Below the pieces are notes generated by a model. That model was not told where the DNA came from. It did not search any database and saw only the letters and a list, made by a program, of their open reading frames with translations. Positions 1-64,000 of a DNA stretch of 64,000 bases are shown piece by piece; the first letter of the stretch is position 1, and each line of letters starts with the position of its first letter. Made by a program: the position numbers and the translations under genes. Location: contig NZ_HG966617.1 of assembly GCF_000689395.1 (NCBI RefSeq), positions 878,753 through 942,752 on the forward strand. The letters are read 5' to 3'. Source of the DNA: Candidatus Phaeomarinobacter ectocarpi. GTDB taxonomy: Bacteria; Pseudomonadota; Alphaproteobacteria; CGMCC-115125.

Positions 1-129
1 CATCCGGTAGAGCTTGATGACCTGGTCAAACAGCACCCGCGCGACCGAGTCACGCGGATGTCCGGTTTCAGCGGCTTCGTCGAGGGCTGCCTGAACGTGC
101 TTTTCAACAATTTCTCGAGCGGTTGCCAT
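1..129 (-). CDS. Hypothetical protein, N-terminal part only
   Basis: The start codon (complement of 127-129) follows a good Shine-Dalgarno, AAGGAG, and the frame stays open to the window edge, giving 43 residues that begin MATAREIVEKHVQAAL. The visible part looks like a soluble, mostly helical, charged protein with no signal peptide. The rest lies outside the window, so no family is assigned. The next gene, the MscS-type channel, is divergent, and the 231 bp between them contain no convincing gene. Confidence 0.6.
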   Translation of the reverse strand, partial: MATAREIVEKHVQAALDEAAETGHPRDSVARVLFDQVIKLYRM

Positions 130-360
130 GGTGGTCTCCTTCAATCGGAATTTGGTCAATAAATCAGTTTCACGACCAGTATAGCCGCGCGGAAAGAGGG
201 GCAGCGATGATCAAGGTCAAACCAGCAATGCACAAACCTGCAACGCATATGGCGGCAGCTTGAGGCGCAGGCCAAAACCGCGCTATCAGGGGCTCCCTCG
301 AATGCATCTGGCAGTGCCCCTGGCAGCGCAAAGCCCAACCGGAAGAAAAGAACACCCCAT

Positions 361-1512
361 ATGGTGCAGGAACTCGCAGCAAATTTCTGGTCAGTTTTGG
401 TCAACTTCTGGACTGACGGTGTGCTGGGGATCGATTTCACGCGATTGCTGATCGTCGCGGGAATTCTGATTTTCTTCTATGTGCTGCGCGGACTGTTCGC
501 CCGCATAGTTCTGGTCACCGTCCGCCAATGGGCCAAAAACACCGACACCAATTTTGACGACATGGTGATTGAAGCAGTCAGCCCATCCCTCAAGCTCCTG
601 GTGGTGACGGTTGGTGTCTTCACTGCCGGGCAGTATCTGGCGCTCGAGGGCATCGGTGGCGTCATTATCGACAATCTGGTCCGGTCCATGGTGGCGGTGG
701 CATTCTTCTGGGCGCTGTACAACATCACCAAGCCGTTGACCCTGGTCTTTAAGCGTCTTGAGGCCGTGTTGACGCGCGAGATGGTAGACTGGCTGATCAC
801 TGCCACGCGCATTGGCGTGGTTCTGCTGGGCCTTGCCACCAGCCTTCAGATCTGGGGCATTCAGGTTGCCCCGTTGATTGCAGGCCTGGGCCTGTTCGGT
901 GTCGCTGTCGCTCTGGGCGCACAGGATTTGTTCAAGAACCTGCTGGCCGGCCTGTCCATCCTGGTTGAAAAGCGGTTTGGCGTTGGCGATTGGGTGATGG
1001 TTGATGGCGTTGTAGAAGGCACGGTTGAGCAGATCGGGTTCCGGTCAACGCGCATTCGCCGGTTTGACAAGGCCCCTGTGTATGTTCCGAACACGGAGTT
1101 CGCGGACAGCGCGGTGACAAATTTCTCAGCCATGACCCATCGCCGCATCTACTGGAAGATCGGTATTGAATACAGCGCGTCCAAGGATCAGCTGCAGCAG
1201 GTCCGCAATGGCATTGAGGCGTACGTACTGAACAATGAGGATTTTGCCAAACCGCCGGAAGTGCCGCTGTTTGTGCGCATAGATGCCTTCAACGACAGCT
1301 CGATCGACATCATGCTCTACTGTTTCACCCGGACGACCGTATGGGGCGAGTGGCTTGAGATAAAAGAGCAGCTGGCTCTGGCAATCAAAGGCATCGTGGA
1401 AGGCGCGGGCACTGGCTTTGCCTTCCCATCCACCTCTATCTATCTGGAAAGTCTGCCCGCCGGTGCGCCGGAGATCTTTGAGCCGCCCAAGCAGGTGGGC
1501 ACAGACGCCTGA
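361..1512 (+). CDS. MscS family mechanosensitive ion channel
   Basis: Inner-membrane channel expected to open under membrane tension and release solutes during hypo-osmotic shock. The 383 residues contain about five hydrophobic segments (roughly 28-51, 78-96, 107-127, 144-167, 170-199). The last is the glycine/alanine-rich pore helix (GLGLFGVAVALGAQDLFKN), followed by the MscS beta domain (FGVGDWVMVDGVVEGTVEQI, then TRIRRFDKAPVYVPN). It is longer than E. coli MscS (about 286 aa) because of extra N-terminal helices, as in many MscS-like paralogs. The ATG at 361 is the first in frame and precedes the first membrane helix. It converges on the DUF2336 gene with 23 bp between stops. Confidence 0.92.
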   Translation: MVQELAANFWSVLVNFWTDGVLGIDFTRLLIVAGILIFFYVLRGLFARIVLVTVRQWAKNTDTNFDDMVIEAVSPSLKLLVVTVGVFTAGQYLALEGIGGVIIDNLVRSMVAVAFFWALYNITKPLTLVFKRLEAVLTREMVDWLITATRIGVVLLGLATSLQIWGIQVAPLIAGLGLFGVAVALGAQDLFKNLLAGLSILVEKRFGVGDWVMVDGVVEGTVEQIGFRSTRIRRFDKAPVYVPNTEFADSAVTNFSAMTHRRIYWKIGIEYSASKDQLQQVRNGIEAYVLNNEDFAKPPEVPLFVRIDAFNDSSIDIMLYCFTRTTVWGEWLEIKEQLALAIKGIVEGAGTGFAFPSTSIYLESLPAGAPEIFEPPKQVGTDA

Positions 1513-1535
1513 CGGGGCGGGATTGCAGGATCAGT

Positions 1536-2663
1536 CTAACTGGCCTGTCGCGTATCACCCGCATCATCAGCGTCAGCGAGCTCCGCACCGGCAAACAGCA
1601 CCTGCCAGAACCCGAGCAGTCTTTCGGCAGAAGCGTCATCTAGCGTCTCAAAGGCAGACATGAGGTCAAACGTCTGATCCGTAGATCGCTGGGCGCCGTC
1701 TTCTCCCAGACGCACGAGCGTTGAGAAAGTGGAGCGCGCAAATCGTGCCGCGCGGCAGGCGACCATGAGCGCAAATCCGCTTCTTTCAGCCATGATGGCT
1801 TCCCCGGTTGCGCGATCAATATCTGTCAGCTTGTCGAGGCAGGCATAGAACCGATCCATGTCTCCATCGCGCAAGAGCCTGACCACAAGTGGCTCCTTCA
1901 ATTCATGGCGGCTGTATTTTTGCACCGCATAAGATGCTGCCTCTTCCGGGTGAGGCGAGGCCTTGCCTTCGGCCATACCAATTGCCGCTGCAGCTTCAAT
2001 TGCCAATGAAAGGGCATCGGTTGTCACAGCCAGCGCCTGGTCGAGGGCGCGACGTCCAAGATGCGGACCGGTATGCCACATTAAGGCAACGGCAACATCG
2101 GCTGGCAGATCATGCCTGTCGACGAGAGCGGCCTGAAGATGCGGCAGGGCCGGGGCGGCCGCTTTCAGTGTTTCAAAGTCAGCCCTTTGCAGGGGCGCGT
2201 CATGGTTCTCTGCGAGGCTCACAAGTGCCACGTCGTTGCCGGTGGTCAGTATCTTGCGCACCAGCACAGAGGACAGGCCTTGCCTTTGGGCAATGCCGGC
2301 AGCGTGCGTGTTGCCATGCGTGTCAATCAGCTCGGTCAGCGCTTGGTCATCAAGGGCTGGCGTCGCCGCCAGAAATGGCGCCGCGACCCAGCCGGGCTGT
2401 TCAAGCAGAAAGTCCACCACGCCCAGAGGTGGTGTGTCGTCGTGGCCCAAAGACTTTGCCATTGCCTGTTGTGCATCAGCGCCTGCCATGCGGGCGATAT
2501 CCACCAGCAGTAAACCAAATCCGTCCCGGGCTTCGTCACTGCAAATTTCCGAGCCAGACAAATAGAGATCTGTCACGCAGGCGAGCAGAGCACTGCGGCC
2601 CTCCGGCGTGGGGTCTCGCAGTAATCCTGCAAGGTCTGCCAATCTGGATGCGGTTGAGCTCAT
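1536..2663 (-). CDS. DUF2336 domain-containing protein
   Basis: About 375 residues of leucine/alanine-rich, helical-repeat-like sequence, matching the alphaproteobacterial DUF2336 family, whose biochemical role is not established. Recognisable stretches are LADLAGLLRDPTPEGRSALL near the N-terminus and VVDFLLEQPGWVAAPFLA around residues 80-100. No signal peptide or membrane segment is visible, so it is probably cytoplasmic. The ATG at 2663 (MSSTASRL) is preferred over an upstream alternative start at 2714 because family similarity begins there. It is divergent from the chromate transporter, so 2664-2814 probably holds both promoters. Confidence 0.75.
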   Translation of the reverse strand: MSSTASRLADLAGLLRDPTPEGRSALLACVTDLYLSGSEICSDEARDGFGLLLVDIARMAGADAQQAMAKSLGHDDTPPLGVVDFLLEQPGWVAAPFLAATPALDDQALTELIDTHGNTHAAGIAQRQGLSSVLVRKILTTGNDVALVSLAENHDAPLQRADFETLKAAAPALPHLQAALVDRHDLPADVAVALMWHTGPHLGRRALDQALAVTTDALSLAIEAAAAIGMAEGKASPHPEEAASYAVQKYSRHELKEPLVVRLLRDGDMDRFYACLDKLTDIDRATGEAIMAERSGFALMVACRAARFARSTFSTLVRLGEDGAQRSTDQTFDLMSAFETLDDASAERLLGFWQVLFAGAELADADDAGDTRQAS

Positions 2664-2814
2664 TGGCTGTGCTGCTGAAACTTTGGGATCCCTACCGACC
2701 AGATGCCCTCGCAACTGGCCGAACTGTCATGTGGGCGTCTAACTTGGAGGCCAATGATGCAGGCTTGATGTAAAGATTCGGTGGCTATCGGCGATTAATT
2801 GGGGCGCAGATACT

Positions 2815-4008
2815 TTGATTTCGGATGTTTTTTTTGCGTTTCTGCGCCTGGGATTCACAGCCTTTGGCGGCCCCGTGGCCCATATCGGCTATTTCCGGGA
2901 TGAGTTCGTTGAACGCCGCAAATGGCTGAATGACGAGGCCTATGCGGACGTTGTCGCCCTGTGCCAGTTCCTGCCCGGCCCCGCGTCCAGTCAGGTGGGT
3001 CTGGCAATCGGTATGCTCAAGGCAGGTCCATGGGGTGCTCTTGCGGCATGGACCGGTTTTACTTTGCCGTCCGCCATACTCATGACGGCAGCTGCGTTGT
3101 CGCTGGTGCAATTGGGAGAGGCCATCCCCCCCGGACTGCTTGAAGGTCTGAAGGCTGTTGTGGTCGCCGTCGTCGCGCATGCGCTCATCGGCATGGCGCG
3201 CAGTCTGACCCCGGACGCACCGCGGCTTCTCCTGGCCGGCCTTGCATTGGCGGTGACCCTATATGTCGGCGGCGTCGCAGGTCAGCTGATCGCCATAGCT
3301 GCCGGGATTGCCATTGGCCTTGTGGCCTTCAGGTCGTCTGCCGTCCCCGCGGAACAGTCAGCTGATTTCGTCGCCCCAATTCCAAAACCGGTATCACTCG
3401 TCCTTCTTGTCGCCTTTGCCGTGCTGCTGTTCGGGCTACCGTTCCTTGCCTCCCATGATCATTCACTGACAACGCAGATTGCCGACGGGTTTTATCGGTC
3501 CGGTGCGCTGGTGTTTGGCGGCGGCCACGTAGTGCTGCCGCTGCTGCAGGCTGAAACGGTGGTGCCGGGACTTGTGGGTGCGACGGAATTCACAGCCGGC
3601 TACGGGCTGGCGCAGGCGGTTCCAGGTCCTCTGTTTACATTTTCTGCGTTTCTGGGTGGGGCAGCAGGTATTGATCATGGCGCTGCTGCGGCGAGTTTCT
3701 ATGCCTTGCTCGCCCTCGTCATGGTGTTCCTGCCGGGCGCATTGCTGGTCGCGGCCGCATTGCCGTTCTGGGCGTCCCTGCGCGCCAACCGGACTGCGCG
3801 CGCAGCCCTCAATGGTGTCAATGCAGCAGTGGTTGGTGTGCTCGCTGCCGCGCTGTACACGCCTGTCACGACGACCGCCATCAATGACTGGACAGATGTA
3901 GCAATCGCAGCACTGGCATTTGGGGCGCTGGCAATTATGCGGCTGCCGGCCTGGAGCGTCGTGCCCATCGGAGCAGCCTTGGGCATGGCGGTCGCGGTTG
4001 TTTTCTGA
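2815..4008 (+). CDS. chrA: Chromate transporter, two-domain ChrA type
   Basis: Inner-membrane CHR superfamily protein predicted to export chromate. It has the usual long-form length (397 aa) and two homologous halves. The first half carries LGFTAFGGPVAHIGYFRDEF near the N-terminus and the conserved QFLPGPASSQ; the second carries FGGGHVVLPLLQAE and the matching QAVPGPLFTFSAF. About ten to twelve hydrophobic segments are visible. The start is a TTG at 2815, since no in-frame ATG lies between the upstream stop and the first conserved residues; the ribosome-binding site is weak. No ChrB-like regulator is adjacent, so the chromate specificity is inferred from family only. Confidence 0.88.
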   Translation: MISDVFFAFLRLGFTAFGGPVAHIGYFRDEFVERRKWLNDEAYADVVALCQFLPGPASSQVGLAIGMLKAGPWGALAAWTGFTLPSAILMTAAALSLVQLGEAIPPGLLEGLKAVVVAVVAHALIGMARSLTPDAPRLLLAGLALAVTLYVGGVAGQLIAIAAGIAIGLVAFRSSAVPAEQSADFVAPIPKPVSLVLLVAFAVLLFGLPFLASHDHSLTTQIADGFYRSGALVFGGGHVVLPLLQAETVVPGLVGATEFTAGYGLAQAVPGPLFTFSAFLGGAAGIDHGAAAASFYALLALVMVFLPGALLVAAALPFWASLRANRTARAALNGVNAAVVGVLAAALYTPVTTTAINDWTDVAIAALAFGALAIMRLPAWSVVPIGAALGMAVAVVF

Positions 4009-4102
4009 CGCAAGGCATCCAGAAAGGCGCGCTGACGTTAACCATTGGTTCACCATAACAGGCTCAGGCTTTGCTCATCGTACAGTAAGCAGGAGCAGGA
4101 TC

Positions 4103-4303
4103 ATGGCCTATGAGCCCGAAGACGCCGGCCTGACTGAGACGGCCGACACCAGCGATGTCGCTAATGTGGTTGCCTTTGTGCCACCCGCATCAAGCACCAC
4201 TGAAACCTCTGCAGAATTGCCCGAAGGGCACTCTGCTGATGTCATCAGCCTTCGCCCGACACCCGATGATGCAGCTGAAAAGGTCCAGGCTGCGACAACC
4301 TGA
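4103..4303 (+). CDS. Small acidic hypothetical protein (66 aa)
   Basis: A short reading frame starting MAYEPEDAGLTETADTSD, rich in Asp, Glu, Thr, Ser and Ala, with low predicted structure and no signal peptide or membrane helix. Support comes from a very good Shine-Dalgarno, AGGAGCAGGA, 3 nt before the ATG. It is isolated between chrA, 94 bp upstream on the same strand, and the convergent aminotransferase gene. No family is recognised. Confidence 0.5.
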   Translation: MAYEPEDAGLTETADTSDVANVVAFVPPASSTTETSAELPEGHSADVISLRPTPDDAAEKVQAATT

Positions 4304-4321
4304 GCAGATGGCGTTTCGCGA

Positions 4322-5659
4322 TCAGGCAGCGGCCTTGTGCGCAGTGGCTGCGTTGATTGCTGAAAGCAGCCGGTCTGCCATCATCTCCAGCTCGTCGTCA
4401 CTCACCGTGAAGGCTGGTCCCAGACAGATGACATCTCGCACCTCTCCGGTGCCCCCGGGATAGAAGAACGCGCCTTCACGCAGACCATGCGCCACCACAG
4501 CGTTGGTGATGCCAGCATCTGATGGAAAATGCTCCAGTGTTTCCCGGTCTGCGACGAGCTCAATGCCCCACAAGAGGCCACGTCCACGGATCTCCGCCAC
4601 ATGCGGATGTTGCCCAAGTCGCTCCTGCAACAATGCTTGGAGTTTCGCACCCTGTGTTGCTGCGCGCTCCACCAGCGCCTCACGCTCAATAATCTCAAGT
4701 ACCTTGTCTGCCGCAGCGCAGGCGCCGGGATGGCCCCCATAGGTGTAGAACATCAAGCTGTCGCCGCGTGCAGCAAGCGGCGCCACCACGTCTTCTGTGG
4801 TGTAGATGCCGGCAAGAGGGGCGTACCCACCTGTCAGCCCTTTGCCGGCAAACATGATGTCTGCCTTGATATCAAAATGCTCTGACCCAAAGCGTGCCCC
4901 GGTGCGCCCAAAGCCGGTCATCACTTCGTCAACGATCAGCAGCACACCATGCGCGCGGCAGATGCGCTGCACCTCCGGCCAGTAGCGCGGACCTGGTTGC
5001 AACGCACCTCCGGATGACCCGGTGATACTTTCAGCCATGAAGGCAGCAACCGTCTCCGGACCTTCGCTCAATATGGTATCTTCCAATGCCTTGGCGCAGC
5101 GCAGGTCCTCATCTGCATGATGCCGCCCAAGCGGACTGCGCAACGCGTAGGGCGCAGGGACCTTGGGCAAGTCTGGCGCGTAGGGTTCAAAGCCTTTCTG
5201 GCGGGCTGTGTGGCCGCCCGCTGCAAGCGTCAGGGCGGTGGCGCCATGATAGGACGGCGTACGCCCGATAATTTTCCAGCGTGCGTCATCGCCCTTGGCA
5301 ATGTGATGCATGCGGGCCAGCCGAATGGCCGCGTCTGCTGCTTCTGATCCACCACTTGAAAGGTGCACTCGAGTGAGGTGTTTGGGCAGCCAATTCGAAG
5401 TAAGGCGCTCGACAAGCCTTTCGCGCTGTGGCGTCAGGAAGGTCGGCACAATGTAGCCCGTATCCGCAACGGCATCTGCCATGGCGTCAGCCACCTCGCG
5501 TCGGCCGTGGCCGATGCTCGCAGCGATTGCGCCGCCCGCAGCATCCAGAATGCGCGTCCCGTCGGCCAGGTGCAGCCAGACACCTTCAGCTTTCACCACA
5601 TCAATAATGCGGCCTGACGGGACAAACGGCCAAAGATGCGATTTTGGGTGAGCTGCCAT
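4322..5659 (-). CDS. Class III PLP-dependent aminotransferase
   Basis: Cytosolic aminotransferase of the class III (omega-aminotransferase) fold, 445 residues. The cofactor-binding features are visible: SSGGSEAADAAIRLAR (101-116) near the phosphate site, SYHGAT (136-141), VDEVMTGFGRTG (243-254) with the Asp that contacts the pyridine nitrogen (D244), and the Schiff-base lysine K273 in FAGKGLTGGY. The frame is open much further upstream, but the ATG at 5659 has a GGAG at suitable distance and fits family length. The gene is divergent from D-amino acid dehydrogenase, so a linked role in amino-acid catabolism is plausible; the substrate cannot be read from sequence. Confidence 0.88.
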   Translation of the reverse strand: MAAHPKSHLWPFVPSGRIIDVVKAEGVWLHLADGTRILDAAGGAIAASIGHGRREVADAMADAVADTGYIVPTFLTPQRERLVERLTSNWLPKHLTRVHLSSGGSEAADAAIRLARMHHIAKGDDARWKIIGRTPSYHGATALTLAAGGHTARQKGFEPYAPDLPKVPAPYALRSPLGRHHADEDLRCAKALEDTILSEGPETVAAFMAESITGSSGGALQPGPRYWPEVQRICRAHGVLLIVDEVMTGFGRTGARFGSEHFDIKADIMFAGKGLTGGYAPLAGIYTTEDVVAPLAARGDSLMFYTYGGHPGACAAADKVLEIIEREALVERAATQGAKLQALLQERLGQHPHVAEIRGRGLLWGIELVADRETLEHFPSDAGITNAVVAHGLREGAFFYPGGTGEVRDVICLGPAFTVSDDELEMMADRLLSAINAATAHKAAA

Positions 5660-5782
5660 GCCGAGATACTCCGCTGCAATTTGGACGCCGTGTGTTGTTC
5701 TGTCCGCCAAAGGGCCATACACAGCGTGTGGCGGGTGTGTTCTTCCCGCCTCGCGCATAAAGGTTAAACGGACACTGGCGGC

Positions 5783-7048
5783 ATGAAAATAGTTGTTCTG
5801 GGCGCAGGCGTTGTTGGCGTCACCACGGCCTACTATCTGGCTGACCGGGGCCACGAGGTAACGATTGTTGATCGTGCGGATGACGTCGCTCTTGAGACCA
5901 GTTTTGCAAACGGCGGGCAGGTGTCGGCCACGGGCAGCGCGCCGTGGGCAGCACCCGGTGTGCCCATGCAGGGCCTTAAATGGCTGGGCCGGGCAGATGC
6001 GCCTCTCAAATGGTCGCCTAGCTTTGATCCCGCCCAGTGGAAATGGTTGCTCGCCTTTGTGCGCCGCTGCACCGCCAGTGCGTATGATGAAGGCGTCGCG
6101 CGCAATCTCGCCCTTGGCCAGCTCAGCCTGTCTGAGCTCAAGGCCCTGCGTCAGCGCCTTGGCCTTGAATACAATCAGCAGACAAAAGGCATCTTGAAGG
6201 TTGCAAAGTCTCAAGCTGACCTGCAGGACCTGCGCGACAAGGCCCACAAGCTCGCAAAGCTCGGTGCCAACGCCCGCTTCGTATCAGCTGAAGAGTGCGC
6301 CCAGATAGAGCCCGCTCTTGCGCCCGCTGTTGCGGCCGGCGAAGTGCGCGGCGGCATTCATTTCGCCGATGATGAAAGCGGCGACGCGCATTTGTTTACC
6401 CAGCTGCTCGCAGACAAAGCAAAACAGTCCGGTGTCACCTTCACACTCTCAACGGATGTTTTGGGATGTGAGACAAAAGGAGACAGGGTCACCGCTGTTG
6501 CAACATCCACAGGCACCATTGAATGCGATCACGCTGTCATCTGCCTTGGGATCGGCAGCGTTCCCCTGATGAAGCACCTTGGCGTTGACCTGCCGATCTA
6601 CCCAATCAAAGGCTACTCGGTGACGGTGGAGACCCAAGGCAGCAACGCCGTCCCCACTGTCAGCCTCACCGATGAAGAGCGCCGCATCGTCGTCAGCCGC
6701 TTCGGTACGCAGGTCCGCGTTGCCGGCATGGCCGAACTCGCAGGCACCGACCTGAGCATCAATCCAAAGCGCGCCACTGCAATTTGCAATGCCCTGAATG
6801 ATCTGTTCCCGGATCTTTCCCGATACCGCGATGCCAAAGTCTGGACCGGTCTGCGTCCCATGACCCCGGATGGCGGCGCCATTATTGGGCCTGCGGGAAA
6901 ATGGCAGAATCTCAGCCTCAATACCGGGCATGGAACCTATGGCTGGACCATGGCATGTGGCAGTGCACGCGTTTTGGCGGATTTGCTCGAAAACGAGTCT
7001 CCGCCGGTCGATCCTGCACCTTTTGGGCTGCGCCGGTTCACCCGCTAA
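5783..7048 (+). CDS. dadA: D-amino acid dehydrogenase (FAD-dependent, DadA type)
   Basis: Membrane-associated flavoenzyme that oxidises D-amino acids to 2-oxo acids and passes electrons to the respiratory chain. The 421-residue length matches DadA. The N-terminal FAD dinucleotide-binding motif is GAGVVGVTTAYYLADRG (7-23), followed by the family-typical ETSFANGGQVSATGSAPWA. The C-terminal FAD contact region has GLRPMTPDGGAIIGP and LNTGHGTYGWTMACGSA. No alanine racemase (dadX) is adjacent; the neighbour on the other strand is the class III aminotransferase, 123 bp away between starts. Confidence 0.92.
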   Translation: MKIVVLGAGVVGVTTAYYLADRGHEVTIVDRADDVALETSFANGGQVSATGSAPWAAPGVPMQGLKWLGRADAPLKWSPSFDPAQWKWLLAFVRRCTASAYDEGVARNLALGQLSLSELKALRQRLGLEYNQQTKGILKVAKSQADLQDLRDKAHKLAKLGANARFVSAEECAQIEPALAPAVAAGEVRGGIHFADDESGDAHLFTQLLADKAKQSGVTFTLSTDVLGCETKGDRVTAVATSTGTIECDHAVICLGIGSVPLMKHLGVDLPIYPIKGYSVTVETQGSNAVPTVSLTDEERRIVVSRFGTQVRVAGMAELAGTDLSINPKRATAICNALNDLFPDLSRYRDAKVWTGLRPMTPDGGAIIGPAGKWQNLSLNTGHGTYGWTMACGSARVLADLLENESPPVDPAPFGLRRFTR

Positions 7049-7080
7049 CCCCCCGAAAACAAAAACTTTATCGCTGAAAT

Positions 7081-7175
7081 CGCAGAATTCTGCGGAATCC
7101 ACAAAGAAATATTGCACCGCACAAAAAAGCGCTTGCATTGCGCCGCTGTACTGCCATATATGCTGCATCGCACAA
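7081..7175. promoter_or_regulatory. PhaR-type operator cluster upstream of the phasin gene
   Basis: Two exact matches to the rhizobial PhaR consensus, which I recall as TGCRNYGCASMA, lie at 7113-7124 (TGCACCGCACAA) and 7164-7175 (TGCATCGCACAA). A weaker copy (TGCATTGCGCC) starts at 7134, and a perfect palindrome CGCAGAATTCTGCG is at 7081-7094. They flank and overlap a sigma70-like promoter, the arrangement expected for repression by PhaR, which is known to control phasin genes. The consensus is from memory and binding is inferred. Confidence 0.6.
7133..7162 (+). promoter_or_regulatory. Probable sigma70-type promoter of the phasin gene
   Basis: TTGCAT (7133-7138) and TATATG (7157-7162) are separated by 18 bp and lie about 145 nt before the phasin start codon. 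The -35 overlaps the weaker central PhaR-like half-sites, and the third operator begins two bases after the -10. Confidence 0.5.
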
Positions 7176-7307
7176 GACGAGATCAGGTCGCAGCCCGTTG
7201 CTGCTGAACCGCCTCGTCACACCCCTTGCGTATCTGGGGTGGTTCACGTTCCAGAAACCGGGGAAACAAGCGGCACCCCCTCAAATCGCCGCATAAGGAG
7301 AATTGAA

Positions 7308-7679
7308 ATGGCTGCTGCCAAGAAAACTGCAAAGAAAACCACAACCCGTCGTCGTCCTGCTCAGCAGAAGACACGCCGTCCTGCCAGCCCGGCTCGCGTA
7401 GCCGCGCACACAGTGCTCGACACGGTTGAAGGCAACATCGCTGACGGCATCGCTGCTGTTCGCGCGATCGTTGACGCCAAAGACATCCAGGCTGCCATGG
7501 ACGAACAGCGCAAGTACGCGACGTCCGCTGTGAAGCGCACCCGTCAGGGCGCCGAGAAGGTTGGCGAAATCAGCCTCAAGGCGATCCAGGATGCCGGCAA
7601 GCCGATCGTTGATCGCGTCAAGAAGGCAACCACACGCGTCGACAATACGCTCGACGAAGCTGTTGGCCGCGCTGCGTAA
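7308..7679 (+). CDS. Phasin-like protein with a basic, histone H1-like N-terminal tail
   Basis: A 123-residue protein. Residues 1 to about 32 form a Lys/Arg/Ala/Thr/Pro-rich tail (AAAKKTAKKTTTRRRPAQQ), followed by an amphipathic helical segment resembling the phasin family, which coats polyhydroxyalkanoate granules. Examples are VEGNIADGIAAVRAIVDAKD and RQGAEKVGEISLKAIQDAG. The ATG at 7308 has the Shine-Dalgarno AAGGAG. PhaR-like operators upstream independently support the phasin assignment. The basic tail resembles DNA-binding tails of PhaF/PhaM-type proteins, which link granules to the nucleoid, but is at the other end from that of PhaF. A strong terminator follows, so it is probably monocistronic. 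Confidence 0.72.
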   Translation: MAAAKKTAKKTTTRRRPAQQKTRRPASPARVAAHTVLDTVEGNIADGIAAVRAIVDAKDIQAAMDEQRKYATSAVKRTRQGAEKVGEISLKAIQDAGKPIVDRVKKATTRVDNTLDEAVGRAA

Positions 7680-7711
7680 CACGCGCGCCCATCAAGCCTG
7701 ATCAGGCTAGA

Positions 7712-7747
7712 CGCCCGGCTGCTCCTCCCTGCAGCCGGGCGTTTTTT
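7712..7747 (+). terminator. Rho-independent terminator after the phasin gene
   Basis: An 11-bp perfect stem (7712-7722 with 7731-7741), an 8-nt loop TCCTCCCT and a run of six T. It begins 33 nt after the phasin stop codon. Confidence 0.9.
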
Positions 7748-7781
7748 ATGCGCGAAGCAATAGGCGATGAGCGATGCTTGC

Positions 7782-8306
7782 CTATGTTTTTAGAGACGCT
7801 GAGTTTGCCCGCCGCTCAACGATGGCAAGGCCAAGGGCGGAGGCGATCACCCCCAGCGCAAACAGCGCCACCCCGGAATGAACATCCGCCGTCGTCAGCA
7901 CCTGGCCGTTGAGAATGATGACCAGCAGCGCCAGCACCAGCACATCTGCCATGGACCAGCGCGACAGCGCAGACAGCCGCCCCATGATCCGCGCCAGCTT
8001 GGCATCAGGCTGTTTCATCCGCGTCTTCAATCGCCTTAGGGCAACGAGCCCAAGCACGATCTTGCTGATCGGAAACACCACCGACACCGCAAAGACAAAC
8101 CCTGCAAGCAGCACGTCTCCGCGCTCCGCCATAGCAAGGATGCCGCCGAGAATGGAGTAGGTCTCACCAAACACCCAGAAAGAGCTGACTGAAATTGCAG
8201 GCAGCGTCACGCCACCAATCATCAGCCCGAGCGCCGCCCACAGCAGCCCATAGGCCAGGCGGTTGCGCGGGGTCAGACCGGGGAGCGTGAAGTGAGCAAG
8301 CGTCAT
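7782..8306 (-). CDS. Paraquat-inducible protein A-like membrane protein
   Basis: A 174-residue inner-membrane protein with about four hydrophobic helices (near 17-39, 62-85, 118-135 and 142-162). Its order of motifs matches one PqiA domain: FWVFGETYSILGG, then VVFPISKIVLGLVAL, then SALSRWSMADVLVLALLV. E. coli PqiA has two such domains and works with PqiB/PqiC in envelope lipid transport; here there is one domain and no MCE-domain (PqiB-like) gene nearby. Its role is therefore uncertain. It is convergent with the phasin gene across that gene's terminator and starts 66 bp from the LysR gene's stop. Confidence 0.78.
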   Translation of the reverse strand: MTLAHFTLPGLTPRNRLAYGLLWAALGLMIGGVTLPAISVSSFWVFGETYSILGGILAMAERGDVLLAGFVFAVSVVFPISKIVLGLVALRRLKTRMKQPDAKLARIMGRLSALSRWSMADVLVLALLVIILNGQVLTTADVHSGVALFALGVIASALGLAIVERRANSASLKT

Positions 8307-8371
8307 GCGGCAAGACTAGCGCTGAACGTGGCCTTTGTCCTGAACGTCGGACAACCTGCAGCGATCTTCAA

Positions 8372-9316
8372 TCAGGCCGCACGCGGCATCTCGAATTTCA
8401 TGACCCGTCCGGCGCTTTGCAGGATCGAGATCATATGCTCGCGCAGCCAGCGATGCCCTTCATCTGCTTCCGATGCCTGTGTCCAGCCCAGATTGAAGTC
8501 TACGCCCGGGAGTTCAAACGGAATCTCGAGGGTGGCTATCCGCCCATCCACATTGTGCTGCCGCGCGAAGTTTAGGCCTGCAATCATGACAAGGTCAGAG
8601 ATGGCCACCAGTTCATACATGGATTCGGTATCCGCCGTCTGGCATGCGAAGTGCCGATTGACGCCATGCGACTGAAAGATGTTTTCGATGTGCTCAAAAA
8701 CCAGTGGAATTTGCGCGGACTTTATATAGGTCAACTGATTGAGCTGCTCTATTGACAAGGATCCCAGTTCGGCGAGTGGGTGATCCTTGGACAAGATCAC
8801 CCCCATCCGCTCTCGCCAGATATGTTTCGTCACCAACTCAGGTGTGATCTGAAAACTGGCGATACCCGCAATATCAACCTCACCACCTACCAGCGCCTCG
8901 GTGGTCCGACCGGCCGGATGGGGCACAAATTCGAGCACGATGTTGGGCGCCATTTGCCGGGCAAGCGTAACGAGCGCCGGAAGCAGACTGCGCTTGATGA
9001 TATCTGTTACAGCGATCGTAAAGGTGCGGGTGCTGGTGGCCGGATCAAAAGAGCGAACCGCCCTCAGCGAATTCTCTACGGTGTCCAGTGCGTGGCCAAT
9101 CGGAATGGCAAGTGTCACAGCTGTTCTGGTCGGTGCAACGCCGCTGCCCGATTTATAAAACAGTGTGTCGCCGGTAAAAGTCCGCAATCGTTTCAATGCA
9201 TTTGAAACAGCAGGCTGGGATATGCCCAGCCGCTTGGCCGCCAGCGATGTGCTGCGCTCCTGATAAACTGCGTTGAACACCATCAGCAGGTTTAGATCGA
9301 GGTCCCTGAAATTCAT
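8372..9316 (-). CDS. LysR family transcriptional regulator
   Basis: A 314-residue DNA-binding regulator with the canonical N-terminal winged helix (MNFRDLDLNLLMVFNAVYQE, then TSLAAKRLGISQPAVSNALK) and a C-terminal substrate-binding-protein-like effector domain. The DNA-binding part is close to the NodD/PcpR-like branch. The ATG at 9316 is chosen over a GTG eight codons upstream because LysR proteins normally begin a few residues before the LNLL segment. It is divergent from the autotransporter gene across an AT-rich gap containing a T-N11-A palindrome, so that gene and itself are likely targets. The inducer is unknown. Confidence 0.9.
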   Translation of the reverse strand: MNFRDLDLNLLMVFNAVYQERSTSLAAKRLGISQPAVSNALKRLRTFTGDTLFYKSGSGVAPTRTAVTLAIPIGHALDTVENSLRAVRSFDPATSTRTFTIAVTDIIKRSLLPALVTLARQMAPNIVLEFVPHPAGRTTEALVGGEVDIAGIASFQITPELVTKHIWRERMGVILSKDHPLAELGSLSIEQLNQLTYIKSAQIPLVFEHIENIFQSHGVNRHFACQTADTESMYELVAISDLVMIAGLNFARQHNVDGRIATLEIPFELPGVDFNLGWTQASEADEGHRWLREHMISILQSAGRVMKFEMPRAA

Positions 9317-9386
9317 CGTCTTCCCATTCTCTTTGACCACTCTCTTAGGCGCATTTCATGCGCATGCAAAATCACGAAGTAAAGAA

Positions 9387-9405
9387 CTATTCATTCCATG
9401 AATAG
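9387..9405. promoter_or_regulatory. LysR-type T-N11-A palindrome
   Basis: Perfect 8-bp arms, CTATTCAT and ATGAATAG, around TCC. The core TTCAT-TCC-ATGAA fits the T-N11-A box of LysR regulators. It lies 71 bp from the lysR start and about 171 bp from the divergent autotransporter start. Confidence 0.5.
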
Positions 9406-9533
9406 AAAGAATAATTTTAATGAATAAATGAGGATATTGCGCATGGTGTAAATATATATTTCAAATAGATGAAGTTATTTCACAGTTAATACATAGATTT
9501 CATTTGAGTTTTGATTGCCACCTAGACAGATTT

Positions 9534-9572
9534 ACCCACCCCCGATCCGGGGCCGTGTTTACTGGGGTGGGT
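9534..9572 (+). promoter_or_regulatory. Hairpin that would mask the autotransporter Shine-Dalgarno
   Basis: ACCCACCCC at 9534-9542 is perfectly complementary to GGGGTGGGT at 9564-9572, which contains the likely ribosome-binding site 4 nt before the ATG at 9576. A competing small hairpin, CCCCG (9540-9544) with CGGGG (9548-9552), would use part of the same upstream arm and free the ribosome-binding site. Confidence 0.45.
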
Positions 9573-9575
9573 TAG

Positions 9576-12098
9576 ATGGAAATTTGTCGTGTACTAACGG
9601 TAGCGAACAGGTCTTCTCTGCAGGTGGGCGCCTGGCTTGGCGCCCTCATGGGAAGTGCGGCGATTGTGACTGCCCCAGCACCGGCTCATGCGGCCTGTGT
9701 TCAGGCCACGCCGGGTAGCACCACGAGTTACACCATTACCGCCTCTGCCGGTACGACTGTTGATCTGGATACCTGTCCAGGTCCTGCAGTGTCTGGGGCG
9801 ACGGCGACGGTGACAGGTAATGTGACAGCACCTGCGGGCGGGGGAGCAGTTGCAATTGTTGATGGACTGGCCGCCGCAGACAACTGGACCCTCATTATCA
9901 ACCCGGGCGTGACCGTGCAGAATGACCCTGCGAACCCGGGGAGCGGAAACCGAGCAATCTTTGGCGTAGATACCAACTTCCGCTTGGAAAACGCCGGAAC
10001 GATTACAACCCACAATATCGGTCAAGCACTGTTTCTCGGAATAGGGCCAGGGACGGGGACGCTCATCAACAAAGCCGGCGGGACGATCCAGTCGCTCACC
10101 AACGCGTACGCAATTCAGACCCAGGGCGACAACACCATCATCAACGAAGCTGGAGCCACAATCGCAGGGGGGAGATCGGCCATAAGGTCTTTCCTTGGCC
10201 CGACTGGAACAATCACAAACGCAGGAACAATCACCGCGCAGGATTCAACCGCAGCGTTGGACGGTGCCATTGATCTTCAACAAGGAGGGGCGGTGACGAA
10301 CGCGCAAGGCGGCCGCATCGAGGGCGAGATCGGCATCTTGTATTTTGGTCCCACAAGTATTGTGAATGCTGGAACAATTACGGGAACCAATGGCATTGCC
10401 ATCCGCGGCCCTCTGGCTAACAGTCTCACGCTGGAAATACACCCGACCTCTGTCATTAACGGCCAGGTTTCAGTATTCAGGTCGCCGGGGGTCACGGATA
10501 CGCTTCGTTTCGGGGGAGTAGGTGCCGGCACTTTTGATCTGGATAACATCGACGGGGTGAATCCAAACCGGTATCTCGGATTCGACGTCTTTGAACTGAC
10601 CGGCGGAAGCTGGTCTTTTTCGGGTTCTACAACGCAAAGCTTGACGGTCAACGGTGGCCAGCTCAAGGGCACAGGGACATTCGGTGGCCTTGTATTCGGG
10701 GCAGGAAGTACGTTTGCGCCGGGCAACTCCATCGGCACAACCACCGTTAACGGCAATGTCGCCTTTGGGGACAACACCACATTCCAGGCCGAAATCGCGC
10801 CTGACGGGTCCAGCGACTTGCTCGCTGCAACCGGCACGGTGACCATCAGCCCGAACGGAACCACGCTGCAGGTGATCGGTGACCCTGCCGCAGCATTTCC
10901 CCAGACCCAGACATACACGATCATCACCGCGACTGGTGGCGTCACGGGTCAGTTTGCAACGCTTTCAGACAATCTTCCCGATATCGACATAGCGGCCGTT
11001 TACACACCCACCAGCGTTCGGCTGACCTATCAGCAGGATTCTGATACTTCGGACAAGACCATCCTTCCCGTATCCCTTGCCGGGGCGTTGGATGCGCCGC
11101 GGCTGTTCTCTCATCTGCTCACAGGCGCTCGTGGTGGCACGCCGATGCGCAACATCACCGGCGCTCGGTTCAAGCAGCCTGGCACAGGTCGTATTCTGGT
11201 GGCTGCAAATGCAACGTCCACCATGGTGGACGCATCCCCGCACAGGGCGATGCGCTGGCACACCTGGAGCACGGCTCTGGGCGCCACGCGTACAGTCGGC
11301 GCATCCGCGTCAAGCAGCGCCTATGACACCGACACATATGGGGGTGCTGTCGGAGCGCAGATGTCGCTCGCGGGGCACGGCAATCGGACCCTTGGCGTGG
11401 CCGCGAGCTACTTGACCACGCAAAGCGACAGCGAATTGTCGGACGCTGAGACAAGCAGCTACCTCGCGGGTGTCTATGCGTCTGCGAACTGGGGTGCCCT
11501 TGATCTATCCGGCGGCGTTGGCGGCGGGTGGCAGGAGACTGACACGACAAGGGTGATTCCCTTGATCGGTGGCGGCATTTCAACCGCGACCGGCAGGACG
11601 CAGGGCGCAACCGCCATGGCATCCGTCGCGGCGTTCTATGATCTTTCGATACGTGCTGGGTCCCGCGCGGGTACGCGGTTCGGTCCGTTCGTGACGGTCA
11701 ACTCGATCTACGCGGAACAAGGTGGCTTCACTGAGAAAGGCGCCGGCGTGCTGAACCTAACGGTCAGGAGCACTCAGGCACACCAGACCAAGACAGGTCT
11801 TGGCTTCAAAGGGGAAGCACAATTCAACGCGGGTCCCATTCGCGTTACCGCGGGCATGGACGCTGCTTGGGAACATACTTTGGGAGAAGACGAAATTGCT
11901 GTTTCGGTCGCATTGCCTTTGGCAGCCGCAAGTTTCAAGCCGAGGGCGCTTGCAGCCGACCGGAGCACCGTCGCGCTCACTCCTGAAGTTTCAGTGGAAG
12001 TGACAGACCGCCTGTCACTCGTTGCAGGGTACCGAGGCAGCTTTGGTGAGGAGACCACACAGCATCAGGCGTCAGCAGGATTCACCTGGCGCTTCTGA
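9576..12098 (+). CDS. Autotransporter (type V secretion) outer-membrane protein
   Basis: An 840-residue protein. It has an extended signal peptide (1-39, cleavage after AHA), a Gly/Thr/Ala/Asn-rich passenger of repeated beta-strand units (GTITNAGTIT, GTLINKAGGTI), and an autotransporter-associated repeat GGQLKGTGTFGG followed by GSTFAPGNSIGTT. The C-terminal beta-barrel spans roughly the last 270 residues and ends in a terminal Phe (TWRF), the usual outer-membrane targeting signal. The passenger shows no protease triad or other enzyme motif; adhesion or surface display is the likely role. Its 3' end overlaps the convergent DUF934 gene by 34 bp. The AT-rich upstream region and the LysR neighbour suggest regulated and possibly acquired DNA. 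Confidence 0.88.
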   Translation: MEICRVLTVANRSSLQVGAWLGALMGSAAIVTAPAPAHAACVQATPGSTTSYTITASAGTTVDLDTCPGPAVSGATATVTGNVTAPAGGGAVAIVDGLAAADNWTLIINPGVTVQNDPANPGSGNRAIFGVDTNFRLENAGTITTHNIGQALFLGIGPGTGTLINKAGGTIQSLTNAYAIQTQGDNTIINEAGATIAGGRSAIRSFLGPTGTITNAGTITAQDSTAALDGAIDLQQGGAVTNAQGGRIEGEIGILYFGPTSIVNAGTITGTNGIAIRGPLANSLTLEIHPTSVINGQVSVFRSPGVTDTLRFGGVGAGTFDLDNIDGVNPNRYLGFDVFELTGGSWSFSGSTTQSLTVNGGQLKGTGTFGGLVFGAGSTFAPGNSIGTTTVNGNVAFGDNTTFQAEIAPDGSSDLLAATGTVTISPNGTTLQVIGDPAAAFPQTQTYTIITATGGVTGQFATLSDNLPDIDIAAVYTPTSVRLTYQQDSDTSDKTILPVSLAGALDAPRLFSHLLTGARGGTPMRNITGARFKQPGTGRILVAANATSTMVDASPHRAMRWHTWSTALGATRTVGASASSSAYDTDTYGGAVGAQMSLAGHGNRTLGVAASYLTTQSDSELSDAETSSYLAGVYASANWGALDLSGGVGGGWQETDTTRVIPLIGGGISTATGRTQGATAMASVAAFYDLSIRAGSRAGTRFGPFVTVNSIYAEQGGFTEKGAGVLNLTVRSTQAHQTKTGLGFKGEAQFNAGPIRVTAGMDAAWEHTLGEDEIAVSVALPLAAASFKPRALAADRSTVALTPEVSVEVTDRLSLVAGYRGSFGEETTQHQASAGFTWRF

Positions 12099-12571
12099 AG
12101 AGCCGTTTTCTGACCATCGCCTGTCGGCTGATAGACGACACTGAACCGGCTGTTCGCATCCGCCCAGGCGTCTTCAGTAATCCGCGCGTCACCGTCCACT
12201 GCGTCATAGCCGCAGCGCACGAGGTAATGCAGCTGGTCTACAAGCACACCGCCGGTAGCCCGCAACTCACCTTCAAACTTGCCGCGATGGCGGATCAGGC
12301 GTCCGTATGAGAAGCCACGTCCGTCCTTGAACTGCGGAAAGTCCACGGCGATGAGGCCGAACCGGTCAAGGTCATCCATGATCTCGTCCGGGTTGTCACT
12401 GCTTTCCAGCGCCACACCAATCGGCTTGTTGCGCGTCAGCAGCGTGTCGCGGTCCTTGAGCCAGCGCGTCATGCTGACGAGCGCGTGGCAGTCTTCCGGC
12501 AGGTCCGCGTCGTCGTCCACGCGCACCCATTTGTCGTCACTGACAGCAACCCCGTCCTTAAGCAGCGGCAT
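12065..12571 (-). CDS. DUF934 domain-containing protein (sulfite reductase operon)
   Basis: A 168-residue cytosolic protein of the DUF934 family, found in alphaproteobacterial sulfate-assimilation operons directly after sulfite reductase. Characteristic stretches are IGVALESSDNPDEI, IAVDFPQFKDGRGFSYGRLI and VDQLHYLVRCGYDA. The ATG at 12571 lies inside the end of cysI (14 bp overlap) with Shine-Dalgarno AAGGAG, indicating translational coupling. The molecular function is not established; electron transfer or assembly of the reductase has been suggested from context. No cysH follows, because the next gene is the convergent autotransporter. Confidence 0.86.
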   Translation of the reverse strand: MPLLKDGVAVSDDKWVRVDDDADLPEDCHALVSMTRWLKDRDTLLTRNKPIGVALESSDNPDEIMDDLDRFGLIAVDFPQFKDGRGFSYGRLIRHRGKFEGELRATGGVLVDQLHYLVRCGYDAVDGDARITEDAWADANSRFSVVYQPTGDGQKTALQKRQVNPADA

Positions 12572-14216
12572 AGAGAGTCTCCTTGAAGGGGTCGATGCCG
12601 ATCCGGCGGTAGGTATCGAGGAAGATTTCACCGTCTTTGCGGTTCGCCACAAAGGTTTCAACGATGGTCTCAATGGCGCCGACGATCTCGTCTTCCGTGA
12701 AGGCAGGCCCAACAATGTCACCCACGGCAGCGTTTTCGTCTGCTGAACCACCAAGTGTCACCTGGTAAAACTCCACGCCCTTCTTGTCGACGCCGAGAAT
12801 GCCAATATGGCCCACATGGTGATGCCCGCAGGCATTGATGCAGCCTGAAATCTTGACCTTCAGCTCACCGATATCGTGCTCCTGATCAAGGTCGGCAAAG
12901 CGCTCCGAAATCATCTGGCCGATGGAGATCGACCGCGCATTGGCAAGGTCGCAATAGTCGAGACCCGGGCAGACGATCATATCGGAGATCAGCCCGATGT
13001 TCGGGGTCGCCAGCAACGCAGCATCCAGACGCTTCCAGACTTCATACAGGTCGGATTTTTTGACATCCGGCAGGGTGAGGTTCTGTTCGTGCGTCACCCG
13101 CACTTCATCAAAGCTGTATGTCTCGGCGAGATCAGCAACCGCATCCATCTGCGCGTCGGACGCATCACCGGCAATGCCGCCAATCGGCTTCAGCGATACA
13201 TTGACGATCGAATAGCCCGGCACTTTGTGGTCGGCGAGGTTGGTGCGCGCCCACTGGGCAAACGCCTTGTCCTCAGCCAATGCTTTTTCGTAGCCAGCGT
13301 CGCTGTCCGACAGCGTTTCGTAAGCAGGTGGCGCGAAGTAGGCGCGAATGCGCTCAATTTCGCCATCCGGCAGCTTGAGGTCTTCGCCTGCGCCGCCCTT
13401 GGCGAACTCTTCTTTCACCTGGCGGGCAAATTCTTCCGCACCCAGAGCATGCACAAGGATCTTGATGCGCGCCTTGTAGAGATTGTCGCGGCGCCCATGC
13501 ATGTTGTAGACGCGCATGATGGCGTCCATGAAGTGCAGCAGGTCGCGGGCCGGAATTTTCTGGCCCACAAGATGCGCCACCATCGGCGTGCGGCCCTGGC
13601 CACCACCGGCATAGATGTCAAACGCCGGCTCGCCGTTATCCCCTTCAACAATGATGATGCCCACATCGTGCATCTTGATGGCCGCACGGTCATTGCTGTG
13701 ACCCGTCACTGCAATTTTGAACTTGCGCGGCAGGAATGTGTATTCGGGATGGAACGTCGACCATTGACGAAGAATTTCTGCCCAGACGCGCGGATCATCA
13801 ATTTCACCGGCGGCAACACCCGCATACTGGTCTGACGTCACATTGCGGATGCAGTTGCCAGATGTCTGGATCGCGTGCATCTCAACGGTGGCAAGGTCCG
13901 CGAGAATGTCCGGCACGTCTTTCAGCTTCGGCCAGTTGTACTGAATGTTCTGGCGCGTGGTGAAGTGGCCGTAGCCCTTGTCATATTTGCGCGCCACATG
14001 GGCCAGCATCCGCATCTGCGTGCCTGACAGTGTGCCGTAGGGAATGGCCACCCGAAGCATGTAAGCATGCAACTGCAGGTAAAGACCATTCATCAGCCGC
14101 AGCGGCTTGAACTCGTCTTCCGTCAGTTCGCCGGCCAAACGGCGCTTCACCTGTCCGGTGAACTCCGTGACGCGTTCCTTGACGATGGTGTGGTCGAATT
14201 CATCGTAGCGATACAT
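12558..14216 (-). CDS. cysI: Nitrite/sulfite reductase hemoprotein subunit
   Basis: Siroheme- and [4Fe-4S]-containing reductase, predicted to reduce sulfite to sulfide for cysteine synthesis. The 552-residue protein has two ferredoxin-like half domains and the cluster-binding cysteines in CPGLDYC and CINAC (C-X5-C and C-X3-C), with GHHHVGHIG following. The N-terminal substrate-binding region includes TTRQNIQYNWPKL and TSGNCIRNVTSD. Nitrite reductases of this superfamily share the same motifs, but flanking DUF2849 and DUF934 genes indicate the sulfite branch. It is the middle gene of a three-gene minus-strand operon. Confidence 0.92.
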   Translation of the reverse strand: MYRYDEFDHTIVKERVTEFTGQVKRRLAGELTEDEFKPLRLMNGLYLQLHAYMLRVAIPYGTLSGTQMRMLAHVARKYDKGYGHFTTRQNIQYNWPKLKDVPDILADLATVEMHAIQTSGNCIRNVTSDQYAGVAAGEIDDPRVWAEILRQWSTFHPEYTFLPRKFKIAVTGHSNDRAAIKMHDVGIIIVEGDNGEPAFDIYAGGGQGRTPMVAHLVGQKIPARDLLHFMDAIMRVYNMHGRRDNLYKARIKILVHALGAEEFARQVKEEFAKGGAGEDLKLPDGEIERIRAYFAPPAYETLSDSDAGYEKALAEDKAFAQWARTNLADHKVPGYSIVNVSLKPIGGIAGDASDAQMDAVADLAETYSFDEVRVTHEQNLTLPDVKKSDLYEVWKRLDAALLATPNIGLISDMIVCPGLDYCDLANARSISIGQMISERFADLDQEHDIGELKVKISGCINACGHHHVGHIGILGVDKKGVEFYQVTLGGSADENAAVGDIVGPAFTEDEIVGAIETIVETFVANRKDGEIFLDTYRRIGIDPFKETLYAAA

Positions 14217-14267
14217 GGTCTGTCTCTAACTTTGTGCCCATGCCCAACTCGGGCCGGCGAGTGTCAC

Positions 14268-14585
14268 TCAGGAGGCCTGTTTGCCAAGGTCGAGGCGCAC
14301 GGTCGGGCCCGTGGCACGAATCTGTTCGCGCACACTAATCGGCTTCGGCGTTGTGCCATCCACATCCACATCAAACAGATACGGGTTCACAACGTGCTGG
14401 TCTTTTACAGCCTGCGCAGCCACATCCATCAGCTTGGCGCCTTCGTCCTTACCGTCTGCAATAACGGCATCCGTCAGCACCTCGGACCAGCCATTGTCAC
14501 TGGTCAGATAAACCGGCTCGCCATCCAGCAGCCGATTGGCCGTCAGCGAATGAAACCGGGCTTTTTTGTTGATGTGTTGGGCCAT
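14268..14585 (-). CDS. DUF2849 domain-containing protein
   Basis: A 105-residue cytosolic protein matching DUF2849, usually encoded between cysG and cysI in alphaproteobacterial sulfur-assimilation operons. Recognisable segments are ARFHSLTANRLLDGEPVYLT and VVNPYLFDVDVDG. It is followed after 51 bp by cysI on the same strand. The siroheme synthase gene (cysG) usually found upstream is absent; the upstream neighbour is an ABC transporter permease 174 bp away. Function is not established. Confidence 0.85.
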   Translation of the reverse strand: MAQHINKKARFHSLTANRLLDGEPVYLTSDNGWSEVLTDAVIADGKDEGAKLMDVAAQAVKDQHVVNPYLFDVDVDGTTPKPISVREQIRATGPTVRLDLGKQAS

Positions 14586-14634
14586 GAAATTCCAAGTCGA
14601 TCAGTGTGGATTAGTCGCGTGTCGCAACGCATGT

Positions 14635-14648
14635 CGAGACGCGTCTCG
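14635..14648. promoter_or_regulatory. 14-bp perfect palindrome upstream of the sulfite reductase operon
   Basis: CGAGACGCGTCTCG is a perfect inverted repeat 50 bp upstream of the DUF2849 start, in the only sizeable gap (14586-14759) of this part of the minus strand. The gap has an AT-rich stretch on its permease side (14690-14755) that probably contains the operon promoter. The palindrome is a candidate operator; no known consensus is claimed. Confidence 0.35.
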
Positions 14649-14759
14649 CGAGGTGGTGATTTTGCTGCGCCACGTCTATCTGGAACATGGGGAATACGCA
14701 ATTATCCGTCAATATTTGTGTGAAAATAAAGGAACCACACAAAAATTACGTGATAACGG

Positions 14760-15572
14760 TCATTTCGCGCCTTTTTCTGCGCTGTCGTGCCAATGCCGCA
14801 GCAAATAGTGCTCCAGCGCAGACAACACAAAAAACAGGACAATGCCCAAGGAGGACAGGAGAACCAGCGCGGCAAACATGCGCGCCACCTGCAGCCGGTT
14901 TCCCGCCTCGATAATCCGCCAGGCCAGGCCGGTGGATGTGCCGGAACCTGCTACGAATTCGGCAACCACAGTGCCGATCAGGGCCAGGCCTGCGGAAATC
15001 TTCATGGCCGACAGCAGATAGGGCAGGGCGGAGGGCAGGCGGACACCGGTAATGATCTGCCACCGGCTGGCCCCATAGAGTTGAAACAGGTCAATCAGGT
15101 TCTGGTCCGCCGCGCGAAGACCCGCCGTCATGTTGGCGAGAACAGGAAAGAAGGCGGCAATGACGGCCAGAATGGTCACCGCCGCTTCCGCATTGTCCAG
15201 CCCGACCCAGATCAGAATGAGCGGCGCAATCGCGACAATAGGCGTCACCTGCAAAGCAACCGCATAAGGATAGAGCGCGCGCGCCGCCAGCCGGCTTTCG
15301 GTAAACAGCACCGCAAACCCTGTCCCCAGTGCAAGGGCAAGGAAGAAAGCCAGCAGTGTGATGCGCAACGTCACCCACAACGATCCCATGAGTGAGCCAA
15401 AGCCATTCACCAAAGCATCGCCAATCGCCAATGGTCCGGGCAACACATAGGCCGGGACTTCGAGCTGGAGGACCAGAATTTCCCACACTGCGAGAACAGC
15501 AATGCCGAACAGGACGGGCAGTCCCCAGCGCATCAATGCGCCATCCGCACGCAATGGTGATCCATGGGTCAT
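14760..15572 (-). CDS. ABC transporter permease (NitT/TauT type)
   Basis: A 270-residue inner-membrane permease with about six transmembrane helices and the cytoplasmic EAA-type loop that contacts the ATPase (LYGASRWQIITGVRLPSALP, around residues 165-184). This is the binding-protein-dependent importer class that takes up nitrate, sulfonates, taurine or thiamine and riboflavin precursors. It overlaps the upstream ATPase gene by 4 bp (ATGA), indicating coupled translation. The transported compound cannot be read from sequence. Confidence 0.87.
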   Translation of the reverse strand: MTHGSPLRADGALMRWGLPVLFGIAVLAVWEILVLQLEVPAYVLPGPLAIGDALVNGFGSLMGSLWVTLRITLLAFFLALALGTGFAVLFTESRLAARALYPYAVALQVTPIVAIAPLILIWVGLDNAEAAVTILAVIAAFFPVLANMTAGLRAADQNLIDLFQLYGASRWQIITGVRLPSALPYLLSAMKISAGLALIGTVVAEFVAGSGTSTGLAWRIIEAGNRLQVARMFAALVLLSSLGIVLFFVLSALEHYLLRHWHDSAEKGAK

Positions 15573-16342
15573 GAGGCCTGCCGGGATGGAAGCGCAAGAC
15601 CCGCAGCAGCCCTGAGTTGTGCCGTTACGTCAGCCGATATCTGCGCGAAGTGCTGGTTTGCGCGCCAGCCATCCCCTCGGTCAGCCGGTGCATCAACGTC
15701 GACATCAGCTACGAAACGCCCTGGCTGCGCAGGCATCACCAAAATGCGTGTCGAGAGGAACGCAGCTTCATAGACACTGTGCGTGACGTAGAGGACTGTC
15801 CACTTATGCTCCGCCCACAGATCATTGAGGTCTTCATTGAGTTTTTCGCGGGTGATCTCATCGAGGGCTGCAAATGGTTCGTCCATCAGCAAGACCCGTG
15901 GCTTGAGCGAAAGGGCGCGCGCGATTGAGACGCGCATCCTCATGCCGCCGGACAGCTCGCGCGGATAGGCACTCTGCCGCCCGCCCAGTCCAACGCGCTC
16001 CAATGCTTCAGCAATGAGCGGCTGGGCGTCTTCTTTGGATAGTCCCCGCAGCCGGTGCGGCAGCCACACATTGTCCGCAACCGTAGCCCATGGCATCAAA
16101 GTCGAATCCTGAAACACGAAACCAACATCATCCGGCTGCCCGTTGGTCCATGTGATGCTGCCGGAGCTTGGCTCATCCAGCCCGGCGATCAAGCGCAGGA
16201 GTGTGCTCTTGCCACAACCCGATGGCCCAACCAGCGAGACGAAACTCCCTGCCTCAATATCGGCGGAGATGTTCGCAAGCGCAGCTGTGCCATCGGCAAA
16301 CCGCCGGCCAATATTATTCAGTGTAAGGAGTGTGCTGCTCAC
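15569..16342 (-). CDS. ABC transporter ATP-binding protein (NitT/TauT type)
   Basis: A 257-residue nucleotide-binding subunit with Walker A GPSGCGKST (about 39-47), Q-loop FQDSTLMPW, signature LSGGMRMRVSIARAL and Walker B VLLMDEPFAALD, followed by a switch histidine in YVTHSVYEA. The signature has Met where most relatives have Gln (LSGGMRQRV), a conservative deviation. The start is a GTG at 16342 with a poor Shine-Dalgarno that lies inside a short tandem repeat separating it from the binding-protein gene. Confidence 0.9.
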   Translation of the reverse strand: MSSTLLTLNNIGRRFADGTAALANISADIEAGSFVSLVGPSGCGKSTLLRLIAGLDEPSSGSITWTNGQPDDVGFVFQDSTLMPWATVADNVWLPHRLRGLSKEDAQPLIAEALERVGLGGRQSAYPRELSGGMRMRVSIARALSLKPRVLLMDEPFAALDEITREKLNEDLNDLWAEHKWTVLYVTHSVYEAAFLSTRILVMPAQPGRFVADVDVDAPADRGDGWRANQHFAQISADVTAQLRAAAGLALPSRQAS

Positions 16343-16345
16343 GGC

Positions 16346-16389
16346 TGCCTAGTTGCCCAATTGCTTAGTTGCCCAATTGCCTAGTTGCC
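16346..16389. repeat. 16-bp tandem repeat (2.75 copies) spanning a stop codon
   Basis: TGCCTAGTTGCCCAAT, TGCTTAGTTGCCCAAT and a partial third copy TGCCTAGTTGCC run head to tail. The third copy contains the TAG stop codon of the ABC binding-protein gene (complement of 16381-16383), and the other two copies fill the gap before the ATPase start. The first two copies differ at one base. Confidence 0.9.
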
Positions 16390-17430
16390 TTGGGCCGCGG
16401 GCAGTCCCGGCATGTCCATCGGTCCCTTGTTGACGAACTCGCTGGTGAACGCCGCCCGCCAATCCAGATCAGCTTCATACACGCCATTGGCGGACATGAC
16501 TTCAAAGAAGGTGCGCCAGCGATCTTCTGTCATGGCACCAAGACCAAGCGTCTTTGCGTCGCCACCTGTCGCCAGCTCGTAGCTCAGCATCTTTTCACGT
16601 GCCTGCGCCAGAACGTCAGCCGTGATCTCCGGGTTGTCCTGCAGGATCAGCGCGTTGGCCGGTTCCGGGTCGCCGTAGAGATAGTCGTACCATCCCTCGA
16701 TGGTGCCATCGACGAAGGCCTGAATGACCTCCGGGCTCTCCTCAATCCACGCATTGGGCGCCAGCACCATGGTCGCGTAACCTGGATAGCCATTGTCCGC
16801 CAGCAGATAGACCTCCGGCGCAATGCCACCCTCCTTTTCAATCGTGTAAGGCTCGGATGTCACATAGCCTTGCTGGATGGCGGTCTCGTCCACCAGAAAC
16901 GGCGCCAGGTTGTAGGTATATTTTCTGATCTGATCGTCACTGAAATCATATTTCGCCTTCAGCCATACCCAGAACGCACTGATGGTTGCGTCAGAAATCA
17001 TGATGGGTTTCCCCTTCATGTCTGCCAGCGATGCCACGTCCTCACGCGGATGGGTAATCAGGACCTGCGGGTCTTTTTGAAACACGGTCATCACCGCGCG
17101 CACGGGAATGCCGGCCTCAACAATGCGCAATGGAATAAAGCTGTTGGATCCCATGCCGAAATCAACAGCGCCGCCGGCCATGAGCTGAGGCACATTCACA
17201 CCGGGTCCGCCGGGCAGAATTTCTACTTCCAGCCCGCGCTTGGCATAGAAGCCTTTGGCAACCGCCTGGTAAAACCCGCCATGCTCGGCCTGGGCCTTCC
17301 AGTCAGTGGCGAATGTAATGCGCTGGGTGCCGCCATCGTCGGTGAGAGATTGGGGTTCGGTCAGCCACATCCCAAGCGCGATCAACACCACGGCTGCGAT
17401 ACCGGCACCAATTAGCCCTAGCCTGCCCAT
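16381..17430 (-). CDS. ABC transporter substrate-binding protein (NMT1/THI5-like)
   Basis: A 349-residue exported binding protein that would deliver substrate to the adjacent permease and ATPase. An uncleaved anchor or signal segment (GLIGAGIAAVVLIALGMWL) is followed by the family start ITFATDWKAQAEHGGFYQAV, then GLEVEILPGGPGVNVPQLMA and MSANGVYEADLDWRAAF near the end. Relatives bind nitrate, sulfonates or pyrimidine/thiamine-like compounds. The ATG at 17430 has a clear AGGGGAG eight bases upstream and is preferred over starts at 17451 and 17481. It is first in a three-gene transporter operon. Confidence 0.86.
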   Translation of the reverse strand: MGRLGLIGAGIAAVVLIALGMWLTEPQSLTDDGGTQRITFATDWKAQAEHGGFYQAVAKGFYAKRGLEVEILPGGPGVNVPQLMAGGAVDFGMGSNSFIPLRIVEAGIPVRAVMTVFQKDPQVLITHPREDVASLADMKGKPIMISDATISAFWVWLKAKYDFSDDQIRKYTYNLAPFLVDETAIQQGYVTSEPYTIEKEGGIAPEVYLLADNGYPGYATMVLAPNAWIEESPEVIQAFVDGTIEGWYDYLYGDPEPANALILQDNPEITADVLAQAREKMLSYELATGGDAKTLGLGAMTEDRWRTFFEVMSANGVYEADLDWRAAFTSEFVNKGPMDMPGLPAAQGN

Positions 17431-17519
17431 GCGCGAACTCCCCTGCGGCATTAGATAGTCATAGGAAACTAGCACGCTCACCGACGGCTGCCACTAGTCA
17501 ACGCAAGGGGGAATAGGGT

Positions 17520-18047
17520 CTAGCGCGTCAGGGTTTCGCAGGTCGCGTTGCGCCGCACCGGATCAAGCTCGAGATAGTTCTCGCGATCCGTGACAAGCAT
17601 CCGCATCAACACCACGCCCTTGTCGGTTGGTGCAAAGGAAACGGGTATGCCGTCAAAGCCGGTCACTTCGTCGTCCTCGCGGCGGATCAATAGCTCAAGC
17701 GTATCGCCCTCAACCTGCTGATCATTGACCACAAAGAAATTGTCCGTGTTGTGCGCAAAGGCTGAGACAGACCAATAGGTCTCCGGCACAGCGGCCTTCA
17801 CAAGCATCGGCCCTTCCGCCATGTCGAACAGGCAGATGGAATAGGCGAGGTCCGGGCTTGGACGCACAACCGTGCGCGCGGAGGCGTCCGGCGGTGGTGT
17901 ATGCAACACGCGCGTGTCCGCATCGGCATCCGCCATGCGGATCATCGCAAGGGTCATCACGCTGGGCGGCACCAGCAGCACCGTCAGTATGTGGACGATA
18001 AGCGACAGCACGATGGCGGCGCCAATCCAAAGCGGCCAGGTTTTCAT
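17520..18047 (-). CDS. DUF1254 domain-containing membrane-anchored protein
   Basis: A 175-residue protein with one N-terminal membrane helix (about 5-27) and a DUF1254-type domain: SPDLAYSICLFDMAEGPMLV, then ETYWSVSAFAHNTDNFFVVND. The ATG at 18047 overlaps the stop of the DUF1214 gene (ATGA), so the two are translationally coupled. In larger relatives the two domains are fused in one polypeptide; here they are separate genes. Function is unknown; an envelope location facing the periplasm is inferred from the N-terminal helix. Confidence 0.78.
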   Translation of the reverse strand: MKTWPLWIGAAIVLSLIVHILTVLLVPPSVMTLAMIRMADADADTRVLHTPPPDASARTVVRPSPDLAYSICLFDMAEGPMLVKAAVPETYWSVSAFAHNTDNFFVVNDQQVEGDTLELLIRREDDEVTGFDGIPVSFAPTDKGVVLMRMLVTDRENYLELDPVRRNATCETLTR

Positions 18048-18652
18048 GAGGCCGCTCCCTCTTCCGTGCACGACACGCGCTTGATTTCCGGCAGGCCGAC
18101 GCTTTCCAGGTTGCCGATGATCTGCGCGGACGGGTTGTACAGCCGCAATGTCAGCGAGAAGAAGTCATTCTTCTTCACTGGCAGCCAGTTGCTTTGCTGC
18201 TCGCTGGCAGAAACGTTGATGCGCCACTTGGCAATCGGCGCAAAACGCAGACCAAGCGATGCCACATTGTAGGAAAACCGTTCCTGCTCGTTGTGCATCA
18301 AATAGTGGTCGCTGCCATAGGCGGTGATGCTCCACCAGCGCGCCGCCAGATTGCGCCCCGTCACTTCATAGGTGCACGCACCGCTCAACGGTCTGCCGTC
18401 ATCATCCTGCGTCGCGGTGAAGTAAACCGCTTCCGACTTGTTGAGAGCCAGCAGCCCGGTTAGGGCAATTTGCGCCCGCGTATAAGGATCAGACGCTGCT
18501 GAGCCAATCGCGGTCGAGGTGTACCACGGGCCATTCTTTACGCCCGATGCCTCGATCGCACCCATAATGGCCCACCACGCAGAGCCCGCGCCGACGACGA
18601 CCGCAAACAGCAAGACACCGGTCAACTTCAAAAAAGATGCAAGGCGGAACAT
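18044..18652 (-). CDS. DUF1214 domain-containing membrane-anchored protein
   Basis: A 202-residue protein with an N-terminal membrane segment (LTGVLLFAVVVGAGSAWWAI, about 10-29) and a DUF1214 domain. Matching stretches are GPWYTSTAIGSAASDPYTRA, KSEAVYFTATQDDDGRPLSG and SEQQSNWLPVKKNDFFSLTL, ending LRLYNPSAQ. It is first in a two-gene operon with the DUF1254 gene. The role is unknown. Confidence 0.82.
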   Translation of the reverse strand: MFRLASFLKLTGVLLFAVVVGAGSAWWAIMGAIEASGVKNGPWYTSTAIGSAASDPYTRAQIALTGLLALNKSEAVYFTATQDDDGRPLSGACTYEVTGRNLAARWWSITAYGSDHYLMHNEQERFSYNVASLGLRFAPIAKWRINVSASEQQSNWLPVKKNDFFSLTLRLYNPSAQIIGNLESVGLPEIKRVSCTEEGAAS

Positions 18653-18751
18653 GGATTGCGTAGAGCCTTCTGGATGCCAGGCGGGTTTGAGGGAGTTTAG
18701 GCGCGCATTGTCTTGGTTTTCCAGCGCTCGATCGCGCCACGGTTAACCCCG

Positions 18752-21070
18752 TCAGTCATCGCGACTCCGAAACACGCTGCGATCCATCCCGCGCGACCGT
18801 GTGCGAACTGGCTCTGGCGCCTCCAGAGGCACCGCTGCGGCCAGCGCACTTGATAGTCCGTTCAGTTTGCCGCGCAGGGCTGCGTAGTTTGGAACGGCAG
18901 GCGCCTCCACCATCGGAACCTCTTCGACCACAGGCTCGGGCTCCTTGTACTGCGAGGGATGCGGCGCGACCCAGATGGGTGTGTAGATCTTGCGCTTAGG
19001 CTTGCCCTCATGGGCCGCCGTCATGAAGTTGGCCCACGTCGTCGCAGGCAACGTGCCGCCATATACGCGATCCATTTCCGAGTTGTTGTCGTTGCCCATC
19101 CACACACCAGCCACAAGATCAGCCGTGTAGCCAACAAACAATGCGTCGCGATTGTCATTGGTGGTGCCGGTTTTGCCCGCAGCCTCGCGTGCCCCCAAAG
19201 AGGCTCTCCTGCCGGTACCGATGGAGATCACCCGCTTGAGCATCTTGGTCATTGTCTGAACATCGCGCGTGGTGGCGACCTTGTTCAGGATGGGAGTCAT
19301 CACGGCATCCTCATCCACCTGCTCCTGACCGGAATTGTTTTCCCGATAGGGTGGCGGCATGGCGCCGATGATGTTGCGCGCGCGCTCATAGAGCACATCG
19401 CCCTCCACATTGGAGATGCGGGTGATGCCATATGCCGGCGCTTCATAGCCGCCATTTGCCAGGGGCACATAGGAGCCTGTCAGTTCATAAAGACGCGTGC
19501 CCATGGCACCCAGCGCCAGTGACGGGTGTGCGGGCAGCGGTGTCGTTATGCCTGACGCCCGGGCATAGTCCGCCACCTTGTCCAGCCCCACCTTGTGTCC
19601 AACACGAACCGCAATGGTGTTGACCGAATAGGCAATGGCATTGCGCATCTGCATCCAGCCGCTATAGCGCCTGTTGGCGTTGAGGGGCTTCCACCCATTG
19701 ATCCGCACCGGCCGATCCACAATGCCGCTATAGGGCGTGTAGCCGTTTTGAAGCGCTGCCATATACACCAGTGGCTTGAACGCGGACCCCGGCTGACGAA
19801 TGGCCTGGGTCGCGCGATTGAACTGGCTTTCAAGATAATCCCGCCCGCCGACCATCGCTTTCACAGCGCCATTATGGTCCAGCGCCACAAGCGCGCCCTG
19901 ATCCACTTTGGCATTGCTGCGTAATCCATCGAAGGTGGCCGCCAGTGCTTCTTCACCCATGCGTTGCAGCTCCGGGTCGAAGGTCGTTTCCACCACGAGT
20001 TCGCGCGGGGGCCCGTCTACAAAAAGCGGCATGCGCGAATACACCCAGTCCACAAAGTAGGACGCCCGTATATCCGGTGACCGTTCCTCCAGCTCAACAA
20101 TTGCAGGGGCCGCGCGCGCCGCTTCAATCTCGGCAGCCGTCATCCAGCCGGTCTCTTCCAGCTTCTCCAGAACCAGGGCCGCGCGGTCCTGTGCCCGGGG
20201 AAGGTCTTTTGCGGGCGATAGCTGTGCCGGGGCTTTGGGCAATCCGGCAATCAGCGCCGCTTCGCTGACGGTCAGCTCACGCACGCTCTTGCTGAAATAC
20301 ACCTTGGAGGCCGCCTCGACGCCATACGCCCCGGCGCCCAGATAGATCCTATTGAGATACAGTTCGAGAATTTCATCCTTGGTCAGCTGCTGCTCCAGCC
20401 AGAAGGCCAGCGCTGCCTCCTGTGCCTTGCGGGTAAAGGTGCGTGACCCGTCGAGATACAGGTTGCGCGCCAGCTGCTGGGTGATGGTGCTGCCACCTTC
20501 CACGATGCCGCCGGCCGCAAAGTTGGCCTGTGCCGCACGCAGCACACCCAGAATGTCGACGCCCCAGTGCCGGTAGAAACGCCGGTCTTCCATCGCAAGC
20601 ACCGCCTGCACCAGATAGGGCGGCATCTCTGACAAGGGCACAGTTTCTTCCTGTCGATAGCCGCGATGAGCCAGCAGGTCACCATTGCCGTCCAGAAAGG
20701 TGACGTTCACATCGCCATTCGCAATGCTGCGGATGGACCACGGGTCCACCTTGCCCGGCAGCCCCAGCGCCAGTGGCAACATGAAAATGAGCAACAGCGT
20801 CGCGAAAGACGAAAACAGCATCAGCCGAAATCCGCCGCCCATGCGTCCGCGCCGTATGGCCTTTGCGTCATCGTCGAGTTTTTGATCCTTGTTCGGTCGG
20901 ACACCCGATGTGGCAAGCGGCGCATAGCCCAGTGCCAGGTCCGGCGTATCGTCAAACCGGTCACTGCTGACGAAATCAACGCGCGATTGAGCATCCGCGG
21001 GATGTGATGATCCCGTCGGCGGCCACGAGCCCTGCCGCTCGCTGTCGCGATTGCTGGTGTACGTCCCCAT
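18752..21070 (-). CDS. Class A penicillin-binding protein (PBP1A family)
   Basis: Bifunctional peptidoglycan synthase of 772 residues, anchored in the inner membrane with its catalytic domains in the periplasm. A cytoplasmic tail of about 80 residues precedes the membrane helix (82-103). The GT51 glycosyltransferase contains AMEDRRFYRHWG with catalytic Glu near 161 and GGSTITQQLARNLYL. The transpeptidase has all three motifs: SAFK (S429), SVN (S482) and KTG (K633). The ATG at 21070 is preferred over a TTG three codons upstream. It is divergent from the YcgN-like gene. Confidence 0.93.
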   Translation of the reverse strand: MGTYTSNRDSERQGSWPPTGSSHPADAQSRVDFVSSDRFDDTPDLALGYAPLATSGVRPNKDQKLDDDAKAIRRGRMGGGFRLMLFSSFATLLLIFMLPLALGLPGKVDPWSIRSIANGDVNVTFLDGNGDLLAHRGYRQEETVPLSEMPPYLVQAVLAMEDRRFYRHWGVDILGVLRAAQANFAAGGIVEGGSTITQQLARNLYLDGSRTFTRKAQEAALAFWLEQQLTKDEILELYLNRIYLGAGAYGVEAASKVYFSKSVRELTVSEAALIAGLPKAPAQLSPAKDLPRAQDRAALVLEKLEETGWMTAAEIEAARAAPAIVELEERSPDIRASYFVDWVYSRMPLFVDGPPRELVVETTFDPELQRMGEEALAATFDGLRSNAKVDQGALVALDHNGAVKAMVGGRDYLESQFNRATQAIRQPGSAFKPLVYMAALQNGYTPYSGIVDRPVRINGWKPLNANRRYSGWMQMRNAIAYSVNTIAVRVGHKVGLDKVADYARASGITTPLPAHPSLALGAMGTRLYELTGSYVPLANGGYEAPAYGITRISNVEGDVLYERARNIIGAMPPPYRENNSGQEQVDEDAVMTPILNKVATTRDVQTMTKMLKRVISIGTGRRASLGAREAAGKTGTTNDNRDALFVGYTADLVAGVWMGNDNNSEMDRVYGGTLPATTWANFMTAAHEGKPKRKIYTPIWVAPHPSQYKEPEPVVEEVPMVEAPAVPNYAALRGKLNGLSSALAAAVPLEAPEPVRTRSRGMDRSVFRSRDD

Positions 21071-21192
21071 CGTCCCCAAAAGGCCCTGTTAAGACCCTGC
21101 ACTCAATTTTAGGTCTGTCCCGCACGACCGCGGGACGGTATTGGTCAGCTTAAATCCTATTTGGACCGCACCGCGACCCCCAAAATATCTGG

Positions 21193-21219
21193 CAAAACTA
21201 GTTGGCCAAAACTAGTTGG
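21193..21219. repeat. Tandem 13-bp repeat with palindromic core
   Basis: CAAAACTAGTTGG occurs at 21193-21205 and 21207-21219, spaced 14 bp centre to centre. Each copy contains the palindrome AACTAGTT. It lies between the divergent penicillin-binding-protein and YcgN-like genes, 44 bp before the latter's start, so it could be an operator. Confidence 0.8.
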
Positions 21220-21262
21220 AATGCCGCGGCAAACAAAGAATTTCGACAATTTGAGGTAAACG

Positions 21263-21748
21263 ATGAACAGCCGTTCACCATCCAGCCCCGATAGCACCGG
21301 GGTCCAGCCATTCTGGGAAACCAAGCAGCTGGCTGACATGACGACGTCAGAGTGGGAAAGCCTGTGCGATGGCTGCGCCCGCTGTTGCCTCATCAAGCTG
21401 GAAGATGAAGACACTGGCGACATCGAAACCACCAACATCGTCTGCCACCTGCTGGATCAGGATCTGTGTCGCTGCACAGATTACGCAAACCGTACAAAAC
21501 ATGTCCCCACCTGCATCAAACTGACCCCGGGCAACGTGGCTGCGATAAAATGGATGCCAACCTCCTGCGCCTACCGCCGCCTAGCCGAGGGCAGGGGCCT
21601 GGCGAGCTGGCACCCACTGGTTTCAGGCGATCCCGAGAGCATCCATCTGTCCGGCATCTCAGTCCAGGGCAAGGTCATCAGCGAAGAAGGCATCCCAGAA
21701 GACGAGCTGGAAGACTATCTGGCGATTTGGGAGGACGGCGACGAATAG
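21263..21748 (+). CDS. YcgN/UPF0260 family cysteine-cluster protein
   Basis: A 161-residue cytosolic protein of the UPF0260 (YcgN) family. The cysteine pattern is intact: CDGCARCCLIKLED, then CHLLDQDLCRCTDYANR, then TCIKL and SCAYRRLAEGRGL, followed by WHPLVSGDPESIH. Such clusters suggest a bound metal or iron-sulfur centre; the biochemical function is not established. The ATG at 21263 follows GAGGTAAACG. It is transcribed away from the penicillin-binding-protein gene. Confidence 0.9.
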   Translation: MNSRSPSSPDSTGVQPFWETKQLADMTTSEWESLCDGCARCCLIKLEDEDTGDIETTNIVCHLLDQDLCRCTDYANRTKHVPTCIKLTPGNVAAIKWMPTSCAYRRLAEGRGLASWHPLVSGDPESIHLSGISVQGKVISEEGIPEDELEDYLAIWEDGDE

Positions 21749-22126
21749 GCGTGATAGAACAAAAAGTACGAAATATGTAATTTTTTGATTGACCACAGAA
21801 CGGACAGACCATTTCGGCATTCTGGAAGATTTTGACGGGTAGGGCGTCGGACCCGACCTTCGGCGCGACGCTGTTTCATAAGCATTGGATTGAACCTGAC
21901 TGGGCGGCTGCAGCAAGGCCAACCTCTTCGGCATTCAACCTCATGTTCTACAGGCCTTAGACGCCTTGGCAGCAATGGATTTCAAAGGTCATTCGAAGTC
22001 CGATTTTATGCCAAATTTCATTCGGCCGATTTGCGTTTTCTTAATAGGCATTCATGCATAGTCAGTCCTGGTAAGGACACGAGCTTGGTATCGCTTGGTC
22101 CTGAGAGTACTTGCTGGGTAAATGCA
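21749..22126. other. Gene-poor, AT-richer stretch of 378 bp
   Basis: No convincing coding frame on either strand. The first 40 bp after the YcgN stop are AT-rich, without a clear terminator hairpin. A possible weak promoter for the small downstream gene is TTGCGT (22031-22036) with TGCATA 18 bp later. Nothing else recognisable. Confidence 0.5.
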
Positions 22127-22318
22127 ATGTCGAAACGTATGATGTTCTTTCCGTCGAAGCGCCGCGGACCGCGCGCGTCGACGCTCCTCGCGGGGCTGAT
22201 ACTTGCCTCGATGACCGGTGGTGCCTTTGCAGCTGGTCTCCATGTCGGCGTGACCTACGGCGTGGCCCATGACACACCTCGTGTCATCGTTTCTGCCGCC
22301 TCGCTTGCGTCAGACTAA
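22127..22318 (+). CDS. Possible small exported protein (63 aa)
   Basis: A short frame whose product has a basic start (MSKRMMFFPSKRRGPRAS) and a signal-peptide-like hydrophobic core (TLLAGLILASMTGGAFA) with a possible cleavage after AFA. That would leave a mature peptide of about 28 residues. The Shine-Dalgarno is weak (GGGTAA). No family is recognised, so it may be a non-coding frame. Confidence 0.35.
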   Translation: MSKRMMFFPSKRRGPRASTLLAGLILASMTGGAFAAGLHVGVTYGVAHDTPRVIVSAASLASD

Positions 22319-22421
22319 AAGCTCCCCACCAAAAACCCCCACACGATGCACGCGCTGCGGTTGACCGCGCGCGTCTGCCCGCCCACCATCGCTCCTGAAA
22401 AACAAATCGGGAGGAAAGCGG

Positions 22422-23222
22422 ATGAACCGCTGCGATGGGAAAGTTGCCCTCATAACAGGTGCTGCGCGTGGTCTTGGCGCTGAAGCAGCCAAAAGGCTGT
22501 CAGTGGCCGGTGCCAGTGTATTGTTGACTGACATTCTGGATGATCAGGGTCGCGAGACCGCGGACGCGATTGCCGCAAACGGTGGTCAGGCACACTACAT
22601 CCACCATGACGTTACGTCGGAAGACGATTGGGCCGCAGCGGTTGAAGAAGCGGTGGCACGCTTTGGCGGTCTTGATGTTCTCGTCAACAACGCAGGCATT
22701 TACTACAACCGCCCCATCGCGGAGATCAGTCTCGACGATTGGCGACAGATGATGTCGATCAACGTCGATGGCGTGTTCCTTGGCTGCAAGGCGGCCTTGC
22801 CAGCTATTCGTGAACGCGCGGGCAAATGGCGGGGCGGTGGATCCATCGTCAACCTGTCGTCTGTTGCCGGCCTCATTGGTGCTGCTGGTGGTACTGCGTA
22901 TCACGCGTCCAAAGGCGCAGTCCGCCTCCTTACAAAATCGCTGGCTCTTGAAGGGGCAGATGGCGAAGCCAAGGTCCGCGCCAACTCAATCCACCCCGCC
23001 GTTATCGATACCAATATGGGGCGGGATCTGGTTGGTCAGTTCTCAAGCAACATGGGTGTGTCCGACAACGAAGCGACAGAACTCGTCACCATGCTGCATC
23101 CTCTCGGCCGGCTTGGTTTGCCGGAAGATGTTGCAAACGCCGTTGTTTTCCTCGCAAGCGAGGATTCTGCATTCATGACGGGGGCCGAAGTGGTCGTTGA
23201 CGGTGGCTTGACAGCTCGATGA
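22422..23222 (+). CDS. SDR family oxidoreductase
   Basis: Classical short-chain dehydrogenase of 266 residues. The NAD(P)-binding motif is TGAARGLG (13-20), followed by NNAG and the catalytic set Ser (NLSSVAG), Tyr and Lys (YHASK). The C-terminus has the usual GAEVVVDGGLTAR. An acidic residue after the second beta strand (LLTDILDD) suggests a preference for NAD. The Shine-Dalgarno GGGAGG is strong. It opens a plus-strand cluster with a second SDR, two acyl-CoA dehydrogenases and a nitroreductase, consistent with degradation of a CoA-linked cyclic or branched compound; the substrate is unknown. Confidence 0.9.
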   Translation: MNRCDGKVALITGAARGLGAEAAKRLSVAGASVLLTDILDDQGRETADAIAANGGQAHYIHHDVTSEDDWAAAVEEAVARFGGLDVLVNNAGIYYNRPIAEISLDDWRQMMSINVDGVFLGCKAALPAIRERAGKWRGGGSIVNLSSVAGLIGAAGGTAYHASKGAVRLLTKSLALEGADGEAKVRANSIHPAVIDTNMGRDLVGQFSSNMGVSDNEATELVTMLHPLGRLGLPEDVANAVVFLASEDSAFMTGAEVVVDGGLTAR

Positions 23223-23396
23223 CATTTGCTCTGAGCGGCCCGGTTGGTACGTGTCGACGCTTGCCAGTCAGCCAAATGCAGATAGACTTGGTGGCGGATA
23301 GGAAACTCCAGGACACATTCACCGTGGCAAGATCACTGGTGGCTGTAAGCGTTGCGCGAACGAGAGGAAACTCCCGTTTGTCGAAAAAAACGTCCT

Positions 23397-23579
23397 ATGC
23401 CGCAGTTCTCAATGCCACCAAATGGGTCGCGTCACATGATGCAGGGTCTGTTTGTTCTGGTCGCCGTTTTTGTGGCCGGGTTCACCGTGGGGTTCGCCGT
23501 GCGAGCAGTCTTGTCCCACCGTCGTCGCGCACGCATTCGCCGCGAGCGCAGTTACGGCATGCCACAAGCTCTGGAGTAG
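23397..23579 (+). CDS. Possible small membrane protein (60 aa)
   Basis: One strongly hydrophobic segment (GLFVLVAVFVAGFTVGFAVR) followed by a very basic cytoplasmic-type tail (SHRRRARIRRERS), which fits a single-pass inner-membrane protein. The first in-frame ATG is at 23397; no good Shine-Dalgarno is visible, and an internal ATG pair (residues 14-15) just before the helix is also possible. It sits between two SDR genes. No family is recognised. Confidence 0.35.
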   Translation: MPQFSMPPNGSRHMMQGLFVLVAVFVAGFTVGFAVRAVLSHRRRARIRRERSYGMPQALE

Positions 23580-23612
23580 CCATCTACGCTCCTTCGTTTG
23601 GGAGCGGCTGAC

Positions 23613-24419
23613 GTGGATCTTGGTCTGACTGGCACAGTTGCATTGGTTTCCGGGGCACATCGCGGCACCGGATCCATCATCGCGTCCATGCTTGCGGCAG
23701 AAGGCGCCCGGGTTGCGGTGCATGGTCCCGCTCAGGGTGATTCGGATACCGTCGTGCACCAAATTCAGAATGCAGGGCATGAGGCACTTTCAGTCTGGGG
23801 CGACCTGACAACCGATGAAGGCGCCCATCAGGCTATGGCTGGCACGATCGAGAATGCGGCCGCACCCTCCATCCTCATCAACAATTGGGGCGGGGTCGCG
23901 CCGGGCCGTTGGGCCGATACCAAGGCTGAAACATGGCACGCTGACTATGAACGCAATGTGCTTTCAATGGTCCGTCTGTCTGCTTTGGCATCCGAACACA
24001 TGAAGGCGGAGCATTTCGGCCGCATCGTCAATCTGGGCACTTTGGGCACCGTGCAGCCGGCGGCGCGAACCCCGCATTACTATGCTGCGAAAAGCGCACT
24101 TGCCGCAGCGTCCGCAAGTCTCGCGCGCGAGTTGGGGCCTCACGGGATTACTGTGAACCTGGTGAGCCCCGGGCTGATCAGAACCGATGAAGTCGAAGCG
24201 CATTTTAGGACGCGTGCGCAGAGAAAAGGCTGGGGTTCTGATTGGCCGGAGATTGAAAAACGCGCCATGGAAGAAATGGGCGGTGGCAACCCATCCGGTC
24301 GCATGTCGACACGTGAAGAGGTTGCCGCTGGCGTCCTGTTTTTGGCCAGCAAACCGGCAAGTCATATCTCGGGCGTCAATCTCCGTGTGGATGGTGGCGC
24401 CGGGGGCCTTTCGCTCTAG
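23613..24419 (+). CDS. SDR family protein with altered active site
   Basis: A 268-residue SDR fold with nucleotide-binding SGAHRGTG and C-terminal HISGVNLRVDGGAGG. The usual NNAG is NNWGG, and the strand that normally ends in catalytic Ser (NISS) reads VNLGTLG; Tyr and Lys remain in HYYAAKSAL. Activity may therefore be altered. A GTG at 23613 with GGAG upstream is taken as start; a TTG at 23598 is the alternative. It lies 77 bp before the first acyl-CoA dehydrogenase gene and is probably in the same transcript. Confidence 0.84.
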   Translation: MDLGLTGTVALVSGAHRGTGSIIASMLAAEGARVAVHGPAQGDSDTVVHQIQNAGHEALSVWGDLTTDEGAHQAMAGTIENAAAPSILINNWGGVAPGRWADTKAETWHADYERNVLSMVRLSALASEHMKAEHFGRIVNLGTLGTVQPAARTPHYYAAKSALAAASASLARELGPHGITVNLVSPGLIRTDEVEAHFRTRAQRKGWGSDWPEIEKRAMEEMGGGNPSGRMSTREEVAAGVLFLASKPASHISGVNLRVDGGAGGLSL

Positions 24420-24496
24420 CTTGCTCTGTCAGGGAGTGCCGGGGCACAGTCTTCGGCAATCATGAGCAAACCTCCAATCCTTGGCATTACTTCATC

Positions 24497-25648
24497 ATGC
24501 AGACATTCCGATTTGACCCGTGCGAGTTGCCCGACAGCGCGTTAGCGCTTCGCGATGACATTCGCGCTTTCCTGGCAACCGAGCTCGACGGCTTCCCCGC
24601 CCGAAAACGGGCTGAAACCTGGATGGGTTGGGATGCGGAATTTAGCCGCAAGCTCGGCCAGAAGGGCTGGATCGGCATGACGTGGCCCAAACAATATGGC
24701 GGCCAGGAGCGATCCGCTCTTGATAGATACGTGATGCTGGAGGAGATGCTCTCTGCCGGCGCGCCTGTCGCAGCCCATTGGATTGGCGACCGCCAGTCAG
24801 GGCCGCTCCTCCTGAATTACGGAACAGAAGAACAGCGCCAGAAATATCTGCCCAAGATCGCAAGCGGCGAAAGCTTCTTTTGCATTGGGATGAGCGAGCC
24901 TGATTCAGGATCTGACCTTGCCTCCGTGCGCACAAAAGCAGAGCGGACCGAAGAAGGTTGGCGCGTCAACGGCACCAAGCTTTGGACGTCAGGCGCTCAT
25001 CGCGCCCATGTCATGATTGCCCTTTTCAGAACGGCAACAGAAGAAGGCAATCGCCACGGCGGACTGACACAGTTTCTGGTTGATCTGGACACCCCGGGTA
25101 TCACCATCCGTCCAATCAAGGACCTGTCGGGCAACGCGCATTTCAACGAAGTGATTTTTGAAGACGTGTTGGTACCCGACAGCCAGCGTGTGGGCGAGAC
25201 CCACGGCGCCTGGAAGCAGGTAACCGCCGAACTCGCTTATGAGCGCTCGGGGCCGGAACGCTATCTGTCCTGCTATCCTTTGATGGTTGAACTCGTCCAG
25301 GAGCTTGGCGACAAGGGAACCGCCAGGGAGCGCGACGAGATTGAAATCGGTCGCGTTGTTGCGGAGCTCTCAACCCTGCGTCAGATGTCTGTCTCGGTTG
25401 CCGGGATGCTGGAAGCCGGTCAGAACCCGGCCCTTGAAGCGTCCGTGGTCAAGGACTTGGGAGCAGTCCTTGAACAGCGCATGCCCGGCCTCGCAACAGA
25501 TTTGCTCGAACGTCCCTTTCATCTGGGAACAGGAGGGCTTGATGAAGCAGCCGCTTACCTCGTTCAGAATGCACCGTCGTTCTCGTTGCGCGGTGGCACG
25601 CGGGAAATTCTACGCGGCATCATTGCCCGCGGTCTGGGGTTGAGGTAG
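24497..25648 (+). CDS. Acyl-CoA dehydrogenase (large partner)
   Basis: FAD-dependent acyl-CoA dehydrogenase of 383 residues, predicted to introduce the alpha,beta double bond in an acyl-CoA. Family features are GWIGMTWPKQYGG, the FAD-binding stretch CIGMSEPDSGSDLASVRT followed by GWRVNGTKLWTSGAHRAH, and the C-terminal FSLRGGTREILRGIIARGLG. It is followed after 6 bp by a second, shorter member. Such adjacent pairs often form alpha2beta2 heterotetramers, as in steroid side-chain degradation. Confidence 0.9.
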   Translation: MQTFRFDPCELPDSALALRDDIRAFLATELDGFPARKRAETWMGWDAEFSRKLGQKGWIGMTWPKQYGGQERSALDRYVMLEEMLSAGAPVAAHWIGDRQSGPLLLNYGTEEQRQKYLPKIASGESFFCIGMSEPDSGSDLASVRTKAERTEEGWRVNGTKLWTSGAHRAHVMIALFRTATEEGNRHGGLTQFLVDLDTPGITIRPIKDLSGNAHFNEVIFEDVLVPDSQRVGETHGAWKQVTAELAYERSGPERYLSCYPLMVELVQELGDKGTARERDEIEIGRVVAELSTLRQMSVSVAGMLEAGQNPALEASVVKDLGAVLEQRMPGLATDLLERPFHLGTGGLDEAAAYLVQNAPSFSLRGGTREILRGIIARGLGLR

Positions 25649-25654
25649 CCGATC

Positions 25655-26698
25655 ATGAACGAACTTCAGACAATGCTGACGGACACCGCCAACCGTCTGT
25701 TCACGGATAAGCTGACAAAGCAGGTCCGCATCGCAGCGGAAGAGGGTGACTGGCCTCAGGACGTGTGGAACGCCGTTGAAGAGAACGGCTTCCCAAGAGT
25801 CTTGGTCAGCGAGGCGCGCGGTGGCGCAGGAGCGCAATGGCCTGATGCTCTTGTTCTTCTCAAGGCCTGCGGAACCCATGCGGTGCCTTTGCCGCTGGCA
25901 GAAACAATTCTCGCAAATTGGTTTTTGGATCAGGCAGGCATCGACGTGCCCGATGGACCGGTCACTTTTGCATCTGCGCAACTCACGTCCGGACCTGAAG
26001 GTGTGGCCCTCGCCGGGCCAATGCAGGACGTGCCTTTTGCGGCGAATTGCACCCATGTGGTTGCAGTGTCGCCATCCGATGAGACCGATGGCGGCATCCA
26101 GGTCGCGTTGTTTGCCAACCCTCAGGTCGGACAGGCCAATTCAACCATCGCACGCGAAAGCGTGGCGCAAGTGTCAGTATCTGGCGCCGCAATCGCGTCG
26201 GGCCTTGCACGTCTGCCCGACAATTCGGCGATGCTCTTCGGGGCCCTTGCCCGGTCTGCTGCCATTGCAGGCGCCCTGCAATCTGTTCTTCTTCAGGCCG
26301 TGCAATACGCGGGCGAGCGGGTTCAGTTTGGTCGCCCGATTTCCAAGTTCCAGGCTGTGCAACATCAACTTGCCGAACTCGCCACCCACGCCGCATCTGT
26401 TGGCGTAGCTGTCGATGCCGCCGCCCGCGCCGTTCTGGCAGACCCAAATGCTGCGGAGTTCGATATTGCTGCTGCCAAGGTCCGCGCGTCGGATGCAGCG
26501 CAAATAGGCGCTTCCATTGCCCATCAGACCCACGGCGCCATCGGGTTCACCTATGAGCACGGCCTGCATTTTTGGACACGCAGACTATGGTCCTGGGGGC
26601 CGGAATATGGCGGGGCGGCCCACTGGGCCCAACGGCTTGGCAAAAATGCAATTGAGGGTGGTGGACATAGCCTTTGGGCGACAGTCACGGCGCGCTAA
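25655..26698 (+). CDS. Acyl-CoA dehydrogenase family protein (small partner)
   Basis: A 347-residue acyl-CoA dehydrogenase-like protein. The N-terminal helical domain (FPRVLVSEARGGAGAQWPDA) and the C-terminal domain (QYAGERVQFGRPISKFQAVQ, then HQTHGAIGFTYEHGLHFWTR) are recognisable, but the middle FAD-binding domain is shorter and degenerate compared with its neighbour. That pattern suits the non-equivalent subunit of a heteromeric dehydrogenase. The 6-bp spacing indicates co-translation. Confidence 0.87.
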   Translation: MNELQTMLTDTANRLFTDKLTKQVRIAAEEGDWPQDVWNAVEENGFPRVLVSEARGGAGAQWPDALVLLKACGTHAVPLPLAETILANWFLDQAGIDVPDGPVTFASAQLTSGPEGVALAGPMQDVPFAANCTHVVAVSPSDETDGGIQVALFANPQVGQANSTIARESVAQVSVSGAAIASGLARLPDNSAMLFGALARSAAIAGALQSVLLQAVQYAGERVQFGRPISKFQAVQHQLAELATHAASVGVAVDAAARAVLADPNAAEFDIAAAKVRASDAAQIGASIAHQTHGAIGFTYEHGLHFWTRRLWSWGPEYGGAAHWAQRLGKNAIEGGGHSLWATVTAR

Positions 26699-26738
26699 AA
26701 ACAAGACGAACAAATTTCCACATTTGAGGAACCGTCCC

Positions 26739-27410
26739 ATGAAAGTCTCTGAAGCTCTCGACAGTCGTTTTACATGCCGTGCCTTCAAGGACACGCCAGT
26801 CCCTCGCCAGACCATTGTCGAGTTGCTGGAAACAGCAAAACGCGCGCCATCTGGGGGCAATCTGCAACCTTGGCATGTTTATGTTGTCGGCGGTGACGAA
26901 CTGAAGAACTTTAAGAAGATCATCGCAGACAAGCTCCCGGACAATCCCTTCGGAGAGGGGACCGAGTACGACATCTATCCCAAGTCGCTGAAGGAGCCGT
27001 ACAAGTCCCGCCGCTACAAGGTCGGCGAGGATATGTATGCGAGCATAAATGTTACCCGCGAAGACAAGGCCGGGCGGCTGGTTCAGTTTGCCAAGAACTT
27101 CCAGTTCTTCGATGCGCCGGTGGCTCTCTTCTTCTCCATTGATCGCACGATGCAGGAAGGTCAGTGGTCTGATCTGGGCATGTTCATCCAGTCGGTCATG
27201 CTCCTCGCGCGCGAACACGGCCTTGATACATGCGCCCAGGAGGCGTGGGCGATCTGGTACAAGACAGTCAGTGAGTTTGTCGGCATTCCGGACGAGCAGA
27301 TGCTCTTTTGTGGCCTGGGAATCGGCTACCGCGATGAAGATGAGCCAATAAACACGCTGAGAACGGAGCGTGCGCCCCTAGAAGAGTTTGTGAGTTTCAA
27401 GGGAATTTAG
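26739..27410 (+). CDS. Nitroreductase family flavoprotein
   Basis: A 223-residue FMN-dependent oxidoreductase of the nitroreductase fold. FMN-contact motifs are visible: SRFTCRAFKDTPVP (8-21), AKRAPSGGNLQPWHVYVV, and the C-terminal FCGLGIGYRDEDEPIN. The ATG at 26739 has GAGGA upstream. It closes the plus-strand cluster of SDR and acyl-CoA dehydrogenase genes, 40 bp after the last. Its physiological substrate is unknown; family members reduce nitro groups, quinones or enoates. Confidence 0.9.
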   Translation: MKVSEALDSRFTCRAFKDTPVPRQTIVELLETAKRAPSGGNLQPWHVYVVGGDELKNFKKIIADKLPDNPFGEGTEYDIYPKSLKEPYKSRRYKVGEDMYASINVTREDKAGRLVQFAKNFQFFDAPVALFFSIDRTMQEGQWSDLGMFIQSVMLLAREHGLDTCAQEAWAIWYKTVSEFVGIPDEQMLFCGLGIGYRDEDEPINTLRTERAPLEEFVSFKGI

Positions 27411-27507
27411 CCTTCGTTCAGAAAAAATGGCTCATTTGCTGCTGTTTTTGCAGTGAAGACTGTCTTTCGTTCATGTTCATGTAGGGTTCACGCGGCCTTC
27501 CTTAGAA

Positions 27508-27894
27508 ATGCATCTCATGTGGACAACGATCAAACATAAGTCAGCCATCGCGCTCCTCCGGTCAGGGCTTGCCGCTCTGCTGGCGCTGTCTTTGTTCGCG
27601 GCACTTCCCGCGCACGCCGACAGCCACAATGGCTTTCTTCCCCTCAACGACAATGTGCAGTCTCAGGAGCGCACGAACAGCTCGTGGCGCGTGGTGCAGA
27701 ACGGTGACGTTCTGCCGCTTGAGACAGTTCTGGGTATCGCTCGCCGGGAAATTGGCGGCGGTGAACTGCTGGAAGTCGATCTCAACGATCGCACCGGTGT
27801 TTATCGCCTCAAGCTGATCCGTGCGAACGACTCTGTTGTTGATGTGATCGTTGATGGAAAATCCGGTCGTGTACTTCGTGTGCACGGCAGATAA
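27508..27894 (+). CDS. PepSY domain periplasmic protein, possible kinase modulator
   Basis: A 128-residue exported protein with a signal peptide (about 1-37, cleavage after PAHA) and a PepSY-like domain: LPLETVLGIARREIGGGELL, then VYRLKLIRANDSVVDVIVDG. It lies 15 bp before a response regulator gene and is probably co-transcribed. In Sinorhizobium the small periplasmic protein FeuN, encoded just upstream of feuP-feuQ, restrains the sensor kinase; a comparable role here is inference. A second ATG three codons in (27517) is an equally good start. Confidence 0.82.
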   Translation: MHLMWTTIKHKSAIALLRSGLAALLALSLFAALPAHADSHNGFLPLNDNVQSQERTNSSWRVVQNGDVLPLETVLGIARREIGGGELLEVDLNDRTGVYRLKLIRANDSVVDVIVDGKSGRVLRVHGR

Positions 27895-27909
27895 GAGACG
27901 AGGCAGGTT

Positions 27910-28581
27910 ATGCGCGTTCTAGTGGTTGAAGACGATGTGGATATCTCCCGCCAGTTGGTCACTGTACTGACAGATGCCGGTTATGCAGTGGACTCCGCTG
28001 CTGACGGTGAGGAGGGTCACTTCCTTGGTGAGACCGAGCCGTACGATGCCATTTTGCTGGACCTTGGTCTGCCGGCCCTTGATGGTGTGACCGTTCTTGA
28101 ACGCTGGCGCCGTGCCGGCATCAAGACACCAGTCCTTATTCTCACAGCGCGTGACCGCTGGAGCGACAAGGTTGCAGGCTTTGACGCCGGCGCCGATGAT
28201 TATGTTGCCAAGCCGTTTTACGTCGAAGAAGTGCTTGCACGCCTCCGTGCCCTGGTGCGCCGGGCGGCGGGTCATGCGACGTCTGACCTCGAGTGTGGAC
28301 CTCTGCGGCTCGACACGCGGGCTGCGCGCGTCTCCATTGATGGCAATCCCATCAAGCTGACGGCGCTTGAATACCGCCTGCTGGCCTATTTGATGATGCA
28401 CAAAGGACGGGTTGTGTCTCGCACCGAGCTGGTGGAGCATCTCTATGATCAGGACTTCGATCGTGATTCCAATACGATTGAGGTATTTGTAGGCCGTGTT
28501 CGGAAAAAGCTTGGCGTCAATCTTATCCAGACTGTCAGAGGCCTTGGCTATTGCCTCGCTCAGCCGGAAGATGCGGCCTAA
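27910..28581 (+). CDS. OmpR-family response regulator, FeuP/PhoP-like
   Basis: A 223-residue two-component regulator. The receiver domain has the acidic pair D8/D9, phosphoacceptor D51 (AILLDLGLP) and the conserved Lys in YVAKPF. The C-terminal winged helix includes LTALEYRLLAYLMMHKGRVV and IQTVRGLGYCL. Together with the downstream kinase, whose start it overlaps by 11 bp, it resembles the FeuP/FeuQ pair that controls osmoadaptation and cyclic glucan export in rhizobia. That functional link is inferred from similarity and the upstream periplasmic gene. Confidence 0.92.
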   Translation: MRVLVVEDDVDISRQLVTVLTDAGYAVDSAADGEEGHFLGETEPYDAILLDLGLPALDGVTVLERWRRAGIKTPVLILTARDRWSDKVAGFDAGADDYVAKPFYVEEVLARLRALVRRAAGHATSDLECGPLRLDTRAARVSIDGNPIKLTALEYRLLAYLMMHKGRVVSRTELVEHLYDQDFDRDSNTIEVFVGRVRKKLGVNLIQTVRGLGYCLAQPEDAA

Positions 28582-29935
28582 TTCACTCGCCTTCCGGCTG
28601 GTGGCGGGTGCCGCCATCTGGAGCCTGGTCATTCTGGTCGGCGGTGGCCTTCTACTCGCATCAGCTTTCCGCGAAAGTGTGGAAAGCAGCTTTGATGCCC
28701 GCACCGACGTGCTGCTTGGCGGGTTGATAGCAGATGCCGAAATCGGCCCTGAGGGCCGCTTGGTCCTGCGCAGGCGCTTCACGCAAGCCCGTTTTGAACG
28801 TCCTTTCTCCGGCCTGTATTGGCAGGTGACCAATGCTTCCGACGGGCAGGTGCTGCTCAGATCGCGCAGTATTTGGGATCAGGAACTTCCAATTCCCGAG
28901 GCAACTGACGAGCCCGGTCCGCGCCGTGGACAAGCAATCGGGCCAGAGGGTCAAACACTGCGGATCGTCGCCCGTGATGTGACCCTGCCGGGCGCCTCAA
29001 GAGAATTTACATTCATCGTTGCAGGTGCCGTGGATGACATCGAGCGCGAGACAGAAGCGTTCAATGGCACTATTGCATTTGCTGTCGGCATTCTGCTCGT
29101 TGGCCTTATTGGAGCTCTGCTCATCCAGGTACGCTATGGCCTGCGCCCATTACGATCCGTTGAAGAAGGTTTGACGGACATTCGCTCTGGCCGCGCTGAA
29201 CGGTTGACCGGGGAACTCCCATCCGAAATTGCCCCTCTCGCGGATGAGATGAACAAGCTGCTGGATCACAATGCGCAGATAGTCGAGCGTGCCCGCACAC
29301 ATGTGGGCAATCTGGCGCATGCACTAAAGACACCCCTGAGCGTTCTCACCAATGAAGCCGGGTCACCGCATGCCGCTCAACCGGCTGATGCAAAAATGCT
29401 GGGCGATACTGTTCGCAGACAGACGGATCTGATGCGGCGGCAAGTCGATCATTATCTCGTCCGTGCGCGTGCCGCCGCGTCAGGCAGTGTGCTCGGCGCG
29501 CGCGCATCAGTGGCGTCTGTGAGTGATGACCTTGTGCGAACGCTCAAGCGTATTCATCGGGATCGCGACTACCACGTGACAGTCGAGTGTCCTGAGGACC
29601 TGGATTTTCGTGGTGAGCGCCAGGATCTGGAGGAGTTGCTCGGCAACCTCCTAGATAACGCATTCAAATGGGCCGACGGTCGCATTTCTGTTCATGCAGA
29701 ACGTATTGCTGAGCAGGTGGTTATTACCGTTGAGGATGATGGGCCTGGCCTATCCGAAGAAGAGCGCGCCCGCGTCCTCAAACGCGGTGCACGGCTTGAC
29801 GAGTCGGTCCCCGGATCAGGCCTTGGATTGTCCATCGTTGAGGACGTTGCCGGGCTTTATCAGGGCTCTTTCGAACTCGACGCATCGCCTTTAGGGGGCG
29901 TAAAAGCCAGGCTTTCCCTGCCTTTGGCGGCCTGA
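28571..29935 (+). CDS. Sensor histidine kinase, FeuQ/PhoQ-like
   Basis: A 454-residue inner-membrane kinase with two transmembrane helices (about 11-33 and 167-187) enclosing a periplasmic sensor domain of roughly 130 residues. The H-box is of PhoQ type, GNLAHALKTPLSVL with H250, followed by NLLDNAFKWADG (N-box), DDGPG and PGSGLGLSIV. The ATG at 28571 lies within the end of the response regulator gene, indicating translational coupling. A perfect inverted repeat follows the stop. Confidence 0.92.
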   Translation: MRPNSLAFRLVAGAAIWSLVILVGGGLLLASAFRESVESSFDARTDVLLGGLIADAEIGPEGRLVLRRRFTQARFERPFSGLYWQVTNASDGQVLLRSRSIWDQELPIPEATDEPGPRRGQAIGPEGQTLRIVARDVTLPGASREFTFIVAGAVDDIERETEAFNGTIAFAVGILLVGLIGALLIQVRYGLRPLRSVEEGLTDIRSGRAERLTGELPSEIAPLADEMNKLLDHNAQIVERARTHVGNLAHALKTPLSVLTNEAGSPHAAQPADAKMLGDTVRRQTDLMRRQVDHYLVRARAAASGSVLGARASVASVSDDLVRTLKRIHRDRDYHVTVECPEDLDFRGERQDLEELLGNLLDNAFKWADGRISVHAERIAEQVVITVEDDGPGLSEEERARVLKRGARLDESVPGSGLGLSIVEDVAGLYQGSFELDASPLGGVKARLSLPLAA

Positions 29936-29945
29936 CGCCTCAAAA

Positions 29946-29971
29946 TGAACCGCATATGAATATGCGGTTCA
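29946..29971. promoter_or_regulatory. Perfect inverted repeat after the histidine kinase gene
   Basis: An 11-bp stem (29946-29956 with 29961-29971) around TGAA starts 10 bp after the kinase stop. There is no T-run, so it is not a classical terminator; it may protect or process the mRNA end. Confidence 0.5.
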
Positions 29972-29995
29972 CCCCAGCCTCAATTCATCTTCCCT

Positions 29996-30093
29996 AATGT
30001 TTGTTCATCGGATGACGCGGGCTCCTCCTCTATGCCCCTCATGCCCAAAGACTCCCCAAAGTCATTGGCGGCCAGCGTCATCCGAAAAACATT
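29996..30093. promoter_or_regulatory. Long two-part inverted repeat upstream of the lipoprotein gene
   Basis: Outer arms AATGTTT (29996-30002) and AAACATT (30087-30093) and inner arms TCGGATGACGC (30008-30018) and GCGTCATCCGA (30075-30085) are perfectly complementary. They enclose 56 nt. The structure ends 48 nt before the glycine-zipper lipoprotein start and could be a structured leader or a small RNA. Confidence 0.5.
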
Positions 30094-30141
30094 AATGGTG
30101 CCGCTCAAGAGGCGCCGAACCAGACGGGAAGGCGATACGAC

Positions 30142-30612
30142 ATGCGAAGTCTCAAGATTGCAGCAGTTTTTGCAGCGGCATTGGCGCTTGGCGCCTGCCA
30201 GACCGGTGGTGGCTATGGATATGGTCCCAAGACAGTCGGTGGTGCCGTGATTGGTGGTGTGGCCGGCGGCTTGCTCGGTTCACAGTTCGGCTCCGGCAAC
30301 GGTCAGCTGATCGCTACAGGCGTCGGCACACTTCTGGGCGCAGCGGTTGGCGGGTCGGCTGGTCAGAGCCTCGACCGTGCAGATGCACTTTATGCAGAAC
30401 GCGCCTATTCGGACTCGATCTACAGCCAGGGCCCCGTTCAGTGGCGAAACCCACGTTCAGGCCACCACGGCCAGTTTCAGTCCGGCCCCGCTCACTACAA
30501 TGGCGGCCGTCAATGCAAACAGATTGAAAGCACATTTTACGGACCGCAAGGCCCGTACCGTGATGTAGCAACGGCCTGCCGAATGCCTGATGGAAGCTGG
30601 CGCACTATTTAG
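30142..30612 (+). CDS. Glycine-zipper outer-membrane lipoprotein (17-kDa antigen-like)
   Basis: A 156-residue lipoprotein. The signal peptide ends in a lipobox LGAC with lipidated Cys19. Residues about 32-76 form two glycine-zipper hairpins (GGAVIGGVAGGLLGSQFGSG, then GVGTLLGAAVGGSAGQSLD) typical of the 2TM glycine-zipper family. The C-terminal part (residues 100-156) is a small domain with QCKQIESTFY and RMPDGSWRTI, as in surface antigens of this type. An envelope-structural role is likely. It is followed by a strong terminator. Confidence 0.86.
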   Translation: MRSLKIAAVFAAALALGACQTGGGYGYGPKTVGGAVIGGVAGGLLGSQFGSGNGQLIATGVGTLLGAAVGGSAGQSLDRADALYAERAYSDSIYSQGPVQWRNPRSGHHGQFQSGPAHYNGGRQCKQIESTFYGPQGPYRDVATACRMPDGSWRTI

Positions 30613-30661
30613 GGCACCCACGCGCGCGTCAGTAACCGCGTACAGACAATCGGCAAGTTAG

Positions 30662-30697
30662 ACGGGGAAGATGGAAACATCTTCCCCGTTTTCTTTT
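30662..30697 (+). terminator. Rho-independent terminator after the lipoprotein gene
   Basis: A 12-bp perfect stem (30662-30673 with 30678-30689) closed by a GAAA tetraloop and followed by TTTCTTTT. It starts 50 nt after the stop codon. Confidence 0.92.
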
Positions 30698-30706
30698 GGC
30701 CATTCC

Positions 30707-30735
30707 ACTTGTGATCGGTGAACTTGTGATCGGTG
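30707..30735. repeat. Tandem 14-bp repeat, period 15
   Basis: ACTTGTGATCGGTG occurs at 30707-30720 and 30722-30735, without mismatches. It lies between the lipoprotein terminator and the end of the convergent BrkB gene, so it is probably a neutral slippage duplication. Confidence 0.85.
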
Positions 30736-30742
30736 CGCTTGG

Positions 30743-32119
30743 CTAGCCAACGGATGCAATTTTGTCGGCTTCGATGGTCTTTTCCAACTGCCGTGTCGAC
30801 ACCAGGTCGCGAAGGGTAATCCCCTCCAACGCCTGCGCTCTTGCGTCTTCCAGACGTTGGACGAGCGGTGTCAGCTTGTCATCGTCTTCTATGACGTCAG
30901 CACCCTGGCGCAGTTCCAGTTGCGCATGCCCCTCCGCACCACGGCGCACAACAGTCAGCCATTCGTCAACGGTGATCCGGTCAATCGGCCGGCCCGGTAC
31001 AAGACCTGGCGACTCGCTGCTGGTTTCAATAAGCAGGCCATCGTTCATCAAAAACGCAATGACGCGTTCGACGGGCGGCAGTGGAAGCCGCATCATCCGG
31101 GCGATCCGTTGCGCGGTCCAAGGCTTCTCGCCACGTTCAAATGACGACGCGACAAGGTGGCCGATGTCCAGCGCAAGGCGTTCGCGTGACTCAATGGACA
31201 GGCGATAGATGGCACTGCGTGTCAGATAGGCGGGGTTCTGATGGTAGAACGCAATGCCGGCGCCAGCCAGCAGGATGAGCCAGCCCACATACATCCAGAA
31301 CATGAAAACAATCAGGGATGCGAAGGCCGAATAAATAACGGCGTATCTGGCGGACGTAACAACGAAAGAAGCAAACGCCCAGCCCGCCACGTTCCACGCG
31401 ATGCCAGCCACCAGCGCGCCAATGAAGGCCGAGGTGAGGTTCACCTTGGTGTTTGGCAGCACCATGTAGATGACCATAAAAACAAAGACGACCAGTACGT
31501 ATGGAACAATGCGTGAAATCTCAGCCAGCAAAACCCTGACGGGGTCCCCGCCAATCTCGCTGATGGCGGCTGTGCCGGCGACGCTGGCCATAAGTCCCAT
31601 GGCGACAACAAGCAGAACCGGTCCGACCAGCAACATGCTTACCAGGTCGGAAAAACGTCGCGCGAGGGGGCGCAGACGGCGGACCTGCCAGATCTCATTG
31701 AGAGCGGCTTCGACTTTTTGGAGCAATGACACACCGGTATAGATCAGGACCGCGATACCGACTGACCCCAACAGTCCGATATTCACCTGAGCGACGAACT
31801 CGAGAATTGTGTCCCGTATTTCCACGCCCTGCGCACCCAAAGGCGCCAGGAAATCCGTGAGAAAAACTTCAAGCTCTCGATCAACACCAAATCCCTTCAG
31901 CACCGAAAACACAATTGCGAGTGCGGGAATGAGTGCCAGGAGTGTTGTGTAAACGAGGCTCATGGCATGGAGGTTGAGCGTTCCAACCGAGAAATCCCGG
32001 ATCAGCACACCGCCAATTCGCAACAGGTTCTGCATCTGGCGCTTCCACCAGGGAGCGGAGTCCAGTTGGGCGTCCCAGATAAAATGACGACCTCGATCAA
32101 GAAGTTGTCCTGGTGTCAT
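30743..32119 (-). CDS. YihY/BrkB family inner-membrane protein
   Basis: A 458-residue membrane protein. The conserved YihY core (roughly 20-310) has about six transmembrane helices, including TLNLHAMSLVYTTLLALIPAL, LIYTGVSLLQKVEAALNEIW and VFMFWMYVGWLILLAGAGIA. The C-terminal 150 residues form a soluble extension with a winged-helix-like segment (RIARMMRLPLPPVERVIAFL), as in longer family members. Early annotation as ribonuclease BN does not apply to this family. The ATG at 32119 has AAGG at suitable distance; a TTG at 32170 is rejected. Confidence 0.87.
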   Translation of the reverse strand: MTPGQLLDRGRHFIWDAQLDSAPWWKRQMQNLLRIGGVLIRDFSVGTLNLHAMSLVYTTLLALIPALAIVFSVLKGFGVDRELEVFLTDFLAPLGAQGVEIRDTILEFVAQVNIGLLGSVGIAVLIYTGVSLLQKVEAALNEIWQVRRLRPLARRFSDLVSMLLVGPVLLVVAMGLMASVAGTAAISEIGGDPVRVLLAEISRIVPYVLVVFVFMVIYMVLPNTKVNLTSAFIGALVAGIAWNVAGWAFASFVVTSARYAVIYSAFASLIVFMFWMYVGWLILLAGAGIAFYHQNPAYLTRSAIYRLSIESRERLALDIGHLVASSFERGEKPWTAQRIARMMRLPLPPVERVIAFLMNDGLLIETSSESPGLVPGRPIDRITVDEWLTVVRRGAEGHAQLELRQGADVIEDDDKLTPLVQRLEDARAQALEGITLRDLVSTRQLEKTIEADKIASVG

Positions 32120-32357
32120 TCTCTTGCCTTCGTTGCTTGCCCGTATGACGGCGAAAAGCCCGACCGTCAAATGAGGTCACAAGATAACACGTATCTCTCT
32201 TAAGGGCGTGTCTGCCGTGGGTTAACGGAACGTAAATCCGCAGCCCATGGAAAGCGCTTGTTAAGCATAGACGTGTACTACGAGACCGTAAGAGCGCTCA
32301 ATTGAGCGAAACCCATTTAACCAAGCTCATTTCAGGGGCTTAGAGGAACAGCGCAGC

Positions 32358-33782
32358 TTGGCCGAAAGCCGCACCATAAGGCAGCTAAAGCAGGTTCTGT
32401 CGACGCTCAACAGCGCCGATACGGAAAAGCTTATTGTTGCTCTGGAACGAGACAAGCTCGCTGGGGGTAATTTGCCCCACGACTTGATTCTTGGTGCCTT
32501 GCGTCCGCGATTGCAGGCGGAAGACGACGAAAAGAAGAAGCGCGGTGGTGCGCCCACTCCTGTCCGTCATCTCTGCTGGCCCTTTGAAGAGTTGCTGGTC
32601 AATCGTCGTTCCGGTCCAAAGCACCGCGGTCGGGTGGCGCGAACGTCCATCATGCCGGTCTGGAGCTGGTTGGCAGAAGACCGCCTGCCGGATGCTCTGG
32701 AAGACATTTCCCAACGGATTGTTGATCATACGCTTGCAAAAGACGCAGACGGCCTCGCTGCGGCAACCGAAGTGCTTCACGCGACATGCGCAGAAGCAAT
32801 TCGTGACGGCTTGGACGAGGCTAGCCCCGGCAGCAAGAAAAAGCGCCTCTTGATTGAACGCCTTGGCGGCGAAGAAGTGCTTGAAGACGCCCGGGAAATG
32901 GCACTGCTTCTTGCGGTCGCCCCTCGCCTGTCTGAGTTCAAGCGCGGGATGCCGAAAAACATTGCGGAGCTGACGCCTGAGCTCACGCATCAAGTCCGTG
33001 ACCTGTTTGACGAACTGGCCGCGGCACAACCAGATGCGGCACCCTATGCAGCTCTCATTGCCATGCGTCATATCGCAAAGCCATGGCAGATGTTCCGCAT
33101 CGTGAAAGGTGTCGCCCATACCAATACAGACGTCCTTATCAGCCGCACGGACATCTCCATTGTTGGGGAACTTTTGCTGCTTGATATGGAAGAGGCTGTG
33201 GATTGCCTGGAGAATGTAGACCCCGCTGAAGATCCCAAGGGCGTGCTGGAGAAGTTGAAGCTATTCACCCAGATATCACGCGGCATCACGGAAGAAATCG
33301 GAGTGCGGCGCGACGGTGCATGGGCCACGCGCCTTATGAGTGCGCGCGGAGCAGTGTCAGAAATCATCCGGGAACGGATTGACCGCGCACCCACGCGGGT
33401 AATCAAGGCATTGCCTATGCGATCTACTGGCCGCTTTGGACGTGGTGGACCCAGCCGGCCCGATTTATCGAAGGAAGTCGACCCGCTCGCGCTCGAACGC
33501 GGCATCAAGACCGTCAGGTTCCTGGAAGGTGCCCGCAAATACGCTCAGGCAGGCTCGTTTGTCGGAGCGCTCAATGCGGCTGTGACGGAGATAGACAAAT
33601 ATCTCGACGATTACGAGCGTACGATCCTGGACGAACTGCGCAGCGAAGACGCCGCTCTACGAGACCGCGGCGAAACCTATCTGGACGCTGTTGCAAGCCT
33701 GGTGGAAATATTCCGCTCCGCCGAAGAGGCATCTTTGTTGCGCAAACGCGGCATGCTGGCAAAAGACTCAGCCATTGCCTGA
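32358..33782 (+). CDS. Large conserved-looking protein of unknown function (474 aa)
   Basis: A long soluble, alpha-helical, charged protein without signal peptide or membrane helix. Features that might aid identification are DTEKLIVALERDKLAGGNLP near the N-terminus, CWPFEELLVNRRSGPKHRGR (about 73-92), a basic segment ASPGSKKKRLL, GRFGRGGPSRPDLSKEVD (about 364-381), and a helical C-terminus. I do not recognise a family. The start is taken as TTG 32358 with GAGGAAC upstream. The gene is divergent from BrkB and convergent with D-cysteine desulfhydrase. Confidence 0.75.
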   Translation: MAESRTIRQLKQVLSTLNSADTEKLIVALERDKLAGGNLPHDLILGALRPRLQAEDDEKKKRGGAPTPVRHLCWPFEELLVNRRSGPKHRGRVARTSIMPVWSWLAEDRLPDALEDISQRIVDHTLAKDADGLAAATEVLHATCAEAIRDGLDEASPGSKKKRLLIERLGGEEVLEDAREMALLLAVAPRLSEFKRGMPKNIAELTPELTHQVRDLFDELAAAQPDAAPYAALIAMRHIAKPWQMFRIVKGVAHTNTDVLISRTDISIVGELLLLDMEEAVDCLENVDPAEDPKGVLEKLKLFTQISRGITEEIGVRRDGAWATRLMSARGAVSEIIRERIDRAPTRVIKALPMRSTGRFGRGGPSRPDLSKEVDPLALERGIKTVRFLEGARKYAQAGSFVGALNAAVTEIDKYLDDYERTILDELRSEDAALRDRGETYLDAVASLVEIFRSAEEASLLRKRGMLAKDSAIA

Positions 33783-33796
33783 GGCATTTGCCTCTA

Positions 33797-34852
33797 TCAG
33801 GTTGATGTGGCCTCAATTTCAGCCAGAGCTCCATTGAAACTTTCGATGTAGGCAAAAAGTCCCGGTGACCCGCCGGTCGCGATGAAGACGACTGTCTCAT
33901 CGCGTGAGAACGCACCTGTTTGAATCAAGCCAATCAGTCCCGCCATGGCTTTGCCGCTATAAACCGGGTCAAGCAGCAAGCCTTCTGTGCGCGCAACGAG
34001 CCGCACAGCTGCGGCCATCTCAGGCGTTGGCATGCCATAGCCTTCACCCAGAAATCCGTCATGCAGCACAATGTCGGTAGCTGAAATGGACACCGCTTTT
34101 TCCGGAGACGCCAGCGCGACGGTTGCACTTGCGAGAGCGGCCGTCGTTTCGCGCACCTTGTCAGCGTCCGAATTGAGAACAGAAATTCCTCGGACCTTGG
34201 TGCCTGGTGCGAACAATGCCGTGCCCGCAGCCAGTCCCGCATGTGTGCCGGCGGAGCCGTTGGCAACAATGATGTGGTCGATAGACATGTCGGGACCCAC
34301 CTGATCCAGCATCTCGCGAACAACACGAACATATGCGAGGCAACCGATTTCATTTGAGCCACCAACCGGCACAATGTACGGCGTTTTTCCCGCCGCATTC
34401 ATTTCAGTGAGCACCTCATCAAGTACCTGACGTCCATTGGCCGTTGCCGGGTAGGTCCGTATTTGTGCTCCGAAAATGCCATCAAGAAGCACGTTGCCAG
34501 ACTGTTCATAGGCAGCCGCTTCATTGGGCACGGTTTTGAACAAGAGACCTACACATTCCAGTCCCAGTTTCGCGCAGGCACCGGCTGTTTGCCGCACATG
34601 GTTAGATTGTAATGCCCCGGCTGTGATGATCGTGTCCGCACCCTTGGCCTTTGCATCTGCCAGAAGATACTCAAGCTTGCGGACCTTGTTGCCGCCGCCG
34701 GCCGTTTGCGTAAGGTCTTCACGCTTCACCAGCAAGCGAGGGCACTCCACACCCATCGACTCGAGTGCAGCTCTAAGGCGCGGCATTTCCTGCAGGGCTG
34801 TTGGCGGACCCACAAGGTCCAGGCGATCGATGGTATCGAAATGATCAGTCAT
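33797..34852 (-). CDS. D-cysteine desulfhydrase / ACC deaminase family enzyme
   Basis: PLP-dependent beta-fold-type II enzyme of 351 residues. The Schiff-base lysine is K56 in AGGGNKVRKLEYLLAD, and the substrate-contacting Ser lies in GALQSNHVRQTAG. The family includes D-cysteine desulfhydrase and 1-aminocyclopropane-1-carboxylate deaminase; the sequence favours the former, but the split rests on a few active-site residues that I cannot test. Shine-Dalgarno GGAGGGG is strong. It lies 15 bp after the CoA-transferase gene and is probably co-transcribed. Confidence 0.88.
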   Translation of the reverse strand: MTDHFDTIDRLDLVGPPTALQEMPRLRAALESMGVECPRLLVKREDLTQTAGGGNKVRKLEYLLADAKAKGADTIITAGALQSNHVRQTAGACAKLGLECVGLLFKTVPNEAAAYEQSGNVLLDGIFGAQIRTYPATANGRQVLDEVLTEMNAAGKTPYIVPVGGSNEIGCLAYVRVVREMLDQVGPDMSIDHIIVANGSAGTHAGLAAGTALFAPGTKVRGISVLNSDADKVRETTAALASATVALASPEKAVSISATDIVLHDGFLGEGYGMPTPEMAAAVRLVARTEGLLLDPVYSGKAMAGLIGLIQTGAFSRDETVVFIATGGSPGLFAYIESFNGALAEIEATST

Positions 34853-34867
34853 TATTGCCTGCCCCTC

Positions 34868-36082
34868 CTAGATCGCGCCTGCCGTGCGGAGCGTTTCAAT
34901 GTCGCCAGAACTATAGCCAAGAGACAGCAGAACCTCCTCGGTATGCTCCCCTAACAGGGGCGGACGCTTGCGAATGCCAACTGTGCTGTCCGACATCCGC
35001 ACCGGAAAGCCGACGACGGGGGCCGTGCCCGGCATCCCGGGAAAATCGACATCTTCAAAGAAACCGACTTCATTGACATGTTCGTTTTCCAAAACGTCTG
35101 CGGGCTTCAAGACAGGCCCTGCCGGGATACGGGCTGCCTCAAGGGCCGCCAGCGCTTCCTGCGTAGACAGGTCTTTGGCCCATGCCGCAGTGCGCTCACT
35201 CAGCACAGTGCCGTTATTGCCTCGAGAGATGTCGTCCTTGAAGCGCGGGTCGGTCAGCCAGGTATCTTCACCCATCAGTTTCGCCCATCGCTTGAAGAGC
35301 GGGTCACCGATGACCTGCACAAAAATCCAGCCGTCACTGGTTTCGATTGCGTCAGCCGGACCCGCATACTGACTGCGATTGCCACTTGCGACTCGGTCGG
35401 TGCCACCCAGCTTTTGCTCAATGAGATGAAAGTTGAAGTAGGTGAGGGCGGTGCCAAGGAGAGCCCCTTCCACCATCTGCCCGCGACCGGTTTTCCCTCG
35501 GTCCATCAAGGCCGCCATGGTGCCCAATGCAGCAAAAGAGGCGGTGCCGAAATCCACCCACGCCGCGTAGCTTTTGACAGGTGCATCGCCAAAGCCGGAA
35601 AGATGCGCAGCACCGGACATGGCCTGAAACACACCATCAAAGCCTGTCTTCTCGCTGTCCGGGCCGCCTCGGCCAAAACCGGACACCGTAGTCAGGATAA
35701 TGTCCTCACGATGTGCCTGAAGCGATGGGAGATCCAGCCCCATTTTCTGGAGGGTGGACGGTGGGAGATTGGCGACCACAACATCAGCCGTCTTCACCAA
35801 CCGCGCGACAATCTCCTGCCCATCCGCATGCATGGGGTCGAGTGTAATGCTCTTTTTGTTGCGGTTCATCTGCAGGAACATTGACCCTTCGCCACCTTCG
35901 CCAGGGGCGGCACCGGGAACGATAGGCTGCACATATCTGTCTTCGCTTCCCTCACGGCGCTCAACGCGAATGACATCTGCGCCAAGGTCTGCAAGGAGTG
36001 TTGCGCAGAAGGGGCCGGCAATATAGCGCCCAAAATCGAGAACACGCACGCCGTCGAGCGGCCCTGTAGATGAGTTCGCCAT
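34868..36082 (-). CDS. CaiB/BaiF family (class III) CoA-transferase
   Basis: A 404-residue CoA-transferase that moves CoA between carboxylic acids by a covalent aspartyl intermediate. It has the canonical N-terminus LDGVRVLDFGRYIAGPFCAT, MNRNKKSITLD, the catalytic Asp in SYAAWVDFGTAS, and the C-terminal RPPLLGEHTEEVLLSLGYS. The ATG at 36082 is preferred over a TTG three codons upstream. It is divergent from a second, rearranged member and followed by the D-cysteine desulfhydrase gene. The acyl donor and acceptor are unknown. Confidence 0.9.
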   Translation of the reverse strand: MANSSTGPLDGVRVLDFGRYIAGPFCATLLADLGADVIRVERREGSEDRYVQPIVPGAAPGEGGEGSMFLQMNRNKKSITLDPMHADGQEIVARLVKTADVVVANLPPSTLQKMGLDLPSLQAHREDIILTTVSGFGRGGPDSEKTGFDGVFQAMSGAAHLSGFGDAPVKSYAAWVDFGTASFAALGTMAALMDRGKTGRGQMVEGALLGTALTYFNFHLIEQKLGGTDRVASGNRSQYAGPADAIETSDGWIFVQVIGDPLFKRWAKLMGEDTWLTDPRFKDDISRGNNGTVLSERTAAWAKDLSTQEALAALEAARIPAGPVLKPADVLENEHVNEVGFFEDVDFPGMPGTAPVVGFPVRMSDSTVGIRKRPPLLGEHTEEVLLSLGYSSGDIETLRTAGAI

Positions 36083-36132
36083 AGTTTCCAAATCCCTGAT
36101 TGGAGCCGTATTCTTTCTGGTCTAGCAAAACC

Positions 36133-36161
36133 CCGAGTCGATGTAGTTTGCTACGGCTCGG
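36133..36161. promoter_or_regulatory. Imperfect hairpin between divergent CoA-transferase genes
   Basis: CCGAG (36133-36137) pairs with CTCGG (36157-36161), and GTAG (36143-36146) with CTAC (36151-36154) around TTTG. It is in the middle of the 156-bp divergent gap, suitable for an operator or leader structure. Confidence 0.3.
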
Positions 36162-36238
36162 ATAAAGGTAACATAGCGGGCGAGTCGGGCAGACGCATCT
36201 GCTTCACGTTGGGCTGTGTTTTCCAGGAGAGACCATCA

Positions 36239-37633
36239 GTGGCAGGTGATGCATTTCGGCAGGTGATGCGCCATGCAGGTGAAGTGGCTGGTCAGCCCCT
36301 GTCTGTAAATTTTGCCGGCGAAGATCCGGTTTATCCATCCTGCATACGAGCCGCGGATGCCGCCGCTGGCGCGCTTGGTGCAGCATCAGCCATGGCACAG
36401 GAAGTTGGCGCTGACCGTGGATTGCCCCGTCAGTCCGTAACTGTAAGCACGCGAGCGGCTGCAGCGTCTCTTCTGGGTTTCCTGCATATGCGTGTTGGTG
36501 GAAACATGGTGTTGCCACCATCAATGGCCAATCCGACCATCGGCATCTACCGCGCTGGATGTGGTCGGTACATTCATCTCCATGGCGGCTTCCCACATCT
36601 GCGCGATGGCATTCTACGATTGCTTGACTGTGAGAACGATGAGACCTCGGTAGCTGACGCGGTCAGCAAGTGGGACGCGGTGGCGCTGGAGGACGCGCTC
36701 GCCTACATGAATCTGTGTGGGGCAGCCGTCCGCACGCGCACTGAGTGGGCAGACCATCAGCAAGGCCAACTTCTTGCTGCCGCACCATTGGTGGACCTGG
36801 TGCGCATCGGTGACGCACCTGCTCAGGAGCTACCTCCCTCACCGCAGCGCCCGTTGGAAAAGCTGCGTGTCCTCGATTTAACCCGAGTGTTGGCAGGCCC
36901 CACCTGTGGTCGAACCCTGGCGTCCCATGGAGCGGATGTACTGAGACTGGGCGCTGCTCATCTGCCAACGATCGAACCGTTTGTTATGGACACGGGTCAC
37001 GGCAAACGGTTTGCGACACTGGACTTTGGCATCAAGGAAGATGCCGAGACACTCAAGGACCTGGCCGGGAAAGCAAGCATCTTTGTACAGGGATACCGCC
37101 CCGGCGCATTTGAGCGGCATGGTCTTGGCCCGCTGCATCTTGCCGAACTGCGCCCCGGCATCATCTATGTGTCTGTCAGTTGCTACGGCCATGATGGCCC
37201 GATGTCATCTCGCGCGGGATGGGAACAACTGGCTCAGAGTGCATCCGGCATGGCGCGCCTGCACTCGGATGAGACTGTGGCGTCCGGAGAGGACCCAACA
37301 TTGTTTCCAGCCGCCGCAACAGACTACACAACCGGGTATCTGGCGGCATTTGGCGCACTGGCCGCCCTACGCCGCCAGCAGCGCGAAGGCGGCAGTTGGC
37401 ATGTCCGCGTTTCACTGTCGCGCACGGCGATGTGGATGATGGATTTGGGTGCAGTTGACCATCGCAAGGCCGTGCCAATTACCGAAGAAGACTTGGGCGA
37501 CATGAGGGATACGCGCGACACGCCGTTCGGTGAGATGCAATTCTTGCGGCCAGCAGACATGCTCAGTCACACGCCACCCTTCTGGGAGTTGCCTCCGTCA
37601 CCAATGGGCAGCAGTAACCCGGCATGGCGATAG
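36239..37633 (+). CDS. CaiB/BaiF family CoA-transferase with rearranged domain order
   Basis: A 464-residue protein. The usual N-terminal signature of the family (LRVLDLTRVLAGPTCGRTLA) appears only at about residue 209, followed by HGKRFATLDF and the catalytic Asp region ATDYTTGYLAAFGALAALR. The first 200 residues instead resemble the C-terminal half of the family (AADAAAGALGAASAMAQEVG, then CGRYIHLHGGFPHL, then RTEWADHQQGQLLA). This looks like a circular permutation. The GTG at 36239 has GGAGAG upstream; a TTG at 36209 is possible. It converges on the penicillin acylase gene. Confidence 0.82.
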   Translation: MAGDAFRQVMRHAGEVAGQPLSVNFAGEDPVYPSCIRAADAAAGALGAASAMAQEVGADRGLPRQSVTVSTRAAAASLLGFLHMRVGGNMVLPPSMANPTIGIYRAGCGRYIHLHGGFPHLRDGILRLLDCENDETSVADAVSKWDAVALEDALAYMNLCGAAVRTRTEWADHQQGQLLAAAPLVDLVRIGDAPAQELPPSPQRPLEKLRVLDLTRVLAGPTCGRTLASHGADVLRLGAAHLPTIEPFVMDTGHGKRFATLDFGIKEDAETLKDLAGKASIFVQGYRPGAFERHGLGPLHLAELRPGIIYVSVSCYGHDGPMSSRAGWEQLAQSASGMARLHSDETVASGEDPTLFPAAATDYTTGYLAAFGALAALRRQQREGGSWHVRVSLSRTAMWMMDLGAVDHRKAVPITEEDLGDMRDTRDTPFGEMQFLRPADMLSHTPPFWELPPSPMGSSNPAWR

Positions 37634-37653
37634 GCAGGGCTTAATCCCAACAG

Positions 37654-39810
37654 CTACTGCCCCGGCTTGTAGGTCCGTGTCGCCTCTGCTTCCAGCGCCT
37701 CCCGATCCCAAGGTATCTCGCGGAATTGCTCCGTCGCGTAGAGTGGGGTCTGGTCGGCGTAATGCGGGCTTGTTTCGTCAAGCGTTGCCGACCCGAACTG
37801 GTGAATGCTCTCGCTCTTAAGCGATCCGTCAGGGGCCCAGTCTGCAATGTAAATCATCGTGTCACCGCCCTGTGCGACCAGCCGCCCATCGTCCTGGGGC
37901 AGGCGTGCGTATACAGCGCGCAGGAGATCCGGCCCGCCTCCAAGCGGCAAATCAATATCCCCGCGCCGGATGCGATTGACCTCGCCCCACGGGACGTCGA
38001 GACGACCCCAGTGTTCCATGAGATGGGCCACAGTATCGCGAAGCGACTGGATGGTATCTGGCATGGGCGTGCCTTGAATTTGCGCCCAGACCACTGGTTC
38101 ACCGGCGAGCACCGCCACAGCCGCATTCCTGTCGTTCATATCCGCACTCATGTCGAAGTCCGCCAGGAGTTTTTGTGCTGCTTCCATATCCGGCTCACCG
38201 GAAAAGTCTTCCGCCAGCCACACCTCAATGAGCTTCGCGAGCTCACTGTCCTTCGAATAAGTCTTGTCGAACTTGTAGTCTTTGAATTCTTCTGCGGAAA
38301 TCTGTGTGTCCGGCCGCAGCAATTCCAGGCCGCGGTAACCGCGATTGGTCATCTGTGTCTCGATACCCATGGTGACCGGAAAGCTTTCCGGGCGCAGGTC
38401 GTCGGCGTCATCGGTAGCTTCAAATGGCGTGTTGTTCGCATTGAACACAAAACCGCTTGGCGGATTGATTAACTGCGGCAAGGCATCAAAATCGTGGTAC
38501 TCGCTCCAGATCAGCTCAGATCGGTCACCGGGCAGATATTTTTGCCAATCCCATCCATCAATCCGCTTGGGCATCTGAGCGTTGTAGATGTAAGCGATGT
38601 TCCCATCCTTATCTCCATACACATAATTGATGCTTGGCAGAGCCTGCAGGCGCATGGCATCCAGCCATTCCTCCAGATTATTTGCCCGGTTAAGCGAATG
38701 GTACTGAACCAGTTGCCGGGTTTCTCCCATGCCCGCATAGCGAACTGCATAAACCCCATGCTCTGTTTCCAGAACCGGTCCGTGTTCTGAGTATTTCACG
38801 TCCCGCTGTGCATGCCACTCAAGGGGTCCGAACAGTTTCACTTTGATTGTGGCGACGGACGCCTCCATGTCGCGCCATTCTCCATCAAGCCGATATTGAT
38901 TGGGGTTGTCCGGGTTCACGTCCAGCACGTACACGTCCGCGAGGTCGGGCTTGTTGACGGTGTTGGCCCAGCCGAGATTGCGGTTATGCCCGTGTAGAAT
39001 GACCGGCGCTCCGGGGAACACACCGCCGGCGATGTCCAGGCCTTCCTCAGACTTGAGGCGCGCCTCGTACCAGGCGACAGGCCCAGCGAAAGGCTGGTGC
39101 GAGTTGATCAACAGGCGGGTGTGCCCGTCGGTTGAGCGCGATGGTGCAACGGCAATGGCATTGGAGCCGATTGGGTATTTTGGTGTTTCTGTCCACAGAA
39201 AGGCGTTGTCCGGCCCAAGTGAAATTTCCTTTGAACGCGTCTCCTCAAACAACTCCTTGAACACGCCATCAAGTCCATAAAAGAACGGCGTTTTGAAAAC
39301 GAAGCCGGCAATCACATCCTCTCCCGTAACAGGCAGAACACCGTCCCAAACCTCATCGGGATGTTCCGAAGCCCAAAGGTTGGTGCCGTGGGCATAGGCT
39401 TCTGCAATCTCGCGAATGTTCTGTGGGAGGTCGGGGTATCCTGCGTTGGTTGTTGGCCACACGCGCAGCAGGTGAACCAGATAGTCTGTCACGGCCGCAT
39501 CGGCACCGCGTTGCTGGGCCAGGTTACCGCGTGCGGCCACCACGATTTCCTGCATCGTCGCCCAGTCATCTTCCGCCTGAGCATAAGCGAGACCGAAAAC
39601 AACATCCGCGTCACGTTGGCCATAGATGTGAGGGACGCCAAATTTGTCGCGAATGATCTCTACGTCATAGTTGCTTGCGGGAGCGGCCAGTGCCTCATAG
39701 TCCGGCTCCGCAGCCCCGAAATTGACACGCAGGCCAAAGGCAAAGAGCGCCGCGATACCCACAACGAACAAAAGGACAAGTACAAGACCGGCAAGGCGCA
39801 AGCGGGACAT
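37654..39810 (-). CDS. Penicillin acylase family N-terminal-nucleophile hydrolase
   Basis: Exported amidase of 718 residues with an N-terminal membrane or signal segment (LAGLVLVLLFVVGIAALFAF). Self-cleavage should occur before Ser216 (IGSNAIAVAPSRS), releasing the beta chain with Ser as N-terminal nucleophile. INSHQPFAGPVAWYEARL and GHNRNLGWANTVNKPDLADV are typical of the family. The alpha chain contains RDKFGVPHIYGQRDADVVFG. Substrates could be N-acyl amino acids, acyl-homoserine lactones or beta-lactams; the sequence alone does not decide. A periplasmic location is expected. Confidence 0.9.
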   Translation of the reverse strand: MSRLRLAGLVLVLLFVVGIAALFAFGLRVNFGAAEPDYEALAAPASNYDVEIIRDKFGVPHIYGQRDADVVFGLAYAQAEDDWATMQEIVVAARGNLAQQRGADAAVTDYLVHLLRVWPTTNAGYPDLPQNIREIAEAYAHGTNLWASEHPDEVWDGVLPVTGEDVIAGFVFKTPFFYGLDGVFKELFEETRSKEISLGPDNAFLWTETPKYPIGSNAIAVAPSRSTDGHTRLLINSHQPFAGPVAWYEARLKSEEGLDIAGGVFPGAPVILHGHNRNLGWANTVNKPDLADVYVLDVNPDNPNQYRLDGEWRDMEASVATIKVKLFGPLEWHAQRDVKYSEHGPVLETEHGVYAVRYAGMGETRQLVQYHSLNRANNLEEWLDAMRLQALPSINYVYGDKDGNIAYIYNAQMPKRIDGWDWQKYLPGDRSELIWSEYHDFDALPQLINPPSGFVFNANNTPFEATDDADDLRPESFPVTMGIETQMTNRGYRGLELLRPDTQISAEEFKDYKFDKTYSKDSELAKLIEVWLAEDFSGEPDMEAAQKLLADFDMSADMNDRNAAVAVLAGEPVVWAQIQGTPMPDTIQSLRDTVAHLMEHWGRLDVPWGEVNRIRRGDIDLPLGGGPDLLRAVYARLPQDDGRLVAQGGDTMIYIADWAPDGSLKSESIHQFGSATLDETSPHYADQTPLYATEQFREIPWDREALEAEATRTYKPGQ

Positions 39811-39990
39811 AGCAGGATTTCTCTTTGTTGAGATAGGATCGCGGGTGAGGAGGGCCTGCGTCTTCTCGTGCAGGCCGCGACGTTAGCGCCCGTGGCGATA
39901 GCGTCTGTTGGATGATACATCACCTTAGAGTATTTCCTCAGTGATTGGCGACCATCCTGGTCGCCTGCCCCAATCAGTGACTTGGACCCT

Positions 39991-41124
39991 ATGACCGGAC
40001 CCGTCATTTTCTGGATTTTTGCAGCCATCCTGGTGTTGGCATGCGCCTATCTCGTTCTCGTGCCGCTGCGTCGCAGCAGAGCTTTGCGCGGCCGTGCTGA
40101 CAGCGACGTCGCCGTCTATCGTGACCAGTTGGAAGAGATCGACCGCGATCTGGAGCGCGGCATGATAGGCGAAGCTGAGGCCAAGGCCGCCCGGACGGAA
40201 ATTTCCCGGCGCTTGCTCATGGCGGATGCGGCGCGCTCCGCAGAAAGCAATTCTCAAACCAGAGCTGGGTCTCAGTTTGCGGTGATCCTGGTCGTGGCGA
40301 TGCCCTTCCTTGCAGTGCCTCTTTATCTTTACTCCGGTGCCCCTGGACTGCCGTCGCAACCTTTCGCTGAACGCATTTCCAAGGCACCTGAAGAACAGAG
40401 CCTTGATGAACTCGTGGCGCGTGTTGAAGAACACTTGCGCGCCAATCCTGGCGACGCTGACGGCTGGCGCGTGGTTGCGCCAATTTACGGGCGCATGGGT
40501 CGATTTGAAGATGCCGCAACCGCCTATGGCCGGTTGATTGATCTTGATGGTGCGACAGCTGAGCGCTTGGCAGATCTGGGTGAGTCTCTGGTCTTTGCTG
40601 ACGAAGGCCTGGTCGGTGACAGGGCTGCAGCCGTCTTTGCGCGCGCGGTGTCCTTGGATGCTGCTCACGCTCAATCAAATTACTTCCTGGGGCTTGCTGC
40701 TCTGCAGGAAGGCGACAGAGACACAGCACGCGCAATCTGGCAGGAGCTTCAGGCAAATGCTGACCCGGATTTGCCCTGGGCCCGAATGGTCACCCAGAGT
40801 CTGGCTGCTCTTGATGCGGAGCAAGGCGAACCTTCCGCAGAAGAAGCCATAGCCTCAATTCCTGACGAAGACAGAGCTGCAGCAATCCGCGGTATGGTTG
40901 ACGGGCTCGACGAGCGACTTGCCGCCAATGGGGGAAGTGAAGCTGAATGGCGTCAGCTCATGCGCGCGCGCATGGTGCTAGGTGAAACCGATGCCGCCCA
41001 GGATGTGCTGAAACGGGCATTGGAAAATCTGGCACCCGACACAGCTGCCGCGGCGCGGCTCATCTCAGCGGCACGCGAGCTGGGGATCGAGCTGACAGGC
41101 GTGGAAGGTGCATCGCCGGAATAA
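39991..41124 (+). CDS. ccmI: Cytochrome c biogenesis protein CcmI (CycH)
   Basis: Apocytochrome c chaperone of the System I maturation pathway, 377 residues. The N-terminal membrane part has two helices (about 7-25 and 95-113) flanking a cytoplasmic loop with VAVYRDQLEEIDRDLERGMI, the hallmark of the family. The periplasmic part carries TPR-like repeats (NPGDADGWRVVAPIYGRMGR, then SNYFLGLAALQEGDRDTARA) that bind apocytochrome. The ATG at 39991 is used; a TTG three codons upstream is not needed. It begins the cluster ccmI-GH46-like-ccmE-ccmF-ccmH. Confidence 0.93.
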   Translation: MTGPVIFWIFAAILVLACAYLVLVPLRRSRALRGRADSDVAVYRDQLEEIDRDLERGMIGEAEAKAARTEISRRLLMADAARSAESNSQTRAGSQFAVILVVAMPFLAVPLYLYSGAPGLPSQPFAERISKAPEEQSLDELVARVEEHLRANPGDADGWRVVAPIYGRMGRFEDAATAYGRLIDLDGATAERLADLGESLVFADEGLVGDRAAAVFARAVSLDAAHAQSNYFLGLAALQEGDRDTARAIWQELQANADPDLPWARMVTQSLAALDAEQGEPSAEEAIASIPDEDRAAAIRGMVDGLDERLAANGGSEAEWRQLMRARMVLGETDAAQDVLKRALENLAPDTAAAARLISAARELGIELTGVEGASPE

Positions 41125-41234
41125 CCCTCCTGCCAAAAAAAGTCGGTTATCCCCGCTAGCTGGACGGCGTGATATCCTGAGTTGTGTGTCGAAGACCGCG
41201 TTAGTTTCCGCGCAACGAGCCAACAGGATCCACC

Positions 41235-42170
41235 ATGCCCCTCACATTTCTTCAAAAACGGGCCGCTCAGGCCATCATCAATGTTTTTGAGACAGGAACA
41301 CCCGGCGGTGACTATGCCATGGTCACGCTGTTGCCTGGTGATAGCGGCCATCTCACCTATGGCCGGGCGCAGACTACGCTTGGCTCGGGCAACCTGCATC
41401 TGCTCATAAAGGCGTATTGCGATGCTGCAAATGCGGCCCTGTCCAGTCAGCTATCTGGATTCCTGAGACGGCTTGAAGACATCGACCTGACTTTGGATCA
41501 CGATTTCGAGTTTCGCTCACTCCTGATGCAAGGTGGTGCCGACCCGGTCATGCAGGACGTCCAGGATGCCTTCTTTGATCGTCTATATTGGACACCGGCG
41601 GAGGTTGCCGCGGGCAACCTGGGCATCGGTGATCCTTTAGCACTTGCTGTGGTCTATGATGGAAAGGTGCATGGGTCATGGATACGTATCCGAGACCGCG
41701 TCAACGAGCGGCACGGGCGGCCTGATACCATCGGTCAGCGCGGCTGGGTGCATCGTTACATTGCTGAGCGACGCGCGTGGCTGGCCGGACACTCCAACCA
41801 TTTGTTGAGGCGTACTGTCTACCGGATGGATGCATTTTCCTCCCTGATGGACAGCAACAATTGGTCCCTTGCGCTCCCGTTTTCAGTGCGCGGGCAAGAG
41901 ATCAACCAACACGTCCTCGGCGCGCCACCTGTGCGCGTCACTGCCGAAGATACGCAACAGCGGACACTACGGCTGACCATGCCAACGATGACCGGGTCGG
42001 ACGTTGAGGCGCTTGAACGTGCGCTCGCCGAGCGTGGCTGGGCCATCAACATTGATGGTGTATTTGATGAGGGCACGAAGCGTTGCGTCACCCAGTTCCA
42101 GGACGAAGTTGGCCTTGTTGCTGATGGCATTGCCGGTCCCGCGACGCTGTCAGCGCTGGATCTGGCCTGA
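41235..42170 (+). CDS. Chitosanase (GH46)-like protein with peptidoglycan-binding domain
   Basis: A 311-residue protein with no visible signal peptide. The N-terminal domain fits the lysozyme-like GH46 chitosanase pattern: QKRAAQAIINVFETGTPGGD with candidate catalytic Glu19, then LLPGDSGHLTYGRAQTTLGS with candidate Asp36, spaced like the Glu/Asp pair of known GH46 enzymes. The C-terminus (about 245-311) is a peptidoglycan-binding type 1 domain (GSDVEALERALAERGWAINI, then DGVFDEGTKRCVTQFQDEVG). It is inserted between ccmI and ccmE. Function is inferred only. Confidence 0.75.
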   Translation: MPLTFLQKRAAQAIINVFETGTPGGDYAMVTLLPGDSGHLTYGRAQTTLGSGNLHLLIKAYCDAANAALSSQLSGFLRRLEDIDLTLDHDFEFRSLLMQGGADPVMQDVQDAFFDRLYWTPAEVAAGNLGIGDPLALAVVYDGKVHGSWIRIRDRVNERHGRPDTIGQRGWVHRYIAERRAWLAGHSNHLLRRTVYRMDAFSSLMDSNNWSLALPFSVRGQEINQHVLGAPPVRVTAEDTQQRTLRLTMPTMTGSDVEALERALAERGWAINIDGVFDEGTKRCVTQFQDEVGLVADGIAGPATLSALDLA

Positions 42171-42270
42171 TCGCACACACCCCTGACGCTGAAGATCAAA
42201 TCCCCATTTTGACTATGCGATCTTTTGACCGTTGGGCGGATGGACAGTGGGGCGGTATATTGATCGTCAA

Positions 42271-42729
42271 ATGACCCGCACCAGAAAACCACGCACCCGC
42301 AAGTCCTACCGCGCCGCCTTTATTGGCGTGTCTTTACTTGTTCTCGGCGCCGCCGTGATTCTTGCGCTTAGTGCGCTTGAGGATACGGTGGTCTTTTTCT
42401 ACAGCCCCACAGACGTGGCCGAAAAAGGTATGCCGGTGGGTGAGTATGCCCGCATCGGCGGACTGGTGGTCGAGGGAAGCGTCAGCAAAGAGGGGGCTTC
42501 AACCATCTTCTCCGTGACGGACACCCAAAACAGTATTCAAGTCGCATATGGCGGCATATTGCCGGATCTGTTTAGAGAGGGGCAGGGCATTGTGGCTGAG
42601 GGTGAGTTCGAGGTGACAGGACGGTTTGAAGCGTCCCGGGTGCTTGCCAAACACGATGAAAACTACATGCCTCCTGAGGTCGCTGATGCATTGAAGGCAT
42701 CAGGCCAGTGGAAGGAAACAACCGAATGA
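42271..42729 (+). CDS. ccmE: Cytochrome c maturation heme chaperone CcmE
   Basis: Membrane-anchored periplasmic heme chaperone, 152 residues. One N-terminal helix (about 14-36) is followed by a beta-barrel domain and the heme-attachment motif HDENY, with covalent-heme His128 and Tyr132. LAKHDENYMPPEVADALK is canonical. The start ATG at 42271 gives the usual length; the Shine-Dalgarno is weak. Its stop overlaps the ccmF start (ATGA). Confidence 0.94.
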   Translation: MTRTRKPRTRKSYRAAFIGVSLLVLGAAVILALSALEDTVVFFYSPTDVAEKGMPVGEYARIGGLVVEGSVSKEGASTIFSVTDTQNSIQVAYGGILPDLFREGQGIVAEGEFEVTGRFEASRVLAKHDENYMPPEVADALKASGQWKETTE

Positions 42730-44732
42730 TTCCTGAAATCGGGCATTTTGCGCTGGTTCTTGCCCTGGCTGTCGCGGTTGTACAAACCGGCCTTGGTTTA
42801 TATGGGCCGGCGTTGGCAGACGCGCGATTGATGGTGATGGCATCGCGGGCAGCAAGCCTTCAGGTGATCTTGCTGATCGTGTCTTTTGCTGCGCTGACCT
42901 ATGCATTCGTGACGTCGGACTTTTCCGTCATCAATGTCTATGAGAACAGCCACTCAGCCAAACCGATGCTCTACAAGGTTACTGGTGTTTGGGGGAACCA
43001 TGAAGGGTCGATGCTGCTGTGGGTTCTGATCCTGGCAATCTTCGGTGCCAGCGTGGCCAATTTCGGCGCAAATCTTCCAGACTCGCTGAAGGCACGGGTT
43101 CTGGGCGTACAGGGGCTCATTGGCGCGGTGTTCAGCCTGTTCGTGGTGCTGGCGTCTAATCCCTTCGTGCGTCTGTCACCCACGCCGATAAACGGCACGG
43201 ACCTCAACCCGCTCCTTCAGGACCCGGGCCTCGCTTTTCATCCGCCGTTTCTTTACGGCGGCTATGTGGGGTTGTCGGTAGCCTTCTCATTTGCTGCGGC
43301 GGCTCTCATCGAAGGTCGCGTTGACGCCGCATGGGCCCGCTGGGTGCGTCCATGGGCGCTGGCCGCGTGGGCATCACTGACTGTCGGCATCGCACTTGGT
43401 AGCTGGTGGGCGTATTACGAGTTGGGTTGGGGCGGATACTGGTTCTGGGATCCGGTTGAAAACGCATCACTCATGCCTTGGCTGGCAGCAACGGCCTTGC
43501 TCCATTCCGCAATCGTTGTCGAACGACGCGGTGCATTGAAGTCTTGGACTGTGTTGCTGGCCATTCTGGCATTCTCGCTGTCCTTGTTGGGTACATTCCT
43601 CGTGCGCTCCGGCGTGCTCACGTCTGTGCATGCTTTTGCTGTTGATCCTGAACGTGGCCTTTTCATACTGGCCATACTGATCTTCTTCATTGGCGGGGCT
43701 TTGGCGCTCTACGCATGGCGGGCCCCAAGCCTCAAACTTGGCGGGCTTTTTGCGCCTGTGAGCCGTGAGTCCGCGCTGGTGATCAACAATTTGTTGCTCA
43801 CCGCGTCAACGGCCGCTGTGCTCATCGGCACTCTGTACCCGCTCGTCCTTGAAGGGGTGACCGGCGAAAAAATCTCGGTCGGGCCGCCATTCTTCAATGG
43901 CACGTTCATTCCCATCATCCTTCCCTTGCTGCTGTTGGTGCCATTCGGCCCAATGCTGGCGTGGAAACGCGCAGACGCCCTCGCGACAGCGCAACGGCTC
44001 TATGCTGCTGCCGTAGCCGCCCTTGTTGTGGGGCTCATCGCACTCTTTGTGGTCGAGGGCGCGCCGATTTTGGCCGCTGTCGGTTTGGCCATTGCGACTT
44101 GGTTGGTTGTCGGAGCGGGCGTTGAAATTGCCGAACGTGTGAAGCTCGGCAAAATTCCGTTTGGCCAAAGCATGAATCGTCTCAAAGGCTTGCCGCGTTC
44201 TGCATGGGGCACGGCAATCGCCCACGCAGGTGTCGGCGTACTCGTTTTCGGCGTGGTGGGTGTTACAGCAGGTGCGCAGGAACGCGTGGTGCTGATGCAA
44301 GCAGGCCAGACGCTTGAGATCGGCCCCTATGAGCTGACCTTTGAAGGCGTTACTCCTGCACCCGGGCCCAACTACGAAGCAGATCGCGGCATCTTCACTG
44401 TCAACCGTGATGGCACTGCTGTGGGTCAGCTCACACCGGAAAAACGCTTCTACCCGGTCGCGAAGATGCCAACAACCGAAGCTGCTATCCGCACGACCAT
44501 CCTTGATGATGTGTATGTGGTGCTTGGCGATCCGCAACCCGGCGCCGCACCAGGCCAAACGCAGTGGATTGTTCGCGCCTATCACAATCCGCTTCAGCCG
44601 CTGGTATGGGTAGGCTGCATCATCATGGTGCTGGGCAGCGTCGTATCTCTGTCTGACAGGCGGCTGCGCGTCGGTGCGCCCGCTCGCAGGAAAGAGAATA
44701 CTCCCCCAGCAGCCGGCGAGGCGGCCGCATGA
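42726..44732 (+). CDS. ccmF: Cytochrome c heme lyase subunit CcmF
   Basis: Large polytopic inner-membrane protein (668 aa) that joins heme from CcmE to apocytochrome c together with CcmH and CcmI. The WWD-type heme-handling motif WGGYWFWDPVENASLMPWLA lies near residues 232-251. Further conserved stretches are WGNHEGSMLLWV, DPGLAFHPPFLYGGYVGLSV and GTFLVRSGVLTSVHAFAVDP. About 13-15 membrane helices are visible. It overlaps both neighbours by 4 bp. Confidence 0.95.
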   Translation: MIPEIGHFALVLALAVAVVQTGLGLYGPALADARLMVMASRAASLQVILLIVSFAALTYAFVTSDFSVINVYENSHSAKPMLYKVTGVWGNHEGSMLLWVLILAIFGASVANFGANLPDSLKARVLGVQGLIGAVFSLFVVLASNPFVRLSPTPINGTDLNPLLQDPGLAFHPPFLYGGYVGLSVAFSFAAAALIEGRVDAAWARWVRPWALAAWASLTVGIALGSWWAYYELGWGGYWFWDPVENASLMPWLAATALLHSAIVVERRGALKSWTVLLAILAFSLSLLGTFLVRSGVLTSVHAFAVDPERGLFILAILIFFIGGALALYAWRAPSLKLGGLFAPVSRESALVINNLLLTASTAAVLIGTLYPLVLEGVTGEKISVGPPFFNGTFIPIILPLLLLVPFGPMLAWKRADALATAQRLYAAAVAALVVGLIALFVVEGAPILAAVGLAIATWLVVGAGVEIAERVKLGKIPFGQSMNRLKGLPRSAWGTAIAHAGVGVLVFGVVGVTAGAQERVVLMQAGQTLEIGPYELTFEGVTPAPGPNYEADRGIFTVNRDGTAVGQLTPEKRFYPVAKMPTTEAAIRTTILDDVYVVLGDPQPGAAPGQTQWIVRAYHNPLQPLVWVGCIIMVLGSVVSLSDRRLRVGAPARRKENTPPAAGEAAA

Positions 44733-45235
44733 GTATGTGCGCTGCGTGGCTGGTCCAGGTGCTCAAGGCTGGCCTTCTCGGCCTTGCAGTGGTCATGGCC
44801 GTTGCGACTGCACCAGGGCAGGCTTATGAGCCGAGCGAAGTTCTCAGCGACCCAGCCTTGGAATCAAGGGCCCGCGCGTTGAGCGCTGACCTGCGCTGCA
44901 TGGTGTGCCAGAACCAGTCTATCGACGATTCCAATGCACCTTTGGCAAAGGACCTGCGCATCTTGGTTCGCGACCGTCTGGTTCAGGGCGACACCGACGA
45001 AGAGGTGATGGACTACGTGGTGGATCGATATGGCGAATATGTGCTGCTGCGGCCCCGCGTGGCCCCACACACCTATTTGCTCTGGTTTGGGCCGTTCATC
45101 GTCTTGTTATTGGCCGGGGGGCTTGCGGTTCGTTACTTTATGAGCCGCAGCGCTGACAGCTTGGCGGAAGAGGGCACTCCATTAAGCGAAGAAGAGCGCC
45201 TGCGGGTTGGTCAGATTTTGGGCAAATCCGACTGA
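44729..45235 (+). CDS. ccmH: Cytochrome c maturation protein CcmH (CycL)
   Basis: Thiol oxidoreductase, 168 residues, that keeps the apocytochrome c cysteines reduced for heme ligation. It has a signal or anchor segment (about 8-32), the redox motif LRCMVCQNQ with Cys57 and Cys60, DRYGEYVLLRPRV, and a C-terminal membrane helix (about 110-130). It is the last gene of the ccm cluster. No ccmABCD or ccmG genes are in the window. Confidence 0.94.
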   Translation: MSMCAAWLVQVLKAGLLGLAVVMAVATAPGQAYEPSEVLSDPALESRARALSADLRCMVCQNQSIDDSNAPLAKDLRILVRDRLVQGDTDEEVMDYVVDRYGEYVLLRPRVAPHTYLLWFGPFIVLLLAGGLAVRYFMSRSADSLAEEGTPLSEEERLRVGQILGKSD

Positions 45236-45277
45236 CAGCAACCGTCAGTGCCCCAACAAGTCAAAGAATGGGGCACC

Positions 45278-46522
45278 ATGGCCAAGCAGATACAACGCAT
45301 CGAATTCACAGGTAGCCTTGGCGAGAAGCTGGCTGGCCGGCTTGAGATGCCCAAGGGTCAACCGCGGGCATATGCGCTTTTTGCCCATTGCTTTACCTGC
45401 TCCAAAGACATTTTTGCCGCGACCCGCATTGCGTCCCGGCTGTGTGATCACGGTATTGCAGTCCTGCGCTTTGATTTTACGGGCCTGGGCCATTCTGACG
45501 GTGACTTTGCCAACACCGATTTTTCATCCAACGTGGCTGACCTGGTTCACGCCGCAAATTATCTGCGTGATACCCACAAGGCGCCGTCCATTCTGATCGG
45601 CCATAGTCTTGGCGGAGCCGCCGTACTTGCCGCCGCAGGTGATGTGCCGGAAGCGAAGGCCGTTGCAACTATTGGAGCCCCGGCGGACGCGGCCCATGTT
45701 GCAGAGAATTTCGGCGCCAAGATCGATGATATCGAAGCGGACGGTGAAGCGGAGGTAGAGCTTGCCGGCCGACCGTTCCGCATTCGAAAAGCCTTTTTGG
45801 ACGACATTCGCAGCCAGGAAATTTCACCGCGCATCGCCAGCCTGAAGAAAGCACTCATCGTATTTCATGGTCCGCGAGATGCGACCGTGGGCATAGAAAA
45901 TGCTGAGAAGATTTTTTTGGCAGCGAAGCACCCAAAGAGCTTTGTTTCGCTGGATGATGCCGATCATCTTCTCTCCCGTCGCGCTGATGCCACCTACGTC
46001 GCTGACGTTCTGTCTTCATGGGCCACCCGGTACCTGGGTGAAGAGGCTGTGGACGAGAAGGCACTCGTAAAGCCGGATCCCGAACGCGTCACAGTTGTAG
46101 AAACCCGCAACGGCAAGTTTCAGGCGCAGGTCCTAGCAGGTGATCATATTCAGCTTGCCGACGAGCCGGAAAGCTATGGCGGGTTGGATACCGGACCGAC
46201 GCCATATCAATATCTGAACGCTGCACTTGGTGCATGCACAGCCATGACCATGCGGCTTTATGCGGACCGGAAATCAATTCCCATGGAACGCGTAGTTGTC
46301 CGTGTAGGCCATGACCGCATTCATGTTGATGACTGTGAGGAATGTGCTGCCACAGATGGCAATACGCAGGGTCAGGTTGATGTCATGAATCGGGAAATCG
46401 AAGTATCCGGAACTTTGGATGATGAGCAGCGCAGCAAACTGATGGAGATAGCGGATAAGTGCCCCGTCCATCGCACCCTGGAAAACAAGCTTGTGGTCCG
46501 CACAACCCAAACCGGAACGTGA
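45278..46522 (+). CDS. Bifunctional alpha/beta hydrolase-OsmC fusion protein
   Basis: A 414-residue cytosolic fusion. Residues 1 to about 255 form an alpha/beta hydrolase with nucleophile Ser110 (GHSLGG), Asp in FHGPRDATVG and His in DDADHLLSRRA. Residues about 270-414 form an OsmC/Ohr-type domain with the peroxidatic Cys in LGACTAMTMRLYADRK and the second Cys in DKCPVHRTLENKL. The OsmC part would reduce organic peroxides; the role of the hydrolase is unknown. This fusion is a recognised family. It occupies the place where rhizobial relatives of this region have degP. Confidence 0.9.
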   Translation: MAKQIQRIEFTGSLGEKLAGRLEMPKGQPRAYALFAHCFTCSKDIFAATRIASRLCDHGIAVLRFDFTGLGHSDGDFANTDFSSNVADLVHAANYLRDTHKAPSILIGHSLGGAAVLAAAGDVPEAKAVATIGAPADAAHVAENFGAKIDDIEADGEAEVELAGRPFRIRKAFLDDIRSQEISPRIASLKKALIVFHGPRDATVGIENAEKIFLAAKHPKSFVSLDDADHLLSRRADATYVADVLSSWATRYLGEEAVDEKALVKPDPERVTVVETRNGKFQAQVLAGDHIQLADEPESYGGLDTGPTPYQYLNAALGACTAMTMRLYADRKSIPMERVVVRVGHDRIHVDDCEECAATDGNTQGQVDVMNREIEVSGTLDDEQRSKLMEIADKCPVHRTLENKLVVRTTQTGT

Positions 46523-46831
46523 CGCTTCATTACCAAAATGTCATGTGGCCGCAAGCGGGCTGTAAGGCTGGGGAGCCGAAACTCTTAAGTATTCCGGGAT
46601 GCTGTGTTGGGTCATTTGATTCGGCGCAGCAAATTGGAGGCGGCCCTTTTCAAATTCCATCACACAGGGTCGTTCAAGTCGCCGCACCGGCGCCACGTTG
46701 TTTCGTGTTCCCCCACGAGTGCGCCGGTGCGGCCTTTTTCTCTCCAAATCGCGCTGCTTAGTTGGCAGCACAGCCCCGGTAACCGCTGGTAGCGGCACGC
46801 CGCTGCCCGGCGTAAGCTGGAGGTCGAAGCG
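46523..46831. other. Gene-free 309-bp stretch
   Basis: No plausible coding frame. It contains a strong terminator at 46681-46739, then a GC-rich, hairpin-prone leader (46748-46815) before the second response regulator gene. The 158 nt between the OsmC-fusion stop and the terminator are unexplained and could be a long 3' UTR or a small RNA. Confidence 0.55.
46681..46739 (+). terminator. Terminator with a large structured loop
   Basis: A 13-bp perfect stem (46681-46693 with 46721-46733) followed by C and five T. The 27-nt loop holds a smaller hairpin, CACG (46694-46697) with CGTG (46704-46707). It ends transcription from the OsmC-fusion side. Confidence 0.8.
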
Positions 46832-47548
46832 ATGCAGCAGCAAACACTTCAAACCGTAGGAGAAGACGTGCGCGTCCTTGTTGTGGAAGATGACGTCGAG
46901 GCAGCCGCCTACATCGTCAAGGGTCTGCGCGAAAGCGGCCATGTGGTCGATCACGCTGCGGACGGCGACGATGGGTTGAACCTCGCCATGTCCGGCCAAT
47001 TTGATGTGCTGGTCATAGACCGCATGCTGCCCAAGCAGGATGGATTGTCGGTGGTTTCTTCTCTGCGCGACGAAGGCCGCACGACGCCGGTCTTATTCCT
47101 CAGCGCGCTGGGTGAAGTAGAAGATCGCGTCAGCGGCCTGCGCGCCGGCGGTGACGACTATCTGACAAAGCCGTTCGCCTTCGCTGAACTCCTTGCTCGC
47201 ATCGAGGTGCTTGTTCGGCGTGCCAGCCCAGGTGAAGCGCAGCAAACACGTATGCGGGTCGGAGGTCTCGAAATGGATCTTCTGTCGCGCAAGGTGACAC
47301 GCGATGGCACCGATATTGATCTGCAGCCGCGAGAGTTCCGCCTGCTGGAGTACCTCATGAAGCACGCCGGACAGGTTGTTACCCGAACGATGTTGCTTGA
47401 AAATGTCTGGGAGTATCATTTCGATCCGCAGACCAATGTGATCGACGTTCATGTGTCGCGCTTGCGAGCCAAGATCGACAAGAACTTTGAGACGCCACTG
47501 CTCCATACGGTGCGTGGCGCGGGCTATACGTTGCGTGCCCCAGAATAA
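46832..47548 (+). CDS. OmpR-family response regulator
   Basis: A 238-residue regulator with receiver-domain acidic residues VEDDVEAA (19-26), phosphoacceptor D63 (VLVIDRMLPKQDG) and Lys in YLTKPF, then a winged-helix output domain (LQPREFRLLEYLMKHAGQVV, LLHTVRGAGYTLR). The ATG at 46832 has GGAGG upstream; a GTG at residue 13 is the alternative. It overlaps the kinase gene by 14 bp. By position (after ccm, before glnE) it is the counterpart of a rhizobial pair located between cycHJKL-degP and glnE. Confidence 0.91.
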   Translation: MQQQTLQTVGEDVRVLVVEDDVEAAAYIVKGLRESGHVVDHAADGDDGLNLAMSGQFDVLVIDRMLPKQDGLSVVSSLRDEGRTTPVLFLSALGEVEDRVSGLRAGGDDYLTKPFAFAELLARIEVLVRRASPGEAQQTRMRVGGLEMDLLSRKVTRDGTDIDLQPREFRLLEYLMKHAGQVVTRTMLLENVWEYHFDPQTNVIDVHVSRLRAKIDKNFETPLLHTVRGAGYTLRAPE

Positions 47549-48950
47549 GCTCCTTTCCACGACAACTTTCCGGCTGGCGCTGGTTTATCTCGCCCTGTTT
47601 CTGGCGTCCGCCAGCGCCTTGCTCGGATACCTGTATTGGAACACTGCCGGGTTCCTGGCCCGCCAGACCGAGGCAACAGTGCAGGCGGAAACAACTGCAC
47701 TTGTCACCCAGCTTGATGAAAGCGGCCGTGCTGGTCTGGTCCTCGCTGTGATTACCAAGGCACGTGATCCCCGGCAGAACCTCTATCTGCTGGAGGACAC
47801 GAATGGCGAAAAGCTAGGTGGCAACTTGGATGTATGGCCGGACGCCCAACCAGGTGATGGCGGGTGGATAAGCTTTGACTATGGTCGCCGCACGGTCGAA
47901 GGCGAGATTGAAACACACGAAGCGCAGGCAATCGCGACCCGGCTTCCAGATGATATGCGTCTGCTGGTCGGCCAGGACATTGAAGAACGTCGCCGCCTTG
48001 AAGCGCAAATAACCAATGCTCTTGCGTGGGCCGTGGCCGCCATGATCGTGCTTGGCATTGTCGGTGGCGCAATCATCAGCCGCAACGTTGTGGCGCGAAT
48101 TGATGACATCAATCGCACTGCCAAGGACATTATGGGTGGTGAGCTCTCACGGCGCATTCCCGTCTCGGGTGCCGGCGACGAAATTGATCAGCTTGCGGAA
48201 AACCTCAACGACATGCTCGACCAAATCGAGCGTTTGATGTCCGGCATGCGTCAGGTGACAGACAATATTGCCCATGACCTTAGAAGTCCGCTCAATCGTC
48301 TGCGTAACCGCCTGGAGGTTACCTTGATGAAACCGGCAACCCAGGAAGAGTACACCGAAGCACTTGAGCGGTCCATTTTTGAAGCAGACGAACTTCTGGG
48401 CACTTTCAACGCGCTCCTGTTGATCGCCCGCGCCGAAGCGGGTGCGGCGAGAGATGGCATGGCTTGGGTCGATTTGAGTGCCCTGGCTCAGGATGCAGCT
48501 GAGCTCTATGAGCCGGTAGCGGACGAAGCGGGCCTCTCCCTGACCCTGGATATCGAGCCGGAGCTTGAATATCGCGGCCACCGGGAGTTGTTGGCTCAGG
48601 CAATCGCCAACTTGCTGGACAACGCAATCAAACATGCAGGCGGTGCAGCGGGCGGCTCAGCGGTTCAGCTCTCGGTCAAGAGCCGCGGCATGCTGGGCGC
48701 TGAGGTTACCGTGGCTGACAATGGTCCAGGTGTCGGGATTGATGACCGGGAGCGCGTGCTTGGAAGGTTTGTGCGCCTTGAGCAGAGTCGCAATACGCCT
48801 GGTAGTGGTCTTGGTCTGAGCCTTGTAAGTGCCGTGACGCGCCTGCATGGCGGTGACCTGCGGCTTGAAGACAATCAGCCCGGCCTGCGGGTTGTTATCT
48901 CGCTCGCCAGACGTGCCCGTCGCCGCCCCAGCGAAATGGCAGCTGAATAG
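47535..48950 (+). CDS. Sensor histidine kinase with HAMP domain
   Basis: A 471-residue inner-membrane kinase with transmembrane helices near 13-33 and 162-182, a periplasmic domain between them, a HAMP linker (183-235), H-box VTDNIAHDLRSPLNRLRNRL with H247, N-box NLLDNAIKHAGG, and ATP-binding DNGPGVG and PGSGLGLSLV. The start is taken as GTG 47535, inside the end of the response regulator gene, because no ATG precedes the first helix. It is the cognate partner by position. The signal is unknown. Confidence 0.9.
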   Translation: MPQNKLLSTTTFRLALVYLALFLASASALLGYLYWNTAGFLARQTEATVQAETTALVTQLDESGRAGLVLAVITKARDPRQNLYLLEDTNGEKLGGNLDVWPDAQPGDGGWISFDYGRRTVEGEIETHEAQAIATRLPDDMRLLVGQDIEERRRLEAQITNALAWAVAAMIVLGIVGGAIISRNVVARIDDINRTAKDIMGGELSRRIPVSGAGDEIDQLAENLNDMLDQIERLMSGMRQVTDNIAHDLRSPLNRLRNRLEVTLMKPATQEEYTEALERSIFEADELLGTFNALLLIARAEAGAARDGMAWVDLSALAQDAAELYEPVADEAGLSLTLDIEPELEYRGHRELLAQAIANLLDNAIKHAGGAAGGSAVQLSVKSRGMLGAEVTVADNGPGVGIDDRERVLGRFVRLEQSRNTPGSGLGLSLVSAVTRLHGGDLRLEDNQPGLRVVISLARRARRRPSEMAAE

Positions 48951-48962
48951 GGCTCCGTGAAA

Positions 48963-49832
48963 CTAGCCGATAGTGGTCTTCGCAACTTCGTTTGCCACAC
49001 GGTTCTCGATTGTGCCCACATCGCCGATTTCTATTCGAACCACGTCGCCATCTTTTAGAAACTGTGGCGGGTCCATTGCCGCTCCCACACCCTCAGGTGT
49101 GCCGGTGAAAATCAGGTCACCCGGTTCCAGTGTAAAGGCGGTGGTCAGGTGCTCAATCTGTTCCCGAATTGAATGGATCATCGACGATGTATTGGAGCTT
49201 TGACGCTCTTCCCCATTGACCGAGGCCTTGATCGTCAAGTTTTGAGGGTCCTCAATCTCGTCAGCGGTGACCATCCAAGGTCCGATTGGCCCATGTGTGT
49301 CGAAACTTTTTCCCATCTGCATGGTCGGTGTACGCCGTTGCCAGTCACGCACTGACACATCGTTTCCCACCATGTATCCGGCAATGACCTCGTGAGCCCG
49401 CTCTGCCGGGACATGCCGACATCGCTTGCCAATGACCACCACCAACTCACCCTCATAGTCCACCATGTCGGATGCGACGGGCTTGTCGATAACGTCATTT
49501 GGGCCCGCAATACAGGTGCGTTGTTTATTGAACCAGATTTGATGCGGCGACACCTCACGCCCTGTCTCCTCAACATGGGCCCGGTAGTTGAGGCCGATCG
49601 CAAGAATTTTCCCCGGCACCGGAATGGGTGCCAGAAAGGTTGCGTCGTCAAGCGGCAGCGGAGGAACGTCCGCGACAGACTTGGAAATCCGCTCCAGTAG
49701 GACCTCAGACTCAGGCAATACGGCCATCAGGTCCTTGGGCATATCTGCAGAATCTGGAATCGGACGCACACCCCTATCATCAACAACCCCAAGGCTTTGG
49801 CGTCCGTTGTGTATCAGCGATGCAATCCGCAT
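48963..49832 (-). CDS. Fumarylacetoacetate hydrolase family protein
   Basis: A 289-residue metal-dependent hydrolase, decarboxylase or isomerase of the FAH superfamily. The N-terminal GKILAIGLNYRAHVEETGRE and the metal-binding acidic residues in DYEGELVVVIGKRCRHV and VGNDVSVRDWQRR are clear. IFTGTPEGVGAAMDPPQFLK is near the C-terminus. The family acts on beta-diketo acids from aromatic or sugar catabolism; the substrate here is unknown. It converges on the sensor-kinase gene with 12 bp between stops. Confidence 0.9.
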   Translation of the reverse strand: MRIASLIHNGRQSLGVVDDRGVRPIPDSADMPKDLMAVLPESEVLLERISKSVADVPPLPLDDATFLAPIPVPGKILAIGLNYRAHVEETGREVSPHQIWFNKQRTCIAGPNDVIDKPVASDMVDYEGELVVVIGKRCRHVPAERAHEVIAGYMVGNDVSVRDWQRRTPTMQMGKSFDTHGPIGPWMVTADEIEDPQNLTIKASVNGEERQSSNTSSMIHSIREQIEHLTTAFTLEPGDLIFTGTPEGVGAAMDPPQFLKDGDVVRIEIGDVGTIENRVANEVAKTTIG

Positions 49833-49917
49833 TGTTATGTCCTTTCAAATCCGACCCCTGGTTGTGCATACTATGGGTCGGCTATTTCTGCATTCGTTTG
49901 TTCACAAGGAAATCTCG

Positions 49918-50487
49918 ATGGAAATCCTGCTTGGCCTGATCGCTGTCGTGCTGATAGGCGGCTATGTTTGGTACGTCACACTCATTGGGCGGCGCAATCG
50001 GGCGTTGGAAGCCTTGTCATCTATCGACGTACAGCTGCGCAAACGTCATGACCTTATCCCAAATGTTCTCAAGATCGCCCAGCGCTTCATGGAGCATGAA
50101 AAGGAATTGCTCACAGAAGTGACGGAGCTGCGCGCCAATGCAATGTCCGATTACGACAAATCTGACCCTGCAGCAGTCAAAAATCATATTGAAGCGGAGC
50201 GACATCTCCAATCCGGCATGATGCGGTTTTTTGCTACGGCTGAAGCATATCCCGAGCTGCGCTCAGCAGAGACCATGGTCAATGCTCAGGAAACCTATTC
50301 CGAGGTAGAAGGACATATCTCCGCAGCGCGGCGTTTCTACAATGCCGCGGTGACAGATTTGAACAATTCAGTTCAGATTTTTCCAGGTAGTCTCATCGCC
50401 AACATGGCGGGTGTACAACAAATGCCATTCTATGAAATTGAGGAAGCCGCACGTGCTCCGGTGGACGCGTCTGACTTTCTGAAATAG
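49918..50487 (+). CDS. lemA: LemA family membrane protein
   Basis: A 189-residue protein with an N-terminal membrane helix (4-22) followed by the long helical hairpins of LemA: ALSSIDVQLRKRHDLIPNVL and AARRFYNAAVTDLNNSVQIF. The ATG at 49918 has AAGGAA upstream. Its usual partner is a membrane protein of the DUF3137 or TPM type, and a DUF3137 gene follows after 14 bp. The cellular role is not well defined. Confidence 0.93.
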   Translation: MEILLGLIAVVLIGGYVWYVTLIGRRNRALEALSSIDVQLRKRHDLIPNVLKIAQRFMEHEKELLTEVTELRANAMSDYDKSDPAAVKNHIEAERHLQSGMMRFFATAEAYPELRSAETMVNAQETYSEVEGHISAARRFYNAAVTDLNNSVQIFPGSLIANMAGVQQMPFYEIEEAARAPVDASDFLK

Positions 50488-50501
50488 CGGCAGGCGGTCT
50501 G

Positions 50502-51503
50502 ATGGCCAACGCAGCACATTCCCTTGAGGACGTTGAGGCCTCATACCCGGCATTTGAAGGGTTGGCAGCGTTCTATCGGCGTGAACTTGAACCTTACCTG
50601 ATTGAACAGGAACAGCTGCGCAAAGCGGCTCACGGAAAGCTCAAAAAGTACTCGGCAATTGCTTTGTCTGCCGGTGCCGTTGCGCTCCTCACCATCTGGT
50701 CATTGGGAGGGTTCTCTTCAGGTTGGATTGGGTTTGTGCTTGCCGCTGTCGTGGTGATCTCGGTTATTGGTGTGATGGCCTACCACACCTCCAGCGTGTC
50801 CGAGGTGACAAGCCGTGTAAAAGGCGAGGTGCTGCATCGGTTGAGCACCTTCCTTGGATTCACCTACAACGCGGACCCCATCTCCGCCGAGCTGGATTGG
50901 TTTCAAGACGTCAGAATAATCCCCAGCTACGACCGACGATCACTGGAAGATGAAATTGTAGGTAGCCATGAAGGGGTAAGCTTTACGCTGTGTGAAGCGC
51001 ATCTGGAAGACCGGCGTACCCGTACCGACAGCGATGGCCGAACGGAGACGTACTACGTCACTGTGTTCAATGGTCTGTTGGCCCGCTTTACGTTTCCCAA
51101 GCCTTTTGCCGCGCGCACCATTCTCACCAGCGACGGCGGTGTGATTGGCAACTTCTTTGGGGGCATAGGAAAGAGCAAAGAGAGGGTACGGCTAGAAGAC
51201 CCCCGCTTTGAAAAGCTGTTTGAAGTCTTTTCCGATGATCAGGTTGAAGCGCGCTATTTGCTGACGCCGACCTTCATGGAACGGGTAAGCCAGCTGGCTG
51301 ATACCGTAGGTGGAAAGCTTCAGCTGGCGTTCGATGGCGACCGTCTTTTGATAACCATCAACGGTGGCGGCGACCGGTTTGAGGGTGGCGGCATGTTCAA
51401 GCGAGCAGATGATCCTGGTCAGATTGCCAAGATTGCCAGCGAAATTGGCCTCGTATTCGAGATCATTCATGTGCTGAGACTAAATGCGTCTACGCGCACC
51501 TGA
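50502..51503 (+). CDS. DUF3137 domain-containing membrane protein
   Basis: A 333-residue protein with two closely spaced membrane helices (about 52-67 and 72-89) and a large soluble domain. YDRRSLEDEIVGSHEGVSFT, LEDRRTRTDSDGRTETYYVT and FNGLLARFTFPKPFAARTIL match DUF3137. It is co-directional with lemA, 14 bp downstream, a common pairing that suggests a joint envelope function. Its biochemical activity is unknown. Confidence 0.88.
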   Translation: MANAAHSLEDVEASYPAFEGLAAFYRRELEPYLIEQEQLRKAAHGKLKKYSAIALSAGAVALLTIWSLGGFSSGWIGFVLAAVVVISVIGVMAYHTSSVSEVTSRVKGEVLHRLSTFLGFTYNADPISAELDWFQDVRIIPSYDRRSLEDEIVGSHEGVSFTLCEAHLEDRRTRTDSDGRTETYYVTVFNGLLARFTFPKPFAARTILTSDGGVIGNFFGGIGKSKERVRLEDPRFEKLFEVFSDDQVEARYLLTPTFMERVSQLADTVGGKLQLAFDGDRLLITINGGGDRFEGGGMFKRADDPGQIAKIASEIGLVFEIIHVLRLNASTRT

Positions 51504-51840
51504 GTGCCACGCTCCGAATCAATTTTTGCTAGGCGCCGAACTCCTGATTGCCAGTAGTCAAGTGGGTTTTAGAGCAACGGTTCCACCAAACCCTTGCCCT
51601 ATATGGGTTTGGTGAGGGCACCTGTCCCAAAACCGCTTGCGCCAATGGCAAAACACACATATCGACAGATGACACAGTTCTTGAAAGTGAGTCGGAAGCA
51701 AATTGCTTTGGGCGGCGCTCAATGGACAAGCCGTGGTCGCAAGACCCGGAGACGAAGTATCCGGTGTCTCAAGAGCACCAATGCACCACATCAGGCGCGC
51801 AAACGCGTGCTGCCAATAAGTCAGTGAAGAGGCAATTAAG
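51504..51840. other. 337-bp gap before the HU gene
   Basis: No convincing coding frame on either strand. It contains one clear inverted repeat at 51584-51614 and presumably the HU promoter in its second half, where no consensus-quality -35/-10 pair stands out. Confidence 0.5.
51584..51614. promoter_or_regulatory. 10-bp perfect inverted repeat upstream of HU
   Basis: CACCAAACCC (51584-51593) and GGGTTTGGTG (51605-51614) flank an 11-nt loop. It is 81 bp after the DUF3137 stop and 227 bp before the HU start. There is no T-run on either side, so it may be an operator or an mRNA-end hairpin. Confidence 0.45.
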
Positions 51841-52125
51841 ATGAGCAAGGCAGAATTTATCGAGAATGTTGCAGCTGCAGGCGACATGTCCAAGGCAGAA
51901 GCCAAGCGCGCGGTTGAGCTCGTGTTCGGCGAAATTGAAAAAGGCCTGAAGGGCGCGAAGAAGGAAGGCAAGTACACCATCGGTACTTTCGGCACCTTCA
52001 CAATTTCCAAGCGCGCTGCGCGCATGGGGCGCAACCCGCAAACGGGTGAAGCGATCAAGATCAAGGCGTCAAAAGTGCTGCGCTTCAAGCCAGCCGCTCA
52101 GCTTAAAGACGCAGCTGGCTGCTAA
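51841..52125 (+). CDS. HU family nucleoid DNA-binding protein
   Basis: A 94-residue histone-like protein that binds and bends DNA as a dimer. The family signature is in GTFGTFTISKRAARMGRNPQ followed by TGEAIKIKASKVLRFKPAAQ, including the Arg-Asn-Pro of the DNA-minor-groove arm. N-terminal helices are MSKAEFIENVAAAGDMSKAE. A strong terminator follows 57 nt after the stop. Confidence 0.95.
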   Translation: MSKAEFIENVAAAGDMSKAEAKRAVELVFGEIEKGLKGAKKEGKYTIGTFGTFTISKRAARMGRNPQTGEAIKIKASKVLRFKPAAQLKDAAGC

Positions 52126-52182
52126 GCTGGCCGCCAAACAGGATCGCTTCTTAAGCTGTTCTGGCTTTGCATGAGCATGATC

Positions 52183-52214
52183 AACCCGCCGACGTATTGC
52201 GTCGGCGGGTTTTT
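52183..52214 (+). terminator. Rho-independent terminator between HU and glnE
   Basis: A 9-bp stem (52185-52193 with 52201-52209), extended by two A-T pairs, a 7-nt loop GTATTGC and five T (52210-52214). It ends 17 nt before the glnE start codon. Confidence 0.9.
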
Positions 52215-52231
52215 CGTTTGAGAGTTGCACC

Positions 52232-55192
52232 ATGGCTCCACCTGTTAGCACCTCACCCCTGGAAGCAGTCAGCACGGCATCATTGATCGCGTCCGATCAA
52301 ACCCGCGCCGAATGGACCATCGAGGAACTTCAAGCAGCGTCCCCTTCTACCGGGCGCGTAGATAAAGCCCTGATCAAACTGCTGAAGGATGATCGCGCGA
52401 GAGCGCTCCTCTCTGCCATGGCTGGGAACTCTCCCTTCCTGGCGCGGTTGCTGGTGCGGGAAGCGGAAATCCTGCCGTCCCTGCTCTCCGAACAAGCCTC
52501 GCAGAGTCTTGAAACTCTGCTTAAGGCGTGCCGGGCGGAAATGGAGGCGGCGCAGGACCAAGCCACGCTCATGGAGGCGGCGCGAACTGCCAAACGTCGT
52601 GTCGCATTGCTGACCGCAGCTGCGGACGTCTCAACTGCCTGGCCGCTTGAAAGTGTCACGCGTGCTCTCACGCTCCTGGCAGATACAGTCATCGAGTCGA
52701 CATGCCGGTGGTTACTACGCCGGTCCGCTAAGGCAGGGGACATCAAACTTGTAGATGAGAAAGTGCCGACCACTGGCTCTGGCCTCATTGTCATCGCCAT
52801 GGGAAAGCACGGAGCATTCGAGCTCAATTACTCCAGCGACATCGACATCATCGTGTTTTATGAGCCCGACGGTCTTGAATTCGCAGAAGGCATAGATCCC
52901 GGATCATTCTTCGTCCGCCTCACCCGCGACCTAGTCAAGGTTCTTCAGGAACCAACCGGTGGGGGATATGTATTCCGGACGGACCTCCGCCTACGACCAG
53001 ATGCCGGATCGACCAGTATTGCCATCTCCGCAGAGGCCGCTGAAACCTACTACGAGACCATGGGGCAGAACTGGGAGCGCGCCGCCATGATCAAGGCGCG
53101 CGAATGCGCGGGTGACCTGGCGGCTGGCCGCCGGCTGCTCGACATGCTGGAACCGTTTGTCTGGCGGCGATATCTGGATTTTGCGGCTATCGACGATATT
53201 CATTCCCTCAAGCGCCAGATTCATGCCCATGGCGGGCATGGCGCCATCGCCATCGAAGGCCATGACGTAAAGCTTGGCCGCGGTGGTATCCGCGAGATCG
53301 AGTTTTTCGTTCAGATACAACAGCTGATTGGCGGCGGGAAGTCTCCCGCGCTGCGCGGACGTGCCACCATCAAGATGCTTGAAGGGCTTGTCGCGGAAGG
53401 GTGGGTCACCGACCAGGCGCGCCAAGAGCTGTCTGATGCATATGACTTTCTGCGCACGCTCGAACATCGTTTGCAGATGGTGAATGACGAACAAACCCAT
53501 CGCATGCCACGCAACAAGGAAGGCGTTGCGTGCATTGCTGCCTTTATGGGGTTTGCGGACGAAGAAGCATTTCGACTGAGACTGCGAACGGTGCTCGAAA
53601 CAGTACAGCGGCACTACGCGCAGCTGTTTGAAAATGAGCCATCTGCTGCGCAGGAAGATGAGGCATTGGTCTTCAGCGGTACAGACAACGACCCCGCCAC
53701 GTTGCGTGCACTCAACGAGATGGGTTTTTCCGGCCCAGCGGCAGTCATAGACATCGTTCGCGGTTGGCATTTTGGCCGTATCCCGGCAACGCGGGCCGCG
53801 CGTTCGCGTGAACTTCTGACCAAGCTGACGCCGTCATTGCTCCGTGCCCTGGCAACGGTGGACAACCCGGACCAGGCAATTTTCAGATTTGACACGTTTC
53901 TGTCCGGCCAGCCTGCCGGCGTCCAGTTTTTTTCCCTGCTGTATCAAAATCCCGCGTTGATGGACCTGCTGGCAGGGATCATGGGATCCGCTCCCATGCT
54001 TGCCAGATACCTTTCAGAACATCCCAACGTTCTTGAGGCCGTTATTGCAGCAGACTTCTACGGACCTCTTCCAGATGAAGAGCAACGCTCGATGGAGGTT
54101 GCGGAAGTTGTCCAGGAGGCGGAAGGGTTTGAGCAGACTCTTGATCTGACACGCATCTATGCGCGCGAGCAGATGTTTCAGATTGGCGTACAGGTCTTGA
54201 CAGGAACGGCACCTGCTCGCGAAGCCGGCCAAGCCTATGCCGACCTCGCCTCCGCCTTGGTCCGAGGCATGGTCCCGGTCGCGACTCAGGAGATTGAACA
54301 TAATCATGGCCGCCTGCCTGGCGGAGAGATGGCGGTTGTTGCCATGGGCAAGCTCGGCGGCTCAGAGATGACAGCCACGTCTGACCTAGACCTGATCGTC
54401 ATTTATGATTTCGACGGTGAGAATTCAGAGTCAGATGGGCAACGTCCGATTGACGGTGTCAGATACTACACACGCGTTTGCCAGCGATTGATCAGTGCTT
54501 TGACAGCGCCAACCGCTGAAGGACCCCTCTACGAAGTCGACATGCGTTTGCGCCCCTCTGGGCACGCCGGTCCTTTGGCAACAAGGCTGCGTAGTTTTCA
54601 GACCTATCACCACGAAAGTGCTTGGACGTGGGAGAAAATGGCACTGACGCGCGCGCGCGCTATTTCCGGCTCACCAGAAATGCGTGAAAGGGTTTCCTCC
54701 GCAGTTGCGCAGGCATTGTGCGAGGAACGAGAGCCGGGCGCAGTCGCGCGTGATGTCGTGGATATGAGGGCGCGAGTCTACAAAGAACTGGGCAGCGAAG
54801 ACCTCTGGGACATCAAACATGGCAAAGGTGGATTGGTTGACCTTGAGTTCATCGCTCAGGGACTGCAGCTCATGCATTGCCAGGACAAACCTGAGGTGCT
54901 GGATACGGGGACAAGAGCTGCACTCGAAAAATTAGTCCGGGCAGATGTCCTTGGTTCGTCGTTAGGGGAAGAGCTGATAATTGCTGCGGACAAGTTCAAC
55001 AATCTCACACAGATATTGCGTATAGCAGTGCAGGATAAATTCGTGCCGGAGAATGCTGCGGAAGCCTTGAAAAGCCGCCTGGCGCGGGCCGTTGACGTGC
55101 CAAGCTTCTCGGCCGTGGAGAGAGAGCTTGCGGAGGCAAAAGTCGTTGTTGATAGGGCTTTTGACAAGCTCCTGACGAAAGTAGCCATCTAG
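52232..55192 (+). CDS. glnE: Bifunctional glutamine synthetase adenylyltransferase/deadenylase
   Basis: A 986-residue regulator of glutamine synthetase. It adenylylates the enzyme under nitrogen excess and removes the modification under limitation, responding to PII. Both nucleotidyltransferase domains are present: the N-terminal deadenylylase site GKHGAFELNYSSDIDIIVFY (near residue 203) and the C-terminal adenylylase site GKLGGSEMTATSDLDLIVIY (near 714). The linker contains KLGRGGIREIEFFVQIQQLI, and the C-terminal half has its counterpart HGKGGLVDLEFIAQGLQLMH. The start ATG lies 17 nt after a terminator. Confidence 0.96.
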   Translation: MAPPVSTSPLEAVSTASLIASDQTRAEWTIEELQAASPSTGRVDKALIKLLKDDRARALLSAMAGNSPFLARLLVREAEILPSLLSEQASQSLETLLKACRAEMEAAQDQATLMEAARTAKRRVALLTAAADVSTAWPLESVTRALTLLADTVIESTCRWLLRRSAKAGDIKLVDEKVPTTGSGLIVIAMGKHGAFELNYSSDIDIIVFYEPDGLEFAEGIDPGSFFVRLTRDLVKVLQEPTGGGYVFRTDLRLRPDAGSTSIAISAEAAETYYETMGQNWERAAMIKARECAGDLAAGRRLLDMLEPFVWRRYLDFAAIDDIHSLKRQIHAHGGHGAIAIEGHDVKLGRGGIREIEFFVQIQQLIGGGKSPALRGRATIKMLEGLVAEGWVTDQARQELSDAYDFLRTLEHRLQMVNDEQTHRMPRNKEGVACIAAFMGFADEEAFRLRLRTVLETVQRHYAQLFENEPSAAQEDEALVFSGTDNDPATLRALNEMGFSGPAAVIDIVRGWHFGRIPATRAARSRELLTKLTPSLLRALATVDNPDQAIFRFDTFLSGQPAGVQFFSLLYQNPALMDLLAGIMGSAPMLARYLSEHPNVLEAVIAADFYGPLPDEEQRSMEVAEVVQEAEGFEQTLDLTRIYAREQMFQIGVQVLTGTAPAREAGQAYADLASALVRGMVPVATQEIEHNHGRLPGGEMAVVAMGKLGGSEMTATSDLDLIVIYDFDGENSESDGQRPIDGVRYYTRVCQRLISALTAPTAEGPLYEVDMRLRPSGHAGPLATRLRSFQTYHHESAWTWEKMALTRARAISGSPEMRERVSSAVAQALCEEREPGAVARDVVDMRARVYKELGSEDLWDIKHGKGGLVDLEFIAQGLQLMHCQDKPEVLDTGTRAALEKLVRADVLGSSLGEELIIAADKFNNLTQILRIAVQDKFVPENAAEALKSRLARAVDVPSFSAVERELAEAKVVVDRAFDKLLTKVAI

Positions 55193-55283
55193 GGCACCAC
55201 AACGCTGTTATCCTTAACGCACGCCGCCGCTTGAAGGCCGCAATAACTGTGTTTACTCCCAATAGACAGTTTAAGGAGGATGA

Positions 55284-56921
55284 GTGGCGTGGGTCACTCA
55301 TAGCCTGATCCACATGGAGCGCTTCGACGTCATCGTCATTGGTGCGGGCCACAATGGCCTGACAGCCGCCGCCTATCTGGCGCGTGCTGGCCTCAGTGTG
55401 CTTGTGCTGGAGAAAAACGAGTATATCGGCGGTGCGGCCGTTAGCCGGGAAATTGAACCTGGCTTCATCTACTCAAGCTGCTCCTACGCTCTCAGCCTTT
55501 TGCGTCCGGAAATTGTACGCGATCTCGAACTGGTCCGGCACGGTCTGAGGGTCATGCCCTATCATGGCTCAGTCACGCTCATGGGCGATGGCCGTTATCT
55601 GGCAGCGTCATCTCATTCAGACGTAATGCGACGCGAAATCTCACGCTTCTCCAAGCGCGATGCAGATGCCTATCAGCAATACAGTCGAGATATGCGGCGG
55701 CAGGCTGATCTGGTGGCCCCATTGCTCATGCAGGCACCTCCTGATCCAGCCTCACTGTCGCCATCAAAACTCCGTCGGACGCTCTCTTTGCTTTCGGACG
55801 CTGGAGCGATGGGAGCCGCGGGTGTTGCCGATGCGGTGCGGTTCTGGACGATGTCCGCAGCGGATTTGCTTGACCGATATTTTGAATCAGACGTCGTAAA
55901 AGCCCATCTGGCCGCATCAGCAACCATTGGCACAGGGCTTGGCCCCATGTCGCCGGGCAGTGCCTACGTGATGCTGCATCACAGGATCGGCGGCATTGAT
56001 GGTGCCGGTGGAGCATGGGGTTATGTGCGCGGCGGCATGGGTACTGTGTCCAAAGCGCTGGCAGCCTCAGTCCACGCCTCTGGTGGTGAGGTTCGCGCAT
56101 CAAGCGGCGTTGATGAGGTCAAGGTCAGCAAGGGAAGGGCATCTGGTGTCGTTCTGGAGGACGGGACACAAATCGACGCCAGTGTCGTGATGTCGGGGCT
56201 CGAGCTCAAACGGTCCGTCTTGTCGCTGCTCGACTGGAAAGGCTTGCCCAAGGGCTTTCCTGATCGCGTATCTAAATTCAAGACGCGCGGCTCGTCGGCC
56301 AAGCTGAACATCGCCCTGGATGGTCACCCACAATTCAGTGCCGTTCCCGATGACTGCCCCTCGCTCGATGGTGACATCCGACTGTGTGGAACGATTGAGG
56401 ACATGGAGCATGCGTATGATGACTGGAAGGAACGGGTCATGCCGCGCAATCCATACATCGAGATGGTGCTGCCATCCCGACTTGACCCAACCCTGGCACC
56501 ACCCGGCAAGCATGTGGCATCGGTGTTCGTCCAATATGTTCCAGACACATTGATTGATGGCAGTTGGACACAGGCAAATCGTAAGACGCTCGAGGATGTC
56601 GTACTCGACAAGATCGAAGCGGCTGCTCCGGGCTTCAGAAAAAAAGTGCGGCATGTGGAGACCAGAACACCCGCTGAACTCGAGGGCGAAATAGGCCTGA
56701 CACAGGGAAACATCTTCCATGGAGAGCTGACGCTCGACCAGCTGTTGTTCAATCGCCCTCTCCCGGAACTGGCGCAATACAGAACACCCGTTCGCAACTA
56801 TTATCTTTGTGGCTCAAGCACACATCCGGGCGGGGGTGTCATGGGGGCACCGGGCGCCAACGCGGCAAGCGCGGTTCTGTCTGACATTGGCAAGCGCCGC
56901 AGAGTGAGGCGGTCTGCATGA
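55284..56921 (+). CDS. FAD-dependent oxidoreductase, PYROXD2/phytoene-dehydrogenase-like (first)
   Basis: A 545-residue flavoprotein of the CrtI-related PYROXD2 group. FAD binding is shown by VIVIGAGHNGLTAAAYLARA, GGAAVSRE, and the C-terminal LCGSSTHPGGGVMGAPGANA. Starting choice: AGGAGG sits 4 nt before the GTG at 55284; an ATG at 55314 starts nearer the conserved fold but lacks a ribosome-binding site. The stop overlaps the next start (ATGA). It is not expected to make carotenoids, since no crt genes are present. The substrate is unknown. Confidence 0.86.
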   Translation: MAWVTHSLIHMERFDVIVIGAGHNGLTAAAYLARAGLSVLVLEKNEYIGGAAVSREIEPGFIYSSCSYALSLLRPEIVRDLELVRHGLRVMPYHGSVTLMGDGRYLAASSHSDVMRREISRFSKRDADAYQQYSRDMRRQADLVAPLLMQAPPDPASLSPSKLRRTLSLLSDAGAMGAAGVADAVRFWTMSAADLLDRYFESDVVKAHLAASATIGTGLGPMSPGSAYVMLHHRIGGIDGAGGAWGYVRGGMGTVSKALAASVHASGGEVRASSGVDEVKVSKGRASGVVLEDGTQIDASVVMSGLELKRSVLSLLDWKGLPKGFPDRVSKFKTRGSSAKLNIALDGHPQFSAVPDDCPSLDGDIRLCGTIEDMEHAYDDWKERVMPRNPYIEMVLPSRLDPTLAPPGKHVASVFVQYVPDTLIDGSWTQANRKTLEDVVLDKIEAAAPGFRKKVRHVETRTPAELEGEIGLTQGNIFHGELTLDQLLFNRPLPELAQYRTPVRNYYLCGSSTHPGGGVMGAPGANAASAVLSDIGKRRRVRRSA

Positions 56922-58510
56922 GTGCGGCTGCAAACACTTTTGACATTGCGATCGTCGGAGGCGGTCACAACGGGCTTGTTGCAGCAGCTCTGTTGGCGAA
57001 GGCAGGGCGGCGCGTGGTTTTGTGCGAAGCACTACCAACTCTGGGCGGGGCTGCAGGTGTCAGCACACTGATGCCCGGTATGCGCGCGCCTAAATGCGCT
57101 CACGTGGTAAGTGGATTTTCTCCAGCCCTCATCCGAAAACTGAATCTCAAGAAGCATGGCTTGAATGTTCTTCAAAAAGACATGAGCCGTGTGGCGCTTG
57201 ATCCGGGCGGCCGCCATATTGTCTTTGGGCCCAAGGCCAAGGCTACCCGCGAGAACATCTTCAACTGGTCAAGCCGGGATGCTGAGTCCTGGAAAGTGTT
57301 CTGTGGCGAGTTGGACCTTTTAACTTCCGCGTTGGTTCCATTGCATCGAGGCGTCTCGCCGGACCTTGTTCCAGAAACATGGCCAGAGCGGATGGCATGG
57401 GCGCGTCATTATCTGCGTGTACGCCGGAACGGACGTGAACCGTTTCAGAAATTGCTTCAACTTCTACCGTCCAATGTCGGCGACTTTCTGGATGCCTCAT
57501 TTGAGACAGACATACTCAAAGGTGCCCTGGCGCTTGACGCCAGCCTTGGTTCGTATCACGGCCCCAGTGCTCCGGGCTCCTTGTTCTATTGGACCTGGCA
57601 AAGAGCCGGCGAGCTAGCGAGCCCGTCAGGCACCTTGCAAGTTGAAGGGGGGCCTGACGCGTTGGTGCAGGCGCTCGCATCTGCCGCTCGGGCAAGGGGT
57701 GCCGACATAAGGACGTCATCCTCTGTCGCCTCAATTCGTATTGAAGATGAGGAAACCACGGGGCTTGTGCTCGCCAATGGTGATGAAATCGCCGCACCCA
57801 TCGTAATCTCGACGATCAATCCAAAGGCGACATATCTCAACTTGGTTGGAGCCAAGCACCTTGACGCCGGGATGGCGCGTGATGTCGGTGCCATCCGTGT
57901 GCGTGCCTCAGCGGCGAAAGTGAATCTTGCGTTGGCCCAACTGCCCTCTTTTGCGAAAGCTGATGAGAAACTCCTTGCTGGACGCCTGCTTGTCGCGCCA
58001 GGCCTTGCGGAGGTCGAGCGTGCCTCAAACCCACAAAAATATGGCGCGCTGCCCGCATACCCTGTGATGGAGGTAACGCTTCCAAGTATCGTTGACGCAA
58101 GCCTGACACCGGATGGCCGCCACATATTGTCCGCGATTGTTCCGTTTGTCCCGTTGGACGTTGACGGCGGGTGGGAAGGCCAAAGCGATAATTTGATCAA
58201 GCGGGTGATAAAGACGCTTGGGGAGTATGCGCCGGACATATCTGATCTTGTGATGGCTGGCGAAGTCCTGACGCCAAGAGACCTGGAAACCCATTGCGGC
58301 GTTGCCGGGGCCGATTGGCATCAGGGCGAGGTCACTTTTGATCAGGCCATGATGATGCGACCCGTTCCTCAGCTTGCAAATGGGAGAAGCCCCATCGGTG
58401 GCCTGTTCCTCGGTGGCGCTGGCGCACATCCAGGCGGCGGTTTGTCCGGCCGACCCGCGGTGAACGCAGTTGCAGCGGCTACCAAATATGCAAAAGGGGG
58501 GCGATCATGA
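56918..58510 (+). CDS. FAD-dependent oxidoreductase, PYROXD2/phytoene-dehydrogenase-like (second)
   Basis: A 530-residue paralog of the preceding protein. It has the N-terminal FAD motif IAIVGGGHNGLVAAALLAKA, then LGGAAGVST, and the C-terminal FLGGAGAHPGGGLSGRPAVN. Similar internal landmarks, GDFLDASFETDILKGALALD and WTWQRAGELASPSGTLQVEG, mirror those of the first protein. The gene overlaps both neighbours by 4 bp, so the three products are probably made in fixed ratio. Two unequal flavoproteins encoded together suggest a heteromeric enzyme. Confidence 0.87.
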   Translation: MSAAANTFDIAIVGGGHNGLVAAALLAKAGRRVVLCEALPTLGGAAGVSTLMPGMRAPKCAHVVSGFSPALIRKLNLKKHGLNVLQKDMSRVALDPGGRHIVFGPKAKATRENIFNWSSRDAESWKVFCGELDLLTSALVPLHRGVSPDLVPETWPERMAWARHYLRVRRNGREPFQKLLQLLPSNVGDFLDASFETDILKGALALDASLGSYHGPSAPGSLFYWTWQRAGELASPSGTLQVEGGPDALVQALASAARARGADIRTSSSVASIRIEDEETTGLVLANGDEIAAPIVISTINPKATYLNLVGAKHLDAGMARDVGAIRVRASAAKVNLALAQLPSFAKADEKLLAGRLLVAPGLAEVERASNPQKYGALPAYPVMEVTLPSIVDASLTPDGRHILSAIVPFVPLDVDGGWEGQSDNLIKRVIKTLGEYAPDISDLVMAGEVLTPRDLETHCGVAGADWHQGEVTFDQAMMMRPVPQLANGRSPIGGLFLGGAGAHPGGGLSGRPAVNAVAAATKYAKGGRS

Positions 58511-59682
58511 GCAGGTCCCACACACAGACACAAAGCTGGGATCTGGCTGTGCGACCAACGCCTCTTCACGCGCGGACTGCGCAATTCAACCGAACCAATC
58601 AATGGACGCAGGAGCTGGGGTGGACGCTGCCATCTGTGTACGACCATTTGGAAGCCGAACATGCAGCCTTGCGGAACGCGTGCGCTCTATCGGATCTGAA
58701 TGGACTCGTTACCTATCAATTGTCCGGTCGTGAGGTCAGTGAGTATCTCAATCGGTTGGCGGGCGGATGTGGCGGCGATGTGGGCGTTGGAAAGTGCCGC
58801 CGCGTTGCCATCAGTGATGATGAAGGCGGGCTGATCGCTGACGGCGTTGTCATCCGATCAGATCAATCGGGTTGGCTTCTGACACTTCCCGTTCGGTGCC
58901 TGGATTGGCTCATCACGTCCGCACATGGTTTTGACTGCTATGTTCAGGATGTGTCCGAGACAACGTCCACATTTGCCCTCGATGGCCCCTCTTCCTGCGC
59001 CGCGTTGCTGGCTGCTGGAATGGGTGGAATCGAGGCGCTTAGGCCTGGGGCGGTGAGGGCACTCACAGTGGGAACCGCGAAAGTCACGGTGGCCCGCATT
59101 TCCGCGACCGGTGGACTGGGATACGAGGTCCGATGTGACACTGATGATGCCGTGTTTGTTTTTGATCGGGTGCGCCTGGGAGCAGAGCTTTTCAGACCCG
59201 TCTTTGCCGGGCAGCACGCGCGTCACCTCGCGCAGCTAGAAGCCGGACACCCTCGTGCCAATCACGATTTTGAGTCCGCGTTGACGGCATCGCTCGACGA
59301 TCGCCGTTCAGCCTTCGAAGTCGGACTTGGCGCGTTGCTTGACTTCTCAGGAGGGCACTTCACTGGCAAGCATGCTCTCATGCGACAACGTGAAAAGGGC
59401 GCACAAAGAGCGATTGTCGGAGTTGAGGTTGATGGAGAACTGCAACCGGACGGCAGGCTGATCTCAACGCCGACGGGAATTGTTGGCAAGGTAACAAGCC
59501 ATGCATGGTCCCCATCGTGCAAAAAGCAGATCGGCCTTGCTGACCTTCGCGCAGACATTCTGGGCTCCGCGGCGGATATCAGCCTGCAGGGACAAGCCGG
59601 CCAGAAAATTCCCGTCAAAATCGCGCCTAGACCGTTTTACACCTGTCCCAATGCGCGACGCACGCCACCAGAAGCGCAGTAA
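58507..59682 (+). CDS. GcvT-like folate-binding aminomethyltransferase family protein
   Basis: A 391-residue protein of the GcvT/YgfZ/dimethylglycine-oxidase folate-binding superfamily. Matching parts are LRNACALSDLNGLVTYQLSG (tetrahydrofolate fold), ISATGGLGYEVRCD, AQLEAGHPRANHDF (compare RLEAGYP in T-proteins), and the C-terminal PTGIVGKVTSHAWSPSCKKQ. It would accept a one-carbon unit from an amine or act as an accessory folate protein. It is last in a coupled three-gene operon with two flavoproteins. Confidence 0.85.
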   Translation: MSRSHTQTQSWDLAVRPTPLHARTAQFNRTNQWTQELGWTLPSVYDHLEAEHAALRNACALSDLNGLVTYQLSGREVSEYLNRLAGGCGGDVGVGKCRRVAISDDEGGLIADGVVIRSDQSGWLLTLPVRCLDWLITSAHGFDCYVQDVSETTSTFALDGPSSCAALLAAGMGGIEALRPGAVRALTVGTAKVTVARISATGGLGYEVRCDTDDAVFVFDRVRLGAELFRPVFAGQHARHLAQLEAGHPRANHDFESALTASLDDRRSAFEVGLGALLDFSGGHFTGKHALMRQREKGAQRAIVGVEVDGELQPDGRLISTPTGIVGKVTSHAWSPSCKKQIGLADLRADILGSAADISLQGQAGQKIPVKIAPRPFYTCPNARRTPPEAQ

Positions 59683-59976
59683 TCTGCCGATTTTTGTCGA
59701 CGCTTTTTATTCCGGTATTTCGACGGATTCGTGTGCCCTGGCCGTTTGATCTTCTGAATACCAACAGAAGGCGTCTGCAAGCATGCCGCTGGTACAGCGT
59801 TCCCTGAACGCCCCCGGTCGGTCGGCATCCCTCAAACCGCCACTTGCAGCGTCTTCAACCCGGTGCAGCGCGTCTGCGTCTTGTCATGGCCCCCTGTGGC
59901 ATGTGGCGCGCTGTGCCGGCGGTGTTCATCAAATGGGCATGTGGGGCATCACAACCCAATGTATCGAAGGAACGAT

Positions 59977-60555
59977 ATGATGATGAAGAAGACACTTACG
60001 ATTGCCGCTCTGACTGTGACCCTTGGTGCAGGAATTGCAATTGCCGCGCCCGGCGGCGGGTACTTCAAAAAGGCGGATACGGATGGTAACGGCGCCATCT
60101 CGCTTGAAGAAGCCAAGGCTATGGCTGGCAAGCGCTTTGACCGTATGGACAAGGATGAGTCCGGCTCACTGACCAGCGATGAAATCTCGTCCATGCGTGG
60201 GAAAGGTCGGCACGGCCACGGTCGTGGCGACATGACGGCAGAAGAACGTTCCGAACGTATCGAGGCACGCTTTGCGCGTCTTGATGCAGACAAGAGCGGA
60301 GCCGTGACTCTTGAGGAAATGACTTCAGCATCCGAACAGCGTTCGCAGAAGCGCGCTGAGCGCAAAGCAGAGCGCTTTGCATCCATCGATGCGGATGCAA
60401 GTGGCGACGTTTCCAAAACTGAGTTCCTGGCTCACATGACGGACAAGATGTTCAGTCGGGCTGATTCAGACGGAAACGGTGAAGTCACCAAGGAAGAAAT
60501 GCGGGCTGCGCGTGAAGCGATGCGGGAAGCTCGCAAGGCAGACCGGGCCAACTAG
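59977..60555 (+). CDS. Exported five-EF-hand calcium-binding protein
   Basis: A 192-residue protein with a signal peptide (1-23, cleavage after AIA) and five canonical 12-residue EF-hand loops, starting at D34 (DTDGNGAISLEE), D58 (DKDESGSLTSDE), D103 (DADKSGAVTLEE), D138 (DADASGDVSKTE) and D163 (DSDGNGEVTKEE). All have acidic residues at positions 1 and 12. A basic, His/Gly-rich linker (74-84) separates loops two and three. Periplasmic calcium binding is expected. It precedes an ECF sigma factor gene with its own hairpin and promoter between them. The ATG at 59977 has AAGGA upstream; two further ATGs follow directly. Confidence 0.88.
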   Translation: MMMKKTLTIAALTVTLGAGIAIAAPGGGYFKKADTDGNGAISLEEAKAMAGKRFDRMDKDESGSLTSDEISSMRGKGRHGHGRGDMTAEERSERIEARFARLDADKSGAVTLEEMTSASEQRSQKRAERKAERFASIDADASGDVSKTEFLAHMTDKMFSRADSDGNGEVTKEEMRAAREAMREARKADRAN

Positions 60556-60561
60556 CGGCAA

Positions 60562-60600
60562 TGGCACGGACCACAGAATATCTCGACGTGGTCCGTGCCA
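60562..60600. promoter_or_regulatory. 13-bp perfect hairpin after the EF-hand gene
   Basis: Arms at 60562-60574 and 60588-60600 are fully complementary with a 13-nt loop. There is no T-run, but its position 7 nt after the EF-hand stop suggests transcription termination or mRNA-end protection. Confidence 0.6.
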
Positions 60601-60618
60601 CCGCTCTGACCAGTTCAG

Positions 60619-60646
60619 TTGACGGCAATTGGACTCTGCCTACAAC
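60619..60646 (+). promoter_or_regulatory. Possible sigma70-type promoter of the sigma-factor operon
   Basis: TTGACG (60619-60624) and TACAAC (60641-60646) are spaced by 16 bp and lie 53 nt before the proposed TTG start. This suggests the sigma-factor genes can be transcribed separately from the EF-hand gene. Confidence 0.4.
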
Positions 60647-60698
60647 AGGACTAGCCTACGCTAGGCCACTTCCACGTTACGGATGCCAGGGGGACCTT

Positions 60699-61325
60699 TT
60701 GGCGGCATCGCCAAAAAATAGACAGGCACAGCTGCAATCGCAGGATCAAGCTGAGAGCCTCGCCGAGATGGATCAAGACTTTGCCAGACGTATTGCGTCC
60801 GGCGAAGCGGCAGCAATGCGCGAAGCGGTCAATGAATTTCTACCGCAGATACATGCAACGGCACTGCGCATGTTGCGCAACGAGGCAGATGCCGACGAAG
60901 TGACGCAGGAGACCTTCCTGCGCGTCTGGAAGAATGTTGGCACCTGGGTCCCAAAGGGCGCGCGACTGCGCACCTGGGTCATTCGGATCGCCATGAACCT
61001 TTGTTACGACAGGCTTCGCAAAAAGGGTCATGGCAAGTCACTGCCGCTGGAGGACGCACCGGAGACGATTGATGGTGCGCCAAGCGCAGTTGAGACAATT
61101 GCGGTGCACGACAGGTCTGTGCAGGTCGATATCGCGATGTCAGCATTGCCGGATCGCCAAAGGGCCGCAATCCAGCTCGTGCACTTCGATGAAATGAGCA
61201 ATATCGATGCAGCAAGCATCATGGATGTTAGCGTAGAGGCGCTTGAGTCTTTACTTGCTCGAGGTCGACGAAGCCTGAAAACGGCTCTCCTCGACCAGAG
61301 AGAGGAACTGTTGGGAGATGTGTGA
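60699..61325 (+). CDS. ECF-type RNA polymerase sigma factor
   Basis: Alternative sigma factor of about 208 residues with region 2 (ALRMLRNEADADEVTQETFL, then RVWKNVGTW, then RTWVIRIAMNLCYDRLRKKG) and region 4 (LPDRQRAAIQLVHFDEMSNI, then DAASIMDVSVEALESLLARG). The start is uncertain: the TTG at 60699 has a strong GGGGG Shine-Dalgarno, while an ATG at 60768 would give a shorter product beginning MDQDFARRIASGE. The reading frame extends further upstream but crosses a hairpin and promoter and is not coding there. It overlaps the next gene (TGATG), which probably encodes its anti-sigma factor. Confidence 0.88.
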   Translation: MAASPKNRQAQLQSQDQAESLAEMDQDFARRIASGEAAAMREAVNEFLPQIHATALRMLRNEADADEVTQETFLRVWKNVGTWVPKGARLRTWVIRIAMNLCYDRLRKKGHGKSLPLEDAPETIDGAPSAVETIAVHDRSVQVDIAMSALPDRQRAAIQLVHFDEMSNIDAASIMDVSVEALESLLARGRRSLKTALLDQREELLGDV

Positions 61326-61831
61326 TGACGCCTGAACGGGTAAAGAACATTATTGATGCTTATGGTGCGTCATCCCATCGGTGGCCTGCAGCAGAGCGCA
61401 GTGCCGCGTTGGCTCTGATCAGTGAAACGCCATCACTGGCTACATATCAGCAGCAAGCTGAAGTGCTTGATGGTGTTCTTGCGCTTGCGCCGCAGCCCTC
61501 TGCTCCGACTTCTTTGGTTGAAGCCGTCCTTGCGAGTGCTGCTGACCGTAACCTGCCCGGCACGGCATCTCGGCCTGTGCAGGCGAGTGCACCGCAGCGT
61601 TTCTGGGACGCCGTGGCTCAACTCTGGCCGGGCATGCCGGTCTGGCAACCGGCAGTTGGATTCGCTGCGTCACTGGCAGTTGGAATTTGGGCGGGCGCAG
61701 AGGGTCTGGTTCCGCTGACGGCCGAAGGTGGCGGAGCTGAATATGTTTTGCTGGAGACAACGGACGGGGATGCACTGTCTTTGATCTACGGAGACTCCAT
61801 TGGATTTGGGGAATGGGAAAATGACGGATAG
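61325..61831 (+). CDS. Probable membrane-bound anti-sigma factor
   Basis: A 168-residue protein with a soluble N-terminal half (MTPERVKNIIDAYGASSHRW), one membrane helix (about 108-124, AVGFAASLAVGIWAGAE) and a short periplasmic tail of about 44 residues. Gene position after and overlapping an ECF sigma gene, and the one-helix topology, suggest an anti-sigma factor. No zinc-binding HxxxCxxC motif is present. The assignment is inferred from context, not from family similarity. Its end overlaps the next gene by 11 bp. Confidence 0.7.
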   Translation: MTPERVKNIIDAYGASSHRWPAAERSAALALISETPSLATYQQQAEVLDGVLALAPQPSAPTSLVEAVLASAADRNLPGTASRPVQASAPQRFWDAVAQLWPGMPVWQPAVGFAASLAVGIWAGAEGLVPLTAEGGGAEYVLLETTDGDALSLIYGDSIGFGEWENDG

Positions 61832-62348
61832 GACAGACCCCAAGACAGTGGGCCGCTGGGTGAAAGTAATCCTGTTTGCTTCGCTGGCAATCAACCTGTT
61901 CTTCGCCGGTCTCCTGATTGGCGGACCTGCTTTCCGGGATGGCCCCCCGAAGGGCGGTCCAGGCGCTGCAATGATGCCCAATCCACGCATGTTTGTAGAA
62001 GCACTCGGTCCAAGAGAGGGGCGGCGCGTTCAACGTGAGATCCGCAGAAGTGTTCCAGACCTCCGAGAGAAGTTCAAAGCCGTTCGGGCAAATCATCTGC
62101 GTGTTGTGGCCGCGTTGCGGGCTGACCCATATGATCCGCAGGCGCTGACCGACGCTCTGGGCAATGTGCGCGAAGCCCACACGGAACTGGCAGCCTCATT
62201 CCAGGAGCCATTGGCAACAGTATTTGGCAATCTGACTTATGAGCAACGCCTCAAACTGGCAGACGCGCTGGAGCAGATGCGACCGCGACCTGGACGACGG
62301 CCTGGCGGAGTGTCTGAAAGGCCCTCGGGCGACGATCCTGATCGCTAA
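61821..62348 (+). CDS. Periplasmic heavy-metal-sensor-like protein (CnrX/CpxP-type)
   Basis: A 175-residue protein with a membrane anchor (about 14-35, VKVILFASLAINLFFAGLLI) and a helical periplasmic domain of the Metal_resist type: REGRRVQREIRRSVPDLREK, then FKAVRANHLRVVAALRADPY, then AHTELAASFQEPLATVFGNL. It resembles CnrX, which senses nickel/cobalt and controls the sigma factor CnrH through the anti-sigma factor CnrY. Few of the His/Met residues that bind metal in CnrX can be matched, so the ligand may differ. It is last in the operon. Confidence 0.82.
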   Translation: MTDRTDPKTVGRWVKVILFASLAINLFFAGLLIGGPAFRDGPPKGGPGAAMMPNPRMFVEALGPREGRRVQREIRRSVPDLREKFKAVRANHLRVVAALRADPYDPQALTDALGNVREAHTELAASFQEPLATVFGNLTYEQRLKLADALEQMRPRPGRRPGGVSERPSGDDPDR

Positions 62349-62358
62349 CTCTCAGCGG

Positions 62359-63999
62359 CTAGGCGTTTTCAGCAACAGCTTCTTTTGCTGCGGCCACAAG
62401 CGGTAGCGTGAAAGTTACACACGTGCCTTCACCGGGGGCGCTTTCTATTGAAAACGCGCCGCCATGTAGCTCTACCAGCGAGCGCGATAGCGCCAGGCCG
62501 AGGCCCGTTCCCTCATGGGTCTTGAGGTAGTTGCTTTCGACCTGTTCGAAAGGCCGGCCTAGATTGGCAAGGTCAGCTGCATCAATCCCAATGCCGGTAT
62601 CCACAACATTGATGGATACATGACCCTTGTCTTCATCGTGCTCGGCATCAATGCTGACGGTACCCCCGGCAGGCGTGAACTTGATGCCATTGCTGACGAG
62701 GTTCAACAACACCTGCTTGATGGCACGTTTGTCCGCATGGATCACAGGCACGTTTCCAGCCTCTGCCAGTAGGGTGACCCGCGCATCATCTGCCCGCCCG
62801 GACACCATATGCATTGTTTCTTCAAACACGTCGGCAAGGGCGACATCTGCAAGGTCCAGCTTGTGCTTGCCGGCTTCGATTTTGGACATATCCAGAATGT
62901 CATTGATGACCTCCAGCAGGTGCTGCCCGCTGGCATGGATGTCGGTTGCGTAATCTTCGTATTTGTCAGCACCAAGCGGCCCGAACATCTGCTTTCGCAT
63001 GATTTCGGAAAAGCCGATGATCGCATTGAGCGGTGTGCGCAGCTCGTGGCTCATATTGGCCAGGAACTCCGATTTTGACCTGTTCGCAGATTCAGCTTTG
63101 GCTTTTGCACCAGCATATTTTTCAGCCAGTTGCACAAGCTGGCTTGCCTGCGCCTGAAGCGTGCGACGCGACCCTTCAAGATCCGTCACGGTCTCAGAGA
63201 GCACTTCGCCTTTGCGGATGAGCTCTGCCTCTTGATGCTTCAGAGCTGTAATGTCGGTTCCCACAGACACAATGCCACCATCACGCATGCGCCGTTCGCT
63301 CAGGTGCAGCCAGCGACCACCCGGCAGTTTTACTTCGAGGTTCTCTGGATCCGTTGCATCCGCCATGCGTCCTGGCAGCAGCAGCTCACCTTCAGCGCTG
63401 CGCAAATCAAGGTCGCGGGCTGTGGTACCAGCAGGAACGGCGTCCCTATTGATGTTGTGGAAGGCGCGGAACTTTTCGTTCGCCAGAATGAGACGACCCT
63501 TGCCGTCCCATAGCGAAAACGCCTCAGAGATGCTTTCTACGGCGTCCCGCAGGCGGGCGTTGGCCATACGCTCACGGGCTTCGGCCTGCTTTTGCTCAGT
63601 GATATCGATGGCGATGCCCACGAGGCGCTGTGTGTTGGCGGTCAGGCCACGCCAGATCTGGCCTTTGGCGCGAACCCAAATCCAGTCACCGGATGAATGG
63701 CGCAGGCGGAATGTTGTGTCATATCCAAGTGTTCCACGGCGCACACTGTCTTCGACCTCCTGGAGAATGTGACGGTCTTCTGGGTGCACATAGTTCATGA
63801 CCTGGTCCGGGCTCAGACGTGCCGCGCGAGGCTGTTCGCCAAGAAGCGCGAACATCGGCGCGGACCAATACAGGCGGCCCGCCGTGAGGTCCCAGTCCCA
63901 GATGCCACAGCGGGCGCCTGCAAAGGCAAGTTCAAACCGTTGTTCACTGTCTTTTAGAGCGATGTCAGCAGCGGTCTTGCGTTCAATCTGGCGGACCAT
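62359..63999 (-). CDS. PAS-domain hybrid-class sensor histidine kinase (probably 5'-truncated)
   Basis: At least 546 residues are visible. Two PAS/PAC regions (about 17-140, with RHSSGDWIWVRAKGQIWRG; and 145-260, with SISEAFSLWDGKGRLILANE) are followed by a coiled coil (260-305), HisKA H-box SEFLANMSHELRTPLNAIIG (His near 319), N-box LLNLVSNGIKFTPAGG, and ATP-binding DTGIGID and EGTGLGLALS. An ATG lies at the window edge (63997-63999), but PAS kinases of this type usually have more N-terminal sequence, so the gene probably continues. No receiver domain is visible. It converges on the CnrX-like gene. Confidence 0.88.
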   Translation of the reverse strand: MVRQIERKTAADIALKDSEQRFELAFAGARCGIWDWDLTAGRLYWSAPMFALLGEQPRAARLSPDQVMNYVHPEDRHILQEVEDSVRRGTLGYDTTFRLRHSSGDWIWVRAKGQIWRGLTANTQRLVGIAIDITEQKQAEARERMANARLRDAVESISEAFSLWDGKGRLILANEKFRAFHNINRDAVPAGTTARDLDLRSAEGELLLPGRMADATDPENLEVKLPGGRWLHLSERRMRDGGIVSVGTDITALKHQEAELIRKGEVLSETVTDLEGSRRTLQAQASQLVQLAEKYAGAKAKAESANRSKSEFLANMSHELRTPLNAIIGFSEIMRKQMFGPLGADKYEDYATDIHASGQHLLEVINDILDMSKIEAGKHKLDLADVALADVFEETMHMVSGRADDARVTLLAEAGNVPVIHADKRAIKQVLLNLVSNGIKFTPAGGTVSIDAEHDEDKGHVSINVVDTGIGIDAADLANLGRPFEQVESNYLKTHEGTGLGLALSRSLVELHGGAFSIESAPGEGTCVTFTLPLVAAAKEAVAENA

Positions 64000-64000
64000 G

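Follow-up and report, generated by a model that had tools for sequence, protein, structure and literature searches.

Two CrtI-related flavoproteins and a GcvT-like protein as a candidate folate-coupled N-demethylase

Described systems and the gene triad

Dimethylglycine oxidase and dehydrogenase, and sarcosine oxidase, combine FAD-dependent oxidation with a T-protein-like folate protein that carries an Asp. The same combination is proposed here for three genes in the window, by which we mean the whole stretch of 64,000 nucleotides that was analysed. Dimethylglycine and sarcosine oxidases are single DAO-type fusions, whereas here there are three genes, two of which encode paralogous CrtI/MAO-like flavoproteins (FA and FB, the fold of FA being a predicted one). 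The third gene encodes a GcvT-like folate-binding protein (GT). The features are as follows.

55273..55279, + strand: Shine-Dalgarno-like AAGGAGG ahead of FA, read from the sequence
55284..56921, + strand: FA, first FAD protein, CrtI/CrtO type; open reading frame with a GTG start at 55284 or an ATG at 55314
56918..58510, + strand: FB, second FAD protein, paralogue of FA; open reading frame with an ATGA overlap with FA
58507..59682, + strand: GT, GcvT-like folate-binding protein with Pfam GCV_T and GCV_T_C domains; ATGA overlap with FB

The first-pass annotation had described three genes joined by two ATGA overlaps, two paralogous CrtI-related FAD proteins and a T-protein-like protein. This description holds. 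The open reading frames lie on the + strand with overlaps at 56918 (FA/FB) and 58507 (FB/GT), FA and FB are 31.8% identical over 522 aa (E 1e-68) with CrtO as their top profile, and the third protein has both GcvT domains and a predicted T-protein fold. The GTG start of FA at 55284 fits the AAGGAGG at 55273–55279, and the same GTG is found in the congener G002. The alternative ATG is in frame at 55314, and in G001 the reading frame opens at its equivalent; in G003 the start of FA is an unrelated extension of five residues. Compared with G002, dN/dS is 0.043 for FA, 0.109 for FB and 0.135 for GT, with 0.067 for the adjoining GlnE gene. All three genes are therefore under purifying selection.

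We consider it rather probable that the triad is a folate-coupled oxidative N-demethylase for an N-methylated amine or polyamine, with tetrahydrofolate on GT as the acceptor of the one-carbon unit. The proposal draws on the observed gene structure, linkage, conserved residues and neighbourhood, together with predicted folds. It would be the logic of dimethylglycine oxidase rebuilt with a different class of flavoprotein, a class whose tie to folate we did not find in print in open-licence PMC papers. No account of a flavoprotein paired with a GcvT-like protein was found by title in that literature among the matches listed, an absence that is weak evidence. Homarine catabolism was considered as a published counterpart and was rejected, as the open-licence PMC papers found for it name homarine no more than once or twice.

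The TMAO demethylase Tdm has a C-terminal GcvT-like part that matches GT. This part is the top model for the GT of a Fuscovulum plasmid (259.5 bits), and it scores 107.5 bits with the window GT against a cut-off of 1100. The window GT stands alone at about 390 aa, it covers model positions 384–757 of 763 and has no N-terminal domain, and the partners of GT are flavoproteins. A structure of TMAO demethylase was not among the 50 fold matches listed for GT, which carries no weight against the likeness to Tdm.

The glycine betaine pathway begins with GbcA, followed by the oxidation of dimethylglycine and sarcosine. GbcA-like Rieske proteins and BetI-like regulators also recur beside the triad, which by analogy suggests a stepwise loss of N-methyl groups. 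The Pot-type importer and class III aminotransferases of the triad loci point to a different substrate.

GT shares its fold, the GCV_T and GCV_T_C domains and an aligned Asp with GcvT, but it misses the cut-offs of both NCBIfam GcvT models (126.9 against 300 bits and 99.3 against 235.85 bits). The higher of these scores exceeds that for TMAO demethylase, a preference that counts against the demethylase proposal. The genome of the window contains two other GCV_T proteins, a 445-aa frame scoring 254.6 bits on PF01571, taken as the true GcvT, and a 308-aa frame scoring 34.8 bits, which is perhaps the YgfZ of this genome. The idea that GT is the glycine cleavage T-protein was rejected, since the better GcvT lies elsewhere in the genome, and GT thus stands apart from both as a third folate protein. 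A GCV_T profile search of this genome found no long fused GCV_T protein. The KGCYxGQ motif of YgfZ and IBA57 is absent as a string from the GT translation. CrtO is the top profile of FA and FB, a likeness to the PYROXD2/CrtO-like flavoproteins of the COG1233 type; the triad differs from these in its tie to a folate protein.

Linkage and neighbouring genes

The genome of the window and the three other genomes found in its genus hold the triad between GlnE, which lies upstream, and an EF-hand gene, which lies downstream. Gene content, gene order and flanks are the same in those congeners. The triad also adjoins GlnE in a genome from another family (G012), where identity is 36–43%.

In a search with GT of 385 genomes of the class, which related named loci suggest to be Alphaproteobacteria, the best 28 matches score at least 302 bits (L109–L136, one per genome). 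Their frames are 390–480 aa long except for two (653 and 654 aa). The matches that follow score at most 258 bits, and the majority have frames of some 800 aa or longer. FB adjoins GT in 27 of the 28 loci, weakly so in L120 (81 bits), and in the one locus without FB (L129) the contig stops about 100 bases upstream of GT. A close FA (at least 660 bits) is present in 19 genomes, in 18 of which GT lies on the same contig at a distance of no more than a few kb; the FA without a neighbouring GT (G074) is at a contig end. Many of the FA homologues at 471–593 bits have no such GT, so the tie is specific to the FA subfamily and does not extend to all such flavoproteins. A scan of genome contigs with a single GT sequence gave no relative, but the FA alignment did recover relatives.

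The named loci are the best 80 of 570 from a search with the FA alignment, and their titles include Alpha-, Beta-, Gamma- and Deltaproteobacteria, Acidobacteria and Gemmatimonadetes. FA, FB and GT are all present in 73 of these 80 loci, where FB and GT begin under 4.5 kb from the start of FA. The most common order is FA-FB-GT (57 loci, and one more with an extra upstream GT-like gene), followed by FB-FA-GT (8), a divergent GT with FA-FB (6) and GT-FA-FB (1). The triad is held together despite this reordering, which argues for a functional tie. Six of the seven incomplete loci are at a contig edge (L029, L034, L042, L063, L079 and L103). The seventh, L077, has FA without FB and GT; this lone FA counts against the demethylase proposal.

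The set of named loci is biased toward the triad because the query was built from triad members. A check of plasmids is less exposed to this bias. Among 72,556 plasmid records FA (E 1e-150) is found in seven and GT (E 1e-60) is found in seven, and the seven are identical. The linkage in other genomes on which the earlier reading depended is thus present across phyla, in the best 80 of 570 loci as well as on these plasmids. The distances between loci in FA and those in GT are correlated (r 0.91 over 78 loci), and shared descent by itself accounts for part of this.

Neighbouring genes were clustered over 86 loci, and cluster representatives were named by NCBIfam. The recurrent clusters are a BetI-like TetR regulator (48 loci), a class III aminotransferase (39), a PotA-like ATPase (37), two Pot permeases (33 and 27), GbcA-like Rieske proteins (31), PotD- or PotF-like binding proteins (26 and 11), an ADP-forming acyl-CoA synthetase (14) and a gamma-glutamyl-putrescine-synthetase-like protein (13), among others. 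Most scores fall under the curated cut-offs, so the names are used at family level only. Models over their cut-offs include aminotransferase PRK07036, PotA TIGR01187 and BetI NF001978; the GbcA scores of the Rieske neighbours are 124.8–284.8 against a cut-off of 670. Neighbour names that lie below the NCBIfam cut-offs count against the proposal.

Enrichment was calculated for 13 markers in the 50 loci of at least 18 kb, 30 of the 80 named loci being shorter and left out, and in 20 control windows. The controls were hand-picked at round coordinates in nine genomes of the class, whereas the 50 cases come from several phyla, are mutually related and supplied the probes. With these limits, the transport and regulatory markers are found in cases and controls as follows: BetI 35 against 0, PotA 32 against 4, PotB 29 against 0, PotC 30 against 0 and PotD 30 against 0. 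For the enzymes the counts are omega-aminotransferase 25 against 0, Rieske 24 against 1, gamma-glutamyl-polyamine synthetase 10 against 0, acyl-CoA synthetase 10 against 0 and HemL-type aminotransferase 9 against 0. PuuB-like proteins (8 against 0), aldehyde dehydrogenase (5 against 1) and acyl-CoA dehydrogenase (11 against 1) fall short of p 0.05. Three of the 50 long loci carry none of the 13 markers, and these also count against the proposal.

The clearest case is a plasmid of Fuscovulum ytuae. Here a divergent TetR gene is followed by a co-oriented series of aminotransferase, FA, FB, GT, two Rieske alpha subunits and a four-gene importer of the polyamine type. Plasmids of Rhizobium sp. SL42 and Parasedimentitalea marina have similar parts in different orders.

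The earlier reading had proposed an amine or lipid-amine oxidase of unassigned substrate. Gene context supports the amine, no support was found for a lipid-amine, and the context by inference narrows the substrate to N-methylated amines or polyamines. On this basis the substrate is most likely to be a polyamine, a diamine or a basic amino acid that carries N-methyl groups.

The genus of the window is different in its neighbourhood. The presence of polyamine-related genes alongside the triad in this genus was considered and rejected, as close homologues are absent from the genomes searched. G000, G001 and G002 have at most partial, weak matches to gamma-glutamyl-polyamine synthetase and to the GbcA-like Rieske proteins, and their sole Pot-permease match is 33% identical. 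The absence of these neighbours from the genus counts against the demethylase proposal. In this genus the triad may act on a methylated amine of intracellular origin.

Conserved residues, predicted folds and the proposed reaction

GT contains the Pfam domains GCV_T (9e-33) and GCV_T_C (2e-9). Its Asp112 aligns with Asp96, the catalytic residue of the Thermotoga maritima T-protein, by a count of residues along the alignment. The alignment holds 108 GTs, two of the 110 extracted proteins being shorter than 250 aa and left out. Position 112 has Asp in 92 of them and Glu in 11, and in the other five Ala, Ile or Leu. Eight rows repeat a gene that is listed under two locus ids; a hand count without them gives 88 Asp, 8 Glu and 4 other of 100. 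The five without Asp or Glu include the shrunken triad of G007 (L028, present twice). Glu207, the folate Glu of a GYE motif, is found in 107 of the 108. The window GT retains both Asp112 and Glu207, the most important of these residues, so the check for a degenerate folate pocket did not overturn the earlier reading. The window GT is off consensus at several conserved sites, including Glu36 (Trp in 96 of 108) and Gln243 (Arg in 98 of 108). These departures, and the GTs with Glu (11) or with Ala, Ile or Leu (5) in place of Asp, count against the proposal.

The predicted model of GT (pLDDT 91.3) superposes on a T-protein (1woo, Z 43.7, rmsd 2.1 over 357 aligned residues), and also on the folate-bound form of dimethylglycine oxidase (1pj6, Z 42.0, rmsd 2.5 over 362). 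The PDB titles among its fold matches include D552A dimethylglycine oxidase and a D97N T-protein. Lower matches are DMSP demethylase (Z 38.0), LigM (29.6), YgfZ (1nrk, 25.8) and IBA57 (22.5).

Both flavoproteins are full-length, and their top NCBIfam model is carotene ketolase CrtO (FA 5.9e-87, FB 3.9e-67), with both scores far under the cut-off. FA fails the cut-offs of CrtO (292.5 against 1000) and of crtI_fam (125.4 against 238.1). Folds were compared for the FA model alone (pLDDT 88.0), using a Foldseek list and Z-scores from structural superposition. The closest is the carotenoid desaturase 4rep (Z 33.4, rmsd 3.0 over 475 aligned residues), followed by 3ka7 (28.5), 3nrn (26.1), a plant phytoene desaturase (25.7) and renalase (24.8). 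Putrescine oxidase scores 24.7 and monoamine oxidase A 23.4. The predicted fold of FA is nearest to the CrtI type with the MAO type next, it is not of the DAO type, and the best Pfam DAO match is confined to the first 60 or so residues; this agrees with the earlier placing of these flavoproteins outside the DAO family.

A lysine is conserved in both flavoproteins, at Lys330 in 86 of 87 aligned FA and at Lys334 in 72 of 80 FB, with Arg in seven of the remaining FB. At the position aligned with FA Lys330 there is no lysine in 4dgk or 4rep and a lysine in 3nrn. This residue may match the lysine near flavin N5 of MAO-type oxidases.

From the evidence above we infer a heteromer, N-demethylation, transfer to tetrahydrofolate, a class of substrate and an order of steps. 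In many lineages the Pot-type importer would admit the substrate to a catabolic cluster. GbcA-like Rieske oxygenases would remove a methyl group from a quaternary nitrogen, and FA, FB and GT would remove one from a tertiary or secondary amine. FA and FB, which probably form a heteromer, would oxidise the N-methyl group of the methylated amine through FAD, and GT with tetrahydrofolate would take up the one-carbon unit to give 5,10-methylene-tetrahydrofolate. Capture by GT would thereby avoid free formaldehyde and retain the one-carbon unit. The primary amine that is freed would pass to class III aminotransferases or gamma-glutamyl-polyamine-synthetase-like enzymes.

GT could instead be a methyltransferase like DmdA or LigM that forms 5-methyl-tetrahydrofolate, with FA and FB oxidising the same substrate separately, for example by cleaving a polyamine C-N bond. 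This is unlikely. GT does superpose on DMSP demethylase and LigM, but the T-protein and dimethylglycine oxidase are nearer. The enrichment of Pot-type importers and gamma-glutamyl-polyamine-synthetase-like genes, and the putrescine oxidase among the nearer folds of FA, suit a separate oxidation; the tie of FA and FB to GT over several gene orders suits a shared step more than two steps.

It is improbable that GT is non-catalytic, a folate-binding factor like YgfZ or IBA57 for the assembly or stability of the flavoproteins or the Rieske proteins, with FA and FB releasing formaldehyde or aldehydes freely. The five GTs without an acidic residue at position 112 and the Rieske genes near 24 of the 50 long loci would fit such a role. 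Asp or Glu is nevertheless kept in 103 of 108, and the fold of GT is far nearer to the T-protein than to YgfZ or IBA57. The separate 308-aa GCV_T protein could be the YgfZ of the genome, and the genus of the window keeps the triad without a GbcA-like Rieske neighbour.

That FA and FB act on a carotenoid, a lipid or another non-amine, with the amine-related neighbours belonging to separate pathways, is very improbable despite the CrtO profile and the carotenoid desaturase fold, given the low CrtO score, the lack of carotenoid genes among the recurrent neighbour clusters inspected, the shared orientation of FA and FB on the Fuscovulum plasmid with the genes for GT, an aminotransferase, Rieske proteins and a polyamine importer, and a CrtO-like PYROXD2 of the house finch in which no carotenoid-metabolising activity was observed (PMC12010460).

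Relation to PYROXD2

The first-pass annotation had called the flavoproteins PYROXD2-like. This has indirect support through CrtO, the top profile of FA and FB, to which PYROXD2 of the house finch shows about 35% identity when the Synechocystis CrtO is compared (PMC12010460). The family of FA and FB appears to include human PYROXD2, by this indirect route. The function of human mitochondrial PYROXD2 is termed little known (PMC8777681).

By analogy, the oxidation of N-methyl amines may be common to the operon and PYROXD2. A broader proposal is that the triad adds another architecture to the folate-coupled N-demethylases and that the whole PYROXD2 family oxidises N-methyl amines, with human PYROXD2 demethylating N6-methylated lysines and related methylamines and passing the one-carbon unit to folate. 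We regard this as possible but doubtful. If true, human PYROXD2 would be the missing demethylase of N6-methylated lysines and related methylamines. The operon itself, as an N-demethylase, would give bacteria of sea and soil an extra route by which methylated amines are recycled for their nitrogen and one-carbon units. As PYROXD2 variants are tied to levels of methyl-lysines, dimethylamine and trimethylamine, the operon could serve as a bacterial model for testing PYROXD2; this tie to N-methylated amines also speaks for the demethylase proposal.

One missense variant in human PYROXD2 accounts for 50% of N6-methyllysine variance, 48% of that of N6,N6-dimethyllysine and 21% of that of N-methylpipecolate (PMC8109053). 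A paediatric cohort repeats the associations with methyl-lysines (PMC9730628). A rare-variant PYROXD2 signal for N6,N6-dimethyllysine disappeared once common variants were conditioned on (PMC7878905). Trimethylamine in urine and dimethylamine in plasma have been mapped to the PYROXD2 gene region (PMC3169529). In a replication cohort, the traits of this region include N-acetyl-isoputreanine (PMC8109053).

Flanks of the triad and the start of FA

The triad, comprising the paralogous flavoproteins FA and FB and the GcvT-like folate-binding protein GT, lies within a block at 52232-62348 of the window that has the gene order GlnE, triad, EF-hand protein and sigma-factor block. This order is conserved across the genus, and in part in a genome from another family (G012). 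A functional link among these syntenic genes is not evident. The start of FA is overlapped in a different frame by a tiny ORF (window 55280-55303), which runs from ATG to TAG over eight codons including the stop and lies directly 3' of the Shine-Dalgarno-like AAGGAGG.

Variation in the triad and in GT

A single contig of a Porticoccaceae MAG (JAQXBF010000006.1, locus L093, 3437-13653) carries two tandem triads, one ordered FA-FB-GT and the other FB-FA-GT. The catalytic-type Asp at position 112 of GT is replaced by Glu in some lineages (loci L024, L025, L027 and relatives), among them a congener of the window's organism. In genome G007 (locus L028, 2519-12626) FA and FB are shortened and GT is without the Asp; spermidine synthase-like, PotD-like and gamma-glutamyl-polyamine synthetase-like genes are found near this triad.

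Additional genes beside the triad

In genome G019, which has 12 GcvT-like matches, GT is followed by a second GcvT-like gene, 26% identical to the GT of the window (locus L026, 9206-10468). In the triad cluster on a Fuscovulum ytuae plasmid (locus L191), the importer genes are followed by further annotated genes:

21515-24767, genes after the importer: DMSP-lyase family protein, amidohydrolase, methyltransferase-domain protein
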